Source of the DNA: Parietichytrium sp. I65-24A
Taxonomy: Eukaryota > Sar > Bigyra > Thraustochytrida > Thraustochytriidae
DNA length: 64,000 bases
Direction of reading: 5' to 3'
NCBI GenBank assembly: GCA_012862575.1
Contig: BLSF01000063.1
Location: forward strand, 124,001-188,000
In this document: positions 1 through 64,000 of the stretch, one piece after another
How the letters are laid out: the number at the start of each line of letters is the position of its first letter
Position numbering within the stretch: the stretch's first letter is position 1
Position numbers and translations under genes: made by a program
Notes under the pieces: model-generated
Database searches by the model: none
Told to the model about the DNA's origin: nothing
Seen by the model: the letters and a program-made list of their open reading frames with translations, nothing else

Positions 1-1129
1 CGACCATGCTCGGCCTACCAGCACCTAAGTTAACGCAGAGCCCAGAGAGGGGCCGTCAATGGCTGTCATGTCCCGTGGCAAGATGTGGCAAGTGAGAAAT
101 TGGAGAAATTGGAAAATTGGCCACACCGCTGGGGGGGTGTGCACAGAGGCGAGAATCAGATCGAGCAGCTGCACTGAAAGCCCTGTGTAGATTTCGTAAT
201 AGCTGGTTTGGAATCTCTCCGGCTGAGTCTTGCTCAATGTACGCCACTCCTCCGAGTCCGTGCCGTCCACACGGCCTGGTCTGCTCTGTCTGCTCCGTGG
301 GCGCCATACTTTCTCTCGGTCTGATCAGTCGCAAAAAGATGAAATGAAGATAAGTGAAAAAGGAAAACTTTTCACCGGAGTGCCGAGGAGTGCGCTTCGT
401 CTCTCATCCCTCGAGTGGTGTTTGAGAGCAATAATTATTTTTTCTGAGTAGCTGTTTCAGCTTTCTCATCATGACCTACTCCTCCTCCAAGTTCCGAAGA
501 ACTGTTCGTGAATCGATCCCAGGAACTAGGAACTCGGAACCAGAACCCGAGGAACATTCGCGAGCGATCCGATTGATTGGTATTGATTTTTACGTGCGAG
601 GACACATACATGCGGCGTATGTCCGCGGAAGGAGAGCACTTCTTGCTAGCTAGCGCGCCGCTTAGAACAGGTTACTTAGGTTAGGTTAGGTTAGGTCACG
701 AGGGGCAGAATAGTGTGGACAAACAGGCCAGAGCCGGTCAGCTGCGCGTCGATAATATATATATTTTACATACATCCGCCGTGGGAAACAGGAGCATCCG
801 GAGTGTCACGGGAGCAAGAGTGACAGCTGCTGCATGTCTGGAGTCGTTTGAAGTGAGGCCTGCATTGTGCGATAATAAGCAGATAGCGCTGCTCTCGAGG
901 CGGTTGCCGGGGATAGAATATATATATTGCTTGATTGATATTAGACGGTTGCAACACACGACGCAGTTGTTTGTTTGTGTGTGCGTGTGTGTGTATGCCC
1001 AGTGTGCCCCCTGCGTGGGCTGAGTACGGAGTACGGAGTACGGAGCAAGAGAGCATTGTACATTCTGTTTGGGCCTGGTGGTGTGCTTCCAGGTGCTCCG
1101 TGCCCCTCGAGTGATTTGCGTCTGGAAGG
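1..1129. other. Gene-poor left flank and 5' region of the K+ channel gene
   Basis: No open frame here resembles a known protein; those present are short and overlap on both strands. The stretch holds small tandem repeats: four TTAGG units, a GT-rich run near 974-996, and three copies of GTACGGA at 1024-1044. The last two lie just upstream of the channel ATG and probably fall in its promoter or 5' UTR. A gene entering from the left edge cannot be excluded. Confidence 0.5.
676..695. repeat. Short interstitial (TTAGG)4 array
   Basis: Four perfect TTAGG pentamers in a row. TTAGG is the arthropod-type telomere unit; most protists use TTAGGG or TTTAGGG. With only four copies inside unique DNA this is most simply a microsatellite. 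Confidence 0.8.
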
Positions 1130-3328
1130 ATGGGGGATGATAGGAATTTGGAGATGACGGATAGAAACGCACTCCGTGGGCATGAGGATAAGGATACAGG
1201 CGCTCAAGAGCACTGGGACAGAGACTATATTGACCAGCCTGGACGGCCCCACTCCGAGCATTTTGAAGATCTTCTAGAGGAAGACGATGAAGACTATGAC
1301 GACGACAGCGATGTGGAGGACCGTCACCTAGAAGATTTAGAGAACGCGTCTCTGTGCATGAAACTCTACGGAAGCTGCAAAATGTCTTGCCGGTCCCTTC
1401 GTTGGTACGCCAGGACCAGCGGGAGAGCGAAAAAGCCTGGCAGACTCTTGCACAGAGACAACGCGTTCAATCAGTGCACTGGACGCCTGCACGTCAGCCA
1501 GCGAGCCAGTCGCAAGACACAGGGTGAAATTTTGTCACTCTATGGCGATGATTGGTTTCACGTAGTCCTAAGCTGGCCCACTTGGCAACTCGTGCTCATC
1601 ATGCTTACCATCTACACGCTAAATCTTCTCATTTTTGGAGGGGTTTATGTAGCCATTGATCGTCCTGGACAGGACTGTGGTCTCGCGGGCTCTGTTGAAG
1701 AAGGCATCAGCTACCAGACCGCCTTCGCTTTTAGTCTCATAACCTCTTCCACCATAGGCTACGGGTTTCCCGCTTCTGGGGACCCCTTCTTCCACACTTG
1801 TCCGGAACTCGTGGCGGTGGTGTACTTGCAGGTCGTGGTATCCCTGTTAATCAACGCCCTTGTCGTGGGTCTCGTCCTGCAGCGTCTCGGTCGTGCCGAT
1901 AACCGATCCCACCAGGTTCTCTTCAGCGATAAGGCATGCATTCGTTGCATTCACGGCCACTTTTATTTTATGTTTCAAGTGTATGATCTAGACCGACGCC
2001 ATCCGGTGGTGGAGGCCCATGTTCGCTGCTATGCGGCCTTCCACGAGACGGATGGGACAAACACTGTGCACTTTCAGACCCGGTACATGCGACTCCAAAA
2101 CCCCAATGACGAGCTTGGCGGAGTTCTCTTCCTCAGTGTGCCGTGCACTGTGGTCCACTGCATCGATCAATGGAGCCCGTTGATGCCTCCAAAGGAATCT
2201 CGCGCGAGTTGGGAAAACTCGAACGACAATTTTGTGCACAGCTCGTCCAACAGGTATATGTTTCCATCCCTCGTCCTTCGCGAAGCAGACTCGGAGTGTG
2301 GTAATCGAAATGGGGCGTCTTGTCCGGTATGTGGAGAGGCTTTTCCGACGGACCAGCATCTGCTTCGTCACATTCGTTACATGCAATGGGAAGAGAAGCT
2401 TAACGGCATCACGCCAATGCTAAACAAGATGATGCTCTCAAACCCGCTTGACTCAATTGACGACTTTGCAGAGACAACCGACGAAAGATACTTGCCCGAC
2501 GCGACCAAGCACGCCTTTGATGCTGCGGAACAATCCGCCTTTCACACATTGCCTGAGACTGACGGGAACATAAACACCATAAGGGAGTCTCTCTCAGAGC
2601 GCAAAGAGGACGACAGAGATCACATTCTCACCCCAAAGAGATCCAAGTCCCATCGCGAGAGGGGCTCCATGCGCTCTCAAAACAACGCTAGTATCAACTC
2701 ACCGGCCCGGGAAAAGTCCGTCCACACTGGCAACCCGACGAGAATCAACCGCTTGCTCAAGTACTACGCGGACATTGCTCTCCCGATTGCTCATCAGGAT
2801 GTGGACATGAACCTATTGCCGTCTGAGGTTCAGGTGGTCCCAGACAGGGATCCGGACAGAAAGAGAAGGAACACCAAGGATGTATTCACTCTGTTCGAAG
2901 ACATGGAGCGCGAGAAAGGCTTGCGAGCTCGCCGTGACTCCTCCTCCTCTGTGCCGTCCTCGATGCACATGGATGCAGCCTCCATGGCGACAGAAAAGGA
3001 TGCCGATTCCACAATGCCGCATCCAACCACTACAAAGTACAGGGCTAAAACCAAGCAGGTCGACGAGTTTCGAACTGCCATCGAAGATCACGTTGAGTCC
3101 TCAGGGATTGAGATTATCGTCCTTGTTGAAGGGATTGAGGCTCGGTCGTCCAACACCTTTCAAGCAAGACACTCTTATACCGTCGACGACATCGAGTTCA
3201 ACAAGTTCTTTGCGCCGTGCATGCGCGTTTCCCCGAGTGGGCATGCACAGGTTAATCTCAACTCGTTTCACCAGATGGTCCCAGTTCCGTCTTACGTCTC
3301 AGAAGCCATCGTTCAGAGCCATACTTGA
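1130..3328 (+). CDS. Inward-rectifier-type K+ channel (Kir) with split cytoplasmic domain
   Basis: A 732-residue potassium channel subunit. An acidic N-terminus (about 44-70) is followed by a slide-helix-like segment, M1 (about 145-175), a pore helix with selectivity filter TIGYG (208-212) and M2 (about 226-250). Cysteines 183 and 224 flank the pore, as the conserved extracellular pair does in Kir channels. Asn242 appears to align with the M2 rectification-controller site (Asp in strongly, Asn in weakly rectifying Kir), which suggests weak rectification. The cytoplasmic Kir fold begins at 264 (LFSDKACIR, EAHVR) and runs to HCIDQWSPL (343-351). It resumes only at 658-722 (VLVEGIEA, FQARHSY, NLNSFH). 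The roughly 300 residues between are low-complexity and include a Cys2-His2-like cluster (C398, C401, H410, H414). It should act as a tetramer in a membrane; which membrane is not evident. The ATG at 1130 is the first in frame; Met9 is the alternative. Confidence 0.9.
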   Translation: MGDDRNLEMTDRNALRGHEDKDTGAQEHWDRDYIDQPGRPHSEHFEDLLEEDDEDYDDDSDVEDRHLEDLENASLCMKLYGSCKMSCRSLRWYARTSGRAKKPGRLLHRDNAFNQCTGRLHVSQRASRKTQGEILSLYGDDWFHVVLSWPTWQLVLIMLTIYTLNLLIFGGVYVAIDRPGQDCGLAGSVEEGISYQTAFAFSLITSSTIGYGFPASGDPFFHTCPELVAVVYLQVVVSLLINALVVGLVLQRLGRADNRSHQVLFSDKACIRCIHGHFYFMFQVYDLDRRHPVVEAHVRCYAAFHETDGTNTVHFQTRYMRLQNPNDELGGVLFLSVPCTVVHCIDQWSPLMPPKESRASWENSNDNFVHSSSNRYMFPSLVLREADSECGNRNGASCPVCGEAFPTDQHLLRHIRYMQWEEKLNGITPMLNKMMLSNPLDSIDDFAETTDERYLPDATKHAFDAAEQSAFHTLPETDGNINTIRESLSERKEDDRDHILTPKRSKSHRERGSMRSQNNASINSPAREKSVHTGNPTRINRLLKYYADIALPIAHQDVDMNLLPSEVQVVPDRDPDRKRRNTKDVFTLFEDMEREKGLRARRDSSSSVPSSMHMDAASMATEKDADSTMPHPTTTKYRAKTKQVDEFRTAIEDHVESSGIEIIVLVEGIEARSSNTFQARHSYTVDDIEFNKFFAPCMRVSPSGHAQVNLNSFHQMVPVPSYVSEAIVQSHT

Positions 3329-3628
3329 GAACTTTGCTCCGTTTTCACGCAACGATTGGCCCTGTCTCCAGCATGTCTTCCCCTATTTCTTACCGCGCAC
3401 CCATCATCCATCACCTGTAAAGTGTCCAAAATCCTTCCTCTTATTCTAAGGAAGGTCTCCTCCGCCCCTCTTCTCTCCTCTTCTGGAACATGACAACGCG
3501 CTGTTTTTATAAAAGCTCTGAACCCCATTCGTAAAGACACATAATCCAAAAGTTTTTGGAAGAATATAGAAAACATGACAATGCCATTTCATTTAACTGT
3601 AATTTTAAACGAATCGAATCAAACGCAG
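3329..3628. other. Convergent intergenic spacer
   Basis: This 300-bp spacer lies between the 3' ends of the K+ channel gene (plus) and the VPS13 gene (minus). It is pyrimidine-rich at first and AT-rich near 3540-3610, as expected for two facing 3' UTRs. No coding or RNA feature is visible. Confidence 0.6.
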
Positions 3629-6600
3629 TCAGCGCATATCGTGCTGCACAGTCTTGATAAACTCTGTGCAGTGCACCGCGTCCTGCTCCGTCCATGTGTA
3701 GATGTGAAACTCCCTAGTTTCAGCCAGCTGCCGGCTTGAGGTATTGGCCGAGTTCGTTCCACTCAATGTGTGCAGCGTTGTCATCCAGTACCGTAGATTT
3801 ATGTACACTTGCCCATCACCACCGTCATCCATCGCGTTATCGGAACCGATATCGCCCAGGGCTTCGGGCTCAAAGTCATCCCAAGCCACCGCTTCGACTT
3901 GTTGAGTGGTGACCTTCATTATACTGTGCAAAGGCACCGCCCAATTTGACCTTTCATCACGCGAAAATTCGCCTGTAGAGGCCGGCACGTAGAGAAGATG
4001 CTCCTTCGTTGCTATCAAATACATTGTTCGCCACAGAGGCAACCCCGGAAACGGCTTTCGAGCCTGCTCCGTGTAAAATGAGTAAATCCCGAGCGAGTCC
4101 ATTCTTTGGTTGAGCTCCGAATCTTTCACGTTGGCGCCTGTCTCCGCTTCATTCGCTCCGATCAAACCGCGGGACTGTGAGAGATCAGGCACATCTAATA
4201 GTAAGTGACCAGCGTGACCCTCGCTCAGGTAGGCCCCGTGATCCACCATCGCAAGCACCTCCTCGCCAACTGCTTCGTAAAAGTCATATGGCTCTAGGAG
4301 CTTCAGTGCGGTACTTGTGGAACCGTATCGGCCTTCTTGGATTCGCCGGAATGCGCGGGGTGGACGAATACGGTGCCTGTGGTATTTAACAGAGGGATCA
4401 ACCGTGCTCTGAATTGCCACGCTAACCCGCTTTATCAGTTTGAGCAATCCCGCCATTGGTTTGACGAATAGACCCATGACACCGTAAAACATTCCTTGCC
4501 CGAACCCAACGATTCCCTCCTCCTCCAAACCGTTCATTGGAGCGACGAGAACACCAGCTAGCCCTTGCACCAAGCCTTCTGCAATGCTCTTTGGCTTGAA
4601 ACCGGTATACCGGTCATTTGAAAGAGTGTCAAAGAGGGCAGACACTCCGTTGGCGAAACCGGTCGCGCTGGTCGCCGCCCCCAGCACCACTCTCCTAAAG
4701 AGGCTTAGAGTTCCTTTTGCAATTCCAGCACCAAAATCTTTCGGGCTCCTCACCAGTCCAAGCGCTGGCTCGTAAAAGAAGTCGAGCACTCCTGCTCCGA
4801 GATTCTGGACAAGGCCGCGAGGATCTCCTAAGAGGTCCACAGACCCAAGGATCAGATACGCTTGCCGCAAGGCCTGAGACCGATAGTGCGCCAGAATTCG
4901 GTCCACAATTGTTTCTCGCGTCGAGAGAGAATTGTGAAGAACGAGCGCATTGAGTCTCAATGGCGCATTCTCTACATTTGCCAGAGACGCGCCCATAGCG
5001 TTGAGAGCTGACCGTAGCGGATTCAAAGAGCTATTGTCTCCGCCGTTGTCACCTTCGTCTTGTCCTGCCGTCTCCCCGAGTGGCTTTGGTACTCTCGACC
5101 TGCTGGGATTGTTGCGAAAGCTGAAACTCACATGAACCTTCACTGGGTGTATATGCAGTTCTTCAATGTACAACTTGCGCTGACTCATAGGCAACATGTC
5201 TGGGTGTGCGGCGGGAACACCTGAACCAGCTTGCGAATGTACACCCCCAGACCCAATGGAAGAGCCCCCCATCATTGTGCCTTCCCTCAGGTTCTCTCGC
5301 TTTCTTAGAGCAGCTCCCTGCGCAGATGCCATCACTCCCGAAGTGGCGAAGCCTCCACCGAGACCTTCTATTCTGGGGGTGCTGCTCCAATCGGGATATC
5401 TTTCGCTTCGCGTGAGCGAGTCGGCCATACTCGCATTCCTGCTACCGCTATCAGAGCTTGGAGTTCCCTTTAGTGGGATCGAAGACACTTCTGTCACCTG
5501 CACATCTGTCGAGATCTCAGGGTGAAGCTGAATCGCAAAGTTAGACGCCTCTCTTCCTCCGGACAAAACGACTCCGCGAGAAGGGTAGCTCAGATGTCCA
5601 CCAGCAAAGTTGCTTGGTTGCACAGCGCCGATGGCTCGATGCGCCGAGAATCCGCTCGTTGGAAAAAATGTTGGAGACCCCAAACTACGCGCGCTTGGAC
5701 TTGCAATCTCCATTCTTGCGCCTCCCGCAGAGCTGCCGCTTATCGCCACGCAGCGAGACAAAAACTTGATGCAGGCACTGACCAACTCAGGCTCGAGCTT
5801 GAGATTCATCGGAAGAACGAGGGCGCTTATGTATCGCACAAAGTCAAGACTTGCGAACTTGCTCGATTTCATGAGGCAAAATTCTGCGAAAGGTCGCGAT
5901 TCTCCGCGCCCTTCGCGGGGTAACGCCTCTGTATGTACTTGCTGCCCGTTCACGGTGGACGCCCGTCGCGGCTGTGCAGCACTGGCGCTCTCGGCGAGCT
6001 CTTTCCGAATCGAGTCATACATGGCCTTTCGATTTCCACTCTTGAACATGTCATAAGAAAGTGCAGCTCGGTTCCATGCGCGAGGAGCAAGCATTACAGG
6101 ATAATAAGCTCCGTACAGCTGGTTATCAACTTGGAGCCACCCGAGCTTGACCACCACCCGAGAGAGGTTTCGGACCATACCATATTCGCTTCTAATGTCA
6201 AGCATGGAAATATACATCAGTTCTCGCCTTGGAAGGGACTCAACCAAAGAAATTCCGACACTCTTCAGAATCAACAGAATCTCAGTCGGCATACTTGCCG
6301 AATCGTTTTCAGAAACCTGAGACAAACCGCCGTGATAGGACCCGCCCCCTCGAGCGATTGCTGACGACGCTTGATCTTGCGACAAAAGAGGCTGGTGATA
6401 CCTATGCATTATTGGGCTGCTTCCCATGTCATGACTGCTCACTGAACCAGGAAACACATCTTCGTGTTCATGTGTTCCCGCGGAACTCTCGCCCGTTCGG
6501 ATTCCGAGTCCAGTCGTTATGTGTTCGCTTTCTTCCTCAATCAATTCACTTTTCGCAAATGGATTCTCTGCATCAGGATGCGTATCGTTCGACTGCGAAC

Positions 6601-9600
6601 CAATTTCAACCTTCTGGGCCACAAGAGTATCGGTCCAATTTTCATACTCCGTATAATCTAGAGCAAACGGGGGCTCATGATATGCTTCCTCGTTTTCGTG
6701 AGAGGTCTCGCAGGAACTGCCGTCTTCATCTCCTGTACTCGTTGAAAAGTCAGATTCGGTGCAATCGTCTGGAACGGAGTCTGGTCGAAAGGCTTCCGGG
6801 GGCCACCATTCCTCATGAGGATCGCTGTGCGGCACTCCGCCAAGAAAGCCTTCGCCTTCGTGGTCTTTGTTCCGCGCATCTACAATCGAGAGAACACGCG
6901 TTGGACCATCGGCATGCACCCCGACTGTGATATGAGGCAAAGCGGCGCACGCATTTGAGGCCTGCAAACGGTCCAGCTCAAAGTCTCCGAGACGCACAGG
7001 CGTACTCTTGGATAAATCGGCCACTGAAACTGTCTGGTCCCACAACATGCTCCATACTCCTTTAAAAAAGTTGACAGCTCTTCCCGACACAGAACTGTTC
7101 TGGGCGGCTCCTTTCCAAGTATTCCCACCAACACTTGCCTTGCTTGCAAGAGATTCCACAACGAGCATGCGTGGCAGCGAAAGATCATCCCAGGTGTACG
7201 GACAGCTGTGGTAAGGGAGCAACACCTGCTGAGTCTGTGCCGATGCTCCTTTCTGTAAGATTACGACATCCAAGTTCAAATAACGTAAATACTCTACCCG
7301 TTAGTTTCTGTCTCACCTTTCTCGGCCAACACTAGCAAGCCTCCCATCCCCCCCCCCCAGCTGTTCCACTGTTGGAACAAAGTGCGCCATTGACCTCCAT
7401 TATTAAAAATCTCTAGGCAACGGTTGCAAACGCAACATGCACTCCAATTTCAAGATTAATATACCACGCTTGTGAATCCCAGTCTTGGTCAAAAGGCATC
7501 AGATAGGGGCAAACTTTGCGTGGTTTTGGCTCTTCTCACTCGAGAATTGTGCAAATGTTGGCGTCGCGGAGTCGTCACAAGAAAGAACGCCCCCGCAACT
7601 CCCAATTCACTGAATACGATCTCTCACGCTTGTGAATCTCAATCCTGGTCAAAGGCAACGGAAAGAGGCAAACTTTTGCGTGAATCAGCCATCAACTGTG
7701 CAAAAGCTGAGCGGCAGAAACCTCATCTAACACGGGGCTTCCGCTGCATCGTAATTGCAATTGTCTATCTTTCACGCTTGTGAATCTCGTCTCTGGTCAA
7801 AAGGCATAGTGACGAGGCAAACTTTTACGTGATGTCACCCTACTTTTTCTCGATGGCTCGGTTAAAAAAAATTACGTGCGGGGATTGTTCCGAGCTCTTC
7901 TTTCCATCGCTAGTGACGATTTCCATACTCAGGATCCCAGCGCGCCCAACACCACCAAACCTTTTTCTCAATGTCCCCTCAATAGTTATATCATAAAACG
8001 TACCTGTTGTAGCCTCAAAGTCTGTAGAGACAAATTGTCAATCCTGTATGGTGGAAGCGCGGCAAGTTCTGGATGAAAAGTGATGAGAATGGTGCTGCTA
8101 TTGTCTGCGGCTTTGTCAAGAGAGACATCGACCCGCAATATGTACACCGCGTGAGTGTGCTCGTTTCGAAGACGAACGTGATACTCCCCAATGTGGTCTA
8201 TGGAAAACCCGCCACTCCAGATCCAACCATACTCGTCAAAGCGAACACAAATTTCGCGAGGTGCGTTGAGGTCCCACCAGTGAAATGGAGTTTTCTCTCC
8301 CGGTCGAATGCTTAGTGCAGCCTCTGAAGCACTCAAGATGGATCCAGACTCACTTCCCGAGCTACCGTTTGTCAAATAGCTTCCTCGCAGGCTGGAGAGC
8401 TTTGTAAAAAGATGCCCCAGCCCGAGGAACCCGCCGCCACCCGAGAGAGCATAGCCAGTGAATTGTCTTTGTTTGACCTTGAGCGTACGCCCTAGACCAT
8501 TAATCAAGACGAACCTTGGCGTCAAAGTGATCACCTTAGTACGTCGAAACCTGCCCTCCGCGACAGATATAGAGACCCCCAGCACGAATACTTGTCGCGG
8601 AAGATCACTTTTCACGTTCCACTGCTGTTTGAGCTCGATCGAGCCTGCAGTACCAGCAGAGTCTAGCCCCATGGGCGGAGACCACGCCGAGTCGGCCGTT
8701 TTCACGCAAATGCGCCCCTTTTTTCGGGCAAAGTCCGTGTAAGACAACATTAAGGGATCGGAAGAACGTCGATCACCTGCCAGTGTGCTTGTATCGTCCA
8801 AGAGGTCTAACAGGCCACCCGGCGCACTTTGCTGGCCGGCAAAACCTCTCCTGTAAAGAAATCGCTCACCAAGCTTCTGGCGCATTCTGAGCCTTCTCAT
8901 AACAGCCATCGCTTCATTCTGCCCAGCAGCAATGTGTCCGCCGAAGCTTTCTGCCCAAGACGCAGCGGTACGAGATGCCGAACGGACAAGCAGATGCAAA
9001 TCGGAAGAATTAACGATCCAGTACGGAACAAAGACGACGACTTTGCGAGTCCCGCCAGGTAGATGCTCTATCTCGACGCAGACGCTGAGTGATCTTCGAT
9101 TCGCGTCTTTGAGCTCAATTGTTTTCTGAGTAATAACTCGCTCTCCTGAGCCCGAGCCGATAGCCGACCATCTGCATTTCTGCCACTTAGCGCTTGAAGA
9201 AGTTTTCTTTTTCAGACTTCTTGACCGCTTCAAGTGTTTTGGGGAACTTTCTGCGCCCTCAGGGTCCCCGTCCCCTTCCTCCTTTCCAGCTGCATGGTGC
9301 AAGTCCAAACGGGGAACACCTTCCAAGCGCAGCACTGAGCTCCAGTCGAAACCGGCTAGGCGTATAGTCAGTGAAAGCTCCGCCTCGGGGTCGACCCCCT
9401 GCCAGCGGAGCGTGCCCCCCACGTGCAGCTGACCATCGGCGGCACTAGAGCCGCTTGTGGTGAGCGATCGCAAACGGTAAGTAACGGGATTGGCAAGCAA
9501 ATTTGAGAGCAGCAGTGGTGATTCAAAACTCAAGAGACGTAGAGACGTGCCGGACGGAATGGACCTCAAGGATTTCTGCCGACTTCCGAGCCTCCTCTTG

Positions 9601-12600
9601 TTAACCACGCCTCCACTCTTCATGCGAACGTTCTCTGCGCGATCAAGGTCCAGACGCTGAGCCAGCATTGCAAATCCAGCTGCTGTCGAGCCCTCTTGCC
9701 ACTGAGGGGCAGATCCCGCCTGTTGGTCCCGATCCCACATCTGCTCGAGGCGGAGGCCCTCCATTGCTTCGCGACCGCTACGACAATCCACCGCACAAAA
9801 TGAAGAAATTTCAGTGTCCACCGCATTGGAAAATTGCGATGCGGAGTTCCCAATATCGCTGGTGAAGTGCAGGGTGGTGCGCAAAGAGGAAGACTCGGAG
9901 CAGTCCGCACTTAGTTGCTCAGGGAATGAAAGCTTGCGGAAACCAAAGCTTCTTCCGTACGCAAGAGGCCTCAGTAAAATCGTAGTCTTCCAAGAGAGAA
10001 TGAGGCCAGCCACATCGAGGGGAACTGGGATGATCTCTCCCGGGGAAAGCTTTCGCTGATATAGATGACTTGTCGCGTCTGTTGGGGACGGAATGCACAC
10101 CTCGACGGGGCCAACACACCGGTTGCGCACCAACAAGTTGGACCTCACGTATATGGTCTTTGAGGACCCTACCGAAACAACATCGCAAACCACTTGAATG
10201 GGGTCATGAGTGCTGTTTGTGGGCTGCAACAAGAACTCAAACGACCCATCTCGCTCAATGTACAGATTGGACAAGGGGAACCATGGGCAAGCAGCCTCGC
10301 CAGAATTTTTGTCAGCAGGGAGCTGGACCATTATTGAGATTGACTTTCCGTTCCGCTTCTGGGATCCGCTCTGATCCCGATTTGTGGAGAGAAATGCAGC
10401 TTCTTTTGCCATCAGCTTGAGTGGGACTTCCTGACCAGAGTCCAAAGTGTGCACAGTTCCATCTGAGGCGGCGCCCTCCCAGTACGCGATACGGAGTCCG
10501 GTTTCATTACGAATGCGAAACAGTCCACCTTGACCCTTTGTGCTAAAGGCAAGTTCGTCTCTTCCTCCAAGCGAACCTAGGTCCCAGATCTTACTCGCAC
10601 CGGAGACTGCCTCGATGAATGCCTCCGTAACGTTGACATTCAGAGCATCTTGCGAGCTGAGAATGAGTGATCGGAACGGGGCGACACGCTGCTTGGCGGC
10701 TGTGGGCCGTAAGCTCCCGCTTTTAATCAATGGGAGACGCCCGTCTACTCGAAATGCCCACCGCTCCACAAGAGGTTCCCAGGCACTCAATCGGTGGTTA
10801 AAATAGCTCGCGGCAAACGTCTGATCGATTTGCAATCGTAAGATCTCACGCCTGCCGAAGTTTACCGAGAGATTGAGAGATTCCAAGTCCATCTCCATTA
10901 CTGGCCTCAGTTGTCCGTACACGTCATCCACCAGCAAAAATCGTGCATTTCGCTGTTTGACTTTCACGTGGGCACTCTGGTATAGCGCCTTGGAAGCCTG
11001 AACCCCGGGCAACAGGCTTGTCACGCGTGACTTGCCTGGCGTTGCGGCACGTGTCGTGTCCACCACTTCTTCCCTCCTAGTCAAAGGTTTTGGGGTAGAA
11101 AACGTACTCGTCTCTCTCCAAATTGGCATCGGCGAGTCCGGCGACATTTCAGGCAAATTCTGGTCCGAAGGAGATCGCATGCTTCCTAGCCCAAAAGAAG
11201 AGGTGTTAAGAAGCCCTCTATCAGCGGTATTCAACATGGGAGAGGTGGCTGTGGAGGGATTCTGGAACGACAGTGATTCTCCAAATCTTTTCATGCTGTC
11301 CGCAAGCTTTGCGAGCACCCGAATTTCGCGATAGGTCACCCGTGCCTCCACCTCCCCTACTTGGGCTTCGACACTATAATGCAAATGCCGTTTTCGTCCA
11401 AAACCCTTGACGCTCTCTTTAAAATGTAGCGAAGCTTCAAATGGCTCCACTAAAGTGGAAAGCAGTTCCTTGTACCGCGCTTGCGCGGATGCAGGCATCA
11501 TGGAGGAAGAAGGAGAGGGCTGCCCGAGCCAAGCATTCTTCGCACCAACTGACGTTGCCGGAAGAGCAGAGGGTCGTCGAGAGAGTGCCGCGGCCTGCTC
11601 TCGGAACATGTATACCGAGCAACCTTCGATCGCAAGATCCAATTCCGGGGCAAGCGATTCTCTCGCCTGCTGCGCTCCTACAGATAATTGCTGGTTCGCA
11701 TCCAGCGAACTTAGAAGAACCGCCTTTGTCAGTGGCGCGTCCAGCACGGTGTGGGGCTGAAGTTCCATTTTTACCGCGTTGCCAATACTGGTGGCACAGC
11801 TGAGCCCAAACTCTAAAGCAAAGAGGCGAGAGTCTAATTGCTTCGGATTTTCCACGAGTCTTATTTCGAAATTTTGAAGTCGAACCTTCAAGTGGGTCGT
11901 CTTTTGGAGTTCCAAAGGCAGAAATGAAGTCATTTCTTGGAGTTTTCGCGGAAAAGTGGGTACACCATTTCCGACCGTCGGCGTAGCCTTCAGCGCAGCA
12001 GAGGACGCGCTCTGCCCGCCCCAGGTGCGCCCGGTTTCAGAGCCCCTCTCTGAGAGCTCGGATACCCAAGATTGGACGGGAGCAACTGATACGGAGTCCA
12101 AAGAGTTGGAGTGGCCCACTGGGGTGCCTGGCTTGGATTCGTCGTTTCCATCGGCGCCTGCAGTTCGCACACTTGAAGTATTTGTTGTCGAGAGTGAACT
12201 CCATAACTGCGAGCGATTCAACTTGTTGGTCACGCTGAACTGGCTCGACGCAGTACTCTTTCGGCCTCTTCCAATGTTCGAATCAATCGCAAGCTTTTGC
12301 GACTGTACTCTCCTGTGCCGCCTCGCAGATTGGTAGTGTAGGCTATGCGACCGTCGTGGAACACGCTGTTTTGCTGCCATGGCGGACTTCAACTGCACCA
12401 ATAATGTCCGTTGGAGATGAGGATGCTTTTCGATAATCTCCAACGTTTCTCTGGCCATCGTGTTGCCGTTGTCAAGCTTCGCTTTAGTTTCGCGTTGCGG
12501 CCATAGACCTTCCATGGCAAGCGCTAGCTCCACTTCGCCTTTCCAAGCCACAAGCTCTTCAACGATCCCCTCTAGGAGAGTAAAGTGCATGCCGTTCACT

Positions 12601-15600
12601 GCACCACTCACCTCTTCATCAACACTGAGTCTCCTCTCTCCGATATCCACCTTCACTCGCTGAACGACCTTCAGTTCAAAGGCTGGAGAGCTATCTATAT
12701 CTTGCCCGCTAGTTGCACCTGCCCCGGCTAGTTGGCAACTTGCAGAGTCGCGCAGATGGTGCGGACGAGCATCCACCACAGAGCCCCGGAGGATTCGGAT
12801 TTCGAACCAACGACAATCGAGACTGTCAAGGTCGCGACCGGGCGGGGACTCCTCGAAAAGAAGCGAAAAACCCTCAAAGCTAGCTACCACAATGGGCGTG
12901 TAATCTCCCTCCGCACTCAAAATTCCTGACCGTCTGTTGCGCTGCGCTGCTGGCCTTTGAGGGGCGTGGTTCTGTGAGATTTTAGAAGCGCTAGTTGTCA
13001 AACTGCCATGTCGTTTTGTGAGCACCTCCACCGACAAACTTGCCATCTCTCCCTCGAACGTCACAGGTGGGACGTTAATGAGTGGGGATGGCTCGGAATC
13101 AAGTGTTGAACAAGAACAGATCGAGCGAGTCTCCAAGCAAACGAGCTCCTTTGCAGCATGCTCGGCAGACGTGACGGAGTGGTGACCTTTGATATCCTCG
13201 GCAGCTACAACGTTGCCGCCGAAAAGATGAGAGGCGTCGAGCGAGGAGAAATGATCGGCCATTCCAACGAGAGAGACGATCTGATCCTCACTAACATGTA
13301 TCCTTACCGAACCCACATTGGCTCGAACTTTGACGGGAGGTTTTGCATGCAACCCAGCGTCCTCGTTTGAAAATTGTAGCGTCGGGCAAAGCTGCCACTG
13401 CCAGCACGTGACCTCCGGGACTTTAGGATCCGTTGTTGGTTCCATGAGGACCGCAGACCCAACTAATTTCACAAATCTGACAGACGCGAACGTATCGTCG
13501 ATGACCTTCATGTTCACTGCGCTCCCGAGAGCACTTTGAGTTGGAATCATAAAGCTCGCGTTCTGGATGTCGAGTATTGTGCTTTCAATTGCGTGCATGG
13601 CGAATTGCCCACCCACGTGCCTATCCAAGACATAGGCGGATTCAACTTCGCTTGCATCTCCAAGGAAAAACTGATTCATGGCACTCCCACTCTGAATAGA
13701 AAGAACGCCCATTGGTGATCCGCGTTGCGAACTTGGGAATTCGAGAGAAAGCTCGAAAACACTTGCATGGAATGAAACAAGAGAGAGAGTGCCTCGGTTT
13801 GACGCCGAAGACGGTTTGTCCTGCGCTTGGTAGTCCATGCCCAATGCAGAGGTGTCCAGATAGCTCTGGTCCATTTCAGCATCTCCGTTCGCTTGCGACC
13901 CTTCCTTTTCTGGACCAGTTTTTTCTCCACGAAGCTGTTTGCTTTGAGGCTTATCAGTGTAGCAATGACGCACCGCACGAGCTATTTTTCCATTCACAAA
14001 GTACTCTGCCATTGCTTGTGCGAACTCCACGTTTACTCGAACGAATGCTGATCGTACCTGCAAATGGATCTCGCTCTGCAAAGGCAGCTGAGGGGCAGGT
14101 ACCTTGGAGTAATCAATAGGCTCCTCGTCCTCTTCACTCTCATCGGCGGGGTTTTCCCCCGGTCCTTGGCTCCCGGCTTTCTTGGCCTCGCCCAGCTCGT
14201 GTCTCCGGCGTCTCTTGCAGTTGCGATGCCGGCAACCCACTGCGGCACAAGCCTTGTCGACGTTCGTTTCATTTAAAGGACGAGCCGCGTCAACGGGATC
14301 TCCCGGGAACAAGTGCACTGCGTTGGCACCCCCACCCCCGCTGAGTTCCTGCCCATGCTTGAAAAAATGAGTCCCTTTGGGAGAGCTTGGCGGAGAGTCC
14401 ATTAGTAAACTGTCAAGAACTTCGTCTAAATCCAAGACGGGTTTATTCACCCCATCCAGAGGTGTGATGCCGGACGTGTCGTTTGCTTTTTGCGACGCAT
14501 TGGAATCCACTGTGAAAGTCCATAACCTCTGTTGCTGAAGCCGAGGGGAGAACAACGTTCCTTGAAGCAATAAGAGAGGGCGGCCGTCACTCTTTCTTCT
14601 TCTGCTTCCCATCACTAGAACATCTTTCTCTTCTTCTTGCAAAGGGTTTTGTTCTGGGATGGTGAAGGTACTAGAGTCCCTTTGCGAAGACTTTTGCTGC
14701 TGATCGTAGGTATTCCCAATCCCGGTGAGCATATCTGCGACAGAAAAATCGCCAAGTTGACCCGAAATTCTGGACTGACCATCATCGATATCAAGTCTTC
14801 GCAGTTCTACTTCAGAGATCTGTAGTTTGGCAATGCTCTTGAGCTCCGTTTTGGAATTTTTTCTCTGTTCAGGGGTATTTTCACCGGCTTCCGAAGACTT
14901 AATCCGCGGCTCCACGAATGTGAGGGACAAGGTTTTCAGCGTGGCAACTACCTGGGATATCACAGCAGTCGTATTGGGTTTTGGGGAGATGGACTCAACC
15001 CCCGTCCCATCCTCTATTCCGGCCACAGACGCCGAGCGAATGAGATTGATCTGCGGTGGCATAGGAGGTGGCGGCAAGCTCGCAGACGATTGATCCGGGC
15101 TGATTGAAACGCTCGAGTCTGATGGAGCAGAGCCACCCACATTGACCTTGCTCTCGTCAAAAGCGTGCATCTGAGCGTCGTCAAAAGGGTCTAGCTCGGG
15201 GGTTGGAACTACAAAGGCTTCTAAAATTGCCGCAATCACATCCTGATTAACTGTGAGATGCAAATTACCGAGGTGCAGAGCCACTTGGACCCCTATTCCA
15301 GCGTACATAGGCGAGTCTTTGGCTGCGGCTTTAAAATCCACGGAGAGCACGCTCTCCGAATGTGCGATAGAGCCAACTTCAGGAGTGGCTCGAATTTTAT
15401 TGATGGTGGAGAACACCGCGGAGCGCTCGTGCACAGCTCGCTGAGAAGCCGATGTGAGAAGCAGAGGGAATGATTCCAGCTGCGAACGATCAGCGATTCG
15501 AACTTTATTCAAGTTTTCTTTGAGGACATTTCTGATGGACACTTTGTGAAGCGTGGCCTCAACCGCGGTGTCCAAAGTCCGCAAAGTCGCGTTAAAGGCG

Positions 15601-18600
15601 AGGCTGTCAAAGAGCACGATTATGAGCCCTTCTTCCTCTTTGATTGGGAACAATTCACCATCCTCCTCACCAGCTAAAATATCGTCCAGAACCTGATCGT
15701 GCAATAGGGAGGAGGTGCGTCGTGGCTTTGATTTCGGAGCTGTTTGCGGCGTGTAGGCTGGAGGCAGCTTTTCTGACTCCCGGAGACTTCGAACCTCACT
15801 GAGCCACTCCAGGACGAAAGGCTTCACGGTTGGTGCAAACGCTGCGTCCCCGGAATCGTGGCGTGATAAAGCCTGAAATCGATTTCTAGATGAGTCCATG
15901 TCGCTGTTGCTGGAGTGTTGATTTGAGTTCAGCATCTTGTACTTTTGGTATGTTTGATTCGGATTGTTTGCGTTACCGTCCAAACCACTTTGGCGGATGG
16001 AAGATTTGGGCTTCTCAAGCTTCTTGCGGGTAAAGGATATTGCAATCAGGTCTATGCTCATCGAGCACTGAAGAACAGACACATTTGGCCGTTGCCTTGC
16101 CAACGCTGCTGGATTTGCTGTAGTATCAAAAGACTTTAAACGGCCAGGGCGATTGTAGTCCTCCGCATCTCCGTCTCCATCCTCTTCTTCGTCATCTTCA
16201 AACTCGTCCCCCTGCAACGCACTGACAAAGCTCCCGACGCTAGCTCCAGAGTGGATATTTTTGAAGAAAGACGAGTGCGCGACGGACCCCACCGTGGTGA
16301 AAAAGTCGTTCTCGAAGTCATCAGCGTACGCAGACCTCTGGCCTTCCAACAAGGCCTCCTCGTCAGGATTAGGAGTGTGTAATGTGTCGTACATCGACAG
16401 AGAGAGAGAGCTCGTCTCGAAATCGTCCAAACCGTGATGTGGAGCGCTCTTGCTGAAGGGATCTGCCGTGTGAAAACTCTGAGAGGTAGGCGTGGTCATA
16501 GCATCAGCGAAGCCAGTGGACCTTGACGAAACGCTTTGCCAGCCGGCGCTTCGCTGGGATAGCCTCAGGAACCGATCCCTTTTCGCTGTAAAAGAGGTCA
16601 ATCCTGTTTTCCCGCTCGCCACAGATTCCGAACTCGGGCCAAGTGAGATAGGCTCCATTCTGGATTGCGAAGCTTCTCGGCTTGCTGTGGGAGACGACGG
16701 GAAGAGTGATGCAACTTCTGCAGCGCCAGAAGCCGAGAAAGCGGGGGTGTCAATCTCCGAAGTCATGGACGCGTGCCTTTCCATTAATGTTCGGTCAGCG
16801 ATGGCGTCCAAGATGAACTCTTCGCTCCGGAGCCCCTGAATTGTCAGGGACTCTAGACCATTATTTTGCTGTCCTCGTTTAGATTTCGATGACCCGCTCA
16901 TAGCTTGTTCGGACTCAGCTGGCTCGCGTTTGCTCGTGCCAAGAGAATCTGCAATCTGTATGATGGCAAGGTATTTCTCGGGGCTCAAATGCACATGCAA
17001 CGAGGGAAGACTGGCGAAAAGCTTGAACTTGGGTAGCGTACGGTCATACTGTAAAATGCTTGAGCAAACGACGAGGTTGAAAGTGAACTGGTCGACCAAA
17101 TGCATCCGGAGCCGATGCTGGTCCACCACTGATCGCCAAGGGGCAGCCGCATTCGAGACGAGAATCTGCACACTTGTGCAACAGATTGCATATTCGTCAA
17201 AAAAGTTTGTCGCGGACACCGATTCCGTGGATTTGACGCGCACGTCGATGCGCTCAGGTTTGGGGTCTGCTTCGTGTTCCTCGATGTCAGCAGGAGGAAT
17301 CGACCCTGGCGTGCTTCTTGCGATGTTGGGGGTTTCTTCCGCGGACTTTCCCGCTCGTTTCATGGTCGGCGTACTTGCCTTCGTACCCGAGTTCGGAAAC
17401 TGGTCTTTTTTGGCTTCGGACTTGATCGTTGATAATGCCCGGTCGCGGATCGACATTCTCCCAAAATCTATAAGCAGCAGGTTGGTGTCTTGTTCCCGTT
17501 TCGCAGGCGCATGCTGTGGGATGATCAATAACGGCGCCTGGATGTCCACGTCCATAGACACTGAAAAGTGGTTGCGAAATGCGTATTCCATCTTTGCTCG
17601 GTTCCGGCTTTGAATGCTTGTAAAACGGTTGATGGTATCGAACTGAACCTCCTTAAACATCAAAATTGTATCCGGAACTTTGAAAAACTGCGCAACCTTG
17701 TCCATGCATATCTTGCTGTACACAAGCTCAAGAGGTTGCGTACGCACGCGTAAGGACATGTCCGCAGTACTGTCCGGACAAAAGTTATCCACCTCGATGA
17801 AAAACAGTGGCGGGTGATGAGGCCCGTTCGCAGCGCCGTCTTCCATGGTTCTGTTAAATCGAGATCGATGGGTTCCTCCTCGCCTCGACTGAGCCCGTCG
17901 CGTGGGAAACCCCGATATAGAGGCAGTCATCCCATCATCCTCATCCAATTCATCCTCAGAAGCCTCAAAGAGATCAGCAGAATCATAGCCAAGGTCCGGA
18001 TTGTCTTCAGCAGGTTCTCCTGAAAATGGAAGTTGGGAGCCAAAGTGCAAGCCGCTCCCCAAGGTCGCTGCAAATGCTGCACCGCCAGTTAGAGCCTCCT
18101 GCTGCCGTAAGACTTTTTCAAATTTCGCGGCCTTTTGACGACTCAGTTTCTCATTCAAGCGCCTTTTGAAATAATTGCGTTCCATTCGCTCTGTAATGCC
18201 ATTATATGACGGGGGCGTCACGTGGGAGGCACGGTCAATCCCGGCATTGTCCGAAACTGTCGAGAGGCAAGAAGAGACGTGCTCCGCGATGGATGTCTCC
18301 TTCAAAGCCACGATTCTGGCGAATCGAGGGTTCCCACCACAGCGATCAAAGACAACTAAATTCTCCAGACTAAGTTTCATGGCGCTTGTACCGTTCTCCC
18401 TGTTAGACAATTTGACGCCGAGGCCTTCAAAATGGCCATCCAGCAGAATGGTCGGCAGTGAAGCAGTTGGCTTGCTGGCGTCATCATTGTGCCACAGCTC
18501 AAGGGAGCCTGTGATGAGACGAAAGCGAATAATAGAAACTATCCTTCCCGGTGCGTTTGGCTTGCGATGGGTGGACACGCCGCTTGGGGCTTGGAACATC

Positions 18601-20771
18601 AGAGTTGGATCAAAGTCCAGCATTGAAAGAAGAGACTCTTGCTCCTCCAGGGTCATTCCGAGAGGAAACTCATCAGGGTTCACCTTTGAGTTAGTGCGGC
18701 CGCTGTCGCCCTGGTTTGGCTGCAAGCCAACGGCCCAACCCGCCCAGCCGAACAAAGAGCCAGCCCAGCCGACCTCAGCCTTTGCGTGTTCTGGATTGCG
18801 CGCTAGCGCTTGGCGCTGCTCGATTTGGTACAGATGCAGCTGAGCGCGCTCTAGCCGCAGCTCACTTTCCGCCAAAGATCGAAAGTAGATAATGTCATCG
18901 ACTTCGAGTTGATCTTCGAGACTTGCGAGACGATCCCGAGATAAACGATCTAGTTCCAGATACAGTGGAACTGAGCGTCCAATTATTTGAGACATGGTGC
19001 GCTCATCTTGCGTTTGGGGCAAGCGAAGCCGCCCCTGCTTCTGAGCGTTCCTCATGATGAAGTCTCTCTTCAGCCTCATAGGCGAGTTACTGTAGATGTC
19101 TGAGCCTGCTGCAGAGGTGGACTTTTGGCCGCCCGCCATCCCCAGGGTTGGGTTGGACTGTCCCCCGATGCTCTGCGAGTCGGACCCGGCACCGCCTGCA
19201 ATGTCATCAACGTGAATCAACCCAGCAAACGATGACGGACCTGAAGTGAGCAAGTCCGCCCCGCCGCGCTTATGTCCGTTCAGTTCAGACAGAGGTCGAC
19301 CGACTATGTTGCGCTTCCACAGCTCCATGTATTCCAGGCGATCTCTTCGCCGTTGCTCAATGAAGCTGCCCTTGAACCGGCGAAGGCGGTCGGCAACTTG
19401 TTCTCGGATAGCTCGAATTGCGAACTGCCACCAGATGCGCGGATTGCGTCTAATAGATACATTGGCGGGGCGAAATTCTGCATATCTGTACGACTTTTCA
19501 GCTGCATCGAAAGCTGCAAACATTTCGAGCGCATCGATGTACTGAAACCGCTCCAGGGCTACAGTAATCGACTCTACGTCAATATCAAGTACCACGTCCG
19601 GGCTATCTCCGTACCGTGGGTCGCGATTCGACCGCATTTTGACGGTGATGCTGATCGGCCGCAGCACATACTTGTGCTGGTCGACTCCCCGCGCAGGGCG
19701 CTGGGAGGAAATGGACACTGCCTTTGCGACAGCGTCATGCAGGGAATTAGCGACTATGGAGGAGGAGTCTTGGCTCAACTCCCCGTCATTGACCTGCTGG
19801 CCGTAGCGCAAACGTTTTCGAGAAGAGCTTTTTGATACCATACTTGCCGGCGCCGGCGGTGTCCGTGGAGTCTGCACTTGCGAGCCCGTTGACTGCATCT
19901 GTCGCTCCAACTTGGCAAGACGCCGAAAGTCTTCTTCCTCTTGGTCTCTCTTTCTCGCTATGAGGCGGCCAAAAACCGCGGCCATCTCCGTGAACGAGCA
20001 GGTCTCATAGTTGATCTGGCGCTCTCCGTGCGGAGACGCCAGCGGGTTCCAGTAAATGGCAAAGTGATTCATTCTGAAGAGCTTGTAGGCGAGAAGCTTC
20101 TCAAGATACTTGCCGGCCTCGCCCAAGCGCTTCTGTGCCTCGTTCATCAGGTCTACAAAGCAAGGGTTCCACGATTTATCTGTGGATTGCATCTTAAGGG
20201 ACTCGATTGTGAATCCCGCGGAGAACGCGTGCCGCCGATTCGTCACACGATCTTCGTACCTGACATGAATGTTGCGTATGTTGAGCTCAATGTTATCTAC
20301 AATTTTGTTCATCAGACGTGCGGTAAAACCTGCTTTCGCAAGCTCTTCGGCTTCTGAGGACCCGGCCTTTCCGATGTCGTCCTGCTCTCCGAACAGCGCG
20401 CCGGAGGACTTTTTCAGCTCTGCGCGAGCCAGGTCGGCCTTTTTCCTGGCCTTCATCTTCCTCTCATACTCATTCGCGTCATAGCGAAGGGACGGCTCGA
20501 GGATAAGGAACACGCGGTCAATCGAAATTTCCACCGGCTTGCCGCCAAGATTCGTCCAAGGAATCTTGAACTCGACTTGCCCAATGAACCCACGCTTCAG
20601 CTTGATCGGGGCCTCCACCGAATCGAACGCGTCTTTCCTGATCTCCAGCTCCGATAGCACCACGTGCCCGCTGTACACCGAAGCATTCACTTTCTCGGGT
20701 CTGAAGCATGATCCTTCCACGTACGACCCCAGCACGCGGTTGAACAGATTCGCCACCCATCCCTCGAACAT
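3629..20771 (-). CDS. VPS13-family bridge-like lipid transfer protein (two exons)
   Basis: VPS13 proteins form long grooves that carry lipids between membranes at organelle contacts. Exon 1 is 20771..8004 (4,256 codons) and exon 2 is 7291..3629 (1,220 codons), giving about 5,476 residues; typical VPS13s have roughly 3,100-4,400. The N-terminus (MFEGWVANLFNRVLG, then SGHVVLSELEIR) is the chorein motif. The open frame extends five codons further only via TTG, so the ATG at 20771 is chosen. Around residue 3,900 lies the VAB/SHR-BD region (VVFVPYWIVN), followed by RFVLINGLGR. Exon 2 opens into a CPYTWDDLSLPR segment typical of the family. It then encodes the glycine-rich ATG2_C/DH-like region (about 5,070-5,275) and a PH-like C-terminus. 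The extra length is mostly Ser- and acid-rich linkers, one near 2,000-2,300. Splicing was inferred by eye: donor CAG/GTACGT, phase 0, acceptor at 7292. Confidence 0.9.
7464..7523. repeat. Intronic hairpin repeat, unit 1
   Basis: This 60-bp unit is bounded by CCACGC and its exact inverse complement GCGTGG. Inside are TTGTGAAT, CCC, the conserved centre TGGTCAAAAGGCA, GGGG and CAAACTTT. The outer six bases and CCC/GGG can pair. Both stems differ from units 2 and 3 by changes that keep pairing. Confidence 0.8.
7624..7683. repeat. Intronic hairpin repeat, unit 2
   Basis: This 60-bp unit starts 160 bp after unit 1. Its ends are TCACGC and GCGTGA (six perfect pairs), and the inner stem is CTC/GAG. 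TTGTGAAT and CAAACTTTT are shared with the other units. The DNA between units is only weakly similar, so the 60-bp core is selectively preserved or more recently homogenised. Confidence 0.8.
7772..7832. repeat. Intronic hairpin repeat, unit 3
   Basis: This 61-bp unit starts 148 bp after unit 2. Its ends are TCACGC and ACGTGA (five pairs plus one mismatch), and the inner stem is CTC/GAG. It shares the conserved internal segments of units 1 and 2. The three units together make a degenerate array with a period near 150 bp. Confidence 0.8.
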
Positions 20772-20859
20772 CTTGACCCCAGGCAAGAATCTCGAGTTCT
20801 ATTTCTTTTCAGCTTTTCCCCCTCTCACAGTCGATTACGAATTCTCAGTTCCAAATTCC

Positions 20860-20901
20860 AATATCAAATATCAGATATCAAATATCAAATACCAAATATC
20901 A
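20860..20901. repeat. AATATCA-type minisatellite
   Basis: About six imperfect copies of a 7-base unit (AATATCA, with AGATATC and AATACCA variants), roughly 90 bp upstream of the VPS13 ATG. Probably promoter or 5' UTR sequence. Confidence 0.75.
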
Positions 20902-21104
20902 CACCCGTCGACTCGAACGGATTTGATAAGGCCTCGCCCAGCGCAGAATCCCGCGACAACCTCCACTTGACGGCCAGAAGATCTCTGTTTTATTTTACCG
21001 TCTCTCGCGCTATCCAGCGTCCTACCATCAGCAGCGCCGCCCCTATCTTTCGCCTCCACGCATCACCAGCGCCGCCCCACGGCACCTGAGGAGAGACACA
21101 CTGG

Positions 21105-21114
21105 AGAAAGAGAG

Positions 21115-21153
<39 letters not shown>

Positions 21154-21158
21154 GAGAG
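21105..21158. repeat. GA/GAAA microsatellite
   Basis: A purine-only tract of GAAA units grading into pure GA dinucleotides. Confidence 0.85.
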
Positions 21159-23580
21159 GCCAACAGAAACACGGTCTCTGTCGCCGTCCGCACTCTCTCG
21201 TTGGAAGGATCGGGGTCTGGATCTGTATGATCTGTATGGGATTGCGCTTCGACGCGCACGAGGGGGTTCCGCAAAGCTCTTCCTTTGGTGCAGAGAACCG
21301 GCGCCCGGTTCCAGAGGTGCTGCGGGTATGCGGCGCGTGACGGGCTGCGTTCGCCGCGGAGGAAATGGGTTCCGGTGGCGGAGTGGGCGCTGTGCTGCGG
21401 ATGATGTGCGTCTCTGTTGTCTCTGTTGTCTCTAAAGGCTGTGCGTCTGGAAGCACTAGTGGAGGCAGCTGATTTCAAGACATTTCAAGTAAATTCAAGG
21501 CAATCCAAGGATCGGAGATCAAGATACTTCAATACTAAAGTACGGAAAGTCAAGGTCGAATCAATGAATTGTGGTAAAGAGCGAATAAGACTGTGGGACC
21601 GTAAGTGAGGGTAGGGAGTCTAGGGAGAGAGTGAGCAGAGAGCAGAGTCCAAAAGGGTCAACTAAGGTGCATTATGGAGCCATGTTGTTGTGACATGTTG
21701 TGACTGTGAATCAGATTCACGTGTCCCACCACCCATCCATCCCACGCAAGCAAGAGAGTCAGAGCAGTCTAGTCAGAGCCGTCTAGTCAGAGCCTTCCTT
21801 GGTCCCACTTCCAAGACCTACTTTAAGAAACAAATAACAAGATATAGCAACATGGTCATCAAATGTGCGACTTGTGCGACCAGCGGTATTAAGCAGCGGT
21901 GTGGCGCGAAGCTATCAACTTGAAGATTACGGGTTGGTAAAATGGGCTCGCAAATGTGACCAACGTGGTACTTCATTTCCTTGTCTTTCTATGTTCAGCG
22001 GTCAGGCTCTACCTCGGGCCTTGCTGACCGTGACTCTGCTTCTAGCTCAAGGCTTTTCTTTTGTGCGATTCGGACATCTGCGGTGCTGCAAAAAGTTGAA
22101 TTTTGAACTTTTTCATTCCCGCCTTTTTCATTCAGATTGACGAGGGATGATATCAAAGTGTTCGACTCCGGTAAAACCATGACAAGTGCAAAAGCAAGAA
22201 TGGTCGTGTCTGAGCCACATTCACAATGTAAATGTTTGAGCCCACTGTGAAAACGGTTACATGCACTCATCCCTATTCAGCCCGGGCCCACACTATTCAG
22301 CTAGGGACTGACCGTGAGTGCCTTGATTTCTGAATGTTTGAAAAGGTGGCGCCATGAATCCCGTGATCTCGTGAGGCTCGGGCTAACTCGGGAGAAGCAT
22401 CAATCGACGGCCAAAGGTGGCTACCACGAATAATGGTCATGTCATGTCAGGTCGGTGAGCCTGAAAGCACTGAATCGAATAGATTCGTTACAGCATGTAA
22501 ACCCAATAGACTAGCACTGAGAGTGAGAACCAAGCAACCATTGCTGTAAAGCACTTTCGGGACGGGGCAACCTGAACACCTCTCTATTGCTCTCTATCTC
22601 TGGCCCCCTCTAGCCCCTGGGACACACAACGTGAACCAAGACCGTTCGAATGCAGTGGGAGTACCGGAAAGACACTGAGTGCTGAGTGCCGGTTTGTGCT
22701 AAATTAATGTAAACATTGAATTCAGACAGACCAGGCAATGAATCCACAACTCTCTTTTCTGACAGTGACATTGTTTTTCTGAATTCTGTTTTTATTTTAA
22801 TCCTCTCTTACTTGATCTCTGCTGGATGACCAAAATGGCGATGTGCTGCCCGATGGCCCTTCGGAGACAAAGTCTGGCACGCGAGTGTCTCTCTGGATGA
22901 ATGACCCTTTGGACTAAGTCTTTACTGGATTAGAGAAAGGGTTGCACGGATGGTCAAAGATGGGGGGCCCATTTGTTTTTTTAAAAAAAGGTGGCATCAA
23001 CAACGAAACTAACGAACGTAGGTTGGGCAGGATTGGAAACCCAAAACCATTTGCTCGCTAGCGGTCATTCCGACTTGCTTTTGCCAATACCTACCTGCGT
23101 CCGTGCTGTTTCTGGATGACTGTGAGCCCATCGCTCCAGGTACTGTACCGGTAAATTCGGAGTGGTGGCGTTTTTGCTTCCAGTGCCGCTCGTCCACGCA
23201 TTCGCTGACAGGCAGGGCGAATACCGGCACCCTTCTGTGTTGAACGAGTGCATGCTCCTTTTGATTAGGGGCTCAGGTTGAGATTGTGCTCCAGACCAGA
23301 GGCATTGGTTGTATAATTCAACAGCACATCCAACCCTGCAAGGAATCTCATATCTCAAAGTTCCTGGCTCAAGCGAGCCCAAAACTTGTAAACCAACGCC
23401 CGCTCACAGTCACAAGTGACCTGCAAAAGCGCTACACCGGCCGAGGCAGGGCGCTACAAGGTCTTGCATTCCAAGGAGGCAGGCTTCGCTCGGGCCGCGC
23501 AGCTTGTTGGTGCAGATCTCCAATCGAATCCAAACGGGAAAATTCGACGTCTGGCCTCTCCGGAGCTCCTTGCCAAGAAA

Positions 23581-24177
23581 ATGCAGTCAGTGTATCAGAT
23601 CGCAGTGCTTTGCGGACTCGTTGCCGCTTTGAGTGTGCGAGAGGTCAGCGGCAGTGACTCGTGTATCAACACCTGCTATGGCATCTGTGTTTCTTCCGGC
23701 GATTGCAGCTTCCCGGGGTGCTATTGCGTGAGCACGACCGAGTACTCGCGATGCAACAACCTTTGCCTGGACTCAACGATGAATCTGACGCAATGCGTTC
23801 ACACTGACGGCTGCAAGTGGATTGGAGACGACTGTGAGTCACCATGCAAGTACAAGTCCCTTGGCGATGGAACTTGTGACGACTCCTGTAACTCGGAAGA
23901 GTGCGAGTATGATGCTGGTGACTGCGAAGCTCCAGCGGAGGCTGAACTCGCTTTCACAAGTTTTGGAGAAGACACCCGCTGCCTTTACAAGAGCAAGGCA
24001 AAGTCGAAGTACTTCACTGCGACTAGCGCAGACTCTGTCGAGGCTTGCACAGCTCTTTGCACGGACGAAAGCTGCAAGGCCGTGGAGTATATCTCTGCTT
24101 CGAGCGTGTGCAGGCTCTGGAAGAAGACTCCAACCTCAAAAGCAAAGTCTGGCCATGAGTGCATTTTGAAAGTGTAA
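23581..24177 (+). CDS. Small secreted cysteine-rich protein with LNR and PAN/apple-like domains
   Basis: A 198-residue protein. Residues 1-24 form a signal peptide (hydrophobic IAVLCGLVAALSV), so it should be secreted. Residues 25-88 carry many closely spaced cysteines. Residues 89-115 match a Lin-12/Notch repeat: the cysteine spacing and the EYDAGDC end are the Ca2+-binding signature. Residues 134-194 (CLYKSKAKSKYF, ACTALC, CRLWKK, HEC) resemble a PAN/apple-type adhesion fold. Both modules occur in extracellular proteins, so a role in the cell wall, in adhesion or as a protease inhibitor is possible but unproven. The frame is open upstream to 23416, but the ATG at 23581 sits in AAAATG context and immediately precedes the signal peptide. 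Confidence 0.8.
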   Translation: MQSVYQIAVLCGLVAALSVREVSGSDSCINTCYGICVSSGDCSFPGCYCVSTTEYSRCNNLCLDSTMNLTQCVHTDGCKWIGDDCESPCKYKSLGDGTCDDSCNSEECEYDAGDCEAPAEAELAFTSFGEDTRCLYKSKAKSKYFTATSADSVEACTALCTDESCKAVEYISASSVCRLWKKTPTSKAKSGHECILKV

Positions 24178-25574
24178 GTGATGAACGCAGCGGCAAATCC
24201 GGCGATCATGTTGGCGACTTTGTATCATCACGGGTATGGCGGAGAACTTGTCCTCGAGCTCTTTCGGGAGTGTAGATAAATAAATTTCAATTTGCTATGT
24301 ACTACTGCCTCCAAGCATTCACAAATATTTCCTCTTCGCTTTTCTGAGCGTTCTCTTCGGTTGTGTGCGTCGTTGGGTTCGGTTCCATTCCACTGCCCAC
24401 GAGATTGCGGTAGTGAAAGCGATCAAAAAGTTCCAAATCCGATCATATAGTTAATGGGCATCATCCTCGCTTCCAGCCTCGTTCCACCTTCTTCTGAGTT
24501 GTGCAGCTGAGGTCAAGTTTCGCCCATGCAACTTCCGTTTCGCCAGCTTGCACTCTTAATTTGCCACGGCTGGCCTTCTGCGGAGATTTGCTGTTGTGCC
24601 ACCGGGACGCTTTAACTTTAAACAGAATTCAACTTGCCTGTTCGAAGGACTATTGTACCGGTGCGTCTGAGATTCACCATCCGGGTATGAGTGCCGGTAC
24701 CTCACGTGCTGTTGCTTGACTCTGCGCGCAGTGCTCATCATTGCTCATCTTTGCTCCCCTTTCGTGCCATGGAATCTGGTACTTTCGGCGGTACGAGTAC
24801 TCTCTTTTGTCTGTTCGCTCGCACAAATTCGGTCATAAGGATTTTGCATTAACTTGAAGTTGCTTCTTTCTACCGGTACCTTGCGTCTAAGTCCCTCTAA
24901 GCTGTTTTGCTTCTTGCGCCAGGAAAAGTTGTCGAGAATGCACACCACATTGGCGCTGGTGCAAGGTTTTGCAAGGAGTCTCCACAGCTAAGTACAGTAT
25001 AGCACCGATGCTCGAGTGCCAAGCCTGGGCACTGAGAACTGCACTCGGGCAAGAGAAACGGAGGAGCACAGTGCGGAAGCCGAGAACGAACCGACACAAG
25101 CTTGCTGTTGTACATCCGCAGTCTCGCAAGCCGGCTGCGTCACTTCAAGCTGCGTACATTCGCGCGAGCAAAAAGGCATGCAATCCACATTGGCACCTTC
25201 GCTACTCGGTACACGTGCTAAATCTACGTCTGTTGTACTCAGCTTGTACCAGTGTGCGCGTGGAGCTGAGCCGCATTTGCAAGATTTGCAAAAGTGGATG
25301 CTTGGGCGGACTATCTTGCTATCTTGCTATCTTGTGCCTTCGTGGAATTTCGGATCTGATTCTGGATGCTGAATTCTGAATTCTGATTTAGGCTGGGCTG
25401 GCAAAGGGCGCTCTCGTCCTCTCGCTTTCTTTTCGCGTTACACTTTTCACTTTTACCTGTGTTGTCTCCACAGTCTACACTGTCTACACTGCGCGAACGA
25501 TGACATGGCATGACAAAACGTTGCATCATTGTCAAGAAAATTCTCTGTGAAATCAAAATCAAAACTTGCGTACT

Positions 25575-25600
25575 AAGTACTAGTACCGGTACTAGTACTT
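25575..25600. repeat. 26-bp perfect palindrome
   Basis: Thirteen bases (AAGTACTAGTACC) are followed at once by their exact reverse complement, with no spacer. ACTTGCGT lies on both sides, starting near 25564 and 25596. It could extrude as a cruciform or bind a dimeric protein. Confidence 0.9.
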
Positions 25601-26278
25601 GCGTCTTGTTTACTTCGAAACTCACTCTATCATTTCGACTAACAAGGCCATTGACAGCAGACGCTGACCTTGCATCCACCCACGGAACATTCACGAATGA
25701 TTAGGAGAAAGCTATGCTCTCTTACAAAACATACCTTCCGAGGTGCTACCCGAGAGGATAGATGTGCATTAGCGTGGCGGGAATGGAGGAGAAAATCGGA
25801 AAGTATGACGCAATCGTATCTTAACGTTTACATTATTCATATCGAGGTAAATGATGTCAGTGCTGGTCTGTTGCATTGCATTGCATTGCAACTCTTATCG
25901 AATGAATAAGAGAAAGCATACCACGGAATGTGCACTCGAGGGTAGCACTCTATAGAGAAATGCTACACCGGAGCACCACCAGAATCAGAATCAGAATCCG
26001 TCAGGAAGCTAGTTGCACTAGTAGACATTATTAGTACCATGCCTGTGAAAAATCATCGTTAGAAGCAGAAAGCATTTTTGAAAACTGAGCTGTATGTAAA
26101 ACAAAGCATTTGAATTTTGTATTTCACTTATTTATTGGTTGGTTGGGTGGGTGGGTGGTTGGGTCCTTACCTGCGCAAAGAATAATAATTTCTCTCTCTC
26201 CGCCCTCACCCTGCCAAAACCAAAAGTTACAAGAGAGCAAGCAAGCTAAACTTCCCCATTCATCATGTAATCGACACC

Positions 26279-26515
26279 NNNNNNNNNNNNNNNNNNNNNN
26301 NNNNNNNNNNNNNNNNNNNNNNNNNNNNNNNNNNNNNNNNNNNNNNNNNNNNNNNNNNNNNNNNNNNNNNNNNNNNNNNNNNNNNNNNNNNNNNNNNNNN
26401 NNNNNNNNNNNNNNNNNNNNNNNNNNNNNNNNNNNNNNNNNNNNNNNNNNNNNNNNNNNNNNNNNNNNNNNNNNNNNNNNNNNNNNNNNNNNNNNNNNNN
26501 NNNNNNNNNNNNNNN
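26279..26515. other. Assembly gap (237 N)
   Basis: A run of undetermined bases directly before a GA-rich simple repeat. The repeat probably caused the gap, and its true length is unknown. Confidence 0.99.
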
Positions 26516-26531
26516 TAGAGACGAGAAAGAG

Positions 26532-26564
<33 letters not shown>

Positions 26565-26604
26565 AGAGAGAGAAGTAGAGGAGAGAGAGAGAGAGAGAGG
26601 AGAA
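26516..26604. repeat. GA-rich microsatellite at gap edge
   Basis: An almost pure GA/GAGAA tract next to the N run. It is followed by a CATT tetranucleotide run at about 26699-26731, upstream of the uridine kinase ATG. Confidence 0.9.
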
Positions 26605-26907
26605 AACTTCTTCACGTTCACATAAAAGCTTATGCACATATGTTCACATACACTGTCTGGTGGCTCAGTAGTTGACATTCATTCACAGTCACTGTCAATT
26701 CATTCACTCATTCATTCATTCATTCATTCATTGAACGCTTTACAATCGCAGGCGGAAAGTGACCAAAAGCCAAAGCCGAAAGGAAAGCGCGCAGCAAAGT
26801 ATAGAAGGCTCGGTCGTTTTCCTTGCCTTGAGACGGTGAGCCGGTGAGCCGAGGCGAGCGGACTGTGAGGTCGTGGGACGCGGGGTTCGTGGAGTTGGTG
26901 CGAAAAC

Positions 26908-27732
26908 ATGCCGCACATCGACTTTGAGCCAGTCGTGGTGGGCATCGCAGGCGGCTCCGGGAGCGGGAAAACGTCGATTTCTGACGCCGTCGTGAATCGA
27001 ATCGGAACAAACCTCGTGTCGAAGATCACCCATGATAGCTACTACCGCGACTTGGGCCACTTGTCTGTGGACGAGCGCAAGTGCATGAACTTTGACCATC
27101 CAGACTCCCTCGAAACAAGCCTTCTGATTGAAGACCTCAAGAAACTCAAGAGAGGCGAGTCCATCGGGATGCCTGTGTACGACTTCACCACACACACAAG
27201 GAGGCGCAACGAAACGATTACAGTTACCGCAACACCAGTAATTATCGTCGATGGGATTCTCATATTCTCGGATCCAGAGCTCCGCGATTTGATCGACATC
27301 AAGGTATTCGTCGACACTGACCCAGACATCCGTTTCATTCGCCGCTTGAAACGTGACACCAACGAGCGCGGTCGCACAGCAGATGACGTCGCCGAGCAGT
27401 ACCTCTCCACCGTTCGGCCTATGCATGTTCAGTTCGTGGAGCCAAGCAAGCGCTTTGCGGATGTCATCATCCCTGAGGGCGGCTACGATAGTTACATTGC
27501 CATGGATCTCCTGATTGCACATATGAACCACGCAATTAACAAGACCTCCTTTGCTGTTGATCCAATGCTCGTGGAGATGCCAGAATCCCCACTCTCATCT
27601 ACGTCCGCGGCAGAGGTGGCGAAAAAGGTTCTGGCAGTGCGCTCTCTACCTGCCGATCTCCCACATGCTGCCGAGGGCAAAAAGCCATGTTTGGGCAACG
27701 AAGAGGATGAGGCAGAAGCTGCGACAAGATGA
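26908..27732 (+). CDS. Uridine-cytidine kinase
   Basis: Phosphorylates uridine or cytidine to UMP or CMP in pyrimidine salvage, normally in the cytosol. The 274-residue protein has the P-loop GGSGSGKT (15-22), the HDSYYRDL substrate loop (about 42-49), NFDHPDSLE, the family signature YDFTTHTR, VIIVDGIL, and an arginine-rich lid (RFIRRLKRDTNERGR). Length fits a stand-alone UCK, and there is no fused uracil phosphoribosyltransferase domain. The ATG follows GAAAAC, and there is no better upstream start. An acidic Lys/Glu-rich tail follows the kinase core. Confidence 0.93.
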   Translation: MPHIDFEPVVVGIAGGSGSGKTSISDAVVNRIGTNLVSKITHDSYYRDLGHLSVDERKCMNFDHPDSLETSLLIEDLKKLKRGESIGMPVYDFTTHTRRRNETITVTATPVIIVDGILIFSDPELRDLIDIKVFVDTDPDIRFIRRLKRDTNERGRTADDVAEQYLSTVRPMHVQFVEPSKRFADVIIPEGGYDSYIAMDLLIAHMNHAINKTSFAVDPMLVEMPESPLSSTSAAEVAKKVLAVRSLPADLPHAAEGKKPCLGNEEDEAEAATR

Positions 27733-28236
27733 TTGAACTTTGGCAGCTCATGTGTGTTCTTGTCCCGCCGCTCTCTGCCCTTTGGGTGCCTTTACTTTTT
27801 GTGTGTTTACGGTTGCTCCTGCGCTTGGGTTATCGCTCTTCTTCCTTCACTGCAATTTGTTTACGGAATCCTTGTTCAAATAGATCGCTTTCATCAGGAC
27901 TTGATGCAGAATTTCTAAGGCCAATGCTTTTTGTTCTTGCGTGTGGCCTCGTGAGAGAGAGAGATAGGAAAGCCGGGATTGTAACTGACAGGGAATGAAT
28001 GAATGGCGAGGTCACTGCAATGATTCAATTAATCAAATCATACTCCTTATAACATAAGATAAAACAAATTTCCAAAAAATCATTGTCCCTGGGTCCACAA
28101 CGTGCGTACCACGCGTTGCCTGATAGGTACTCTCAATTTTTTTTCTCGTGCCAATCCTCCGCAGTACCTCGGAGGACAGAGAAAAGCAGCGCTCTCGAGA
28201 AAGAAAAGGCGCAAAAAGTGCGATATAGTTTACAAA
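27733..28236. other. Convergent intergenic spacer
   Basis: About 500 bp between the 3' ends of the uridine kinase gene (plus) and the coiled-coil gene (minus). It is AT-rich around 28020-28080, with TAAAACAAATTT-type sequence consistent with 3' processing. No gene is visible. Confidence 0.55.
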
Positions 28237-30396
28237 TTACTGCAGATCTGGACGGTCAATCAGCCCTTTCGGACTTGATTTCTTTTGGCGGTGTTTGGCT
28301 GGCTGAGCAAGGCGTTTCACTCTCTCCTTGCTGGCCTTCTTATCCTTAATATTTGACAACGTTTTCTGTCGTCTCATTTCGGCCTTCTGGTCCTCCATAG
28401 CTCTATGCACACGCTGGCGGGCTTGCTTTTTCATGGCTGCAGCATCAAATACAGAGTCATCCTCGTCGTCTTCCTCCTCTTCTTCAGCCTCAGACTCGGA
28501 GTCGTCGGAACTCTCGTGCCGCGCGGCATCCGCAAGCAATAACGGTTCTCCAAGGTCCGCCTCCTCTTCTTCTCCTTCGTCTTCCTCGTTGGATCTGGCA
28601 GTAGAGAGGGGAGTTCCCAGCTCCCCGTTTCCGATGGCTCGTCTTGGTTTGACCCTAATATTATTTGCGTGTGTCACTTGCTCGATCGAATCAAAGAGTG
28701 ACATAGTCTTTTGCCTGAGAACCATTGAAGTTTCGGCTCCTGACAGCGTCGCAGGAGTTGCAACAACCGTACCACCGCCTGCAACCATATCAGTGCTGGA
28801 AACGGAACTGTCGACGCTGTCCTTGCCCTGCTGTGATCCCACAACATCAAGTAGCTTGACCAATCTGGACTCGCATGTCAGCGTCAAGTCCAGCACTTCG
28901 TTCCCCGTTTTGTTTACCTGTGCATCTTCTTCAAAGCCGAGGACCTGCTTGAACGGCGCAAGTCGCGACAAAAGCCCAAGCATGCCAGCCCTGACCTGTA
29001 TAAGAATCTTCTCCAATCTGGTATGAACAGCGTGCTTGATCTTGAGTTCGTGCCTTGCCTCCAAGATCTCGTTGTCAAGTTTGTCATACATTTCCCTGTT
29101 GAGTTCAGAGCCCCCAATTCCAGCAGCCTTGAATTCTGAAAACTCAGTCTGCACCTTGGCGAGCTCCTCCTTAATCTTCCTCTGGCGCTGCTCTGCCTCC
29201 ACCTTTTCTTCCATGAGGGCCTGTTTGTTGGCGCTTTGCCCGAGGAATTTTTCTACCATCTCGTCGAGAGTCCGCACCCCGGTCGCCTCACGGATGGCGG
29301 AGAATGCTTCTTCGTACGTGGTTACCGCCTGTGTTGTTCGTTGATGAATCCTCTCGAGCTCCTCGTCCTGCTGAGTTGATTTTGTGACCGCATCAATCAG
29401 CTCCCGCTCCCCTTCTTCCGTGAGATCCCCCCGCAGCTCTGCATCCAACACCATTCTCGCCTTTTCACGTTGCTCGCGCCACTGTTCGAGCCTACGGGCA
29501 TTAGCGGCCTCTTGGCGGCGCATTGCCAAGTGTTTATTTCTCAAATCTCTCTCTTTACTAATCTTCTCGGAGGCCACTCGCAAGTTCTCTTGTGCTGTGG
29601 AATTCCCACTCTCGAGCTGGCGCATCAACAACTTGACTTCTTCAAACTCTCGCGAACTTGCATTGAGCGCCTCTTCCATTCCCTTGATGTGGGCATCAAA
29701 GGCGACCTGATTCGTATCTAGACGTCTCTTCATGTGCACCAACATTCCCCTTCGAAATTGCTTTTGTTCCAATACTTCGCTTGCGGCATCAAATTCTCTG
29801 TTTAGCTCGTCGATGCGAACCGTTTCGGTGGTCTGGTGAAGCTCCATTTTCTTGAGCGACTCATTTTCCACCTGCAAACTGGCAAGTTCGTCTATCATAG
29901 CGTTCAGCTGTTCTTCCCTCTCTTCCACGGCGACCTTTAGCTCGTTGTACTTCTTCGAGTTGAAATTTAAAGTCTCTTGCAGGATTTCAGTGGCACTTTT
30001 GAATCTGATCTTGTCCCGATTTCCTGCGTCAACTGTGGGCAGAGGTGGCCGCTTTTTCTTCTTCTCCCGCTTCTCTTCATCAGACTCCTTTCCACCGGGG
30101 GACTTTGACCTCTCCTGGTTCTGACTACCCCCAACCGGGGACTTGGTCGCCGCCTTTTCTGTGCTCATTAGAGCCAATGCTGTATCACTCTGGGATGTCA
30201 AAAGCCTGTTCCCAACGCCATTTGCATTCATCTCCCTCACCGCATCCACCAAGTCCTTCTTTTGAAAAATTTTGCGGTCACCTCCCTTCAAGTTTGCTGC
30301 CGCGCCATCGTACAGCTTCTTTATGTGATCCAGGGGCGCGAGCTTCTTGGGGCCTGAACCTGGCCGCGTGCGCTCCCTCCTGATTGGGGTGCTCAT
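28237..30396 (-). CDS. Coiled-coil protein, probably outer dynein arm docking-complex type
   Basis: A 719-residue protein. A basic, proline-containing head (1-135) leads into nearly continuous coiled coil from about 140 to 500, with few helix breakers. Then come a Ser/Thr-rich stretch, a strongly acidic segment (about 610-660) and a basic Lys/Arg tail. FSAIREATGVRTLDEMVEKFL resembles the ATGV...EMV.KF segment I associate with the ODAD1/CCDC63 and ODAD3/CCDC151 family, which anchors outer dynein arms on axonemal doublets. The region with FRRGMLVHMKRRL points the same way. That assignment is by eye and not certain; another axonemal or basal-body coiled-coil protein is possible. An axonemal dynein and a NEK-like kinase in the same window make a flagellar role reasonable. 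The start is ATG in CAACATG context. Confidence 0.75.
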   Translation of the reverse strand: MSTPIRRERTRPGSGPKKLAPLDHIKKLYDGAAANLKGGDRKIFQKKDLVDAVREMNANGVGNRLLTSQSDTALALMSTEKAATKSPVGGSQNQERSKSPGGKESDEEKREKKKKRPPLPTVDAGNRDKIRFKSATEILQETLNFNSKKYNELKVAVEEREEQLNAMIDELASLQVENESLKKMELHQTTETVRIDELNREFDAASEVLEQKQFRRGMLVHMKRRLDTNQVAFDAHIKGMEEALNASSREFEEVKLLMRQLESGNSTAQENLRVASEKISKERDLRNKHLAMRRQEAANARRLEQWREQREKARMVLDAELRGDLTEEGERELIDAVTKSTQQDEELERIHQRTTQAVTTYEEAFSAIREATGVRTLDEMVEKFLGQSANKQALMEEKVEAEQRQRKIKEELAKVQTEFSEFKAAGIGGSELNREMYDKLDNEILEARHELKIKHAVHTRLEKILIQVRAGMLGLLSRLAPFKQVLGFEEDAQVNKTGNEVLDLTLTCESRLVKLLDVVGSQQGKDSVDSSVSSTDMVAGGGTVVATPATLSGAETSMVLRQKTMSLFDSIEQVTHANNIRVKPRRAIGNGELGTPLSTARSNEEDEGEEEEADLGEPLLLADAARHESSDDSESEAEEEEEDDEDDSVFDAAAMKKQARQRVHRAMEDQKAEMRRQKTLSNIKDKKASKERVKRLAQPAKHRQKKSSPKGLIDRPDLQ

Positions 30397-31502
30397 GTTG
30401 CCCGGCGCGCTTCGACAGCGGCGGACTATAGTCGATTCGTGGCGACCTGGGGTCGGCTCTCACACGCTCGAGACTTGTTCTGTCGTGTGGCAGTGAGACC
30501 TGTCCACTCGACTTGGGAGCCGCAACGTCCAAGCGATTCCCCTCGCGACGCGGTGATGCTGGGGCCGGCTCGATTCTCTCCTCGCAGCAGCGCGTCAACG
30601 CTGTGGACCCGTGCACTTTGTCTTCGCGAAGCACGACCGGATTTTTGACCAAGCGCACTGTCGATTACAACCTCTCTTATGACACTCTGTATTCAACGGA
30701 GAAGGGATTCGTTCGTTCACGTCAATTGGAGTCCCTTTCACGTTTTCCATTCGTGGATGGACTGCACCCAAAACGCTATAACTGCTTTCTCTTGAACTAA
30801 GGCACCTGGAATCCAGAGCTCAGAACGAGTGGCCCTTGGAATACTTTGAGACGCGGACTTTGACTTTGCGCCAGCAAGCTTTGTAAAGATCCTTGATGAC
30901 CTCGAATTTTGCGAGCCTGGCATCGATCGGCCTCATCGGCACGCTCGAGACGAGCCAGTGTCAGCTCTTTCTTTCCCCAATCCAAAACCCACAACGAAAA
31001 CCACACATGAAACATGAATAAAAAGCCCACTAATCAAAAATAGACCAAAAATGCTGCCAATTCCATTCCATGTTGGCTCCGCGAGCCTCTGAGTCCGTGA
31101 CCAACTCGAAAACTTTCAATTGAAAGTCGACCTTGAAAACCAAAAAACGTAACGGACAGGAGTATTGTATCTCCATATTCTCCAATATCCGAATACATAC
31201 CACACCATCTAAACAAAACCCTACACCACATCCCTATCAAATGTGTTGAATGAAGGGTAAGGTCAGTTTATGGCAGTGTTGCCAACCATCGGGCGTCGTG
31301 GCGGGACAGTTTTTGACTCGCATGATAGAAAGAAATTATAGAGCGACGGAGACGCGTGCGACGCGAGCGAACTTGTGCTTAAACGATATAGTTTTGAAGA
31401 CGAAGAGAGGCGCACTGAGAAGTTTCTTTGGAAGAGCAAAGTCACAGGGCATACAAGTTACGTAGGATCGTGGATTAAAGCGTGAAACTGCGGTGTGGGA
31501 GG
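30397..31502. other. Divergent intergenic region
   Basis: About 1.1 kb between the coiled-coil gene (minus) and the small plus-strand gene. It should hold both promoters. AT-rich sequence lies around 31010-31250. Only short, unrecognised open frames are present. Confidence 0.5.
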
Positions 31503-31691
31503 ATGGACGACGAGTTTAACGTGGAGGAGACCGTGAAAGAGCTCCAAGTGACGGTGAACGGCCTGGTGGTGGAGGTTCAAAGGCTGAATCGGAACTGCGA
31601 CCGTCTCGGAGAATACCAGAAGGAGCTGGCGAAAGTGTGCCAAGCGTGGCGCGGGTGGATGGACAATGCAAAGGACCTGAAATCGAGTTGA
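31503..31691 (+). CDS. Small coiled-coil protein, candidate DASH/Dam1 complex subunit Dad1
   Basis: A 62-residue open frame starting MDDEFNVEE. Residues about 8-50 are helical with heptad hydrophobics (VKELQVTVNGLVVEVQRLN), followed by NRNCDRLGEYQKELAKVCQAWRGWM. Fungal Dad1 proteins are similarly tiny. They have a helix with an LNR motif, then a glycine, a stretch like EF..V..LW..F, and an acidic N-terminus. The order LNRN, LGE, KELAKV, AW..WM fits that pattern. Dad1 belongs to the ring complex coupling kinetochores to microtubules. The match is from memory and short helices align easily, so the product call is tentative. The gene call rests on a compact, well-formed frame in otherwise empty DNA. 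The frame extends seven codons upstream to 31482. Confidence 0.5.
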   Translation: MDDEFNVEETVKELQVTVNGLVVEVQRLNRNCDRLGEYQKELAKVCQAWRGWMDNAKDLKSS

Positions 31692-32342
31692 ATACTCCTT
31701 ACATTGTCGTCTCCAAAGCGGGCTTTGCTGATACGTAATGGTCGGCCGTGTAATTCGAAGGCGCTTGCTTATCATTTTTTGTATTTTGCGCTCCAATTGC
31801 AGTCCGACATGTTGCCGTTGGTCATCTCGCAAATTGAATCAACGAAATTGTCGATGGCTGGCAGTTGGCAACCTGGGAGCCGCTTACTTTCCAGTTGATC
31901 AATAGCAATTGGGCCCAAAGAAACTCATTCGCTATTCCACTCCCTTTGTGGGCTCCGATAGACAATAAAATGTACTTGGAAAAAATTAGAAATAAAGATC
32001 TCGCTTATTGACAGTGAATCAGCGGAACTGATGATGACTGGCAATTCGCAAACATTTCGCTCTTTCACTGTCAATCACCAAAATGTATTCATAAAAGCGA
32101 ATCTGCGCAAAGATAAAGAGTTTTTTGAATGCGAAAGACATTTTTCTAATACGAAGATTTGCTACCTACAGTAGGTGAAAATATTATGCGTCAGGGTCCG
32201 CCAAAACTGGAGCAGCTGTGAGCCAATCGACACGGAACAATAAAAACGTTCACAGCACGCCCAGTGACGGTTCAGGGGAGAAGTTTGGAAAACAGAATCA
32301 TGGGTAAACTCAGACCAGATCGAGACATCCAGAGTCAATCGT
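31692..32342. other. Convergent intergenic spacer
   Basis: About 650 bp between the Dad1-like gene (plus) and the LIM gene (minus). It is AT-rich, with AATAAA at about 31965 and 31990 suitable for polyadenylating the small gene. No coding feature is visible. Confidence 0.55.
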
Positions 32343-32876
32343 CTACCACTCTTCGCCATCATCCGAGTCAACGCCGGTTGCTGCTCTGGACTTGCGCTTG
32401 TCAGCGGCCTCTTCATCCGAGGCATTGGCGATATCCTCCTTCTCTTCATCGTCTTCATCGGCTGCCACACTCTTGGCTGGCTCGGATGCCTTGGAAGATC
32501 GGCGCGAAAGGCGGAGAGACTTGCGCAGAGCCTCGCCAATGCTCGACCGCTTGGACAGACGGCTGGACTCGACCTGCTCTGGCTCCTCAAAAACAGGGGC
32601 AGGGGCCTTCTTTGGGGCAGCATTTGCACCGTACGAGCCGGACATGATCCCAGCACCGATTCCATATCCGTATCCCTTTGGGCCGAACTTGGTCTTGTAG
32701 CAAGTCTGGCAGTATGGCTGCTGGTCCTTGACAAACTGCTTGCCCTGCTCTATTGTTTTGCTGCACGAATTGCACTTGAAGCACCACCGGTGATACACCT
32801 TGTCCATGGCTTTGATCTGCTCGCCAAAGTAAACCCTGTCATCGCAGGTCGGGCACCGCGGAGTGACGCCAAACAT
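32343..32876 (-). CDS. CRP-like single-LIM-domain protein
   Basis: A 177-residue protein. One complete LIM domain spans residues 8-59, with ligands C8, C11, H29, C32, C35, C38, C56 and C59 in canonical spacing (two zinc ions). It is followed by KFGPKGYGYG (63-72), the glycine-rich signature of cysteine-rich proteins (CRP/CRIP). Animal and plant relatives bind actin or act as scaffolds in nucleus and cytoskeleton; here that is inference. The remainder is low-complexity: a Pro/Ala segment, a basic Arg/Ser stretch (RLSRRSS) that could be phosphorylated, and an acidic tail. The frame continues upstream only through a TTG codon; the ATG at 32876 has AAAATG context and fits family N-termini. Animal CRPs often have two LIM domains; this has one. 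Confidence 0.9.
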   Translation of the reverse strand: MFGVTPRCPTCDDRVYFGEQIKAMDKVYHRWCFKCNSCSKTIEQGKQFVKDQQPYCQTCYKTKFGPKGYGYGIGAGIMSGSYGANAAPKKAPAPVFEEPEQVESSRLSKRSSIGEALRKSLRLSRRSSKASEPAKSVAADEDDEEKEDIANASDEEAADKRKSRAATGVDSDDGEEW

Positions 32877-35364
32877 TTTGCCAGAGTCCACAGTCAACCG
32901 CACGACGCAATCAAGCCAAAGCACAACAGACTCGAACTTGGCTCCCAAGTGCGCTCGATGCTATTTCCACGCGCCGATAGGGGTCTGCTGGTCTCCTCAC
33001 GCATCGACTATCATCATGAAACTTTGCATTACAAGCACGTGATCACAAGTAGTAAAACTTATACGGACAAGAAGAGTCCCTCCCCCTACTCCCTCCACCC
33101 TGCCACTAGCTAAGCGCCTCTCTACCTTCTACAAAAGCTGCTTACGCCATTTCTCGACTCGCTGTACTGAATATCTCTCTAATGGCTACGAACACGAGCA
33201 CCTCTAGCCAATGCTGTAGTCTGAGTCATGTCTGTGCCTGCCAGGCCCCCAGCATTCCCTCTTTCGATTCTCTCGATACTTTCAGAACATTCATTATGTG
33301 AACACGGTCTTGGACTTCTTGGACGGACACTCCGTGCACGTGGTACTTGGTACTCTACTTGCTTTACTCGCCGTCAGTACATGTCAGTATTGTCAGTACG
33401 TAGTAGATAGCCAACAGCGCGAGGCGATCCCGGACCAAATCTCTTCTTCCAGCCCGCCTGCCATCGCCTGCCTGCCTGCCTTGCTCCTCTCATACCTCTC
33501 ATCATCTTTTGTCTTTGTCTTCGTATTGTGTTCTCCCCCCCTCCTCCTTGGCTGGAGTTGGTGTCCTTCTCTTCTTCCCTTGGCATCCCTTGGCATCCCT
33601 TGACCCTTTGCCAACCTATGCCAACTGTTCTATGTAACTTACATAAGTTACTCTGTGTACTCTGTATCGAACAGGTGTGCAGAGACGGCTGGAATCGTGA
33701 GTCCGAGTCACGGGCAAGTAGTCACGACGAGCAAGTGAAAAACTCATTCACTCACTCACGCAATGGCAATGGCAAGCAACAGCGAGAATCGAAGGAAGGG
33801 TAGAGATGGGCAGAGCCTCTGAGCACAGACATTGCAACGCACAAGATGGAACGCTTGCAAGTCCGAATCGCATTCATGCATTCATTCCTTCATTCCCAGC
33901 GTTCCCAGCGCAGTCTTCAAAATTCACTGTCAGAGCAGAAAAGAGAATAAAGATACCAAGTTAGATTATTTTACTTGGACCCCTCCCTCATTCCCCTCAC
34001 TCCCCTCCTTCATTCCTTCCTTCCTTTACTGCGCTTGACTATAGTGCGCGTGCTCCAGCTAATTAGGATAATATTATATATATCTTAACGTTCACAGTTC
34101 ACGCCATAAGGAGGCCTACGGCACGAGCCGTGAACGCTTTGTTGTCTTACCGATATAATTACCAGTAATAGGCTTACTACTAGTAGTAGTACCGTGTCTC
34201 GCTACTAGTAGAGAGTAGATAGACTACGACCCCCATGGACCCTTATGGTATATGATATTCAAAGTAATAGAGTCATGGAGCATTGTGGGGAGATTATTTC
34301 GTGCGAAAAGGAGATGGCGAAATGTAATGCATGCTTTTGGCGAAAGGTGATGTGGATTGATGTGGACGATTTTTTAATGGAGAGCTTTGACACCCACGAT
34401 CGTGCGACGCCTGGTTCCGACAGTAAGGTCGAAGGAATGAGATTGTCGTGACGGTGAGTTGCGTGACTTGGGCCTTGTGTTCCTTTTGTGGTCGTTTGTA
34501 TCGTTTGCGCCAGTGTTCCTTCGCGAGATCTCTTGGTTTCGCAACAATCACGAATGATGGAGCTGGTCCGAAAAAATTTGTCTTCACTGTCGAATCTAAC
34601 CGCGTACCATTGCAGGCTCTGAAAGGCAGTGTCTGCAGTGTCTCTGAATTTAGTAACTAGTCCTCCAACGGACGAAGAAGGGTTTCCGAACAAAGCAAGA
34701 CCTCTTGAACCGACACCCCAACTTTACGCTGCAGTTCGTGGCTCCACTTAAACTGAACCGACCCTTTAAACATCTTCAAACGAAAAAGAGGAAAAGCTCC
34801 TATAAGAGAACCCTCAGGTGTGCCCCACGCACCTTGTTATCCGCTGATGTATCCTGCGTCTCCAAATGTGCCGTGAACTGCGATGCAAAATTGGCCAGGA
34901 CGGTCAAGGATTGCGGATCGGAAAACTCTTCACCACAGAACTTGCTAGTTCGCAGATGTTCGCAGAGCGCACGGTACTGACAGTGAGAACCTGTGCACCT
35001 GGAGCTCAGTGCGCTGTTCGAAGAGACCCCGAGATAGAACGAGGAATTGTTGAACAGTGAGTGTGAATATTTGAGAGGCTGGGCAGCACGTTTCCTCGCA
35101 TCGGGGTCCCACACTCGGGCCCCTTGGCACCTTGCGAACTCTCTCGAGCCGTCGATATCAGTCGCTTGCAAATGAATGCAAATGCAAATGAATGCAAATG
35201 CAAATGCAAATGCAAATGCAAATGACGTTGGCATTCGAGAAGCGCGTGCGAATGCAAGCGGCTTTCGAGACCACCGCCTGCGACCTCTGCAACCTCTGCG
35301 ACCGCCCGGGTTCCGTGCAGCTCGGCATTCCGGTTCCAGCAGCACCTGTTGCACCTGTCCTCAA
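32877..35364. other. Large divergent intergenic region
   Basis: About 2.5 kb between the LIM gene (minus) and the methyltransferase-like gene (plus). It contains CATT/CCTT-rich simple sequence (33870-34030), ACTAGTAGT-type palindromic runs (34165-34215), an AT-rich patch at 34070 and the hexanucleotide array at 35166. At 34440-34515 a GTGAGT...CAG segment looks like an intron, but the flanking frames do not join into a recognisable protein. Confidence 0.45.
35166..35224. repeat. (AAATGC)n hexanucleotide array
   Basis: Tandem AAATGC with two GA interruptions, giving seven copies of the octamer ATGCAAAT starting at 35176, 35182, 35192, 35198, 35204, 35210 and 35216. It lies about 140 bp upstream of the chosen start of the methyltransferase-like gene and can be read as Asn-Ala repeats in that gene's frame. 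Confidence 0.9.
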
Positions 35365-37374
35365 ATGCTGCGTGTGAACTCCAATTCCAAACCAGCCAGC
35401 CGCTCGTCAGAAGAGCCAACGTGGCAGTTGGCAGTCTGCAGAGTCTGGACATGTCCAATCATCATGCGGTCGCTGGAGTTGTGCAAGACGAGCGAAGCAG
35501 TGGAGAGCGTGGCACGTGCGCTGCTAGCCGCCGCGCTGGACCATGGCAAAGGCAATCCGCCGCTGGCGCTAACGCTGACGCTGAGCAAGCTGGCGCGCTG
35601 CGAGTTGCCGGAACGATCCTTGAGGAAGGCGCAACTGGCATGGCAGACAGCTCTGCCGCGCGAACGTTCCGCGCTCGAGGCAGCAGGCGTGAAAGGCCGC
35701 AAGAGGCGGAGACGAGAAGGCCTTGCGAGCTGCGAAGAGAATGCGGGACTGCTGCTGGAGACCAAGGGCCGCGCCGGAGCCGCGAGACGGAGGAAGAGAA
35801 GCGAGGAGACAGGGAAACCGGCGATGATGGACGCTGGCGTGAGACTGAGCGAAAGCATGGTGTGGGAAGGCAGCCGCAGCTACTATGAGGAGCTCGGCGC
35901 GGAGGCATGGATCAAGAATGACGTGCCGTTCGCAATCACGTCGTCAGCTTTCTGCGTGGAGTGGCATGCCGCGTTGGTCGTGCAGTTCGTGGAGCATGTA
36001 GCTTCGGCGACTGAGACTGAGACAGAGACTGCCACTGCCACTGTCAATGCCACTGCCAATGCCAATGCCACTGCGTCGCGTGTGGAGGAGATATTGGTCT
36101 TGGACGTTGGGAGCGGGCACGGGTGCCTTGCGTTTCGGCTTGCCTTGCGTCTTCGAGATTGGTGGGAGACTTCGGGCCGTCGCCGCGAACTCGCCAAGCC
36201 GGTGGTGGTCATGACGGATTTCCATAGTTCTATAGCTCGGATTCACGAACAGAGGGATGAGAGGTTTAAGGACCTCCTGTCGAGTGGGTTTCTTGACTAT
36301 GCGGTTCTGGATCTCAGGTCGCTTGCCAAGGGCGGTGAGCAAAAGGGCTTGTCGCTCAATCTCTTGGGTTCAGAAAGAGAGTTGGAGAGTCTTGGCGACA
36401 CGCCTCTGGTGATGATAGGCAATTACATTATCGACTCGCTGCCAATCGATGTCGTTCGACGACAAAACGTCGATGAAGCGTTGGAATGGTGCCATGTCAC
36501 CAGCTGGAACCAGGTCTGCCCAAATCTTAGTGACGAGAAAACGCGCATCAACCCCAATTCGATGGAGTTTGCTTTCGCTCGTGGCACGCTATTGGAACAA
36601 GAAATTGGTGCCACGGCAGTAATCGCGGGCAATGAGACTGCTCTTATTCCGACCATAGCCTGCCAGGCACTCTTCAAGATCGCTGACGGACTAGCTCCGC
36701 GTCTGTTTTGCATCGGCGACAAAATGTGCGACTCGAGAGCAAACCAGCTCGCCTGGGAGAATGGCCTTCCCGGTTTCGACTCTCATGGTGACCGTGGGTG
36801 CGTGTCCTGTTCTGTAGACCCATTTATTTTGGAGGAGCTGTTTGCATCTCGATATCCCGGAGCAACCTTTTGGGGTCATGAAAATAGGTATGCGGCATCT
36901 TTTGCTAACAGTGTGTTCTCTGTCCGCGCGCCAGGCTTCGATCAACGTATCTTGAATCATGTATCTGTAGAATCGTTCTCGGTGGCCGACTTTGACGGAC
37001 TGCGAGGTTGGCTGATGGAGTGCCACGACGTGAGGAAGCATGTCTTGAACACTTTGTCAGTAGATCAGTTGGTTGCACTTCTGGAACTCAGTCGCTTTGA
37101 CTTTGAGTTTTTCAATGGCCTCAAGTGGGAAATCCCTCCACTGTTAGCAAAGAGTGAGCAGGTTCGAGACGCCGCCATGAGATGCTTCAAGTCGCGAGTA
37201 CCTGACTGGTTTCAGCCACGACAGGTTCTAGAGATGGCAAGCTGGCTATACGCCGTAGGAAGGAAGGAAGACTCGAGCGAGATTTGTCGCTTAGCGATAG
37301 GTGCCAAACTCTGCTTTGATGAGCCTGCAGTGGCAAACAGGTTTCGCAAGATTCTCTCCAAGTGCGGCAACTAG
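35365..37374 (+). CDS. SAM-dependent methyltransferase-like protein of unknown substrate
   Basis: About 669 residues from the ATG at 35365 (CAAATG context); the ATG at 35464 (636 residues) is an alternative. The open frame reaches 35176, but that extension is repeat-derived. A central YYEELGAEAWIKNDVPF block is followed by a Rossmann motif I (LVLDVGSGHG, about 210-220 of the shorter form), VVVMTDFHSS, and VMIGNYIIDSLPIDVV, which resembles a motif IV/post-IV region. The layout recalls a little-studied bacterial/eukaryotic family of methyltransferase-like proteins with 'FYEELG' and 'NY.fDS.P' motifs, often with TPR-like C-termini. The C-terminal 200 residues here are helical and could be TPR-like. 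A Thr/Ala/Asn repeat encoded by a microsatellite (about 36005-36075) lies just before motif I. Substrate unknown. The gene converges on the helicase gene, with 127 bp between their 3' ends. Confidence 0.75.
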   Translation: MLRVNSNSKPASRSSEEPTWQLAVCRVWTCPIIMRSLELCKTSEAVESVARALLAAALDHGKGNPPLALTLTLSKLARCELPERSLRKAQLAWQTALPRERSALEAAGVKGRKRRRREGLASCEENAGLLLETKGRAGAARRRKRSEETGKPAMMDAGVRLSESMVWEGSRSYYEELGAEAWIKNDVPFAITSSAFCVEWHAALVVQFVEHVASATETETETATATVNATANANATASRVEEILVLDVGSGHGCLAFRLALRLRDWWETSGRRRELAKPVVVMTDFHSSIARIHEQRDERFKDLLSSGFLDYAVLDLRSLAKGGEQKGLSLNLLGSERELESLGDTPLVMIGNYIIDSLPIDVVRRQNVDEALEWCHVTSWNQVCPNLSDEKTRINPNSMEFAFARGTLLEQEIGATAVIAGNETALIPTIACQALFKIADGLAPRLFCIGDKMCDSRANQLAWENGLPGFDSHGDRGCVSCSVDPFILEELFASRYPGATFWGHENRYAASFANSVFSVRAPGFDQRILNHVSVESFSVADFDGLRGWLMECHDVRKHVLNTLSVDQLVALLELSRFDFEFFNGLKWEIPPLLAKSEQVRDAAMRCFKSRVPDWFQPRQVLEMASWLYAVGRKEDSSEICRLAIGAKLCFDEPAVANRFRKILSKCGN

Positions 37375-37501
37375 CTAGCAAGACGTCAAAATTAAGTGTG
37401 CATAGAGCAGTTATTATTTAAAAGAACTTCAACCAGAAACGAGGTTGGCTTGTTATAGTAATCAATCAACTTAAGCTGCTCAAGAAGTTCTGCGCTTGCT
37501 A

Positions 37502-39043
37502 CTAGACGCTCAACTTTGCTTCCAGCTCTGCAGTTAAGTTGTCCACACTCAAAACAGTTCCCTCGTCGCCAAGACGGAGTCTGTTTCGCCGCTCCTCCTC
37601 CTTCCTCCTAGCAGGAAGGCAAACAAGGCAATGCGTTTGTCTCAAGTCACGATGGAGCAAAGCATCGCATTTCACACCTCTGCAATACTTTACAAGTTTC
37701 TGCATACGAGCAAGCTTTTCCTTTTGCTGGGAGCTCGGTCCCTTAGAAGACGTTTTCTTCTTCTCCTCCTCCTCCTCCTCCTCGGCTTCAAGCTTGTCCC
37801 AATCAAAGTCGAGTGGGCCGTCTACAGGTCCGTGACGGAAAACATTACCGACTTCATCAAGAACTGTACAATGGGTCTTATTCTCCGCAATTCGCAGACC
37901 ACGGCCTATTTGCTGGATATACAGCCCTCGCGACTCTGTAGGCCTCAGCAGCACTACCACTTCTATCGAGCGCAAGTCGAAGCCTTCGGACAATACTCCG
38001 ACCGAGCAGAGTACCGCAATGTCTAGGTCCTCCAAAGCACTAAACAACCGGAGTCTCTCCTTTTCGGAGGTCTTGCCATCGACATGGGAAGCAGCCACAC
38101 CAGCTTCCTTGAACAAGTCGACAATTTTCTTCGACTGCTTGACACTCGAGCAAAAAACTATGGTTCTCTTTTGGTCACACAGCTTGCGCCATCTCTTTAT
38201 CACCTGACTGAGGTACTCCTCCGCCTCGGCGGCCTTGGAGGACATTTTTCGATTTCTAAGAGTCGGACCAAGGTGCCAAACCGGCACCAGATACTTGTCG
38301 TGGATCATCTGTGGGACGGCAGGACCTCTGACCAGAGCCGTAAATACTTGAGAAAGCTCTTCGCCGACCTTCATCCTGAAAGGAGTCGCTGTTAGGCCAA
38401 CAAGTGCGGCTTGTTTGCTGCATTCTAGCAGGGCTTTGTACTGCTTGGCAAGCATGCAGTGCGCCTCGTCCACGATGACAAGCCCGACTTTCATTGCCTC
38501 GAGCTGGACGGCCACTTGCTCTTTGCTCTTACTCTTGAACAATGTCTGCACGGACACAATTTGAACCGGGGCGTCAGCATTTTCGGGATACTTGGACTTG
38601 ATAAATCCATGTGAAAGGCCGAACTTTTCGAAGGTCTGGGCAGTCTGGTCAACCAGCGCATTTCGATTGACCACAAAAATCGCACACCTTTTCTTCTCGT
38701 TCGCAAGATACTTTTGAATCACTTTGGACGCCACCATGGTTTTGCCTCCTCCTGTGGGGAGGTAAGCCAGCGCTCTGACATTCTTGCTTATCTCTTCGAG
38801 CAGCTCCGTCACCATCTCTGCCTGGTATCCTCGCAGCTGCGGCTCCTTAGGTTTGATCTCAAGTTTCCCAATTTTCTCCAGAACGTCAACGAGGTCCTCT
38901 TCCTCCTCCTCTTCACCTTCATCCGCGTCAGTGCCATCTTCGTCTTCATCTTGCCGGCTGCTCTGTCCCACTAGCTCATCCATTTGGCCAGAGTCTCCAT
39001 TCTGCCCAGCGACACTCGAGGTCGGCTGATCCACCGACGGCAT
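37502..39043 (-). CDS. Superfamily 2 DEAH-box helicase (Irc3/SSL2-like)
   Basis: A 513-residue ATP-dependent nucleic-acid helicase. After an acidic N-terminus (about 32-50) come LRGYQ (70-74, Q-motif-like), Walker A PTGGGKT (96-102), motif II DEAH (192-195), motif III TATP (218-221), motif V SEGFD (352-356) and motif VI QQIGRGLR (377-384). This compact two-RecA-domain form resembles bacterial and phage DEAD/DEAH helicases, yeast mitochondrial Irc3 and the XPB/SSL2 core. No clear mitochondrial targeting peptide is visible, since the N-terminus is acidic. The C-terminus has an Glu/Lys-rich linker and a possible zinc site (C454, C459, C472, C475). The substrate (DNA or RNA) cannot be decided. 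ATG at 39043. Confidence 0.87.
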   Translation of the reverse strand: MPSVDQPTSSVAGQNGDSGQMDELVGQSSRQDEDEDGTDADEGEEEEEEDLVDVLEKIGKLEIKPKEPQLRGYQAEMVTELLEEISKNVRALAYLPTGGGKTMVASKVIQKYLANEKKRCAIFVVNRNALVDQTAQTFEKFGLSHGFIKSKYPENADAPVQIVSVQTLFKSKSKEQVAVQLEAMKVGLVIVDEAHCMLAKQYKALLECSKQAALVGLTATPFRMKVGEELSQVFTALVRGPAVPQMIHDKYLVPVWHLGPTLRNRKMSSKAAEAEEYLSQVIKRWRKLCDQKRTIVFCSSVKQSKKIVDLFKEAGVAASHVDGKTSEKERLRLFSALEDLDIAVLCSVGVLSEGFDLRSIEVVVLLRPTESRGLYIQQIGRGLRIAENKTHCTVLDEVGNVFRHGPVDGPLDFDWDKLEAEEEEEEEKKKTSSKGPSSQQKEKLARMQKLVKYCRGVKCDALLHRDLRQTHCLVCLPARRKEEERRNRLRLGDEGTVLSVDNLTAELEAKLSV

Positions 39044-40332
39044 TCCTCCCTTTCTTTATGTTTTCGCAGCCTCCAGTTCCCAGTTTCCCGACGATGATGA
39101 TCCAGTCCCGGTGTGTGTGTGGTCTTTGCTTTCGGGTTGCCTCCTCGTTGCGGTGGACAATTAGGACAAGTACGTTCACCGACACTGCGCAGTCGCAGTT
39201 CTGTCGATGTGGTTCGTGCACTGCGCTTGGTCTCAAGTTTGTCCACCTTCGTCCTCTCGCTACTCTCACTTCGCCAATACAATGCACAATTGAATGACCT
39301 TTACCAAACGATTGTTGGTTTGACAAACTTTGGTTTCACTGTTTGATTATGTTTGATTAGTTTGATGATTTGATTGACTGTGTTTTGATTTTGATTGTTG
39401 CTCAACACGCTACTCTAGCCTAGACTCTTCTATCTATTTGGTTAGCTGAGACGTAGTGTTTATGTGAGTAGTGGGAGTAGTGGGAGTAGTGGGAGTGGGA
39501 ACCGAGTTCGAGAAAAGTTGGGAGGAAGGTGGTTGAATGGCACTGAGATCAGAGTAGATTTAACCGTAAGGTATTGGAGCTCGGGGCCGGTTCTGGAGAC
39601 GGAACCCGGCGCAGAACGCTTTCAATTGTCGTCGATGTATAGTAGTTGTATTAAATGTTGTAGCAGTTGTTAGCAGTTCCAAAAATCTGGCGGTTTGTAA
39701 TTTTGAGATTTCAATCAACAAGAATAAGTTGAATGAACTCAGAGTCAGTACTCACAGTCAGTACCGGCAAGGCATCGGCTTCCAGAGTTGTCTGCACTTT
39801 TAAAAATGTATAAGATCAAGAAGAATGGATACAGATACAGTTTCATTCAAGTTCAAGTTCACTTTTCTGAAAAAGATTCACTCACTGTCGTCGATTTTGA
39901 ATCAATCAATCGATCGACCACTCATTGATTAACAACGTTGAATCCGCGAACAGCAATGCCGTCAAATGCGTCACCCCTTCGACCAATCAATCAATTGAAA
40001 TCAATCAAACAAACAACTTGAATCCAATCAATTCATGTAAAATCGTTGTCACATTCCAGTCAAAAGTCAAAGCATTTGACTGTTCTACTGTAAAGCAGTC
40101 CAATGTGGGACGCACAGAGCACGCCGTGTACTCGAGTACAGTGCAAGTGCCAATACCGTACTGCGAGTACGCTTGGGTGTTAAGGGAGGTTGGACCTCCT
40201 GAATTGGGGACTGATTGGCTGACGGGCTGGGAATTGGAGCTCACTGACTGCGGGATTGGCTTGCTTGACGCTGTCTCTCTCGGTCTCTGCATTGCTGAAT
40301 GCAAGTCGAGTTTGCAGCGAGATAGCGTGGGC
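39044..40332. other. Divergent promoter region between helicase and NEK-like kinase genes
   Basis: About 1.3 kb serving two diverging genes. It holds a G-rich repeat, an ATTTTGATT/TTTGATTAG-rich stretch (39330-39400) and CAATCAAT runs (39895-40015). The kinase frame stays open upstream to 39925 but without any ATG between there and 40333, so that part is treated as non-coding. Confidence 0.55.
39473..39499 (+). promoter_or_regulatory. Potential G-quadruplex (four GGG runs)
   Basis: Four GGG runs are separated by loops of 6, 6 and 3 bases (GGGAGTAGT repeated, then GGGAGTGGG). It meets the usual sequence rule for an intramolecular G-quadruplex and lies in the divergent promoter region, about 430 bp upstream of the helicase ATG. 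Confidence 0.6.
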
Positions 40333-42054
40333 ATGATGCAGGGATTGCAAGGATTGCAGGGGTACGACGTGCAGCGTGAAATCGGGGCTGGGACTTTTGG
40401 GAAGGTATTCTTGGCGCGCAGAGAGGCCGATGGCGCAGAAGTGGTTGTGAAGAAGGTTCGTCTGGACGGTCTTTCCGTGGCGGAGCAAGAAGAGAGCACG
40501 CGAGAAGCGCATGTGATGCTGGCCGTGGACGAGCACGAAAACATCGTCAAGCACATCGAGTCGTTCATTGAGAGCGGCTGCCTCTGCATGGTGATGGAGT
40601 TCTGTCCGGGAGGTGATCTTGGAAAGCTCATCAAGCGGACGCGAGACGCGGGCGAGAGCTTCTCGGAGGAGTTCATTTGGAAGGTACTCGTTCAGGTCGG
40701 TCTTGCCCTGGAGCACCTGCACCGCCACAGAGTGCTCCACCGAGACATAAAGCCAGAAAACATATTTTTAGATCAGGACGCTAGAGTCAAGGTGGGCGAC
40801 TTTGGACTAGGCAGACTCATGAGCACCCAGTCCAGGCACGCGAGAACCACAGTTGGTACGCCATTGTATTTCAGCCCAGAGCTGTGCAAAGAGGACGCAT
40901 ACGATGAGCGGACTGACGTATGGGCTCTCGGATGCCTCGTGTACCATCTTGCGGCCTTAAAGCCCCCGTTCATTGCCAAGAACCCTATTGCACTTGCTCA
41001 CAAGATAGTGCACTCTCCCATCCGTCCAATTTCCTCCAAATACAGCTCAGACCTGCATTTTGTCATAAACCGCATGCTTGAGAAGAATGCTAACAAGCGG
41101 CCAAACGTGGCACAGATATTGAACTACGGTCCGACCAAAATTCACCTCATGGAGGATAAAATGTGCCTGTGGGAAAAAAATGTGCTAGAGACATGTCATC
41201 GTCGGGAAAAACTAATGGTAGAAGAGATCACTTCGCTCAAGCTCAAGCTTGAAGCTTGCGAGGAAGAGATGCGACAAATGCGAGCAAGCCACGAGTCCAT
41301 CGTACTGGCCGCGCAGACGGCTGAGCGGACTGCGAGACGCGAAGCTCGCGTGCTTGAGGAAAAACTTCGCCGGGTCCTCCTTGAGAGCAACTCCGTTGCT
41401 CAAGAGATTTGCACGCCGACGGAAACTGCACGCCAGACTGCTGGCGGTCGCAAAATGCGTGCAACGCCAACGAATTCGAAGCTTCCTGCCAAAATACCTC
41501 TGCCTAAAGTGCCCGGCACCTCAGCGGGTGGCGCGGATGGTCGGCGAACGAGTAGCAGTGGCGCGAAGACATCCTGTGCCGAACAGATCGCAACGACAGC
41601 TACAGCATACCCCGGAAAGCAGCTTGGATCTGAGAGCGCGGAAGCGAACCAGCCTGCAAAGGCAAGGAAAAGGGTTTCGGGCGCGAAGGAGAAACCCCCG
41701 TCTGCGCGTCGTACCAGCCAACATTCAAAGACTTCACGGCGCGCAAGTCTCACGACGAAAGCCCTACTTCAAAGCCCCCCACTGTCTAAAATAATACTCG
41801 AAAGCTGTGAACCGAGCCCATCCCCACCACCTCCGCCACCGCCACCAATGTCGCAGCTGGAGACGAGTGGCCATACTCTGGAGTGCAACGCACCAGAAGC
41901 TACTGTGGAGGAGAGCGAAAAGGAAAACTTTCCTTTCTCTGTGCGAAGGAATTTGTTCCTGCCTGCGGTGCCGTCCCCACTCAAGCTGCCTGGCCCTGCA
42001 CGCCGGGTCCCTTCTTCATTCTGTCTGTCCGAAGAAGACAAGCTCCTAGATTAG
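40333..42054 (+). CDS. NEK-like serine/threonine protein kinase
   Basis: 573 residues. The kinase domain (about 11-265) has the glycine loop GAGTFGKV (18-25), VVVKK with the ATP-anchoring Lys near 40, HRDIKPEN (136-143), DFG (156-158), GTPLYFSPE (175-183) and DVWALGC (196-201). All catalytic residues are present, so it should be active. HRDIKPENIF, GTPLYFSPEL and the coiled coil after the domain (about 285-352) are typical of the NIMA-related (NEK) family, which regulates cilia length, basal bodies and mitosis. The long C-terminus is basic and Ser/Thr/Pro-rich with eight prolines in a row. It ends with an acidic LSEEDKLLD. The first ATG in the frame is 40333, immediately followed by a second; upstream codons lack ATG. 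Confidence 0.87.
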   Translation: MMQGLQGLQGYDVQREIGAGTFGKVFLARREADGAEVVVKKVRLDGLSVAEQEESTREAHVMLAVDEHENIVKHIESFIESGCLCMVMEFCPGGDLGKLIKRTRDAGESFSEEFIWKVLVQVGLALEHLHRHRVLHRDIKPENIFLDQDARVKVGDFGLGRLMSTQSRHARTTVGTPLYFSPELCKEDAYDERTDVWALGCLVYHLAALKPPFIAKNPIALAHKIVHSPIRPISSKYSSDLHFVINRMLEKNANKRPNVAQILNYGPTKIHLMEDKMCLWEKNVLETCHRREKLMVEEITSLKLKLEACEEEMRQMRASHESIVLAAQTAERTARREARVLEEKLRRVLLESNSVAQEICTPTETARQTAGGRKMRATPTNSKLPAKIPLPKVPGTSAGGADGRRTSSSGAKTSCAEQIATTATAYPGKQLGSESAEANQPAKARKRVSGAKEKPPSARRTSQHSKTSRRASLTTKALLQSPPLSKIILESCEPSPSPPPPPPPPMSQLETSGHTLECNAPEATVEESEKENFPFSVRRNLFLPAVPSPLKLPGPARRVPSSFCLSEEDKLLD

Positions 42055-42318
42055 TGCAAAGTCGAACACTTGCTTCCTTTTTTTCACCTGTGAAGAAATG
42101 CCAACACTAGACGGATTGTGTTGTAATATAAAATGGATGAAACGGATCTCGAAATGAAAGTGGACAAGGGGGAGGAGAGTATTGACGAGCGGCGTGAGCA
42201 AATGAACTTTTCGAATTAAAAGAGCAAATAGCTCGAAACAAAACAGAACAGAACATTTTCTCCCTCTTATTTGGTAAAAGTTTGAAACTTGGACACGTGC
42301 CAAGAAAAAGCGGTTTAT

Positions 42319-43146
42319 TCAGTAATCTTCAGGTTCGACGCCAGCGAGGAGATAATCGTACAGACGGGCCAAGCGGGAGTTGTCCGGGAACGGGTTGTAG
42401 TTCTTCACGAAGAGCCCGGAGAAGGACTGGGAAATCCAGACAATAGTGCCGATCAACTGCCTGATCATCTCGTCGAGCTCTTCCGTGCCTGCGCTCGTCC
42501 CTTTTAGAATACTCCATGTGAGGCCAAAGTGCATGGCTAGCATCGAGCCCCAGGACACGAAGATGTAGAGCGACCATGGGAATTTGTTCTTCGTCAGCAT
42601 GATCCCCAAAATGTTAATCCCCATCAAAAGTCCGAGCACGGAGCCGAAGATGGACGCATGAATGTAAATCGCCACAATTGCGCCATTCTTCGCCTTGCTG
42701 TTGGACTTTGGCAGTTTCGGAACCATTTCCTCAATTAGCGACTTGCGCTTGGACTTTCTCGCCGACTTGCGCTCCTCGCTTCTTCTCTTGGAGGTTCTAA
42801 GCGCCTTCTTGGCCTTCTCCTCCGCCGCTTGCAGCTCCTTCTCCAGAATGGCATCCACGGCGTCGGCCTCTGCCTCTGCCTTCTCTTTCTCCCTGCGCCG
42901 CTGCCTAGTCAGCTCCCATTCCGCGTCGTCCAAAAGCACGGCGTCCACCACCTGCACTTGCTCCTCGACGAGCTGCGGCTTCTTAGGCTGGTCAGACTCC
43001 ACCGCAGGAGGAGAAATGGTGAGCGATGTTGACGACGAAGTCGAGCTCGATGACCCCTGCGAGAGCAGCGTCCTGCTGTTCCCGCTGTCCTCGTGGGCGA
43101 GAGAGGACACTATCGCCGTCTTCTTCGCCTTTCGTCCGATACCCAT
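42319..43146 (-). CDS. 2TM-domain membrane protein with long charged N-terminus
   Basis: 275 residues. Residues 1-55 are Ser-rich. Residues 72-140 are highly charged and probably coiled coil (RREKEKAEAEADAVDAILEKELQAAEEKA), ending in a strongly basic KSARKSKRKS. Two transmembrane helices follow at about 157-184 and 189-214, separated by a short KNKFPWS turn. This helical hairpin resembles the 2TM domain (H..I...LG..MGIN, FPW.LY.F..WG..LA.H), best known from bacterial membrane proteins. The C-terminal 55 residues are probably amphipathic. The basic region before the helices predicts a cytosolic N-terminus. Function unknown. The frame extends upstream only via TTG into simple-sequence DNA; the ATG at 43146 has AAAATG context. 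Its 3' end faces that of the kinase gene. Confidence 0.75.
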   Translation of the reverse strand: MGIGRKAKKTAIVSSLAHEDSGNSRTLLSQGSSSSTSSSTSLTISPPAVESDQPKKPQLVEEQVQVVDAVLLDDAEWELTRQRRREKEKAEAEADAVDAILEKELQAAEEKAKKALRTSKRRSEERKSARKSKRKSLIEEMVPKLPKSNSKAKNGAIVAIYIHASIFGSVLGLLMGINILGIMLTKNKFPWSLYIFVSWGSMLAMHFGLTWSILKGTSAGTEELDEMIRQLIGTIVWISQSFSGLFVKNYNPFPDNSRLARLYDYLLAGVEPEDY

Positions 43147-44522
43147 TTTGACGAGCCTTTTCTCTTCTTCCACGAGCTCGCGACCACCCAAGCGAGATAA
43201 CAACCCGCACTCCTGAGCACCACCTGCGACGACCTGCGACGACTCGCAGCTGGCACCGATTGCGAGTACCAGGACGTACCAAGCCCCGGGATGTGTGAGC
43301 GTGAGTGTGCGTGAGTATGAGTATGAGTATGAGTGGGAGTGTGTGCCAGCCACAGTGTGCAGTCGTTTCAAGCAGCAACACAGCAAAGCCCCTGTCTGTC
43401 TCTCTGTCTGCCGACACTGCCGACTCTTCTTCCTGCGCCCTCTCGACTATCAGCTGTCTGTCTCTCTTTCTGTGTGTGTGTGTGTCCTTGTCCTTTCGCT
43501 GCTGTGTATTGCTGTGCTGTCATGTGTTGTCGTTCTTCGTTGTTGTTGTTATTATTCTTGTTGTTGTTGTTGTTGTTGCTGCTGTTGTTCAATCAACCCA
43601 AGCAATCAATCATTGTTGATTGATGTTATCTCATAGCGCGCCGTAGTGGATCGTAGTGGACATGGTCGTCCCGTCATATCACATATAACATAGATTGTTT
43701 AGGATCTACTACCTGTCCTATAAGAGGTTTCGTCGCAGTGAATTTACAGTTAGACTTTGTACATAAGACTTTTCTCTATATTTCATTATGGAGCCGAGAG
43801 CTCTCAGTAGTATCAGTATTTGGATCCCAGGCGCTGCATTCATAACAAGAGCTAGGCGATATTATAAAACAGGTGTGCGCTTTCTTTTCCATGTCACACA
43901 ATGTCACACACACGCACTTATCCGATTGTCAGGGAAGGCACTTTTATTAAAGGAAGTAGTAGGTGATTGTTACCAGTGACGCCTACGCCCAGGCTTGAGC
44001 AGAGACTATGGTGTTAAGTAATGATTTGCTATGCAATAGAGTAAGGCGGTCGTGTGAGATCGATAAGATATGATAAGATCGATGGACGTGGTTTACATTG
44101 GTTTACATTGGTTTACATTGGTTTTGGTACTCCTAATTTGCGATAGAATGGAAAAATCGAAATCAGAACCCGTGAGTTGAAAGTTTGGGACTTTGAAAGC
44201 AAGAGGAAGAAATGCAAATGCCATCCACGAGGGCTCGAAAATCCAAAGCCGTTAGAGGTTAGAGGTTAGAAGTCAAAGTCTCAAAATTCCATTTCATCAG
44301 TACAGACTGACAGTGAGTGAGTGAGGAAGGCGAGCCTCTGAGATCACAGCAACTTGACTCGGGAGCACGAGTGCCAAGAGTCACTGCCAATGGTGAGACT
44401 GTAGTGCGTTGACGGCCGCGCGTGGGAGACACAAGCTTGGCGACTGGGACGTAATGCAGGTTGAATGAAGAAATTTGTTTACAATTGATTGATTGATTGA
44501 AAATGATGTGTAGAGAAACGCG
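43147..44522. other. Intergenic region with microsatellites
   Basis: About 1.4 kb. It contains GAGTAT (43310-43335), TGTG (43468-43482) and TTG/TTGTTA (43536-43590) runs, all just upstream of the 2TM gene. Near 44093-44125 are repeated GTTTACATTG units, and near 44255 are GTTAGAG units. A 63-codon frame at 43788 has an ATG but no recognisable features. The right end is the 3' flank of the dynein gene. Confidence 0.5.
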
Positions 44523-47500
44523 TTAATATTTGAGCGAGCAGAAAAGCGCCACACCGGCTTTGATCCACTCGCTGATGTCCGACAGGCCGCGGTTGTTGAT
44601 GATCTCCGTGCCGCTACTTGGCACGTTGAACCAGCCGATAAAGTTGGTACTGTGGCCAGTGGTGGACAACGTCCCTGCGCGGGAAAGCACCTTGTACAAA
44701 GGGGCTCGGTAAACACCTTCGGTTGCTTCCACGCGGTTTTGCTCCGGCATGAGATGGATTACCGGCATCTTTTCGTATAATATCTTTGGTAATGGCTGCG
44801 CAAGCAGCCCGATCGACTTGTCCCATCGAGCGCCCTCGATGAAGAGTCCGTGAATGTAGCAGCCTGCGTCCGGACCGGAGGTGACGGCCTCCAGCTCTAG
44901 CTTGGGATATTGGTGCGAGAATGAGGTGCTGTCGATAGGGATACCTTTCGCGCGAGCAAAATTTTGGAGCTGCCCGGTTAAGAAAGCCTGCTGGAAAAAG
45001 AACCCAGACAGCCAGTAGCTGGGAGGGTTACCGTTCACGATCCAAGTATTGATGAAGTTGAGGCGCTCCATGAATTCGTTCACCCAACCATTAAGCGGCT
45101 TCAAACATGGGTAGGCCTTCGCTTGCCAGGACGGAGGCACATGCTGAGCATACATGGCATCGCCCATCGCCTCCAGCTCCGCGCTCAAGACAACTAAACC
45201 CTTGAGGGCTTTGCGCAATTCCGGCAAACTCTTCTTCACCACACTCAACAGATTCTGGTAGCGGATGGCCTCTTGCAACAGCACTGTGTTCATTGACTCA
45301 TCGTATCGTACTGGGTACTGCATCGAGATGCCTTCAATGTTGAAGTCATTCGGCAACTGCTCAAAAATCTCTTTTGCCATGGCGCCAATAACATCCTCGC
45401 GACTCATTCCGCCCTCCGAGGAAGTCTTTGGCTGCAAGAGCATGAGAGTATCAAAGAGCAACTGGGTTTCTTGCATCGCAAAAGTGATGTTTGCGTTACT
45501 GTGAAGGCCAAACACTTCAGGGTCGGCGTTCACAGGGAGACCTTCGATGTACTCCAGGTAGCCAGCATGCGGAGTCTCCTCTTGAATGGGGACGGAGTAA
45601 TAGATGCCTGACTCAGAAAAGTTGTAGTCATCTCGCAATATATCCGGGTTGAAGAACGTTTTGAGGATGACATCGATGGTCCGGGAATCAATTGCGTCCG
45701 TCACACGGCCACCATAGTTGATGTAAGCAACGAGAGTGTTCAGTGTCTCGAACGGAATCTCCTCGTACTTGTCCAAATACAGCTCGAGCTGCGCCATACT
45801 GATGTCCAAATCCGTTTCGTTAAACTCGTACTGCCTGTTCCATCCCAACGGACCAAACTTCCTACGCTCCTGGATGAGGGCATGGAAGAATGACAAGCCG
45901 AACAAAAGCTTACGGAAGCGCATTGGGCTTCCAGTGGCCGACAACTTGGTATCGTCGAGAACATAGTACACGCTCTTGAGATTGGCACGAAGACCTTTTG
46001 GCGGCTCTTTTGTCATCTTGATGCCCGCCTGCAGGACAGCAACAGGAAAGGTCTTCGAGGGCATACTGGTGAGCCAAAGCCGAAAGTCCTGGTGTACGGT
46101 GTCGGGATCAATATCTTCACAAATTTGCTCCAACTTGGGCATCCAACTGCTTGCCAAGTGACAGTTCTGCAGAAGCACCCAAGATCCACGGCTCGTACCT
46201 TGTTCGATCAGACTTTCCGCCAGTGGCCCTTGCCCCTGACCAAGTGAAATGGCGGACACCTTTCTGCCGCGGGCTTCAGCAAACAGCATAAAGTCCTTGG
46301 TAGGGTCACTTCCACTTGTGAGGACAAAAATGAGTGGTGTGATGACCGACGAATCGGCGAAACTGCACTCAATGTCGAAAGGAGGTGGCTCGATGAAACG
46401 CTGGCCAAAGTGGGCGGAAACAAATTGCTGTACGCTTTCAACAATCTTGTCTGGACGGAAGCAGCGAAGGACGCACATCTTTTCCAACATGGTTAACTTG
46501 CCATCGTAGTCCCCAGGCAACGTCTCCTTGTAGCAGTATTCGGACTCAAAGTATTTTTTCCACAACTCGCCGTCGCGTACAAAATCCTCCAAGAAACCCT
46601 CAAACGCTTCGAGACCCTCGCTCATGACAACCAACTGCGACCACATCTGCTCTGTGAGCCAATCGTAGTCTTTTGGCATCTCCACACTGGTCGACCGAAC
46701 CTTTGGAGCCTGCGCACTCAGCAAGAATCTCCAGGTGGTGTCGTCAATCTTGCCATCTCCTTGCAAAACCTTTATGACCAGTGAGAAACTGAACAGCAGT
46801 TTGTCCTTTTCAAACAAACTTCTGCAAATGTTCTGGTAGAGCGAGTAAGTAAAATAGTCATTCAACAGCTCAATGCGCTTTGGAATATCTTCCGGGTCTT
46901 CCGGATGTTCGCTTTTCAGGATTGCATTTTTGAAAAGAGCGACAAAGAACTGCAACGAATACTCGTACATCGGATCGATGTTTCTCAGCTCGGAGATCGT
47001 AAAAAAGAGCAGGCTGCCCCTGTAAGCGACTGGACGATAGCGTTCACGCTCTTCATCGAGCTCCCTTTCAGTAATTTTTGCCTCGGCGACCTTCTCATTG
47101 ATCTCCTCGGACGTTGCTTTGGACGACGCCAAGGTTTCAATGAGCTGTGCGTCATCAAGAATGTTACCTTGCGAGTTGGAAAGCATCGACAAAATAAGGT
47201 CTTCCAAATCTTTCAGCTCTTTTGCCATGCGCGCATTGTTGACCACGAGCGCGTTCTTCTTCTCCTCCTTCTCAGGGAGCTCGGTCACCATCACAACCCC
47301 AAGAAGCTGATCTTCCAGACCCTTTGGAGTGATGCTAAAGTTCAAAAGACTGACTTTGACCGCCACTTCCGGTGGGTAATGCGGGTTTGGCAGCTTGGTG
47401 GTCATGAAGAACTTGAAATTATCGTTGTACGGAATCGTGCTCTCTCCAAGCCTGATCATGAGCTGCGATCCTTGGCGGAAGGTCTGTTGAAGCAAGATAG

Positions 47501-50500
47501 GCTCCAGAGCTGCGTCTAGCTTTTCGCCAACATTCTCCATCAAGACCCACTTTCCGAATCGAACACCATTTTCGAGGGCGCGAATGTAATTTTTGTCACT
47601 TTGCTTGACCACCTCGATTCCATTTGGAGCAAAGGCCTTGTCGCGTCCCAAATTCTTGATGTAGCGATTCGCCTGAGTCTGCGGATCAATGAGAAGGGGC
47701 CAACGCCTCGCTTCGGAGATCACAATACCGTTCTGAGTAGAGTGCGTGTCTGTTGGAAGTCCGCACAAATTCCAGGCTCGGATGGTGACTGGATCCCCCA
47801 AAGTTTTGACAATATCTACACCTGCTGTGTGAGGCAGTGAGAGCTGCTCAAGGTCCTTCAGCCACCGATTCGTCAACTGCGACCGGAAAGTCGAGGTAAA
47901 TGGGCCCAAGTATGCTATACATCCACTCGAGATGAGAACATCACCAATCAAATTCACGTAATCCACATTTAATTGCTCGATGGACTCCGTCCAGCGGTCG
48001 CGCTCGCCTCCAAGACCACCAATGAGCTTCTTCGCGCGTTCAAGTCGAGCTGCGCACTGCTCCACGTCGGCCTCGAGCTGCAGCTTCTTTGCGTTCGATT
48101 TTTCAAACTCATTCTCCAAGCGCTGAATCTGATCCTGTACCTCCTTCAAGCGAGCACGAGCATCGTTCAAAGACGCCATGGTCACTTCAAGCTCCGCTTG
48201 CGCTTCCGCCAGCAAGATCTTCTTGGGTTCCACCGCTTTAGCAACATTGTGGTACTTGAACATTGCCCGCACCCACATACAGATCGCCGTACAGGCTTTG
48301 CTGGCCTTTTCAATCTCCGCGGGGGTAAACTCTGGCATCTCGATATAAGGTTCGATCTGCTCAATGGTCTTTTCGGAAATGTTATCCTTGTCAAAGTTCA
48401 TCAAATCTTGCAAAAGCTGACCTGCATTCTGCAAGATCGTCGACTTGGCGGCCACCCAATAGTCCTTTACTTTCTTGCCAACTGAATCCGGGTCGTTCAC
48501 CATCACTGGCTTCACGTTGAACATAAGACAAGCTGCCTCCATGGTGAGCTTGACACCCTTTGGCGGGGTCTTGAGAGATTTGACTTCGTCCAAATCTGCC
48601 TTCTTCAATTTGTTCAGGCACGCTACTGCTTGGTCTAAAGCCGGAAGAGCTTCGTCGAGGTCTCGCTGAGCGTCATCTGCGATCTCCTTCGTCTTGGCAG
48701 CTTTCTTCTGGGCTTCTGCCTCCTCCACTGCCACGGCGTCCATGGTCTCCTTCGCGGCCTCCTTATCGACCGCGATTTTCTTGATCATTGCTTCCACTTC
48801 TGCCTGCGTTTTCACCAGATTTGGCTGCATCTCTGTGAGTTCAATCTGCAAATCTGCAACCATGGAGGAGGTACTTGCAAGCTTATCTAGACCAGTTTGC
48901 AGGCGACTGACGAGGCCGCCAACCTGCACTCGCTTCTTTTGTAGCAGCACTTTAAAAGTGTTGAGAAGTTCGAGATAAGAGGTTGGCGTGACGTAGTTGT
49001 AGCGTCGCAACATGGTGTAATAGTCGATTGAAGCGTCCGCTACGCTCTGATGGAAGATTTTGAACAACTCCACAATATTTCCAAGATGATCTCCTAGCTT
49101 GAGGTCCACTTCTTGCATAATCCCCATTCCCACGCTTCTGAGGGCTTCCTCCGGCCACTCAGAGAACCAATCGATCGCACAACAGTTCACCAAGGACGGA
49201 AACATACGCAGCCGGTCGCGGAAGATTGCAGTTCCAGGACTCATGCACATGCACACGTGAATATTCCGCTTGACTCGGATCAGGTACTGTGCATAGATAT
49301 TGATCTTCGTGGGTGGAATTCGCTTCTTCGTGCACTCAATCTTGCATGTAGACATGATGCTCTCGAGATCCTCAGCAGCGTAAAGATTCGGCACATCACC
49401 ACTGTTGAGGACACCATTGATATCTTCCAACATTTGTTCGTCGATAATCTGCGTATCCACGAAAAGAAACGACACCTGCTTGTCCTCGATACCGGCTTGA
49501 AGCAGGGCCCTCTTCACATCGTCGCGCCACTCTGACATCCCGTAACCTTTGGTGATCTCGACTTGGAAGAGGGAGTAATCGCAAATGAATGTGGCCAGTT
49601 TGGTTAGACTCTGTCGCCCTGAACCACCAACCCCAAGCAAGAGTACGTTGCCGAGCGGTTGGCGGAGGACACGAGAGATACGGCAAATGTGCTTGATAGC
49701 GTCAGTAAACATGACGAGGTTCATTGGGCTCTTGGACTCCGCGTTGTAGTCTACTAAATACTCCTCCACGGTCGGAATTAGCGCAGGTACATTTTGTACC
49801 TCCTCGTAACAAGGGTCGGCGTTTGGATCGACAAAGTCGCAAAAGATCAGGTTGTCTAAATCTCCCAGAGTCTCGCGCTTGATTCCAATGTTCTCCTGGA
49901 GTTGGTACTCGAGTTGGTTTTCGAACCACTCGCGGTCTTCGTCGTTGATGAGACGATCGGCAAAGACACGCCTGCTCTCGTGTATCCACGCCCGCATCAG
50001 CTGCTCCTTAGTTGATACCTTTTTATTGTTGACCATCAGCAAGCCCTGGAACACCTTACCGACATCGCGCAAATTGTACGTGTAGTGCGACTTTGCCGGT
50101 GTTGGCAAAAGCTCTTTGCAGATGGTCTGAAACACAGCAATCGTGGATTTGACGATGGGCACGCCAAGATCCCGGAGCTGTTGGTCAAAGCCACCCGACA
50201 GAAATGCAGAGAGGATTGTACTGTAGATATTCATCATCGACTCGTCGCTCATTACCGTGTAGTTCACCACTGTGTAATGGCGAATTAGACGTGCAGTAAC
50301 CGGATTTCGTCCACCGCCTGGTGGGCCCATGGCAGCGATCATGGTCATGTCAATCAGTTTCTTGAAAGTGAGAGCTTTCCTGTCGTACCACCCCCCGTAA
50401 GTGAACCACTGGCGAATAATTTCGATCGGAGGCTGTGCAAAATACTCCTCGCGTTTGGGCATGTTGAGATCATCAATAAAGACGATGTATTGCTTTCCAG

Positions 50501-53500
50501 CGGGCGGACCGTACACACCTTTGCGCCTCTTCTCGCATTTCCCGTCAATAAGATCTTGAGTTTGGTTAGCGCTTGTTTGAGCAGAGAATGTGATGGGCAA
50601 GGGGATAAATGTCTGTGGCAGACCGTTGCTTATGTGTGTGCTGATGTTGACTGTCTTTCCGGTTCCGGTTGGGCCCGTCATGAGCAAGTGCTTGCCATTT
50701 CGCATCATGAGGTCGATCAAGTAAGTGTAACACACCGAATCCTTGGTAGGCACGATTGTCTCATGAAAGGTCAAGTCAGACTCACAAGTGAATGGACGAA
50801 TAGTGTCCATCCACTTGACCCAGCGTTTTTTGGGTGCTTGGTCCTGATCTGGCAAGTCTACGGGCAAACCCCACATGTAGTCGTACATGGTGCCTTCTTC
50901 TGGGAAAGCAAACTTTGATGACTGCGCGTCAATCAACGTACGCACATATGAGTCAAACTTCTGACGCCCAGGCTCGTCCACTGTGCAGCACAAGGACCAC
51001 ACCATGCAGAAGAGGAATGTTGCTTCCAGGTCTTCGTAAAACTCATTCACCTTCGCCTTTGGAGGTGCCTCCGCTCCCTCCGGCACGTGAAACGCTACGA
51101 AATAGCAGTCAAGGCATTTGAGCAAAGACGCATTGAGGGCGTTGTCGCAAGTTGGCACCGGCTCGCGAAGATTTCTGCGCAGAAACCAAATGACGCTCTT
51201 CACATACCGGTCAAAGAGGTATTGAAGCTTTTCCTTGAACGCAGGCGTGCTAGTTGCCGTTGGAAGTCGCTCTAGCCAGCTGCGCTGCACCGGCTCGAGG
51301 CCCAGCGTATGCGGTTCCATGTACACGATACCTACGCGACTCACAGTTGCTGGAGAAGCCACTTGAAGATCTTCCACTTCGAACATCATGGTCATCTCTG
51401 GGCTCAGCGCAATGATCTCACCGGAGTTCAAGCAGAGCTTCTTGTTATCGTCGAGCACAGTATTCATGTTTTCGATCCAGATGGCATCCACCGGGCCATC
51501 AAACACAATCCACTTTCGATCTGGTGAGGACGACTTAGCACACTCGCGCACCAGCCACGCGAGAATACCATCCTGCCACTCGTGGGTGTTTGGATCAAAT
51601 TCTCCGTAAAGCTGACCCATAGTGATGGACTTTGGGTTGAGACTGTGACGAATGACGTCCTCGAAAGCGAAGCCCTCCACTCCTCTCTCCTTCAACATGC
51701 ACAGCGTCGAGTCCAGGCATTCCACATTCCGTGACTTACCACCACCGGTCGGCCCCACAAGCATGAGACCATGGCGGACCACAATGGTCTCATAGAGCTG
51801 AATGCATTTCTGCATGAAGAATGGGACGGGCTGGAGCCCCATTTTCTCCGAGGTAAGCTTTAGGCACTTTAGAAGCTCACCATAGTCAATGTGAGGTCGA
51901 GAGAGCCCAGGAAACAAGTCAGAAATGATACCCTTGAAGAGCGGCAAATCATGGCTCAAAAATTTGGGCAAGTTGACGTCTTGGAGTGCTCGCAGAAGCA
52001 AGACCTCCTCCTCTGCATGAGGCTCAGCTGCTTTCAGATTACCCGCCGCAACGATGGTGGTTTTGACAGCACGCATACCGTAGTCATAGTGATCTTGGCT
52101 CGAGAGCTGTTCTGAGCAGAGCTGGAACGTAGCAACCATCTTCTTTGCACAGACACGGGCTTTTGCGTATCCAAACGAGTAAAGCATGATTTCTCCAATA
52201 AGGGCGTAATCAGGAACCATCATAGCCACCGGCCTGAACAGAGCTTTCAAATTGTCAGGAAGTTCTGTACGACCAGCATAACCTGGGTTCATGGTGATGT
52301 AAACAGCGAACTGAGGGTTCATGCGAATGATCGTTCCTTCAAACTCGACCTTTTCCAGACCTGCTTTTGCAGCGTGCTGGAGGGTCATGATCTGCTGTGC
52401 CACCACAGACAGCACCTCCACATCGATACGATTGAACTCGTCAAAGCAAGCCCAGGCTCCGCAACTGCCGAGACCTTTGAAGAACTTGCCCATGGCAAGA
52501 TAATCCAGACCATCAGAGCAGTTGAACACCACGCATTGTTTGGCCAATGCTTTTGCAAGATCCTTAGTTGTCTCCGTCTTACCAGTACCTGCTGGTCCCG
52601 CCGGAGCACCTCCCAAGGTCATCTGTAAAGCACCCATTAAAGTCAAGTAGCATTTATCAGTCAACGGGGTAATGACCAACCGGAACGAATTTCCAAGATA
52701 CTCGTATCCGTATGGCCTGCGCGAGGAGACCATCATCACAAACATGTCGCCATCGAGAGCATCCCCGTCCTCCCAGTAAAACCGCATCTGGGAAATCCAC
52801 AGAAACGCCTCCTTGTCGCTGATCTGGGCATCCTTCAGTTTCTCCGTCACGTCCCTTGCGTGAACGTCAATGACGGTGAGAGCTGAGAGAGTAATTCTTG
52901 CCATCTTCTTGAGGTTTGGGTCTCGAACCAAGTCCACCATGTCGTTGATTTGCCTCACTTGTTGATCAAAGCACTCGGCTACTCCGGCTGCCCCCTTGAG
53001 ATCAAGAGCTTCTTCAATTTCACGTGTCCAGTGAAACTGCGAGCCGTTAATTGCGCACTGGCCTGGAACCTTTTGGATCCATGCTGTACGAGGAATCTCG
53101 ACGTATTCAAGCATCGATGCGTAGAGCACCTCCTTGACACTTTGCTTCATGATGTTGTCCAGCATTGTCATCCAATCCTCCACATTCACGCCGTCCGGGT
53201 TGATTTGGGTGCAGAGTTTAATTTGTTCGCCCTCGGAGCTAAACATGTCGGTGATGATTCCATCATCGTCAAAGTGAACCTTCTTGATACCCTCAAAGCA
53301 CTTTTTCAAGTGCGGTTGTACCATGGTGGGGTCCTTGGTTTGACTAAGAATTTCAAGAAGCTCTTCGTTGGACAAGAAGTAGAACCGAGAAAACGCCCCG
53401 CGCTTTGTCTCGAGATAGTCACTGAGACCTTTCGAAACCATGTCCAAAAATTTGTTACTCTCTATCCAGCGATCGAGGAGGTTCTCGTTTGCGCAAAACT

Positions 53501-56500
53501 TGATAGCAAGCGGTTTTTCAAAGGCTGCGCCGAGAGTCTGCCTCCAGTTCTTGTCTACCGTTGCGAATCGTTTGCCTTCGGTGGGAAGCTGTTTGTTGAT
53601 GTCGGGACTATCAAAGATCGGTTGCAAGTAGAGCCAGTTACGCTGGACAGCCATCCACTCGTCCAGCACCTCACTTACAACGCTAAGCGTTTGGTTCCAC
53701 TTTTCTATGCGTTCCTCGAACGGCCCTTTGAATGCGCTGAACATCATTGCCTGAGTCATCGTCACATGCTCATCGAGCAGTGCCTGGAGCTCGTCAAAGC
53801 CGCGAAGAACATAGGTGCCTGTCTCCTTGTAAGCTACGATGTCGAGGTTGACACCTTTCCATTCATTCTCCATCTTATCCAATGCCTGCTCGATCTGAAA
53901 TTCTTTTGCGGCCACCTCTCCGCACTTGACAATCATGTCACCCTTGCTCAAATCGGAAATGAGGCCTAGGTCTTCGCTCAGCAATTTTTCCAGGTTGAAG
54001 TTGGGGTCTTCCGGATCAAGGGCTGGTTTGGTGGTATAGCCAAGTTTTGAGTTGATCTGCTTCCAATGGCGTTCGCGCATTCCTGGGTTTCTCAAAGCCA
54101 CGACGAGTGGGACCACAGGCTTGAAGGCCTCGACCTGGGTCTTGATGGTCTCTGCGACCTTTGCAACATCGTCTTGGCCCTTGCGCTCGAAGACCTTGAC
54201 CGACCGGATCAGATTCCTATGATACGACGTGACCTCGCGCTCGATTTCATCGGCGTCGACTGTTGCAAATTTGGAGTCGAGCCAGCGTTTGTTGTTCTCA
54301 AGCCAGTCGTTGACCGCGGACCAAAGAATTTCGTACACTTCAAAATCTTTGTCGAGCTGTGACACGATGTCGTAGTCCGTCATCTCCATTTCGAAGAGAA
54401 CTTCGCGTGAATTGAACTTCCTCGCCTCTTCATCCGCTTGATTCAGTCTCGTGCGAAGATCTGTGATGCGCTTGTAGATGGCGCTCACGCGCTCGAGATC
54501 AGAATACTGCCCGAGACCCTCAATGTCCTGTTGAAGCATGGCAATGACTGATTTGAAAGCCTCTTGCTCTTCCACCTGCTGTTCAGAGTAAGCCACTTTC
54601 GTTCGCTCATTTCGCACCTCGGCAAGGCCCAGCGCCTCATAGATCTTCTTTGGGCCTCCATATACACACCAAGGCAGGTCAAACTCATCTTGATTCCGGA
54701 ATTGGGTGAGCATACTTTCTAGAACAGCCACGCACTTAAAGAGCTTTTTCCCATCCAGTTCAAGCTCGTGCACTTTGTTTGGAACAGACTCCATGAAATT
54801 GGACAATGTAGTGAGCTCTTCAATGTTGTCCACTTGCTTCTCCACGTCGCGTTTCAATCCATCATATTGAGCCATGAGATAGGTACCAAGCTCAACGGTT
54901 CGCGTAGACAAAAGTTGCGTAAGTTTGTCGATGATAGTTTGATGTTTTTGCTCGAGCGATTTGCGCACATTGCTGCAGGAAATAGAAAAGGCTCCCACAG
55001 AGATGAGCTGCGGGATGTTATCTTCGATGGCCTGCCTTGCTTCCGAGTGCTTTTCGATCAAAGCTTTCAATTTGACCGGATCGAGCAAGCTCGGACGCTT
55101 CAAGCTCCCATCACCATTGTCGTCCTCATCCTCTTCTTCTTCGCCCCCATCCTTGCAGTCTACTTCGACCTGCTTCAAAAACTCGTCAATATCAAAGTTG
55201 AGGAATTCCAAGTGCTGATCGTATTGCTCGAGGTACGCCACAAGTGGCTGAATGGCATGTTGCATAGTCTCCTTGACATCCGCTGCGAGCTCGGTAACCC
55301 ATGGTTCGTGCTGATTCACGCTATTGATCAGTGGTTCGTCTGACCAAAACAGTTGGTCCATGACCTGTTTTTCGACACGAGGAATATTCTCAAGGCAGGT
55401 GATGGCCTTGTAGAAGAGCTCTACGGGCGCATCTACAAATACAGCAGGCTCAACGTTATACTTGAATACGAACCGGTTGGAGGGTGCGCTACTCTGCTGC
55501 TGCGCATCCGCTTCTGCAGGAGCTTCGCCTTCTGCACCCTCTGACGGTGCCTCTGGCTCCTCATTCCCTTCTTTGCTTTCCGGAGCCTCTTCCACCTCCG
55601 TTCCATTTGCGGCCGGCCTTGGAGAGGGGTCAGATGGCTCTTCCATCCCATGGTTCTCCTCAACCACGAGATCTAGCGCAAAAAGTGGCGGTCGAGTCTT
55701 CGTTTTGCGCTGGTTACCGATGCTAACGTACACGTCCGTTGCGGAATTGATGATGACATTTCCCTCTGCGGCCCGATTGAGAAACCGATAAAAATCATTG
55801 AGGCTGTTTATCACCATGAACCTCATCGAATCCTGCATCATGCAGTTTATGAGAGTAAAGAAGCGCTTCAACTTGCTAAAATTGTAGACTTCAACCGAGC
55901 TCTCCTTCAAGTTGAACCAGCCTTTGCCCACGTCTTTAAAACTGGACCGAATATGATTTTTGATCGCCATAGTCCACTTTCCCTTGATAAAGCTCAGCGC
56001 GTTGCTCGCAGCAGTGCTCTGTAGGTGCTGAAACTCATCAACCTTGATACTTTTGGCTATTGTTGTGTTGAAAAGATTCTGTTTAAGCGCTTTCACACAT
56101 TCCTGCGTGATTGACTCCAACGCTACAATCACCCCACCTTGTGTGTACAGCGATCTGAAGGAAAACTCCTTGAACGTCTCTCGATACTCTTCATAGCGCG
56201 TTCTCGAAGACCGGTCGCTAGTGGGTACGATGGCAGTGCCCATTTTCACCTTTGCGTCCTTCAGAGTGGGCTCATAGTCATATCCGTTGAGCAGAAGCTC
56301 CTTGTGCTCGACCCATTCGGAGAGCATGGTCTCTAAAATCGGGTCCTTGAGAGCTTTAGGATTGGCCACCATACCGTTCATCACCACTTTGTTCATGGCT
56401 CTTGCGTAGGAGTTTTGCACTTCCTGCAGCAGTTCGTTGGTGTGTAACTTTGTCTCCCCGACCAGAGATTTGGTGGAGCGGGCCTTTTTCACGAGTCGGT

Positions 56501-57416
56501 TGGCAAGCTCTGCATCAATGGTCTGAAAGTCATTGATAGGCATCGAATCGATTCCTAGGTTGTAGTCGAGATATACACTAGCTTGCGCGCGACGTTTGAG
56601 AGCACCTTCAATGCGATCCACGTAGTTGTGCGGGCACTCTGCAACAAACATAACCTCCAGGCGAGACAACTCGGCGGTTTCATGGGTGTCTCGCCACTCA
56701 ACTTTGAGCACATCAGCGGCGACTGCTTCCCTCCACTCGCGAACGATGCAATCTACCCACTTTTTATTTCTCCGCGCCTTCGCAGGCAGTCCAACAAATG
56801 TGCCAGTCTTTGGGTCGCTTCCCAAAGCGATCCAATCCTTGCGACTTCGCGTCTCGAATCTGAGGTCGTCGAATGGATAGAGTGGCAGGTCCAGCTCGTC
56901 AACGTCAGCTTCCCCGGACCTTCTCTCATCGTCAAATACCACTCCGCGGTCTTTCAACAGAGTTTCGATATTCTGAGCGGCATACTCCTTTTTCAAACGC
57001 TCCACTTCAACTCTTCTTGGGGCCTGACCCGGCTGTGGCCTGTGTGGAACTTGGACCTTTGGTTCGCTGCCACGCAAGAGCACTGCGGTTTCGCGCAGTT
57101 CCGGATCTGTCAGCGACCCACTGCTGTCTTCATCATCAAAGCCGATATTCTTTTTGAGCGCGGTAGACCCTGCTGCCGCGAAGGCGATCTTAAAATTCGA
57201 CGCTTTGGGCGGCCGGAGAACTGGACTGGTCGGGCTTTTAACCCGTCGTTTGCCGACCCCTTCGTCCTGTGATTCTGGCTCCGATGGAAGAGGGTCTAGC
57301 GCAAGGCTTTCACTGAAAATGCCTCGCTGGGGCGATGTTGGTGGCGGTGGCGAGACGCAGTCTTCGCGCCGGTCCTCCTGCTGCTCCACACCATCCTCGT
57401 CCTTGCGCTCCTCCAT
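44523..57416 (-). CDS. Axonemal inner-arm dynein heavy chain (DNAH1-like)
   Basis: 4,297 residues in one exon: the motor subunit that hydrolyses ATP to slide axonemal doublets. An N-terminal tail (about 1-1,450) leads to the linker and six AAA modules. The P-loops are GPAGTGKTETTKDL in AAA1 (about 1,605), GPTGGGKS in AAA2 (about 1,890), GPTGTGKT in AAA3 (about 2,250) and GVGGSGRQS in AAA4 (about 2,600). The antiparallel coiled-coil stalk with its microtubule-binding tip lies near 2,840-3,140, and the C-terminal domain ends in TGHSTNFIG...SEWIKAGVALFCS. Size, the AAA4 GRQS form and the C-terminal pattern fit single-headed inner-arm dyneins (DNAH1/3/6/7/12 group). DNAH1 is nearest by length, but the subclass needs a tree. 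An extra acidic insert (about 580-640, Glu/Pro/Ala) sits in the tail. The frame extends 21 codons upstream only via GTG; the ATG at 57416 (CAAATG) is chosen. Confidence 0.95.
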   Translation of the reverse strand: MEERKDEDGVEQQEDRREDCVSPPPPTSPQRGIFSESLALDPLPSEPESQDEGVGKRRVKSPTSPVLRPPKASNFKIAFAAAGSTALKKNIGFDDEDSSGSLTDPELRETAVLLRGSEPKVQVPHRPQPGQAPRRVEVERLKKEYAAQNIETLLKDRGVVFDDERRSGEADVDELDLPLYPFDDLRFETRSRKDWIALGSDPKTGTFVGLPAKARRNKKWVDCIVREWREAVAADVLKVEWRDTHETAELSRLEVMFVAECPHNYVDRIEGALKRRAQASVYLDYNLGIDSMPINDFQTIDAELANRLVKKARSTKSLVGETKLHTNELLQEVQNSYARAMNKVVMNGMVANPKALKDPILETMLSEWVEHKELLLNGYDYEPTLKDAKVKMGTAIVPTSDRSSRTRYEEYRETFKEFSFRSLYTQGGVIVALESITQECVKALKQNLFNTTIAKSIKVDEFQHLQSTAASNALSFIKGKWTMAIKNHIRSSFKDVGKGWFNLKESSVEVYNFSKLKRFFTLINCMMQDSMRFMVINSLNDFYRFLNRAAEGNVIINSATDVYVSIGNQRKTKTRPPLFALDLVVEENHGMEEPSDPSPRPAANGTEVEEAPESKEGNEEPEAPSEGAEGEAPAEADAQQQSSAPSNRFVFKYNVEPAVFVDAPVELFYKAITCLENIPRVEKQVMDQLFWSDEPLINSVNQHEPWVTELAADVKETMQHAIQPLVAYLEQYDQHLEFLNFDIDEFLKQVEVDCKDGGEEEEDEDDNGDGSLKRPSLLDPVKLKALIEKHSEARQAIEDNIPQLISVGAFSISCSNVRKSLEQKHQTIIDKLTQLLSTRTVELGTYLMAQYDGLKRDVEKQVDNIEELTTLSNFMESVPNKVHELELDGKKLFKCVAVLESMLTQFRNQDEFDLPWCVYGGPKKIYEALGLAEVRNERTKVAYSEQQVEEQEAFKSVIAMLQQDIEGLGQYSDLERVSAIYKRITDLRTRLNQADEEARKFNSREVLFEMEMTDYDIVSQLDKDFEVYEILWSAVNDWLENNKRWLDSKFATVDADEIEREVTSYHRNLIRSVKVFERKGQDDVAKVAETIKTQVEAFKPVVPLVVALRNPGMRERHWKQINSKLGYTTKPALDPEDPNFNLEKLLSEDLGLISDLSKGDMIVKCGEVAAKEFQIEQALDKMENEWKGVNLDIVAYKETGTYVLRGFDELQALLDEHVTMTQAMMFSAFKGPFEERIEKWNQTLSVVSEVLDEWMAVQRNWLYLQPIFDSPDINKQLPTEGKRFATVDKNWRQTLGAAFEKPLAIKFCANENLLDRWIESNKFLDMVSKGLSDYLETKRGAFSRFYFLSNEELLEILSQTKDPTMVQPHLKKCFEGIKKVHFDDDGIITDMFSSEGEQIKLCTQINPDGVNVEDWMTMLDNIMKQSVKEVLYASMLEYVEIPRTAWIQKVPGQCAINGSQFHWTREIEEALDLKGAAGVAECFDQQVRQINDMVDLVRDPNLKKMARITLSALTVIDVHARDVTEKLKDAQISDKEAFLWISQMRFYWEDGDALDGDMFVMMVSSRRPYGYEYLGNSFRLVITPLTDKCYLTLMGALQMTLGGAPAGPAGTGKTETTKDLAKALAKQCVVFNCSDGLDYLAMGKFFKGLGSCGAWACFDEFNRIDVEVLSVVAQQIMTLQHAAKAGLEKVEFEGTIIRMNPQFAVYITMNPGYAGRTELPDNLKALFRPVAMMVPDYALIGEIMLYSFGYAKARVCAKKMVATFQLCSEQLSSQDHYDYGMRAVKTTIVAAGNLKAAEPHAEEEVLLLRALQDVNLPKFLSHDLPLFKGIISDLFPGLSRPHIDYGELLKCLKLTSEKMGLQPVPFFMQKCIQLYETIVVRHGLMLVGPTGGGKSRNVECLDSTLCMLKERGVEGFAFEDVIRHSLNPKSITMGQLYGEFDPNTHEWQDGILAWLVRECAKSSSPDRKWIVFDGPVDAIWIENMNTVLDDNKKLCLNSGEIIALSPEMTMMFEVEDLQVASPATVSRVGIVYMEPHTLGLEPVQRSWLERLPTATSTPAFKEKLQYLFDRYVKSVIWFLRRNLREPVPTCDNALNASLLKCLDCYFVAFHVPEGAEAPPKAKVNEFYEDLEATFLFCMVWSLCCTVDEPGRQKFDSYVRTLIDAQSSKFAFPEEGTMYDYMWGLPVDLPDQDQAPKKRWVKWMDTIRPFTCESDLTFHETIVPTKDSVCYTYLIDLMMRNGKHLLMTGPTGTGKTVNISTHISNGLPQTFIPLPITFSAQTSANQTQDLIDGKCEKRRKGVYGPPAGKQYIVFIDDLNMPKREEYFAQPPIEIIRQWFTYGGWYDRKALTFKKLIDMTMIAAMGPPGGGRNPVTARLIRHYTVVNYTVMSDESMMNIYSTILSAFLSGGFDQQLRDLGVPIVKSTIAVFQTICKELLPTPAKSHYTYNLRDVGKVFQGLLMVNNKKVSTKEQLMRAWIHESRRVFADRLINDEDREWFENQLEYQLQENIGIKRETLGDLDNLIFCDFVDPNADPCYEEVQNVPALIPTVEEYLVDYNAESKSPMNLVMFTDAIKHICRISRVLRQPLGNVLLLGVGGSGRQSLTKLATFICDYSLFQVEITKGYGMSEWRDDVKRALLQAGIEDKQVSFLFVDTQIIDEQMLEDINGVLNSGDVPNLYAAEDLESIMSTCKIECTKKRIPPTKINIYAQYLIRVKRNIHVCMCMSPGTAIFRDRLRMFPSLVNCCAIDWFSEWPEEALRSVGMGIMQEVDLKLGDHLGNIVELFKIFHQSVADASIDYYTMLRRYNYVTPTSYLELLNTFKVLLQKKRVQVGGLVSRLQTGLDKLASTSSMVADLQIELTEMQPNLVKTQAEVEAMIKKIAVDKEAAKETMDAVAVEEAEAQKKAAKTKEIADDAQRDLDEALPALDQAVACLNKLKKADLDEVKSLKTPPKGVKLTMEAACLMFNVKPVMVNDPDSVGKKVKDYWVAAKSTILQNAGQLLQDLMNFDKDNISEKTIEQIEPYIEMPEFTPAEIEKASKACTAICMWVRAMFKYHNVAKAVEPKKILLAEAQAELEVTMASLNDARARLKEVQDQIQRLENEFEKSNAKKLQLEADVEQCAARLERAKKLIGGLGGERDRWTESIEQLNVDYVNLIGDVLISSGCIAYLGPFTSTFRSQLTNRWLKDLEQLSLPHTAGVDIVKTLGDPVTIRAWNLCGLPTDTHSTQNGIVISEARRWPLLIDPQTQANRYIKNLGRDKAFAPNGIEVVKQSDKNYIRALENGVRFGKWVLMENVGEKLDAALEPILLQQTFRQGSQLMIRLGESTIPYNDNFKFFMTTKLPNPHYPPEVAVKVSLLNFSITPKGLEDQLLGVVMVTELPEKEEKKNALVVNNARMAKELKDLEDLILSMLSNSQGNILDDAQLIETLASSKATSEEINEKVAEAKITERELDEERERYRPVAYRGSLLFFTISELRNIDPMYEYSLQFFVALFKNAILKSEHPEDPEDIPKRIELLNDYFTYSLYQNICRSLFEKDKLLFSFSLVIKVLQGDGKIDDTTWRFLLSAQAPKVRSTSVEMPKDYDWLTEQMWSQLVVMSEGLEAFEGFLEDFVRDGELWKKYFESEYCYKETLPGDYDGKLTMLEKMCVLRCFRPDKIVESVQQFVSAHFGQRFIEPPPFDIECSFADSSVITPLIFVLTSGSDPTKDFMLFAEARGRKVSAISLGQGQGPLAESLIEQGTSRGSWVLLQNCHLASSWMPKLEQICEDIDPDTVHQDFRLWLTSMPSKTFPVAVLQAGIKMTKEPPKGLRANLKSVYYVLDDTKLSATGSPMRFRKLLFGLSFFHALIQERRKFGPLGWNRQYEFNETDLDISMAQLELYLDKYEEIPFETLNTLVAYINYGGRVTDAIDSRTIDVILKTFFNPDILRDDYNFSESGIYYSVPIQEETPHAGYLEYIEGLPVNADPEVFGLHSNANITFAMQETQLLFDTLMLLQPKTSSEGGMSREDVIGAMAKEIFEQLPNDFNIEGISMQYPVRYDESMNTVLLQEAIRYQNLLSVVKKSLPELRKALKGLVVLSAELEAMGDAMYAQHVPPSWQAKAYPCLKPLNGWVNEFMERLNFINTWIVNGNPPSYWLSGFFFQQAFLTGQLQNFARAKGIPIDSTSFSHQYPKLELEAVTSGPDAGCYIHGLFIEGARWDKSIGLLAQPLPKILYEKMPVIHLMPEQNRVEATEGVYRAPLYKVLSRAGTLSTTGHSTNFIGWFNVPSSGTEIINNRGLSDISEWIKAGVALFCSLKY

Positions 57417-58312
57417 TTGTCCAACAAATCCGCTGCTCAGCAGGGTGCCAGATGCCAGATGATATGAGCAAATCACCACTTCCGGGCGCCGCTGTTCAAG
57501 CCAAAACTCTCAATTCAGGGGACACCACCCCGGCGACCCTTCCCACGCAGGCTCCTACTAGCGAATGCACCAGCGAACGACGAAACGAAAGATCAATCCC
57601 GATCTCGATCTCTATCTCGATCTTGATGCCGATGTCGATCTCAGGGCTGAACGACGTACAGCAAGTACTCGCTCGCTCTCTTTTCAGACAGACCACTGCC
57701 ACTGCCAAACCAATGACTCTTACGATTGGCGATACGCAACCAGCACGCCTCTCGACACGAACGAGCTGTGCTCTATCGCATGCACACAACGCTGGCACCA
57801 AAACGCCGCGGTTCCCCGCCGACTTTCGCCTCTAATTATCTGTCGTCAATTTGTTCAAAGTGCTCTTCCCTTTCGCGCTTCCGCTCGGCCCGCGTTCCCG
57901 TGCGCTAGTATCTGCTACAGTTTACCATAGCACCTGCCCTGCTTTTTCACACCTCTCGCTGCTATTGTGATGTGTTCCTGGGGGCTAGTAGTTTGGCGTA
58001 GGTACAGGGTACCGAGATGATGACCGTTGAGGCGGGGGAGGGGTATGAGAGGCTAAGGAAGATGGTAGATGAGGAGAAGGGAAGGCCGTTCGTTCACGAA
58101 CAAAGAAGGATTCGTCGGGGTTGAGAGACTGACTGATGGATGAAAAGATTAGTTCGGGGGGATGTCTGGCGTGACTGGAAATTGCAGGAACCTGTGATAT
58201 GTTGGCTCGCGGTGGCGTGATGATATGCTGATATGCTGATATGCGCGTTTGAATGGAGCGGAGGGGTAGAGAAGGCGTGCAAGATCCTGATGATGGTAAT
58301 GTTATCTGTTAT
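57417..58312. other. Intergenic region upstream of the dynein gene
   Basis: About 900 bp holding the dynein promoter and the 3' flank of the first VOC gene. A GATCTC/TATCTC-type hexamer repeat lies at about 57603-57645, and a TGATATGC repeat at about 58215-58240. No gene recognised. Confidence 0.55.
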
Positions 58313-59345
58313 CTACAAAGACGATTTGAGGTGGTGCAAAGGCATGCACACGTGTTCTGGGCTCCTAACTTCGTGCTCGAGTTGAACTAGAACGTCATCG
58401 TCGTCGCCGTCCTTGATGTCCTTGATTCGAAACTGGTTGCACTCCGTAGCTTCTTTGATATTTCTGCTTGAGGCAAAGTATATGGGGCCGCCCTCGAATT
58501 TCGGGTTGACGTACAGTAAATTGCTCGATTCTGCTCTTTTGAACGCTTTAATGAACCCATCGTATTCCGCAAAGTACACCGCCACATGATAACGGCGCTG
58601 CGCATCCTTTTCGTAAGAATCCGGCGGAATCGCATCTGGACTTTCTGTGAAAGTCAGTTTTTGCCCTGGAATCGCATTAAATAAAATCTCACAAGTGCGG
58701 TTGTCCTCTGACATGGCTGTGCTGCAGCCGAAAATTCTATCATAGAATTCTGCAATTCGAGGCGCAGTGCCTGGTCTACATCTCAGGCAGACTGCCTGAA
58801 TCCCAAGCATATGCCCAGACCCGCCCGGGTGAGCGCCACTCTTTCGAATGATATCACGCAACTCAGGAGTTGCTTCGTAGACGTGAAACTCATTTCCATT
58901 CGGGTCTGTCACGCACGCGCAGTGGACACTGCTGCTTGAGCCTCGTCGCACCATTTCCACCTTCACCTTCGGATGGCCCTCAAACAAACTTAGGATCCGA
59001 CTTGCTAAATTTTCCAGCGTTTCCTCCGTCAGAAGCTCAACGTGTCCGTCCAGAAGCTCGGGGATCTCAATCTTCCTTGGGTTTCTCACACTCTCAATCA
59101 CTGGGAGGTGTATCTGACTGAACCGGCAAAATTCGTGCGATCAGCAAACAGCTCAAGACCTCACCTTCTCAGACTTCAAACCCAACACACACTTACGAAC
59201 ACCCGCAATTCGCGTGCAGCACCACGCTCGAGTCTATTTTCGGGTTGAGCTTGCAACCCAATCCATCGATGAAAAATCGCAATGCTTCATCCCTGTCTGC
59301 CACGCACAGGTTCACGTGCTCCAACAGCGCTAGCGTTCGCGTCAT
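58313..59345 (-). CDS. VOC/glyoxalase-like protein, paralogue 1 (two exons)
   Basis: Exon 1 is 59345..59197 and exon 2 is 59117..58313, giving 317 residues. The 79-bp intron is GTAAGT...CAG, phase 2. Splicing creates HANCGCSQIHLP, matching the 'G.sQ.HLP' strand of glyoxalase/bleomycin-resistance-type (VOC) folds. Exon 1 encodes LLEHVNLCVADRDEALRFF, the first beta-alpha unit. Exon 2 supplies PNGNEFHVYEA and a second VOC module (AVCLRCRPG, FYDRIFGC, RRYHVAVYF, LEHEVRSPEH). VOC proteins are metal-dependent isomerases, dioxygenases or lyases; conserved His/Glu positions (EH near 9, YHVA, LEHE) could bind a metal. Substrate unknown. Exon 1 is open further upstream only via GTG. The two VOC genes are arranged head-to-tail. 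Confidence 0.8.
59118..59196 (-). other. Intron of VOC paralogue 1 (79 bp)
   Basis: Donor TTC/GTAAGT and acceptor CAG/T, phase 2, with a CTGAT branch-like motif about 25 bases before the acceptor. It occupies the same codon as the intron in the neighbouring paralogue. Confidence 0.85.
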
Positions 59346-59653
59346 TGCTCCCTGCGACTCGGGCAGTCGCTCGGCGTCACCCTTCAAGTTTTTCACGCTG
59401 CTCACGGACACCTTCGTTTGAGGATTGTAAAATCAGCTAACGCTGTCCTAGCTGTCCTAGCCCTGGAATGCTGAGTTGGAGCTGTTGGAGCGGAGGATGT
59501 TGGAGCACAGACACACCACTATTGCAGAGGTTACAGGAACTGGAGGACAAAACAACTAGTGGAGCTACATTTCATTCTCATCAGCAACTGGCAAGAAGAA
59601 CGGCAGAGAAAGAGAGAGAAAGAGAAATAATATAGTTTGTCATGTCATGCAAT
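59346..59653. other. Spacer between the two VOC genes
   Basis: About 300 bp containing the promoter of paralogue 1 and the 3' end of paralogue 2. An A/G-rich AGAGAAAGAGAAATAATATAG stretch lies near 59610-59634. Nothing else seen. Confidence 0.55.
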
Positions 59654-60698
59654 TCACAAGAAGGATGGAAACAAGTCTTTTAAAGGAAACGCTGGGTGCT
59701 TAGGGCTGCGAATCTCATGTTCCAGAGTGATGAGCTGCGTCCCTGAACGCCCAAGACGAATGTCCTTCAAACGGAACTGGCCAGTCTCGTTGGCTTCGGT
59801 AAGCATGGCGCTCTGGTCTGTAACTGGGACCGGAAGGCCATGTTCATCTCGGTCAAAAAAAACCTGTGTGGCCTCTTTAGCGCGCATGAAAGCTTCAATG
59901 TAGCTGACGTGATCCGGGAGGTAAAAGGCGACGTGATATCGCCTTGAAGGCTCTGTCAGATATGCGTTCGCAGAGATTGCATTGCTGGACTCATTGAACA
60001 CGAGTCGCTGCCCTGGAAAAGTGTCAAAGAACACTGAGGAACTCTTGCTCGCTTCATCATAGGTGGCGTCACAACCGAATACCTCGCTGTAGAAAATAGC
60101 GATCTTGGACGCAGTCCCTGGCGCGCAGCGGAGATGAACCGCTCTCATCCCGATCATTTGATCCGATCCACCAGGATGTGTCCCGAGGAGCTCGGATACT
60201 TTGCACATGTCGAAGGTCGCCTGGTACACTCTGTATTCGTTTCCGTTCGGGCATCGGGCTCTGACATATTTCCCATAAGGCACGCTTGCCTCGTCCTCAA
60301 CGACTAATTCAGCTTGAACGGAAGGGTGGCCCTTGTAAATAGTCTCGAGCCGTGCAAGCAGCCCCTCAAGAGCTTCGCGCGTCAAAAGCTCCACCCATCC
60401 ATCGAGAACCTCCGCATGATGAGATTTACCCTTGGACACTGGCTTCGAAGGCAGGTGTATCTGTCTACAGCAGCACATCAACGGCGCCTTTCATCAGGAT
60501 TGTGTCACTCCTTGCATTCACCACGACCACCGACCGCCCAGCACTTGCAACTTACGAAACTCCACAGTTGACGTGCAACACCCGCTCTCTGTCGGTGTCA
60601 GGATTCGCTCGAAAGCGGAGACCGTCCACGAAGAACCTCTCAGCTTCCTTTCCGTCAGGCACGCGGAGGTTGACGTGTTCCAAAAGCCGGAGTGCCAT
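59654..60698 (-). CDS. VOC/glyoxalase-like protein, paralogue 2 (two exons)
   Basis: Exon 1 is 60698..60556 (MALRLLEHVNLRVPDGKEAERFF) and exon 2 is 60464..59654, again 317 residues. The 91-bp intron begins GTAAGT and ends GTAG, phase 2. Splicing gives HVNCGVSQIHLP, the same junction as in paralogue 1. The proteins share WVELLT/HVELLT, PNGNEYRVYQA, HPGGSDQM, LRCAPGTA, FPGQRLVFNES, RRYHVAFYL and the C-terminal LEHEIRSPKHP, with moderate identity overall, so this is an old tandem duplication. Function is as uncertain as for paralogue 1. The first in-frame ATG is used. A longer upstream frame that overlaps exon 1 is in another reading frame and is not coding. Confidence 0.8.
60465..60555 (-). other. 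Intron of VOC paralogue 2 (91 bp)
   Basis: Donor GTTTC/GTAAGT and acceptor GTAG/ACAG, phase 2, at the same place in the protein as in paralogue 1. CCTGATGAA could be the branch site. Confidence 0.85.
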
Positions 60699-61174
60699 TC
60701 TTTGATGATCCAGACAGACCAACTTTGCTTATCTCTGGCAGACACTCCCGCCACTTTTACTCACTCTCGACACATCTCCACACTTCCAAAGACTCACTCA
60801 CATTCATGCTCCCACACACTAGCTCTAGCTCTAGCTAGACACTAGACATGTTACACTAGTCCCTTGTCATGGGTTTCTTCTAACTCAAGCTCCACTTTGC
60901 GAACACCTATCTGCAGCCTAATCTACACTACAAAAACACCGAGGGAATCCTTAACGATAATAATAGTGATGACTTTATCGTAGGGAGTGGTATAGGTAAA
61001 CGTTAGAGAGTATCTTGAATTTCCTTGAACCTAAAGAGTCGTGGATGGGATACACGAGGTGGCGTCAGAGTTGGAGAGAGGGATCGAAGGAGAGGAGGAC
61101 CAGAGGACCGGAGGACCGGAGGAGGAGGAGCGAGAGAAGAGACGGGTTCTCGGTGGAAGAACCGGCCCAGGAGC
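60699..61174. other. Divergent promoter region, VOC paralogue 2 and WD40 gene
   Basis: About 475 bp. It contains AGCTCT/CTAGCT repeats at 60822-60838, an AT-rich stretch at 60955-60990, and a purine-rich GGAGGACC repeat (61090-61130) within the open but ATG-less extension of the WD40 frame. Confidence 0.55.
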
Positions 61175-63529
61175 ATGCAGATAGGCGTTGTGTCCGCGGG
61201 TTCCCGCGACGATCTTCTCGTAAAGGAATGGGCGCGGATCCTTGCGATAGAGCAAGCTCTGCGCCCGGTCTTGTTCACGAATGGCAGGCTCCCGCGCAGG
61301 GAGCTGCTGCTCAGGCCAGGGTCGCAAGGCGGTTTAGACGCGTTGCTAGTACTCCCGGCGCTCGGAACGTGCCAGGAATGTGAGCAGAACGATCCGTGTG
61401 CGCGCTGCGGAGAAGCGGAGCAGCAAGTTGCCGGAGATAGTGACTACCACATTGATAGCCGTTTGGATGAAGATGTCGATTCGATCTCGGATGCACAAGC
61501 GTCTTTACACAATGCTGGCGACGCAGACGGGAATGTTAGGAATCTTGCGCCGATTTGCGAGATGGTGCAATGGGTTCTGCAACGAACCCGCGATGAAAAT
61601 GTCATCCCGGCGCGAATTGTCGCATTGGGTTCTGCAGCAGCGAATCTTGCGGAGGCCTTGGGGGGTAGTGTGCAATGGGGAGCGGCCGGCTGTGAAACGA
61701 GAGACTTGGAGATGAAGAATGGGATGAGTTCGCTTCCATGTGCTCCTGCTGGAATGGCTACTGCAAGGCTGGTCCGATTCGACCGTTCAGAGATTGAGAC
61801 AGCTCCCAAAGGGGCGTGGGTCATTGCAAAGTCTCTGGAATGCGAAATTGAAGGTTTCTTTGTTCCTTACTCAGCGGATGGCACCTCATGCGCGGGCATA
61901 ATGGCCTTGCAAGCACATCCAGAAATTGATCAGCTTTTTGCGCTTGATCGACTCTTGCCAAAAATTGAGCGGTCGATTGGTGCAGATCTCGCGGAGAAGG
62001 CTATTGCGGATGTGTGCGAAAATCAGTTGGACAATGCGGAAATTGCAAGCATGGTATGCCGGTTCCTTTCCCACAAGGACAAGCAAATCGTCTTTGCAAG
62101 TAGCACCGGAGCTATTTATGATGATAGTGCTCGAGTTCAAGTTCTCGAGGAAGAATTGCGCCGAATCAAGCGAGCTCTCTTTGTAGAATGTCAATTAAGT
62201 GCTATGGTGGCAAGTCTTCCGAAAGAAACTGCGCAAGTTGGGAAGCTCGAGGATCCTGACGGAGTCGAAAATGACGACTATGATGATCATCAACTTTGGA
62301 CAATGGAGGACATGCGGGCCCAGCAGCTCGCAGCTGCCATCATGCAGGGACTTGGAAAGCTGAGTGAGCTCAAGGCTAGCCAGGCTAGTGACGTACTCGC
62401 TTTTAAAGCCAAGGTGGCCGTCAAAAAACACGCTCCTATGATCCAGTCTCTCAAGGAGCGCGCAAGTGGAATTGACTCGTCGCGCTGCACGACCCTGGAG
62501 GCTGCTCATAGCATGAATATCTTGGCCTGCTCAGCAAGCGATGCGAATGGAGATCTAAGAACCATCATCAGTGGCTCTGCCAACAAGACTGTCAACATCC
62601 ATGTCGGGAATCAGAGTCAGGGATGGAAAAAACGTGGAGAAGTTCAACTTGCCTCTCCGATTCTGGCGATTGAGAGAAAGCCCGGCCATTCGGAGGCTGC
62701 TACCGATGTGTTCCTTGTGGCAGGGCTTGATGGACAGGCTTCCCTCTGCACAGTCAATCACAGTACTTCAGATATCCACGTTAGTATGGAAGGAATCAGA
62801 AAGGAGAGCATGCATATCACATCCGTTTGCTGGTCGCCCTGCGGCCGTTTCTTTGCGACGGCGTCGCGAGACAACCAGGTGAGGGTATATGCCCTTTCGG
62901 AAGAGCAGAATATCCCAGTACTGCATAATTCATTGACATGCTCCGGATGCCCTGAGGCAATTTGCTTTTCACGCTGCTTTGGCGCACTTTGCCTAGTTAC
63001 TGCTGTTCGAGATCACAACTGTCTTCAGTATTATTGTATCGAGGAAATGGCTGATGGCAACTCGAAGATCAAAGTCGGCGACCTTGTCAAAACCAATATG
63101 AACTCTAACGGAGACGAATACGTGTCGTTTACCGTCTTGCATCTCTCACCAGCACCTGGCGAAGTCCCTATGATTGCTGCATCTACAAGCAAAGATCGGA
63201 TCATCGTGTTTCGAGCAGGGTCTTGCAAGCAGTATCAGAACTTATTTGGGCACACGTGCTCAGAGTATGGCCGGCCTAGAGTCGCCTGGGACCCATCCTG
63301 CCGCTTTTTAGCATCCAACTCCGAGGCTGATCTCGAAATCCACCTGTGGTATTTGCCAACCGGCGAGCATGTTCTCGCTCTGAGCGGCCACCGACAGTCG
63401 GTCCGCGACCTCGTGTTCCTGCCTTCGGAGGATCAGAATTCCCTCGCGTTGGTCTCTGTGTCATTTGATCGAACCATCCGCGTCTGGGACCAACTCAACG
63501 ACCTCAACGCACTACTTGTCCACCATTGA
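61175..63529 (+). CDS. WD40 protein with degenerate class I glutamine amidotransferase-like domain
   Basis: 784 residues. Residues 1-65 (MQIGVVSAG, GRLPRRELLL, LDALLVLPALG) and 125-250 follow the order of a class I glutamine amidotransferase: a first strand, then the 'D-G-hydrophobic-GS' region. The nucleophile elbow follows, here PARIVALGSAAANLAEALGGSV, then a final strand GIMALQAHPEID with His248 and Glu250 of the triad. The elbow normally reads G-[IV]-C-x-G-H-Q; here Gly/Ser/Ala replace it and the catalytic Cys is absent, so the domain is probably inactive and may bind a ligand or protein. A Cys-rich insert (C66, C69, C75, C78) sits after the first half. Residues about 260-430 are charged and helical. 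From about 440 to the end are WD40-type blades (CWSPCGRFFATASRDNQVRVYAL, LALVSVSFDRTIRVWDQ). The frame extends upstream only via TTG; the first ATG is 61175. Function unknown. Confidence 0.75.
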   Translation: MQIGVVSAGSRDDLLVKEWARILAIEQALRPVLFTNGRLPRRELLLRPGSQGGLDALLVLPALGTCQECEQNDPCARCGEAEQQVAGDSDYHIDSRLDEDVDSISDAQASLHNAGDADGNVRNLAPICEMVQWVLQRTRDENVIPARIVALGSAAANLAEALGGSVQWGAAGCETRDLEMKNGMSSLPCAPAGMATARLVRFDRSEIETAPKGAWVIAKSLECEIEGFFVPYSADGTSCAGIMALQAHPEIDQLFALDRLLPKIERSIGADLAEKAIADVCENQLDNAEIASMVCRFLSHKDKQIVFASSTGAIYDDSARVQVLEEELRRIKRALFVECQLSAMVASLPKETAQVGKLEDPDGVENDDYDDHQLWTMEDMRAQQLAAAIMQGLGKLSELKASQASDVLAFKAKVAVKKHAPMIQSLKERASGIDSSRCTTLEAAHSMNILACSASDANGDLRTIISGSANKTVNIHVGNQSQGWKKRGEVQLASPILAIERKPGHSEAATDVFLVAGLDGQASLCTVNHSTSDIHVSMEGIRKESMHITSVCWSPCGRFFATASRDNQVRVYALSEEQNIPVLHNSLTCSGCPEAICFSRCFGALCLVTAVRDHNCLQYYCIEEMADGNSKIKVGDLVKTNMNSNGDEYVSFTVLHLSPAPGEVPMIAASTSKDRIIVFRAGSCKQYQNLFGHTCSEYGRPRVAWDPSCRFLASNSEADLEIHLWYLPTGEHVLALSGHRQSVRDLVFLPSEDQNSLALVSVSFDRTIRVWDQLNDLNALLVHH

Positions 63530-63794
63530 CGAAATACATACAACGTTTGCAATTTAGAGCCACCTCTCGACAACCTTAAAGTCTTATATTTCTCAGTTCT
63601 CTCTTCGGAGCGTCAGACCCAAGAAGCGTGGTACCCTCAAAATCGTCACGATGCTAACCCTCGAAATATATGCGTTACGGCCATTCTACTGCCCACTAAA
63701 TAGAAAGCCTAAGGTCGTGCGGATTTGCCAGTCAGGCCTTGGTCATTGCGAAGTCACACGCGCAGCGAGGGCGCGTGAGTGAGTGAGTGAGAAA

Positions 63795-64000
63795 ATGGAC
63801 GGCGAGATCGTCAAAACCGGAGACGTGAGAACAGTGGACGAGCGCATTCGCGAATGCAGCTCGTCGAAGAAAGACGAGCTGAATTTGGCGTCATTAAGGC
63901 TCGAATTGTTTCCGGGAGACATATACGGCGTTGCGTTCGTGCGAACGCTCAATCTGCGTGGAAACGCATTGGAGTACATACCGAAGGACATCTCGCTGCT
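63795..64000 (+). CDS. Leucine-rich-repeat protein, 5' part (cut by window end)
   Basis: The open frame starts with ATG in GAAAATG context and runs off the window. After about 28 mostly charged residues, ELNLASLRLELFP and VRTLNLRGNALEYIPKDIS show two LRR strands with the typical L..L.L..N.L..IP pattern. LRRs usually bind other proteins. Nothing further can be said without the rest of the gene. Confidence 0.65.
   Translation, partial: MDGEIVKTGDVRTVDERIRECSSSKKDELNLASLRLELFPGDIYGVAFVRTLNLRGNALEYIPKDISL

Follow-up and report, generated by a model that had tools for sequence, protein, structure and literature searches.

Three tandem hairpins in a VPS13 intron of Parietichytrium sp. I65-24A: probable box H/ACA snoRNAs with a predicted large-subunit rRNA target

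THE LOCUS

The window analysed here is a stretch of 64000 nt from the thraustochytrid Parietichytrium sp. I65-24A (contig BLSF01000063.1, positions 124,001 to 188,000), taken from an assembly of 42.5 Mb in 172 contigs (GCA_012862575.1); all positions below are those of the window unless another contig is named. Its minus strand carries a VPS13 gene with the intron listed in Table 1. The open frames on the two sides of this intron end and begin in phase, and its splice signals are AACAG/GTACGT and TTACAG/AAAGG (slash at the junction). The upstream exon encodes the Pfam domains VPS13_N and VPS13_VAB, and the downstream exon matches VPS13_C weakly, below its cut-off (E 0.021). Within the intron lie three repeated units which, when read on the minus strand, are in the sense orientation of the VPS13 pre-mRNA.

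At 7348-7379, on the 3′ side of the last unit (copy C), the same intron also has 11 consecutive C's and then a short, perfect inverted repeat, TGTTCCACTGTTGGAACA. The neighbouring gene, at 1133-3325, codes for an inward-rectifier potassium channel (Pfam IRK, IRK_C), and farther away a Notch-type LNR domain (Pfam PF00066, E 4.1e-05) is encoded by a reading frame at 23491-24177.

Table 1. Coordinates of the host intron and of the features assigned within it
Feature	Position	Strand	Description
Host intron, VPS13 gene	7253-8003	minus	751 nt, GT-AG, phase 0
Candidate snoRNA A (with unit 3)	7694-7834	minus	5′ hairpin, hinge, 3′ hairpin, ACA, 3-nt tail; 141 nt; predicted ends
Candidate snoRNA B (with unit 2)	7545-7685	minus	layout as A; 141 nt; predicted ends; weak Rfam ceN41 match at 7545-7678
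Candidate snoRNA C (unit 1)	7457-7525	minus	5′ hairpin and box ATATTA; without convincing 3′ hairpin
H-box position of A	7765-7770	minus	AGATAG; last A of ANANNA absent
H-box position of B	7617-7622	minus	AGATCG; last A of ANANNA absent
H-box position of C	7457-7462	minus	ATATTA; fits ANANNA
ACA box of A	7697-7699	minus	immediately after 3′ hairpin 7700-7758
ACA box of B	7548-7550	minus	immediately after 3′ hairpin 7551-7610
Guide arm TTCACAA	A 7778-7784, B 7630-7636, C 7470-7476	minus	invariant in 3 of 3; predicted to pair with UGUGAA of 28S
Guide arm GTTTG	A 7818-7822, B 7669-7673, C 7510-7514	minus	invariant in 3 of 3; predicted to pair with CAAAC of 28S
Conserved apical loop	A 7794-7806, B 7646-7657, C 7486-7498	minus	12 of 13 columns invariant

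CONSERVATION AND COVARIATION OF THE UNITS

Units 1, 2 and 3 (copies C, B and A, respectively) occupy 7463-7525, 7623-7685 and 7771-7834, where a sequence-only reading of the window had placed them. They are 62-64 nt long and stand head to tail at spacings of 160 and 148 nt. The motif TTGTGAAT-N{4,14}-TGGTCAAA is found three times in the 64-kb window, against a maximum of 0 per shuffle in 100 shuffles.

The units fold into helices of 6 and 8 pairs around an internal loop, plus an apical loop of 13 alignment columns. In the three-copy alignment, 5 of the 14 pairs show two-sided changes with pairing kept, and both stems covary. This covariation score was matched in 3 of 500 shuffles, and when the pairing partner was slid by 1 to 3 columns (six controls) the number of two-sided changes fell to 0 or 1. 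The sequence-only reading had pointed to two such changes, and both are borne out: a paired swap in the closing hexamer, seen at pair 2-62 (C-G in copy 1, T-A in copies 2 and 3), and a CCC/GGG inner stem in unit 1 that is CTC/GAG in the others, seen at pair 17-45 (again C-G in copy 1, T-A in copies 2 and 3). Pairs 20-42, 21-41 and 23-39 add three more. Read on the plus strand, 37 of 42 paired cells (88.1%) do pair; of the five that do not, four lie in the upper helix (19-43, A.A in copies 1 and 2; 20-42, A.A in copy 2; 22-40, T.T in copy 3) and the fifth is 7-57, C.A in copy 3.

Of the 18 internal-loop columns 17 are invariant, and of the 13 apical-loop columns 12; in the upper helix the figure is 4 of 16. 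For five of six spacer comparisons (p 0.28 to 0.97) there is no recognisable likeness; the exception is one block common to spacers 1 and 2 (p 0.028; minus-strand letters TTTGCACA). Taken together, the paired covariation, the near-fixed loops and the diverged spacers mean that the units are islands selected for pairing as well as for the letters of their loops. The covariation thus supports the earlier proposal of a structured intron RNA in which two stems combine with an internal and an apical loop that are both conserved.

BOX H/ACA LAYOUT ON THE MINUS STRAND

Box H/ACA RNAs have the layout hairpin, hinge, hairpin, tail (described in excerpts of PMC8307265, PMC3542256, PMC2613932 and PMC2780460), and by the rule stated in the excerpts of PMC3542256 and PMC2613932, 14-16 nt separate the target uridine from the H or ACA box downstream of it. 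On the minus strand, one nucleotide separates each unit from a downstream trinucleotide, ATA, AGA and AGA in copies 1, 2 and 3, which puts an A-N-A box 14 nt past the top of the pocket in all three copies, as counted on the sequence. In A and B a hinge of 13 nt leads to a 3′ hairpin that closes with a gap of 0 on an ACA, the ACA being held unpaired. The site-to-box distance of this 3′ hairpin is 14 nt in A (from our scanner) and about 12 nt in B (by hand count). In copy C, folding found neither a clean 3′ hairpin nor an ACA box. At the H-box positions, C fits ANANNA, whereas A and B retain its first two A's and lack the third; this imperfection, like the missing 3′ hairpin of C, counts against an H/ACA identity.

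We conclude that the three units are very probably the 5′ hairpins of box H/ACA snoRNAs, arranged in tandem on the minus strand of the VPS13 intron. Pocketed H/ACA guides are already known as a kind of RNA, of which the copies in the VPS13 intron would be new members, unusual in standing three to an intron. Two of them, A and B, would have both hairpins, and C is perhaps a single-hairpin or decayed one, with the pocket in common and with differing 3′ halves.

The choice of strand rests on this layout, which appears on the minus strand, and not on folding. The units alone fold better on the plus strand than on the minus, and folding leaves the strand unsettled. The wobbles disagree as well: G.T at 20-42 in copy 1 speaks for plus, and C.A at pair 7-57 of copy 3 becomes G.U on minus. 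The sequence-only reading, which could match the units to no H/ACA consensus, had read the plus strand; it is the minus (sense) strand that shows the H/ACA layout.

Our own H/ACA scanner gives the two-hairpin layout for A alone, with 1 of 60 shuffles equally good, and finds no layout on the plus strand; we think that two adjacent upper-stem mismatches caused B and C to be missed. Left to fold freely, full-length A (-40.2 kcal/mol) does not take the H/ACA fold, whose two hairpins sum to about -36.7 kcal/mol; for full-length B the free fold (-39.8 kcal/mol) and its two hairpins (-39.7 kcal/mol) are about equal. In sets of 200 shuffles, those folding as well were 2 (A), 37 (B) and 10 (C hairpin) on the minus strand, where B does not exceed its shuffles in stability; on the plus strand, A had 1 such shuffle and B 60.

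RFAM SCANS

No Rfam family reaches its gathering cut-off anywhere in the 64000 bases of the window. A permissive scan of 7280-8000 returns, below cut-off, just the H/ACA family ceN41 and one unrelated lncRNA region. The ceN41 match lies on the minus strand over copy B and, with 20.8 bits, falls far short of the cut-off of 50 (E 0.27 and 0.11). For copy A scanned alone (7686-7845), an E limit of 10 brings up no H/ACA family, and two unrelated sRNAs lie below cut-off. The search of Rfam, which the sequence-only reading had proposed as a check, places the units in no family at cut-off and yields one weak H/ACA match, on the minus strand over B. Ribozyme families are absent at gathering level in the window and at E up to 10 over 7280-8000, which leaves the self-cleaving motif suggested earlier without support.

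PREDICTED TARGET IN LARGE-SUBUNIT rRNA

The strands of the pocket on minus are UUCACAA and GUUUG, and the substrate expected from them is UGUGAA-UN-CAAAC (6 + 5 bp). This pocket appears to fit the 28S site equivalent to yeast 25S Psi2735, an assignment of which we are slightly less sure than of the class, because it rests on the 28S of other organisms.

Yeast 25S Um2724, Um2729 and Psi2735 are tabulated in the excerpt of PMC8307265, which gives Psi2735 as guided by snR189 and common to human, and snR189 as additionally guiding 18S Psi466; the main text of PMC8351944 has neither 2735 nor snR189. The sequence CAGTGTGAATACAAACC is carried by the primer Cg28S_F2 (in the excerpt of PMC8527467) and by a transcript labelled senescence-associated protein (in the excerpt of PMC5327576), which from its letters we read as probable 28S. 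In the excerpted transcript letters TTTTCAGTGTGAATACAAACC the U's match the spacing of Um2724, Um2729 and Psi2735 in one register, so that Psi2735 corresponds to the U between the two guide arms. A count from the peptidyl transferase centre agrees with this placement.

Among the 69 uridines in the 251 nt available of this 28S-like transcript, the best for the pocket is the Psi2735 equivalent, with 11 bp, and the runner-up has 7. A further 50 nt of 28S offer at best 7 pairs, and 398 nt of the organism's own small-subunit (SSU) rRNA hold no target. Shuffled pockets reached 11 pairs in 0 of 20000 cases at the site and in 125 of 20000 anywhere in 699 nt. The match requires that the C and A at the top of the pocket be stacked on the upper stem. 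We set aside a first register, with both left in the pocket, which had no target in the rRNA stretches tested. Its genome matches with at most one mismatch number 77 (42 forward, 35 reverse), against 12 and 11 for a reversed-pattern control; none is on contig C61, and the one on contig C16 is far from the rRNA piece there.

Pattern searches of the genome for its own 28S found none, the single place returned (L146) being not rRNA-like by eye. The 28S pattern had 0 matches in viral contigs and a single place in bacterial genomes (L147), where cmscan detects no rRNA. The organism's own SSU is present as 3′ pieces alone. One, which holds no target for the pocket (L136, 1-2676), is at the end of contig C16; the SSU 3′ end stops at the contig end, the 5′ part is absent, and the sequence upstream resembles by eye a Ty1/copia-type retrotransposon. 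The second piece, also truncated, is on the minus strand of contig C61 (L137, 6735-7111), with no LSU or 5.8S by cmscan in 9.5 kb, and is an rDNA fragment outside any array.

THE APICAL LOOP AND A POSSIBLE ALTERNATIVE RNA ELEMENT

The apical loop varies about as little as the guide arms do, and the excess of invariant columns over the stem (Fisher p 0.0005) is to be read with the caution that columns are not independent. Such conservation is not expected of an H/ACA RNA, judging by the trypanosomatid orthologues in the excerpt of PMC2613932. Pairing is conceivable between UGCCUUUUG in the loop and CAAAAGG(G)CA, a stretch of the excerpted 28S-like transcript that lies upstream of the target U by 33 nt. 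The best energy of the loop against 79 nt around the site is -10.1 kcal/mol, equalled by 90 of 1000 shuffled loops, and against the whole 251 nt it is -10.4 kcal/mol, equalled by 609 of 1000; neither is significant. That the loop is a second, accessory guide, with each hairpin gripping the rRNA at two points, seems quite improbable, and we know of no H/ACA RNA with an apical loop in that role.

The fixed loop speaks for a different account, in which the units are some other, undescribed structured RNA, or a cis-acting element of the intron that serves, for instance, splicing or RNA stability. Its internal and apical loops would then be binding sites for a protein or ligand, and the rRNA match and the boxes would have arisen by chance. 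The lack of an Rfam family at gathering level and the better folding of the plus strand of the units also suit such an element. It does not lead one to expect the box spacing, the ACA tails or the equal lengths of A and B, nor a guide pairing of 11 bp at a known pseudouridine, and we regard it as unlikely. Box H/ACA snoRNAs remain our preferred reading of the units.

SEARCH FOR FURTHER COPIES

DNA and pattern searches of the whole genome upheld no copy beyond the three in the VPS13 intron, the whole-genome counts being lower bounds. A covariance model of the units recovers in the window those three alone, the next best hit scoring 12.6 bits (E 0.52). In viral contigs a loose form of the motif has at least 120 stretches; among the 80 of these 120 that were scored with the covariance model the best E was 6.1, and none of the 80 is a copy. 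Five chance-like genome matches were scored as well (L002, L009, L010, L148 and L149), of which L149 alone appeared, at 15.5 bits (E 0.019 for 15199 bases). We rejected it: both arms are there and possibly a short lower stem, but to the eye an upper stem and an A-N-A at 14 nt are missing. L002, also read by eye, was not upheld as a copy.

The suggestion of a small mobile element becomes unlikely with no copy upheld outside the intron in these searches. Three head-to-tail copies at similar spacings could also come from simple tandem duplication of DNA, or from a small mobile element that has no function as RNA, but with the spacers diverged almost beyond recognition while the units are not, the stem changes compensated and no copy upheld elsewhere, we consider this very improbable indeed.

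PROPOSED FUNCTION

If the units are H/ACA hairpins, trimming of the spliced VPS13 intron would leave the snoRNAs, and these would bind the pseudouridine synthase complex of Cbf5/dyskerin with Nhp2, Nop10 and Gar1. The pocket of the 5′ hairpin would then hold UGUGAA-UN-CAAAC of the large-subunit rRNA through 6 + 5 pairs, and the U at the equivalent of yeast 25S 2735 would become pseudouridine. The basis for this proposal is the structure, the covariation, the conserved arms, the box spacing and the complementarity to published 28S; from these we infer expression, processing, protein binding, modification and an own 28S that bears the target sequence.

In this way a structured RNA that seemed to be unknown becomes a candidate guide whose named rRNA position can be tested, and a single intron is seen to keep the same pocket three times while the 3′ halves diverge. 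Should the apical loop contact the rRNA a second time, or bind a protein, it would add to what is known of how guides find their sites.

COMPARISON WITH KNOWN SYSTEMS

The nearest functional likeness is to yeast snR189 and its counterparts, as H/ACA RNAs for the equivalent 25S/28S Psi2735 site (excerpt of PMC8307265). The likeness of the units to snR189 is one of predicted site and class; Rfam gave no gathering-level match for them. According to the same excerpt snR189 guides 18S Psi466 too. The VPS13 intron has three units with one and the same pocket.

Rfam RF01631, the Caenorhabditis H/ACA snoRNA ceN41, shares its two-hairpin outline with the minus strand at 7545-7678; with its score of 20.8 bits where the cut-off is 50, and with copy A giving no match, this is a likeness of class and not evidence of descent. 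The single-hairpin H/AGA RNAs of trypanosomatids (excerpt of PMC2613932) have a pocketed hairpin with an A-G-A box 13-16 nt from the site, a form that copy C could fit. They differ from A and B, which have a second hairpin and an ACA, and from all the units in that here the apical loop is conserved.

The rice intronic snoRNA gene clusters, which we cite from a reference entry in PMC2780460, resemble the VPS13 intron in having several snoRNAs per intron; in the VPS13 intron, by contrast, the copies have one pocket in common and differ in their 3′ halves.
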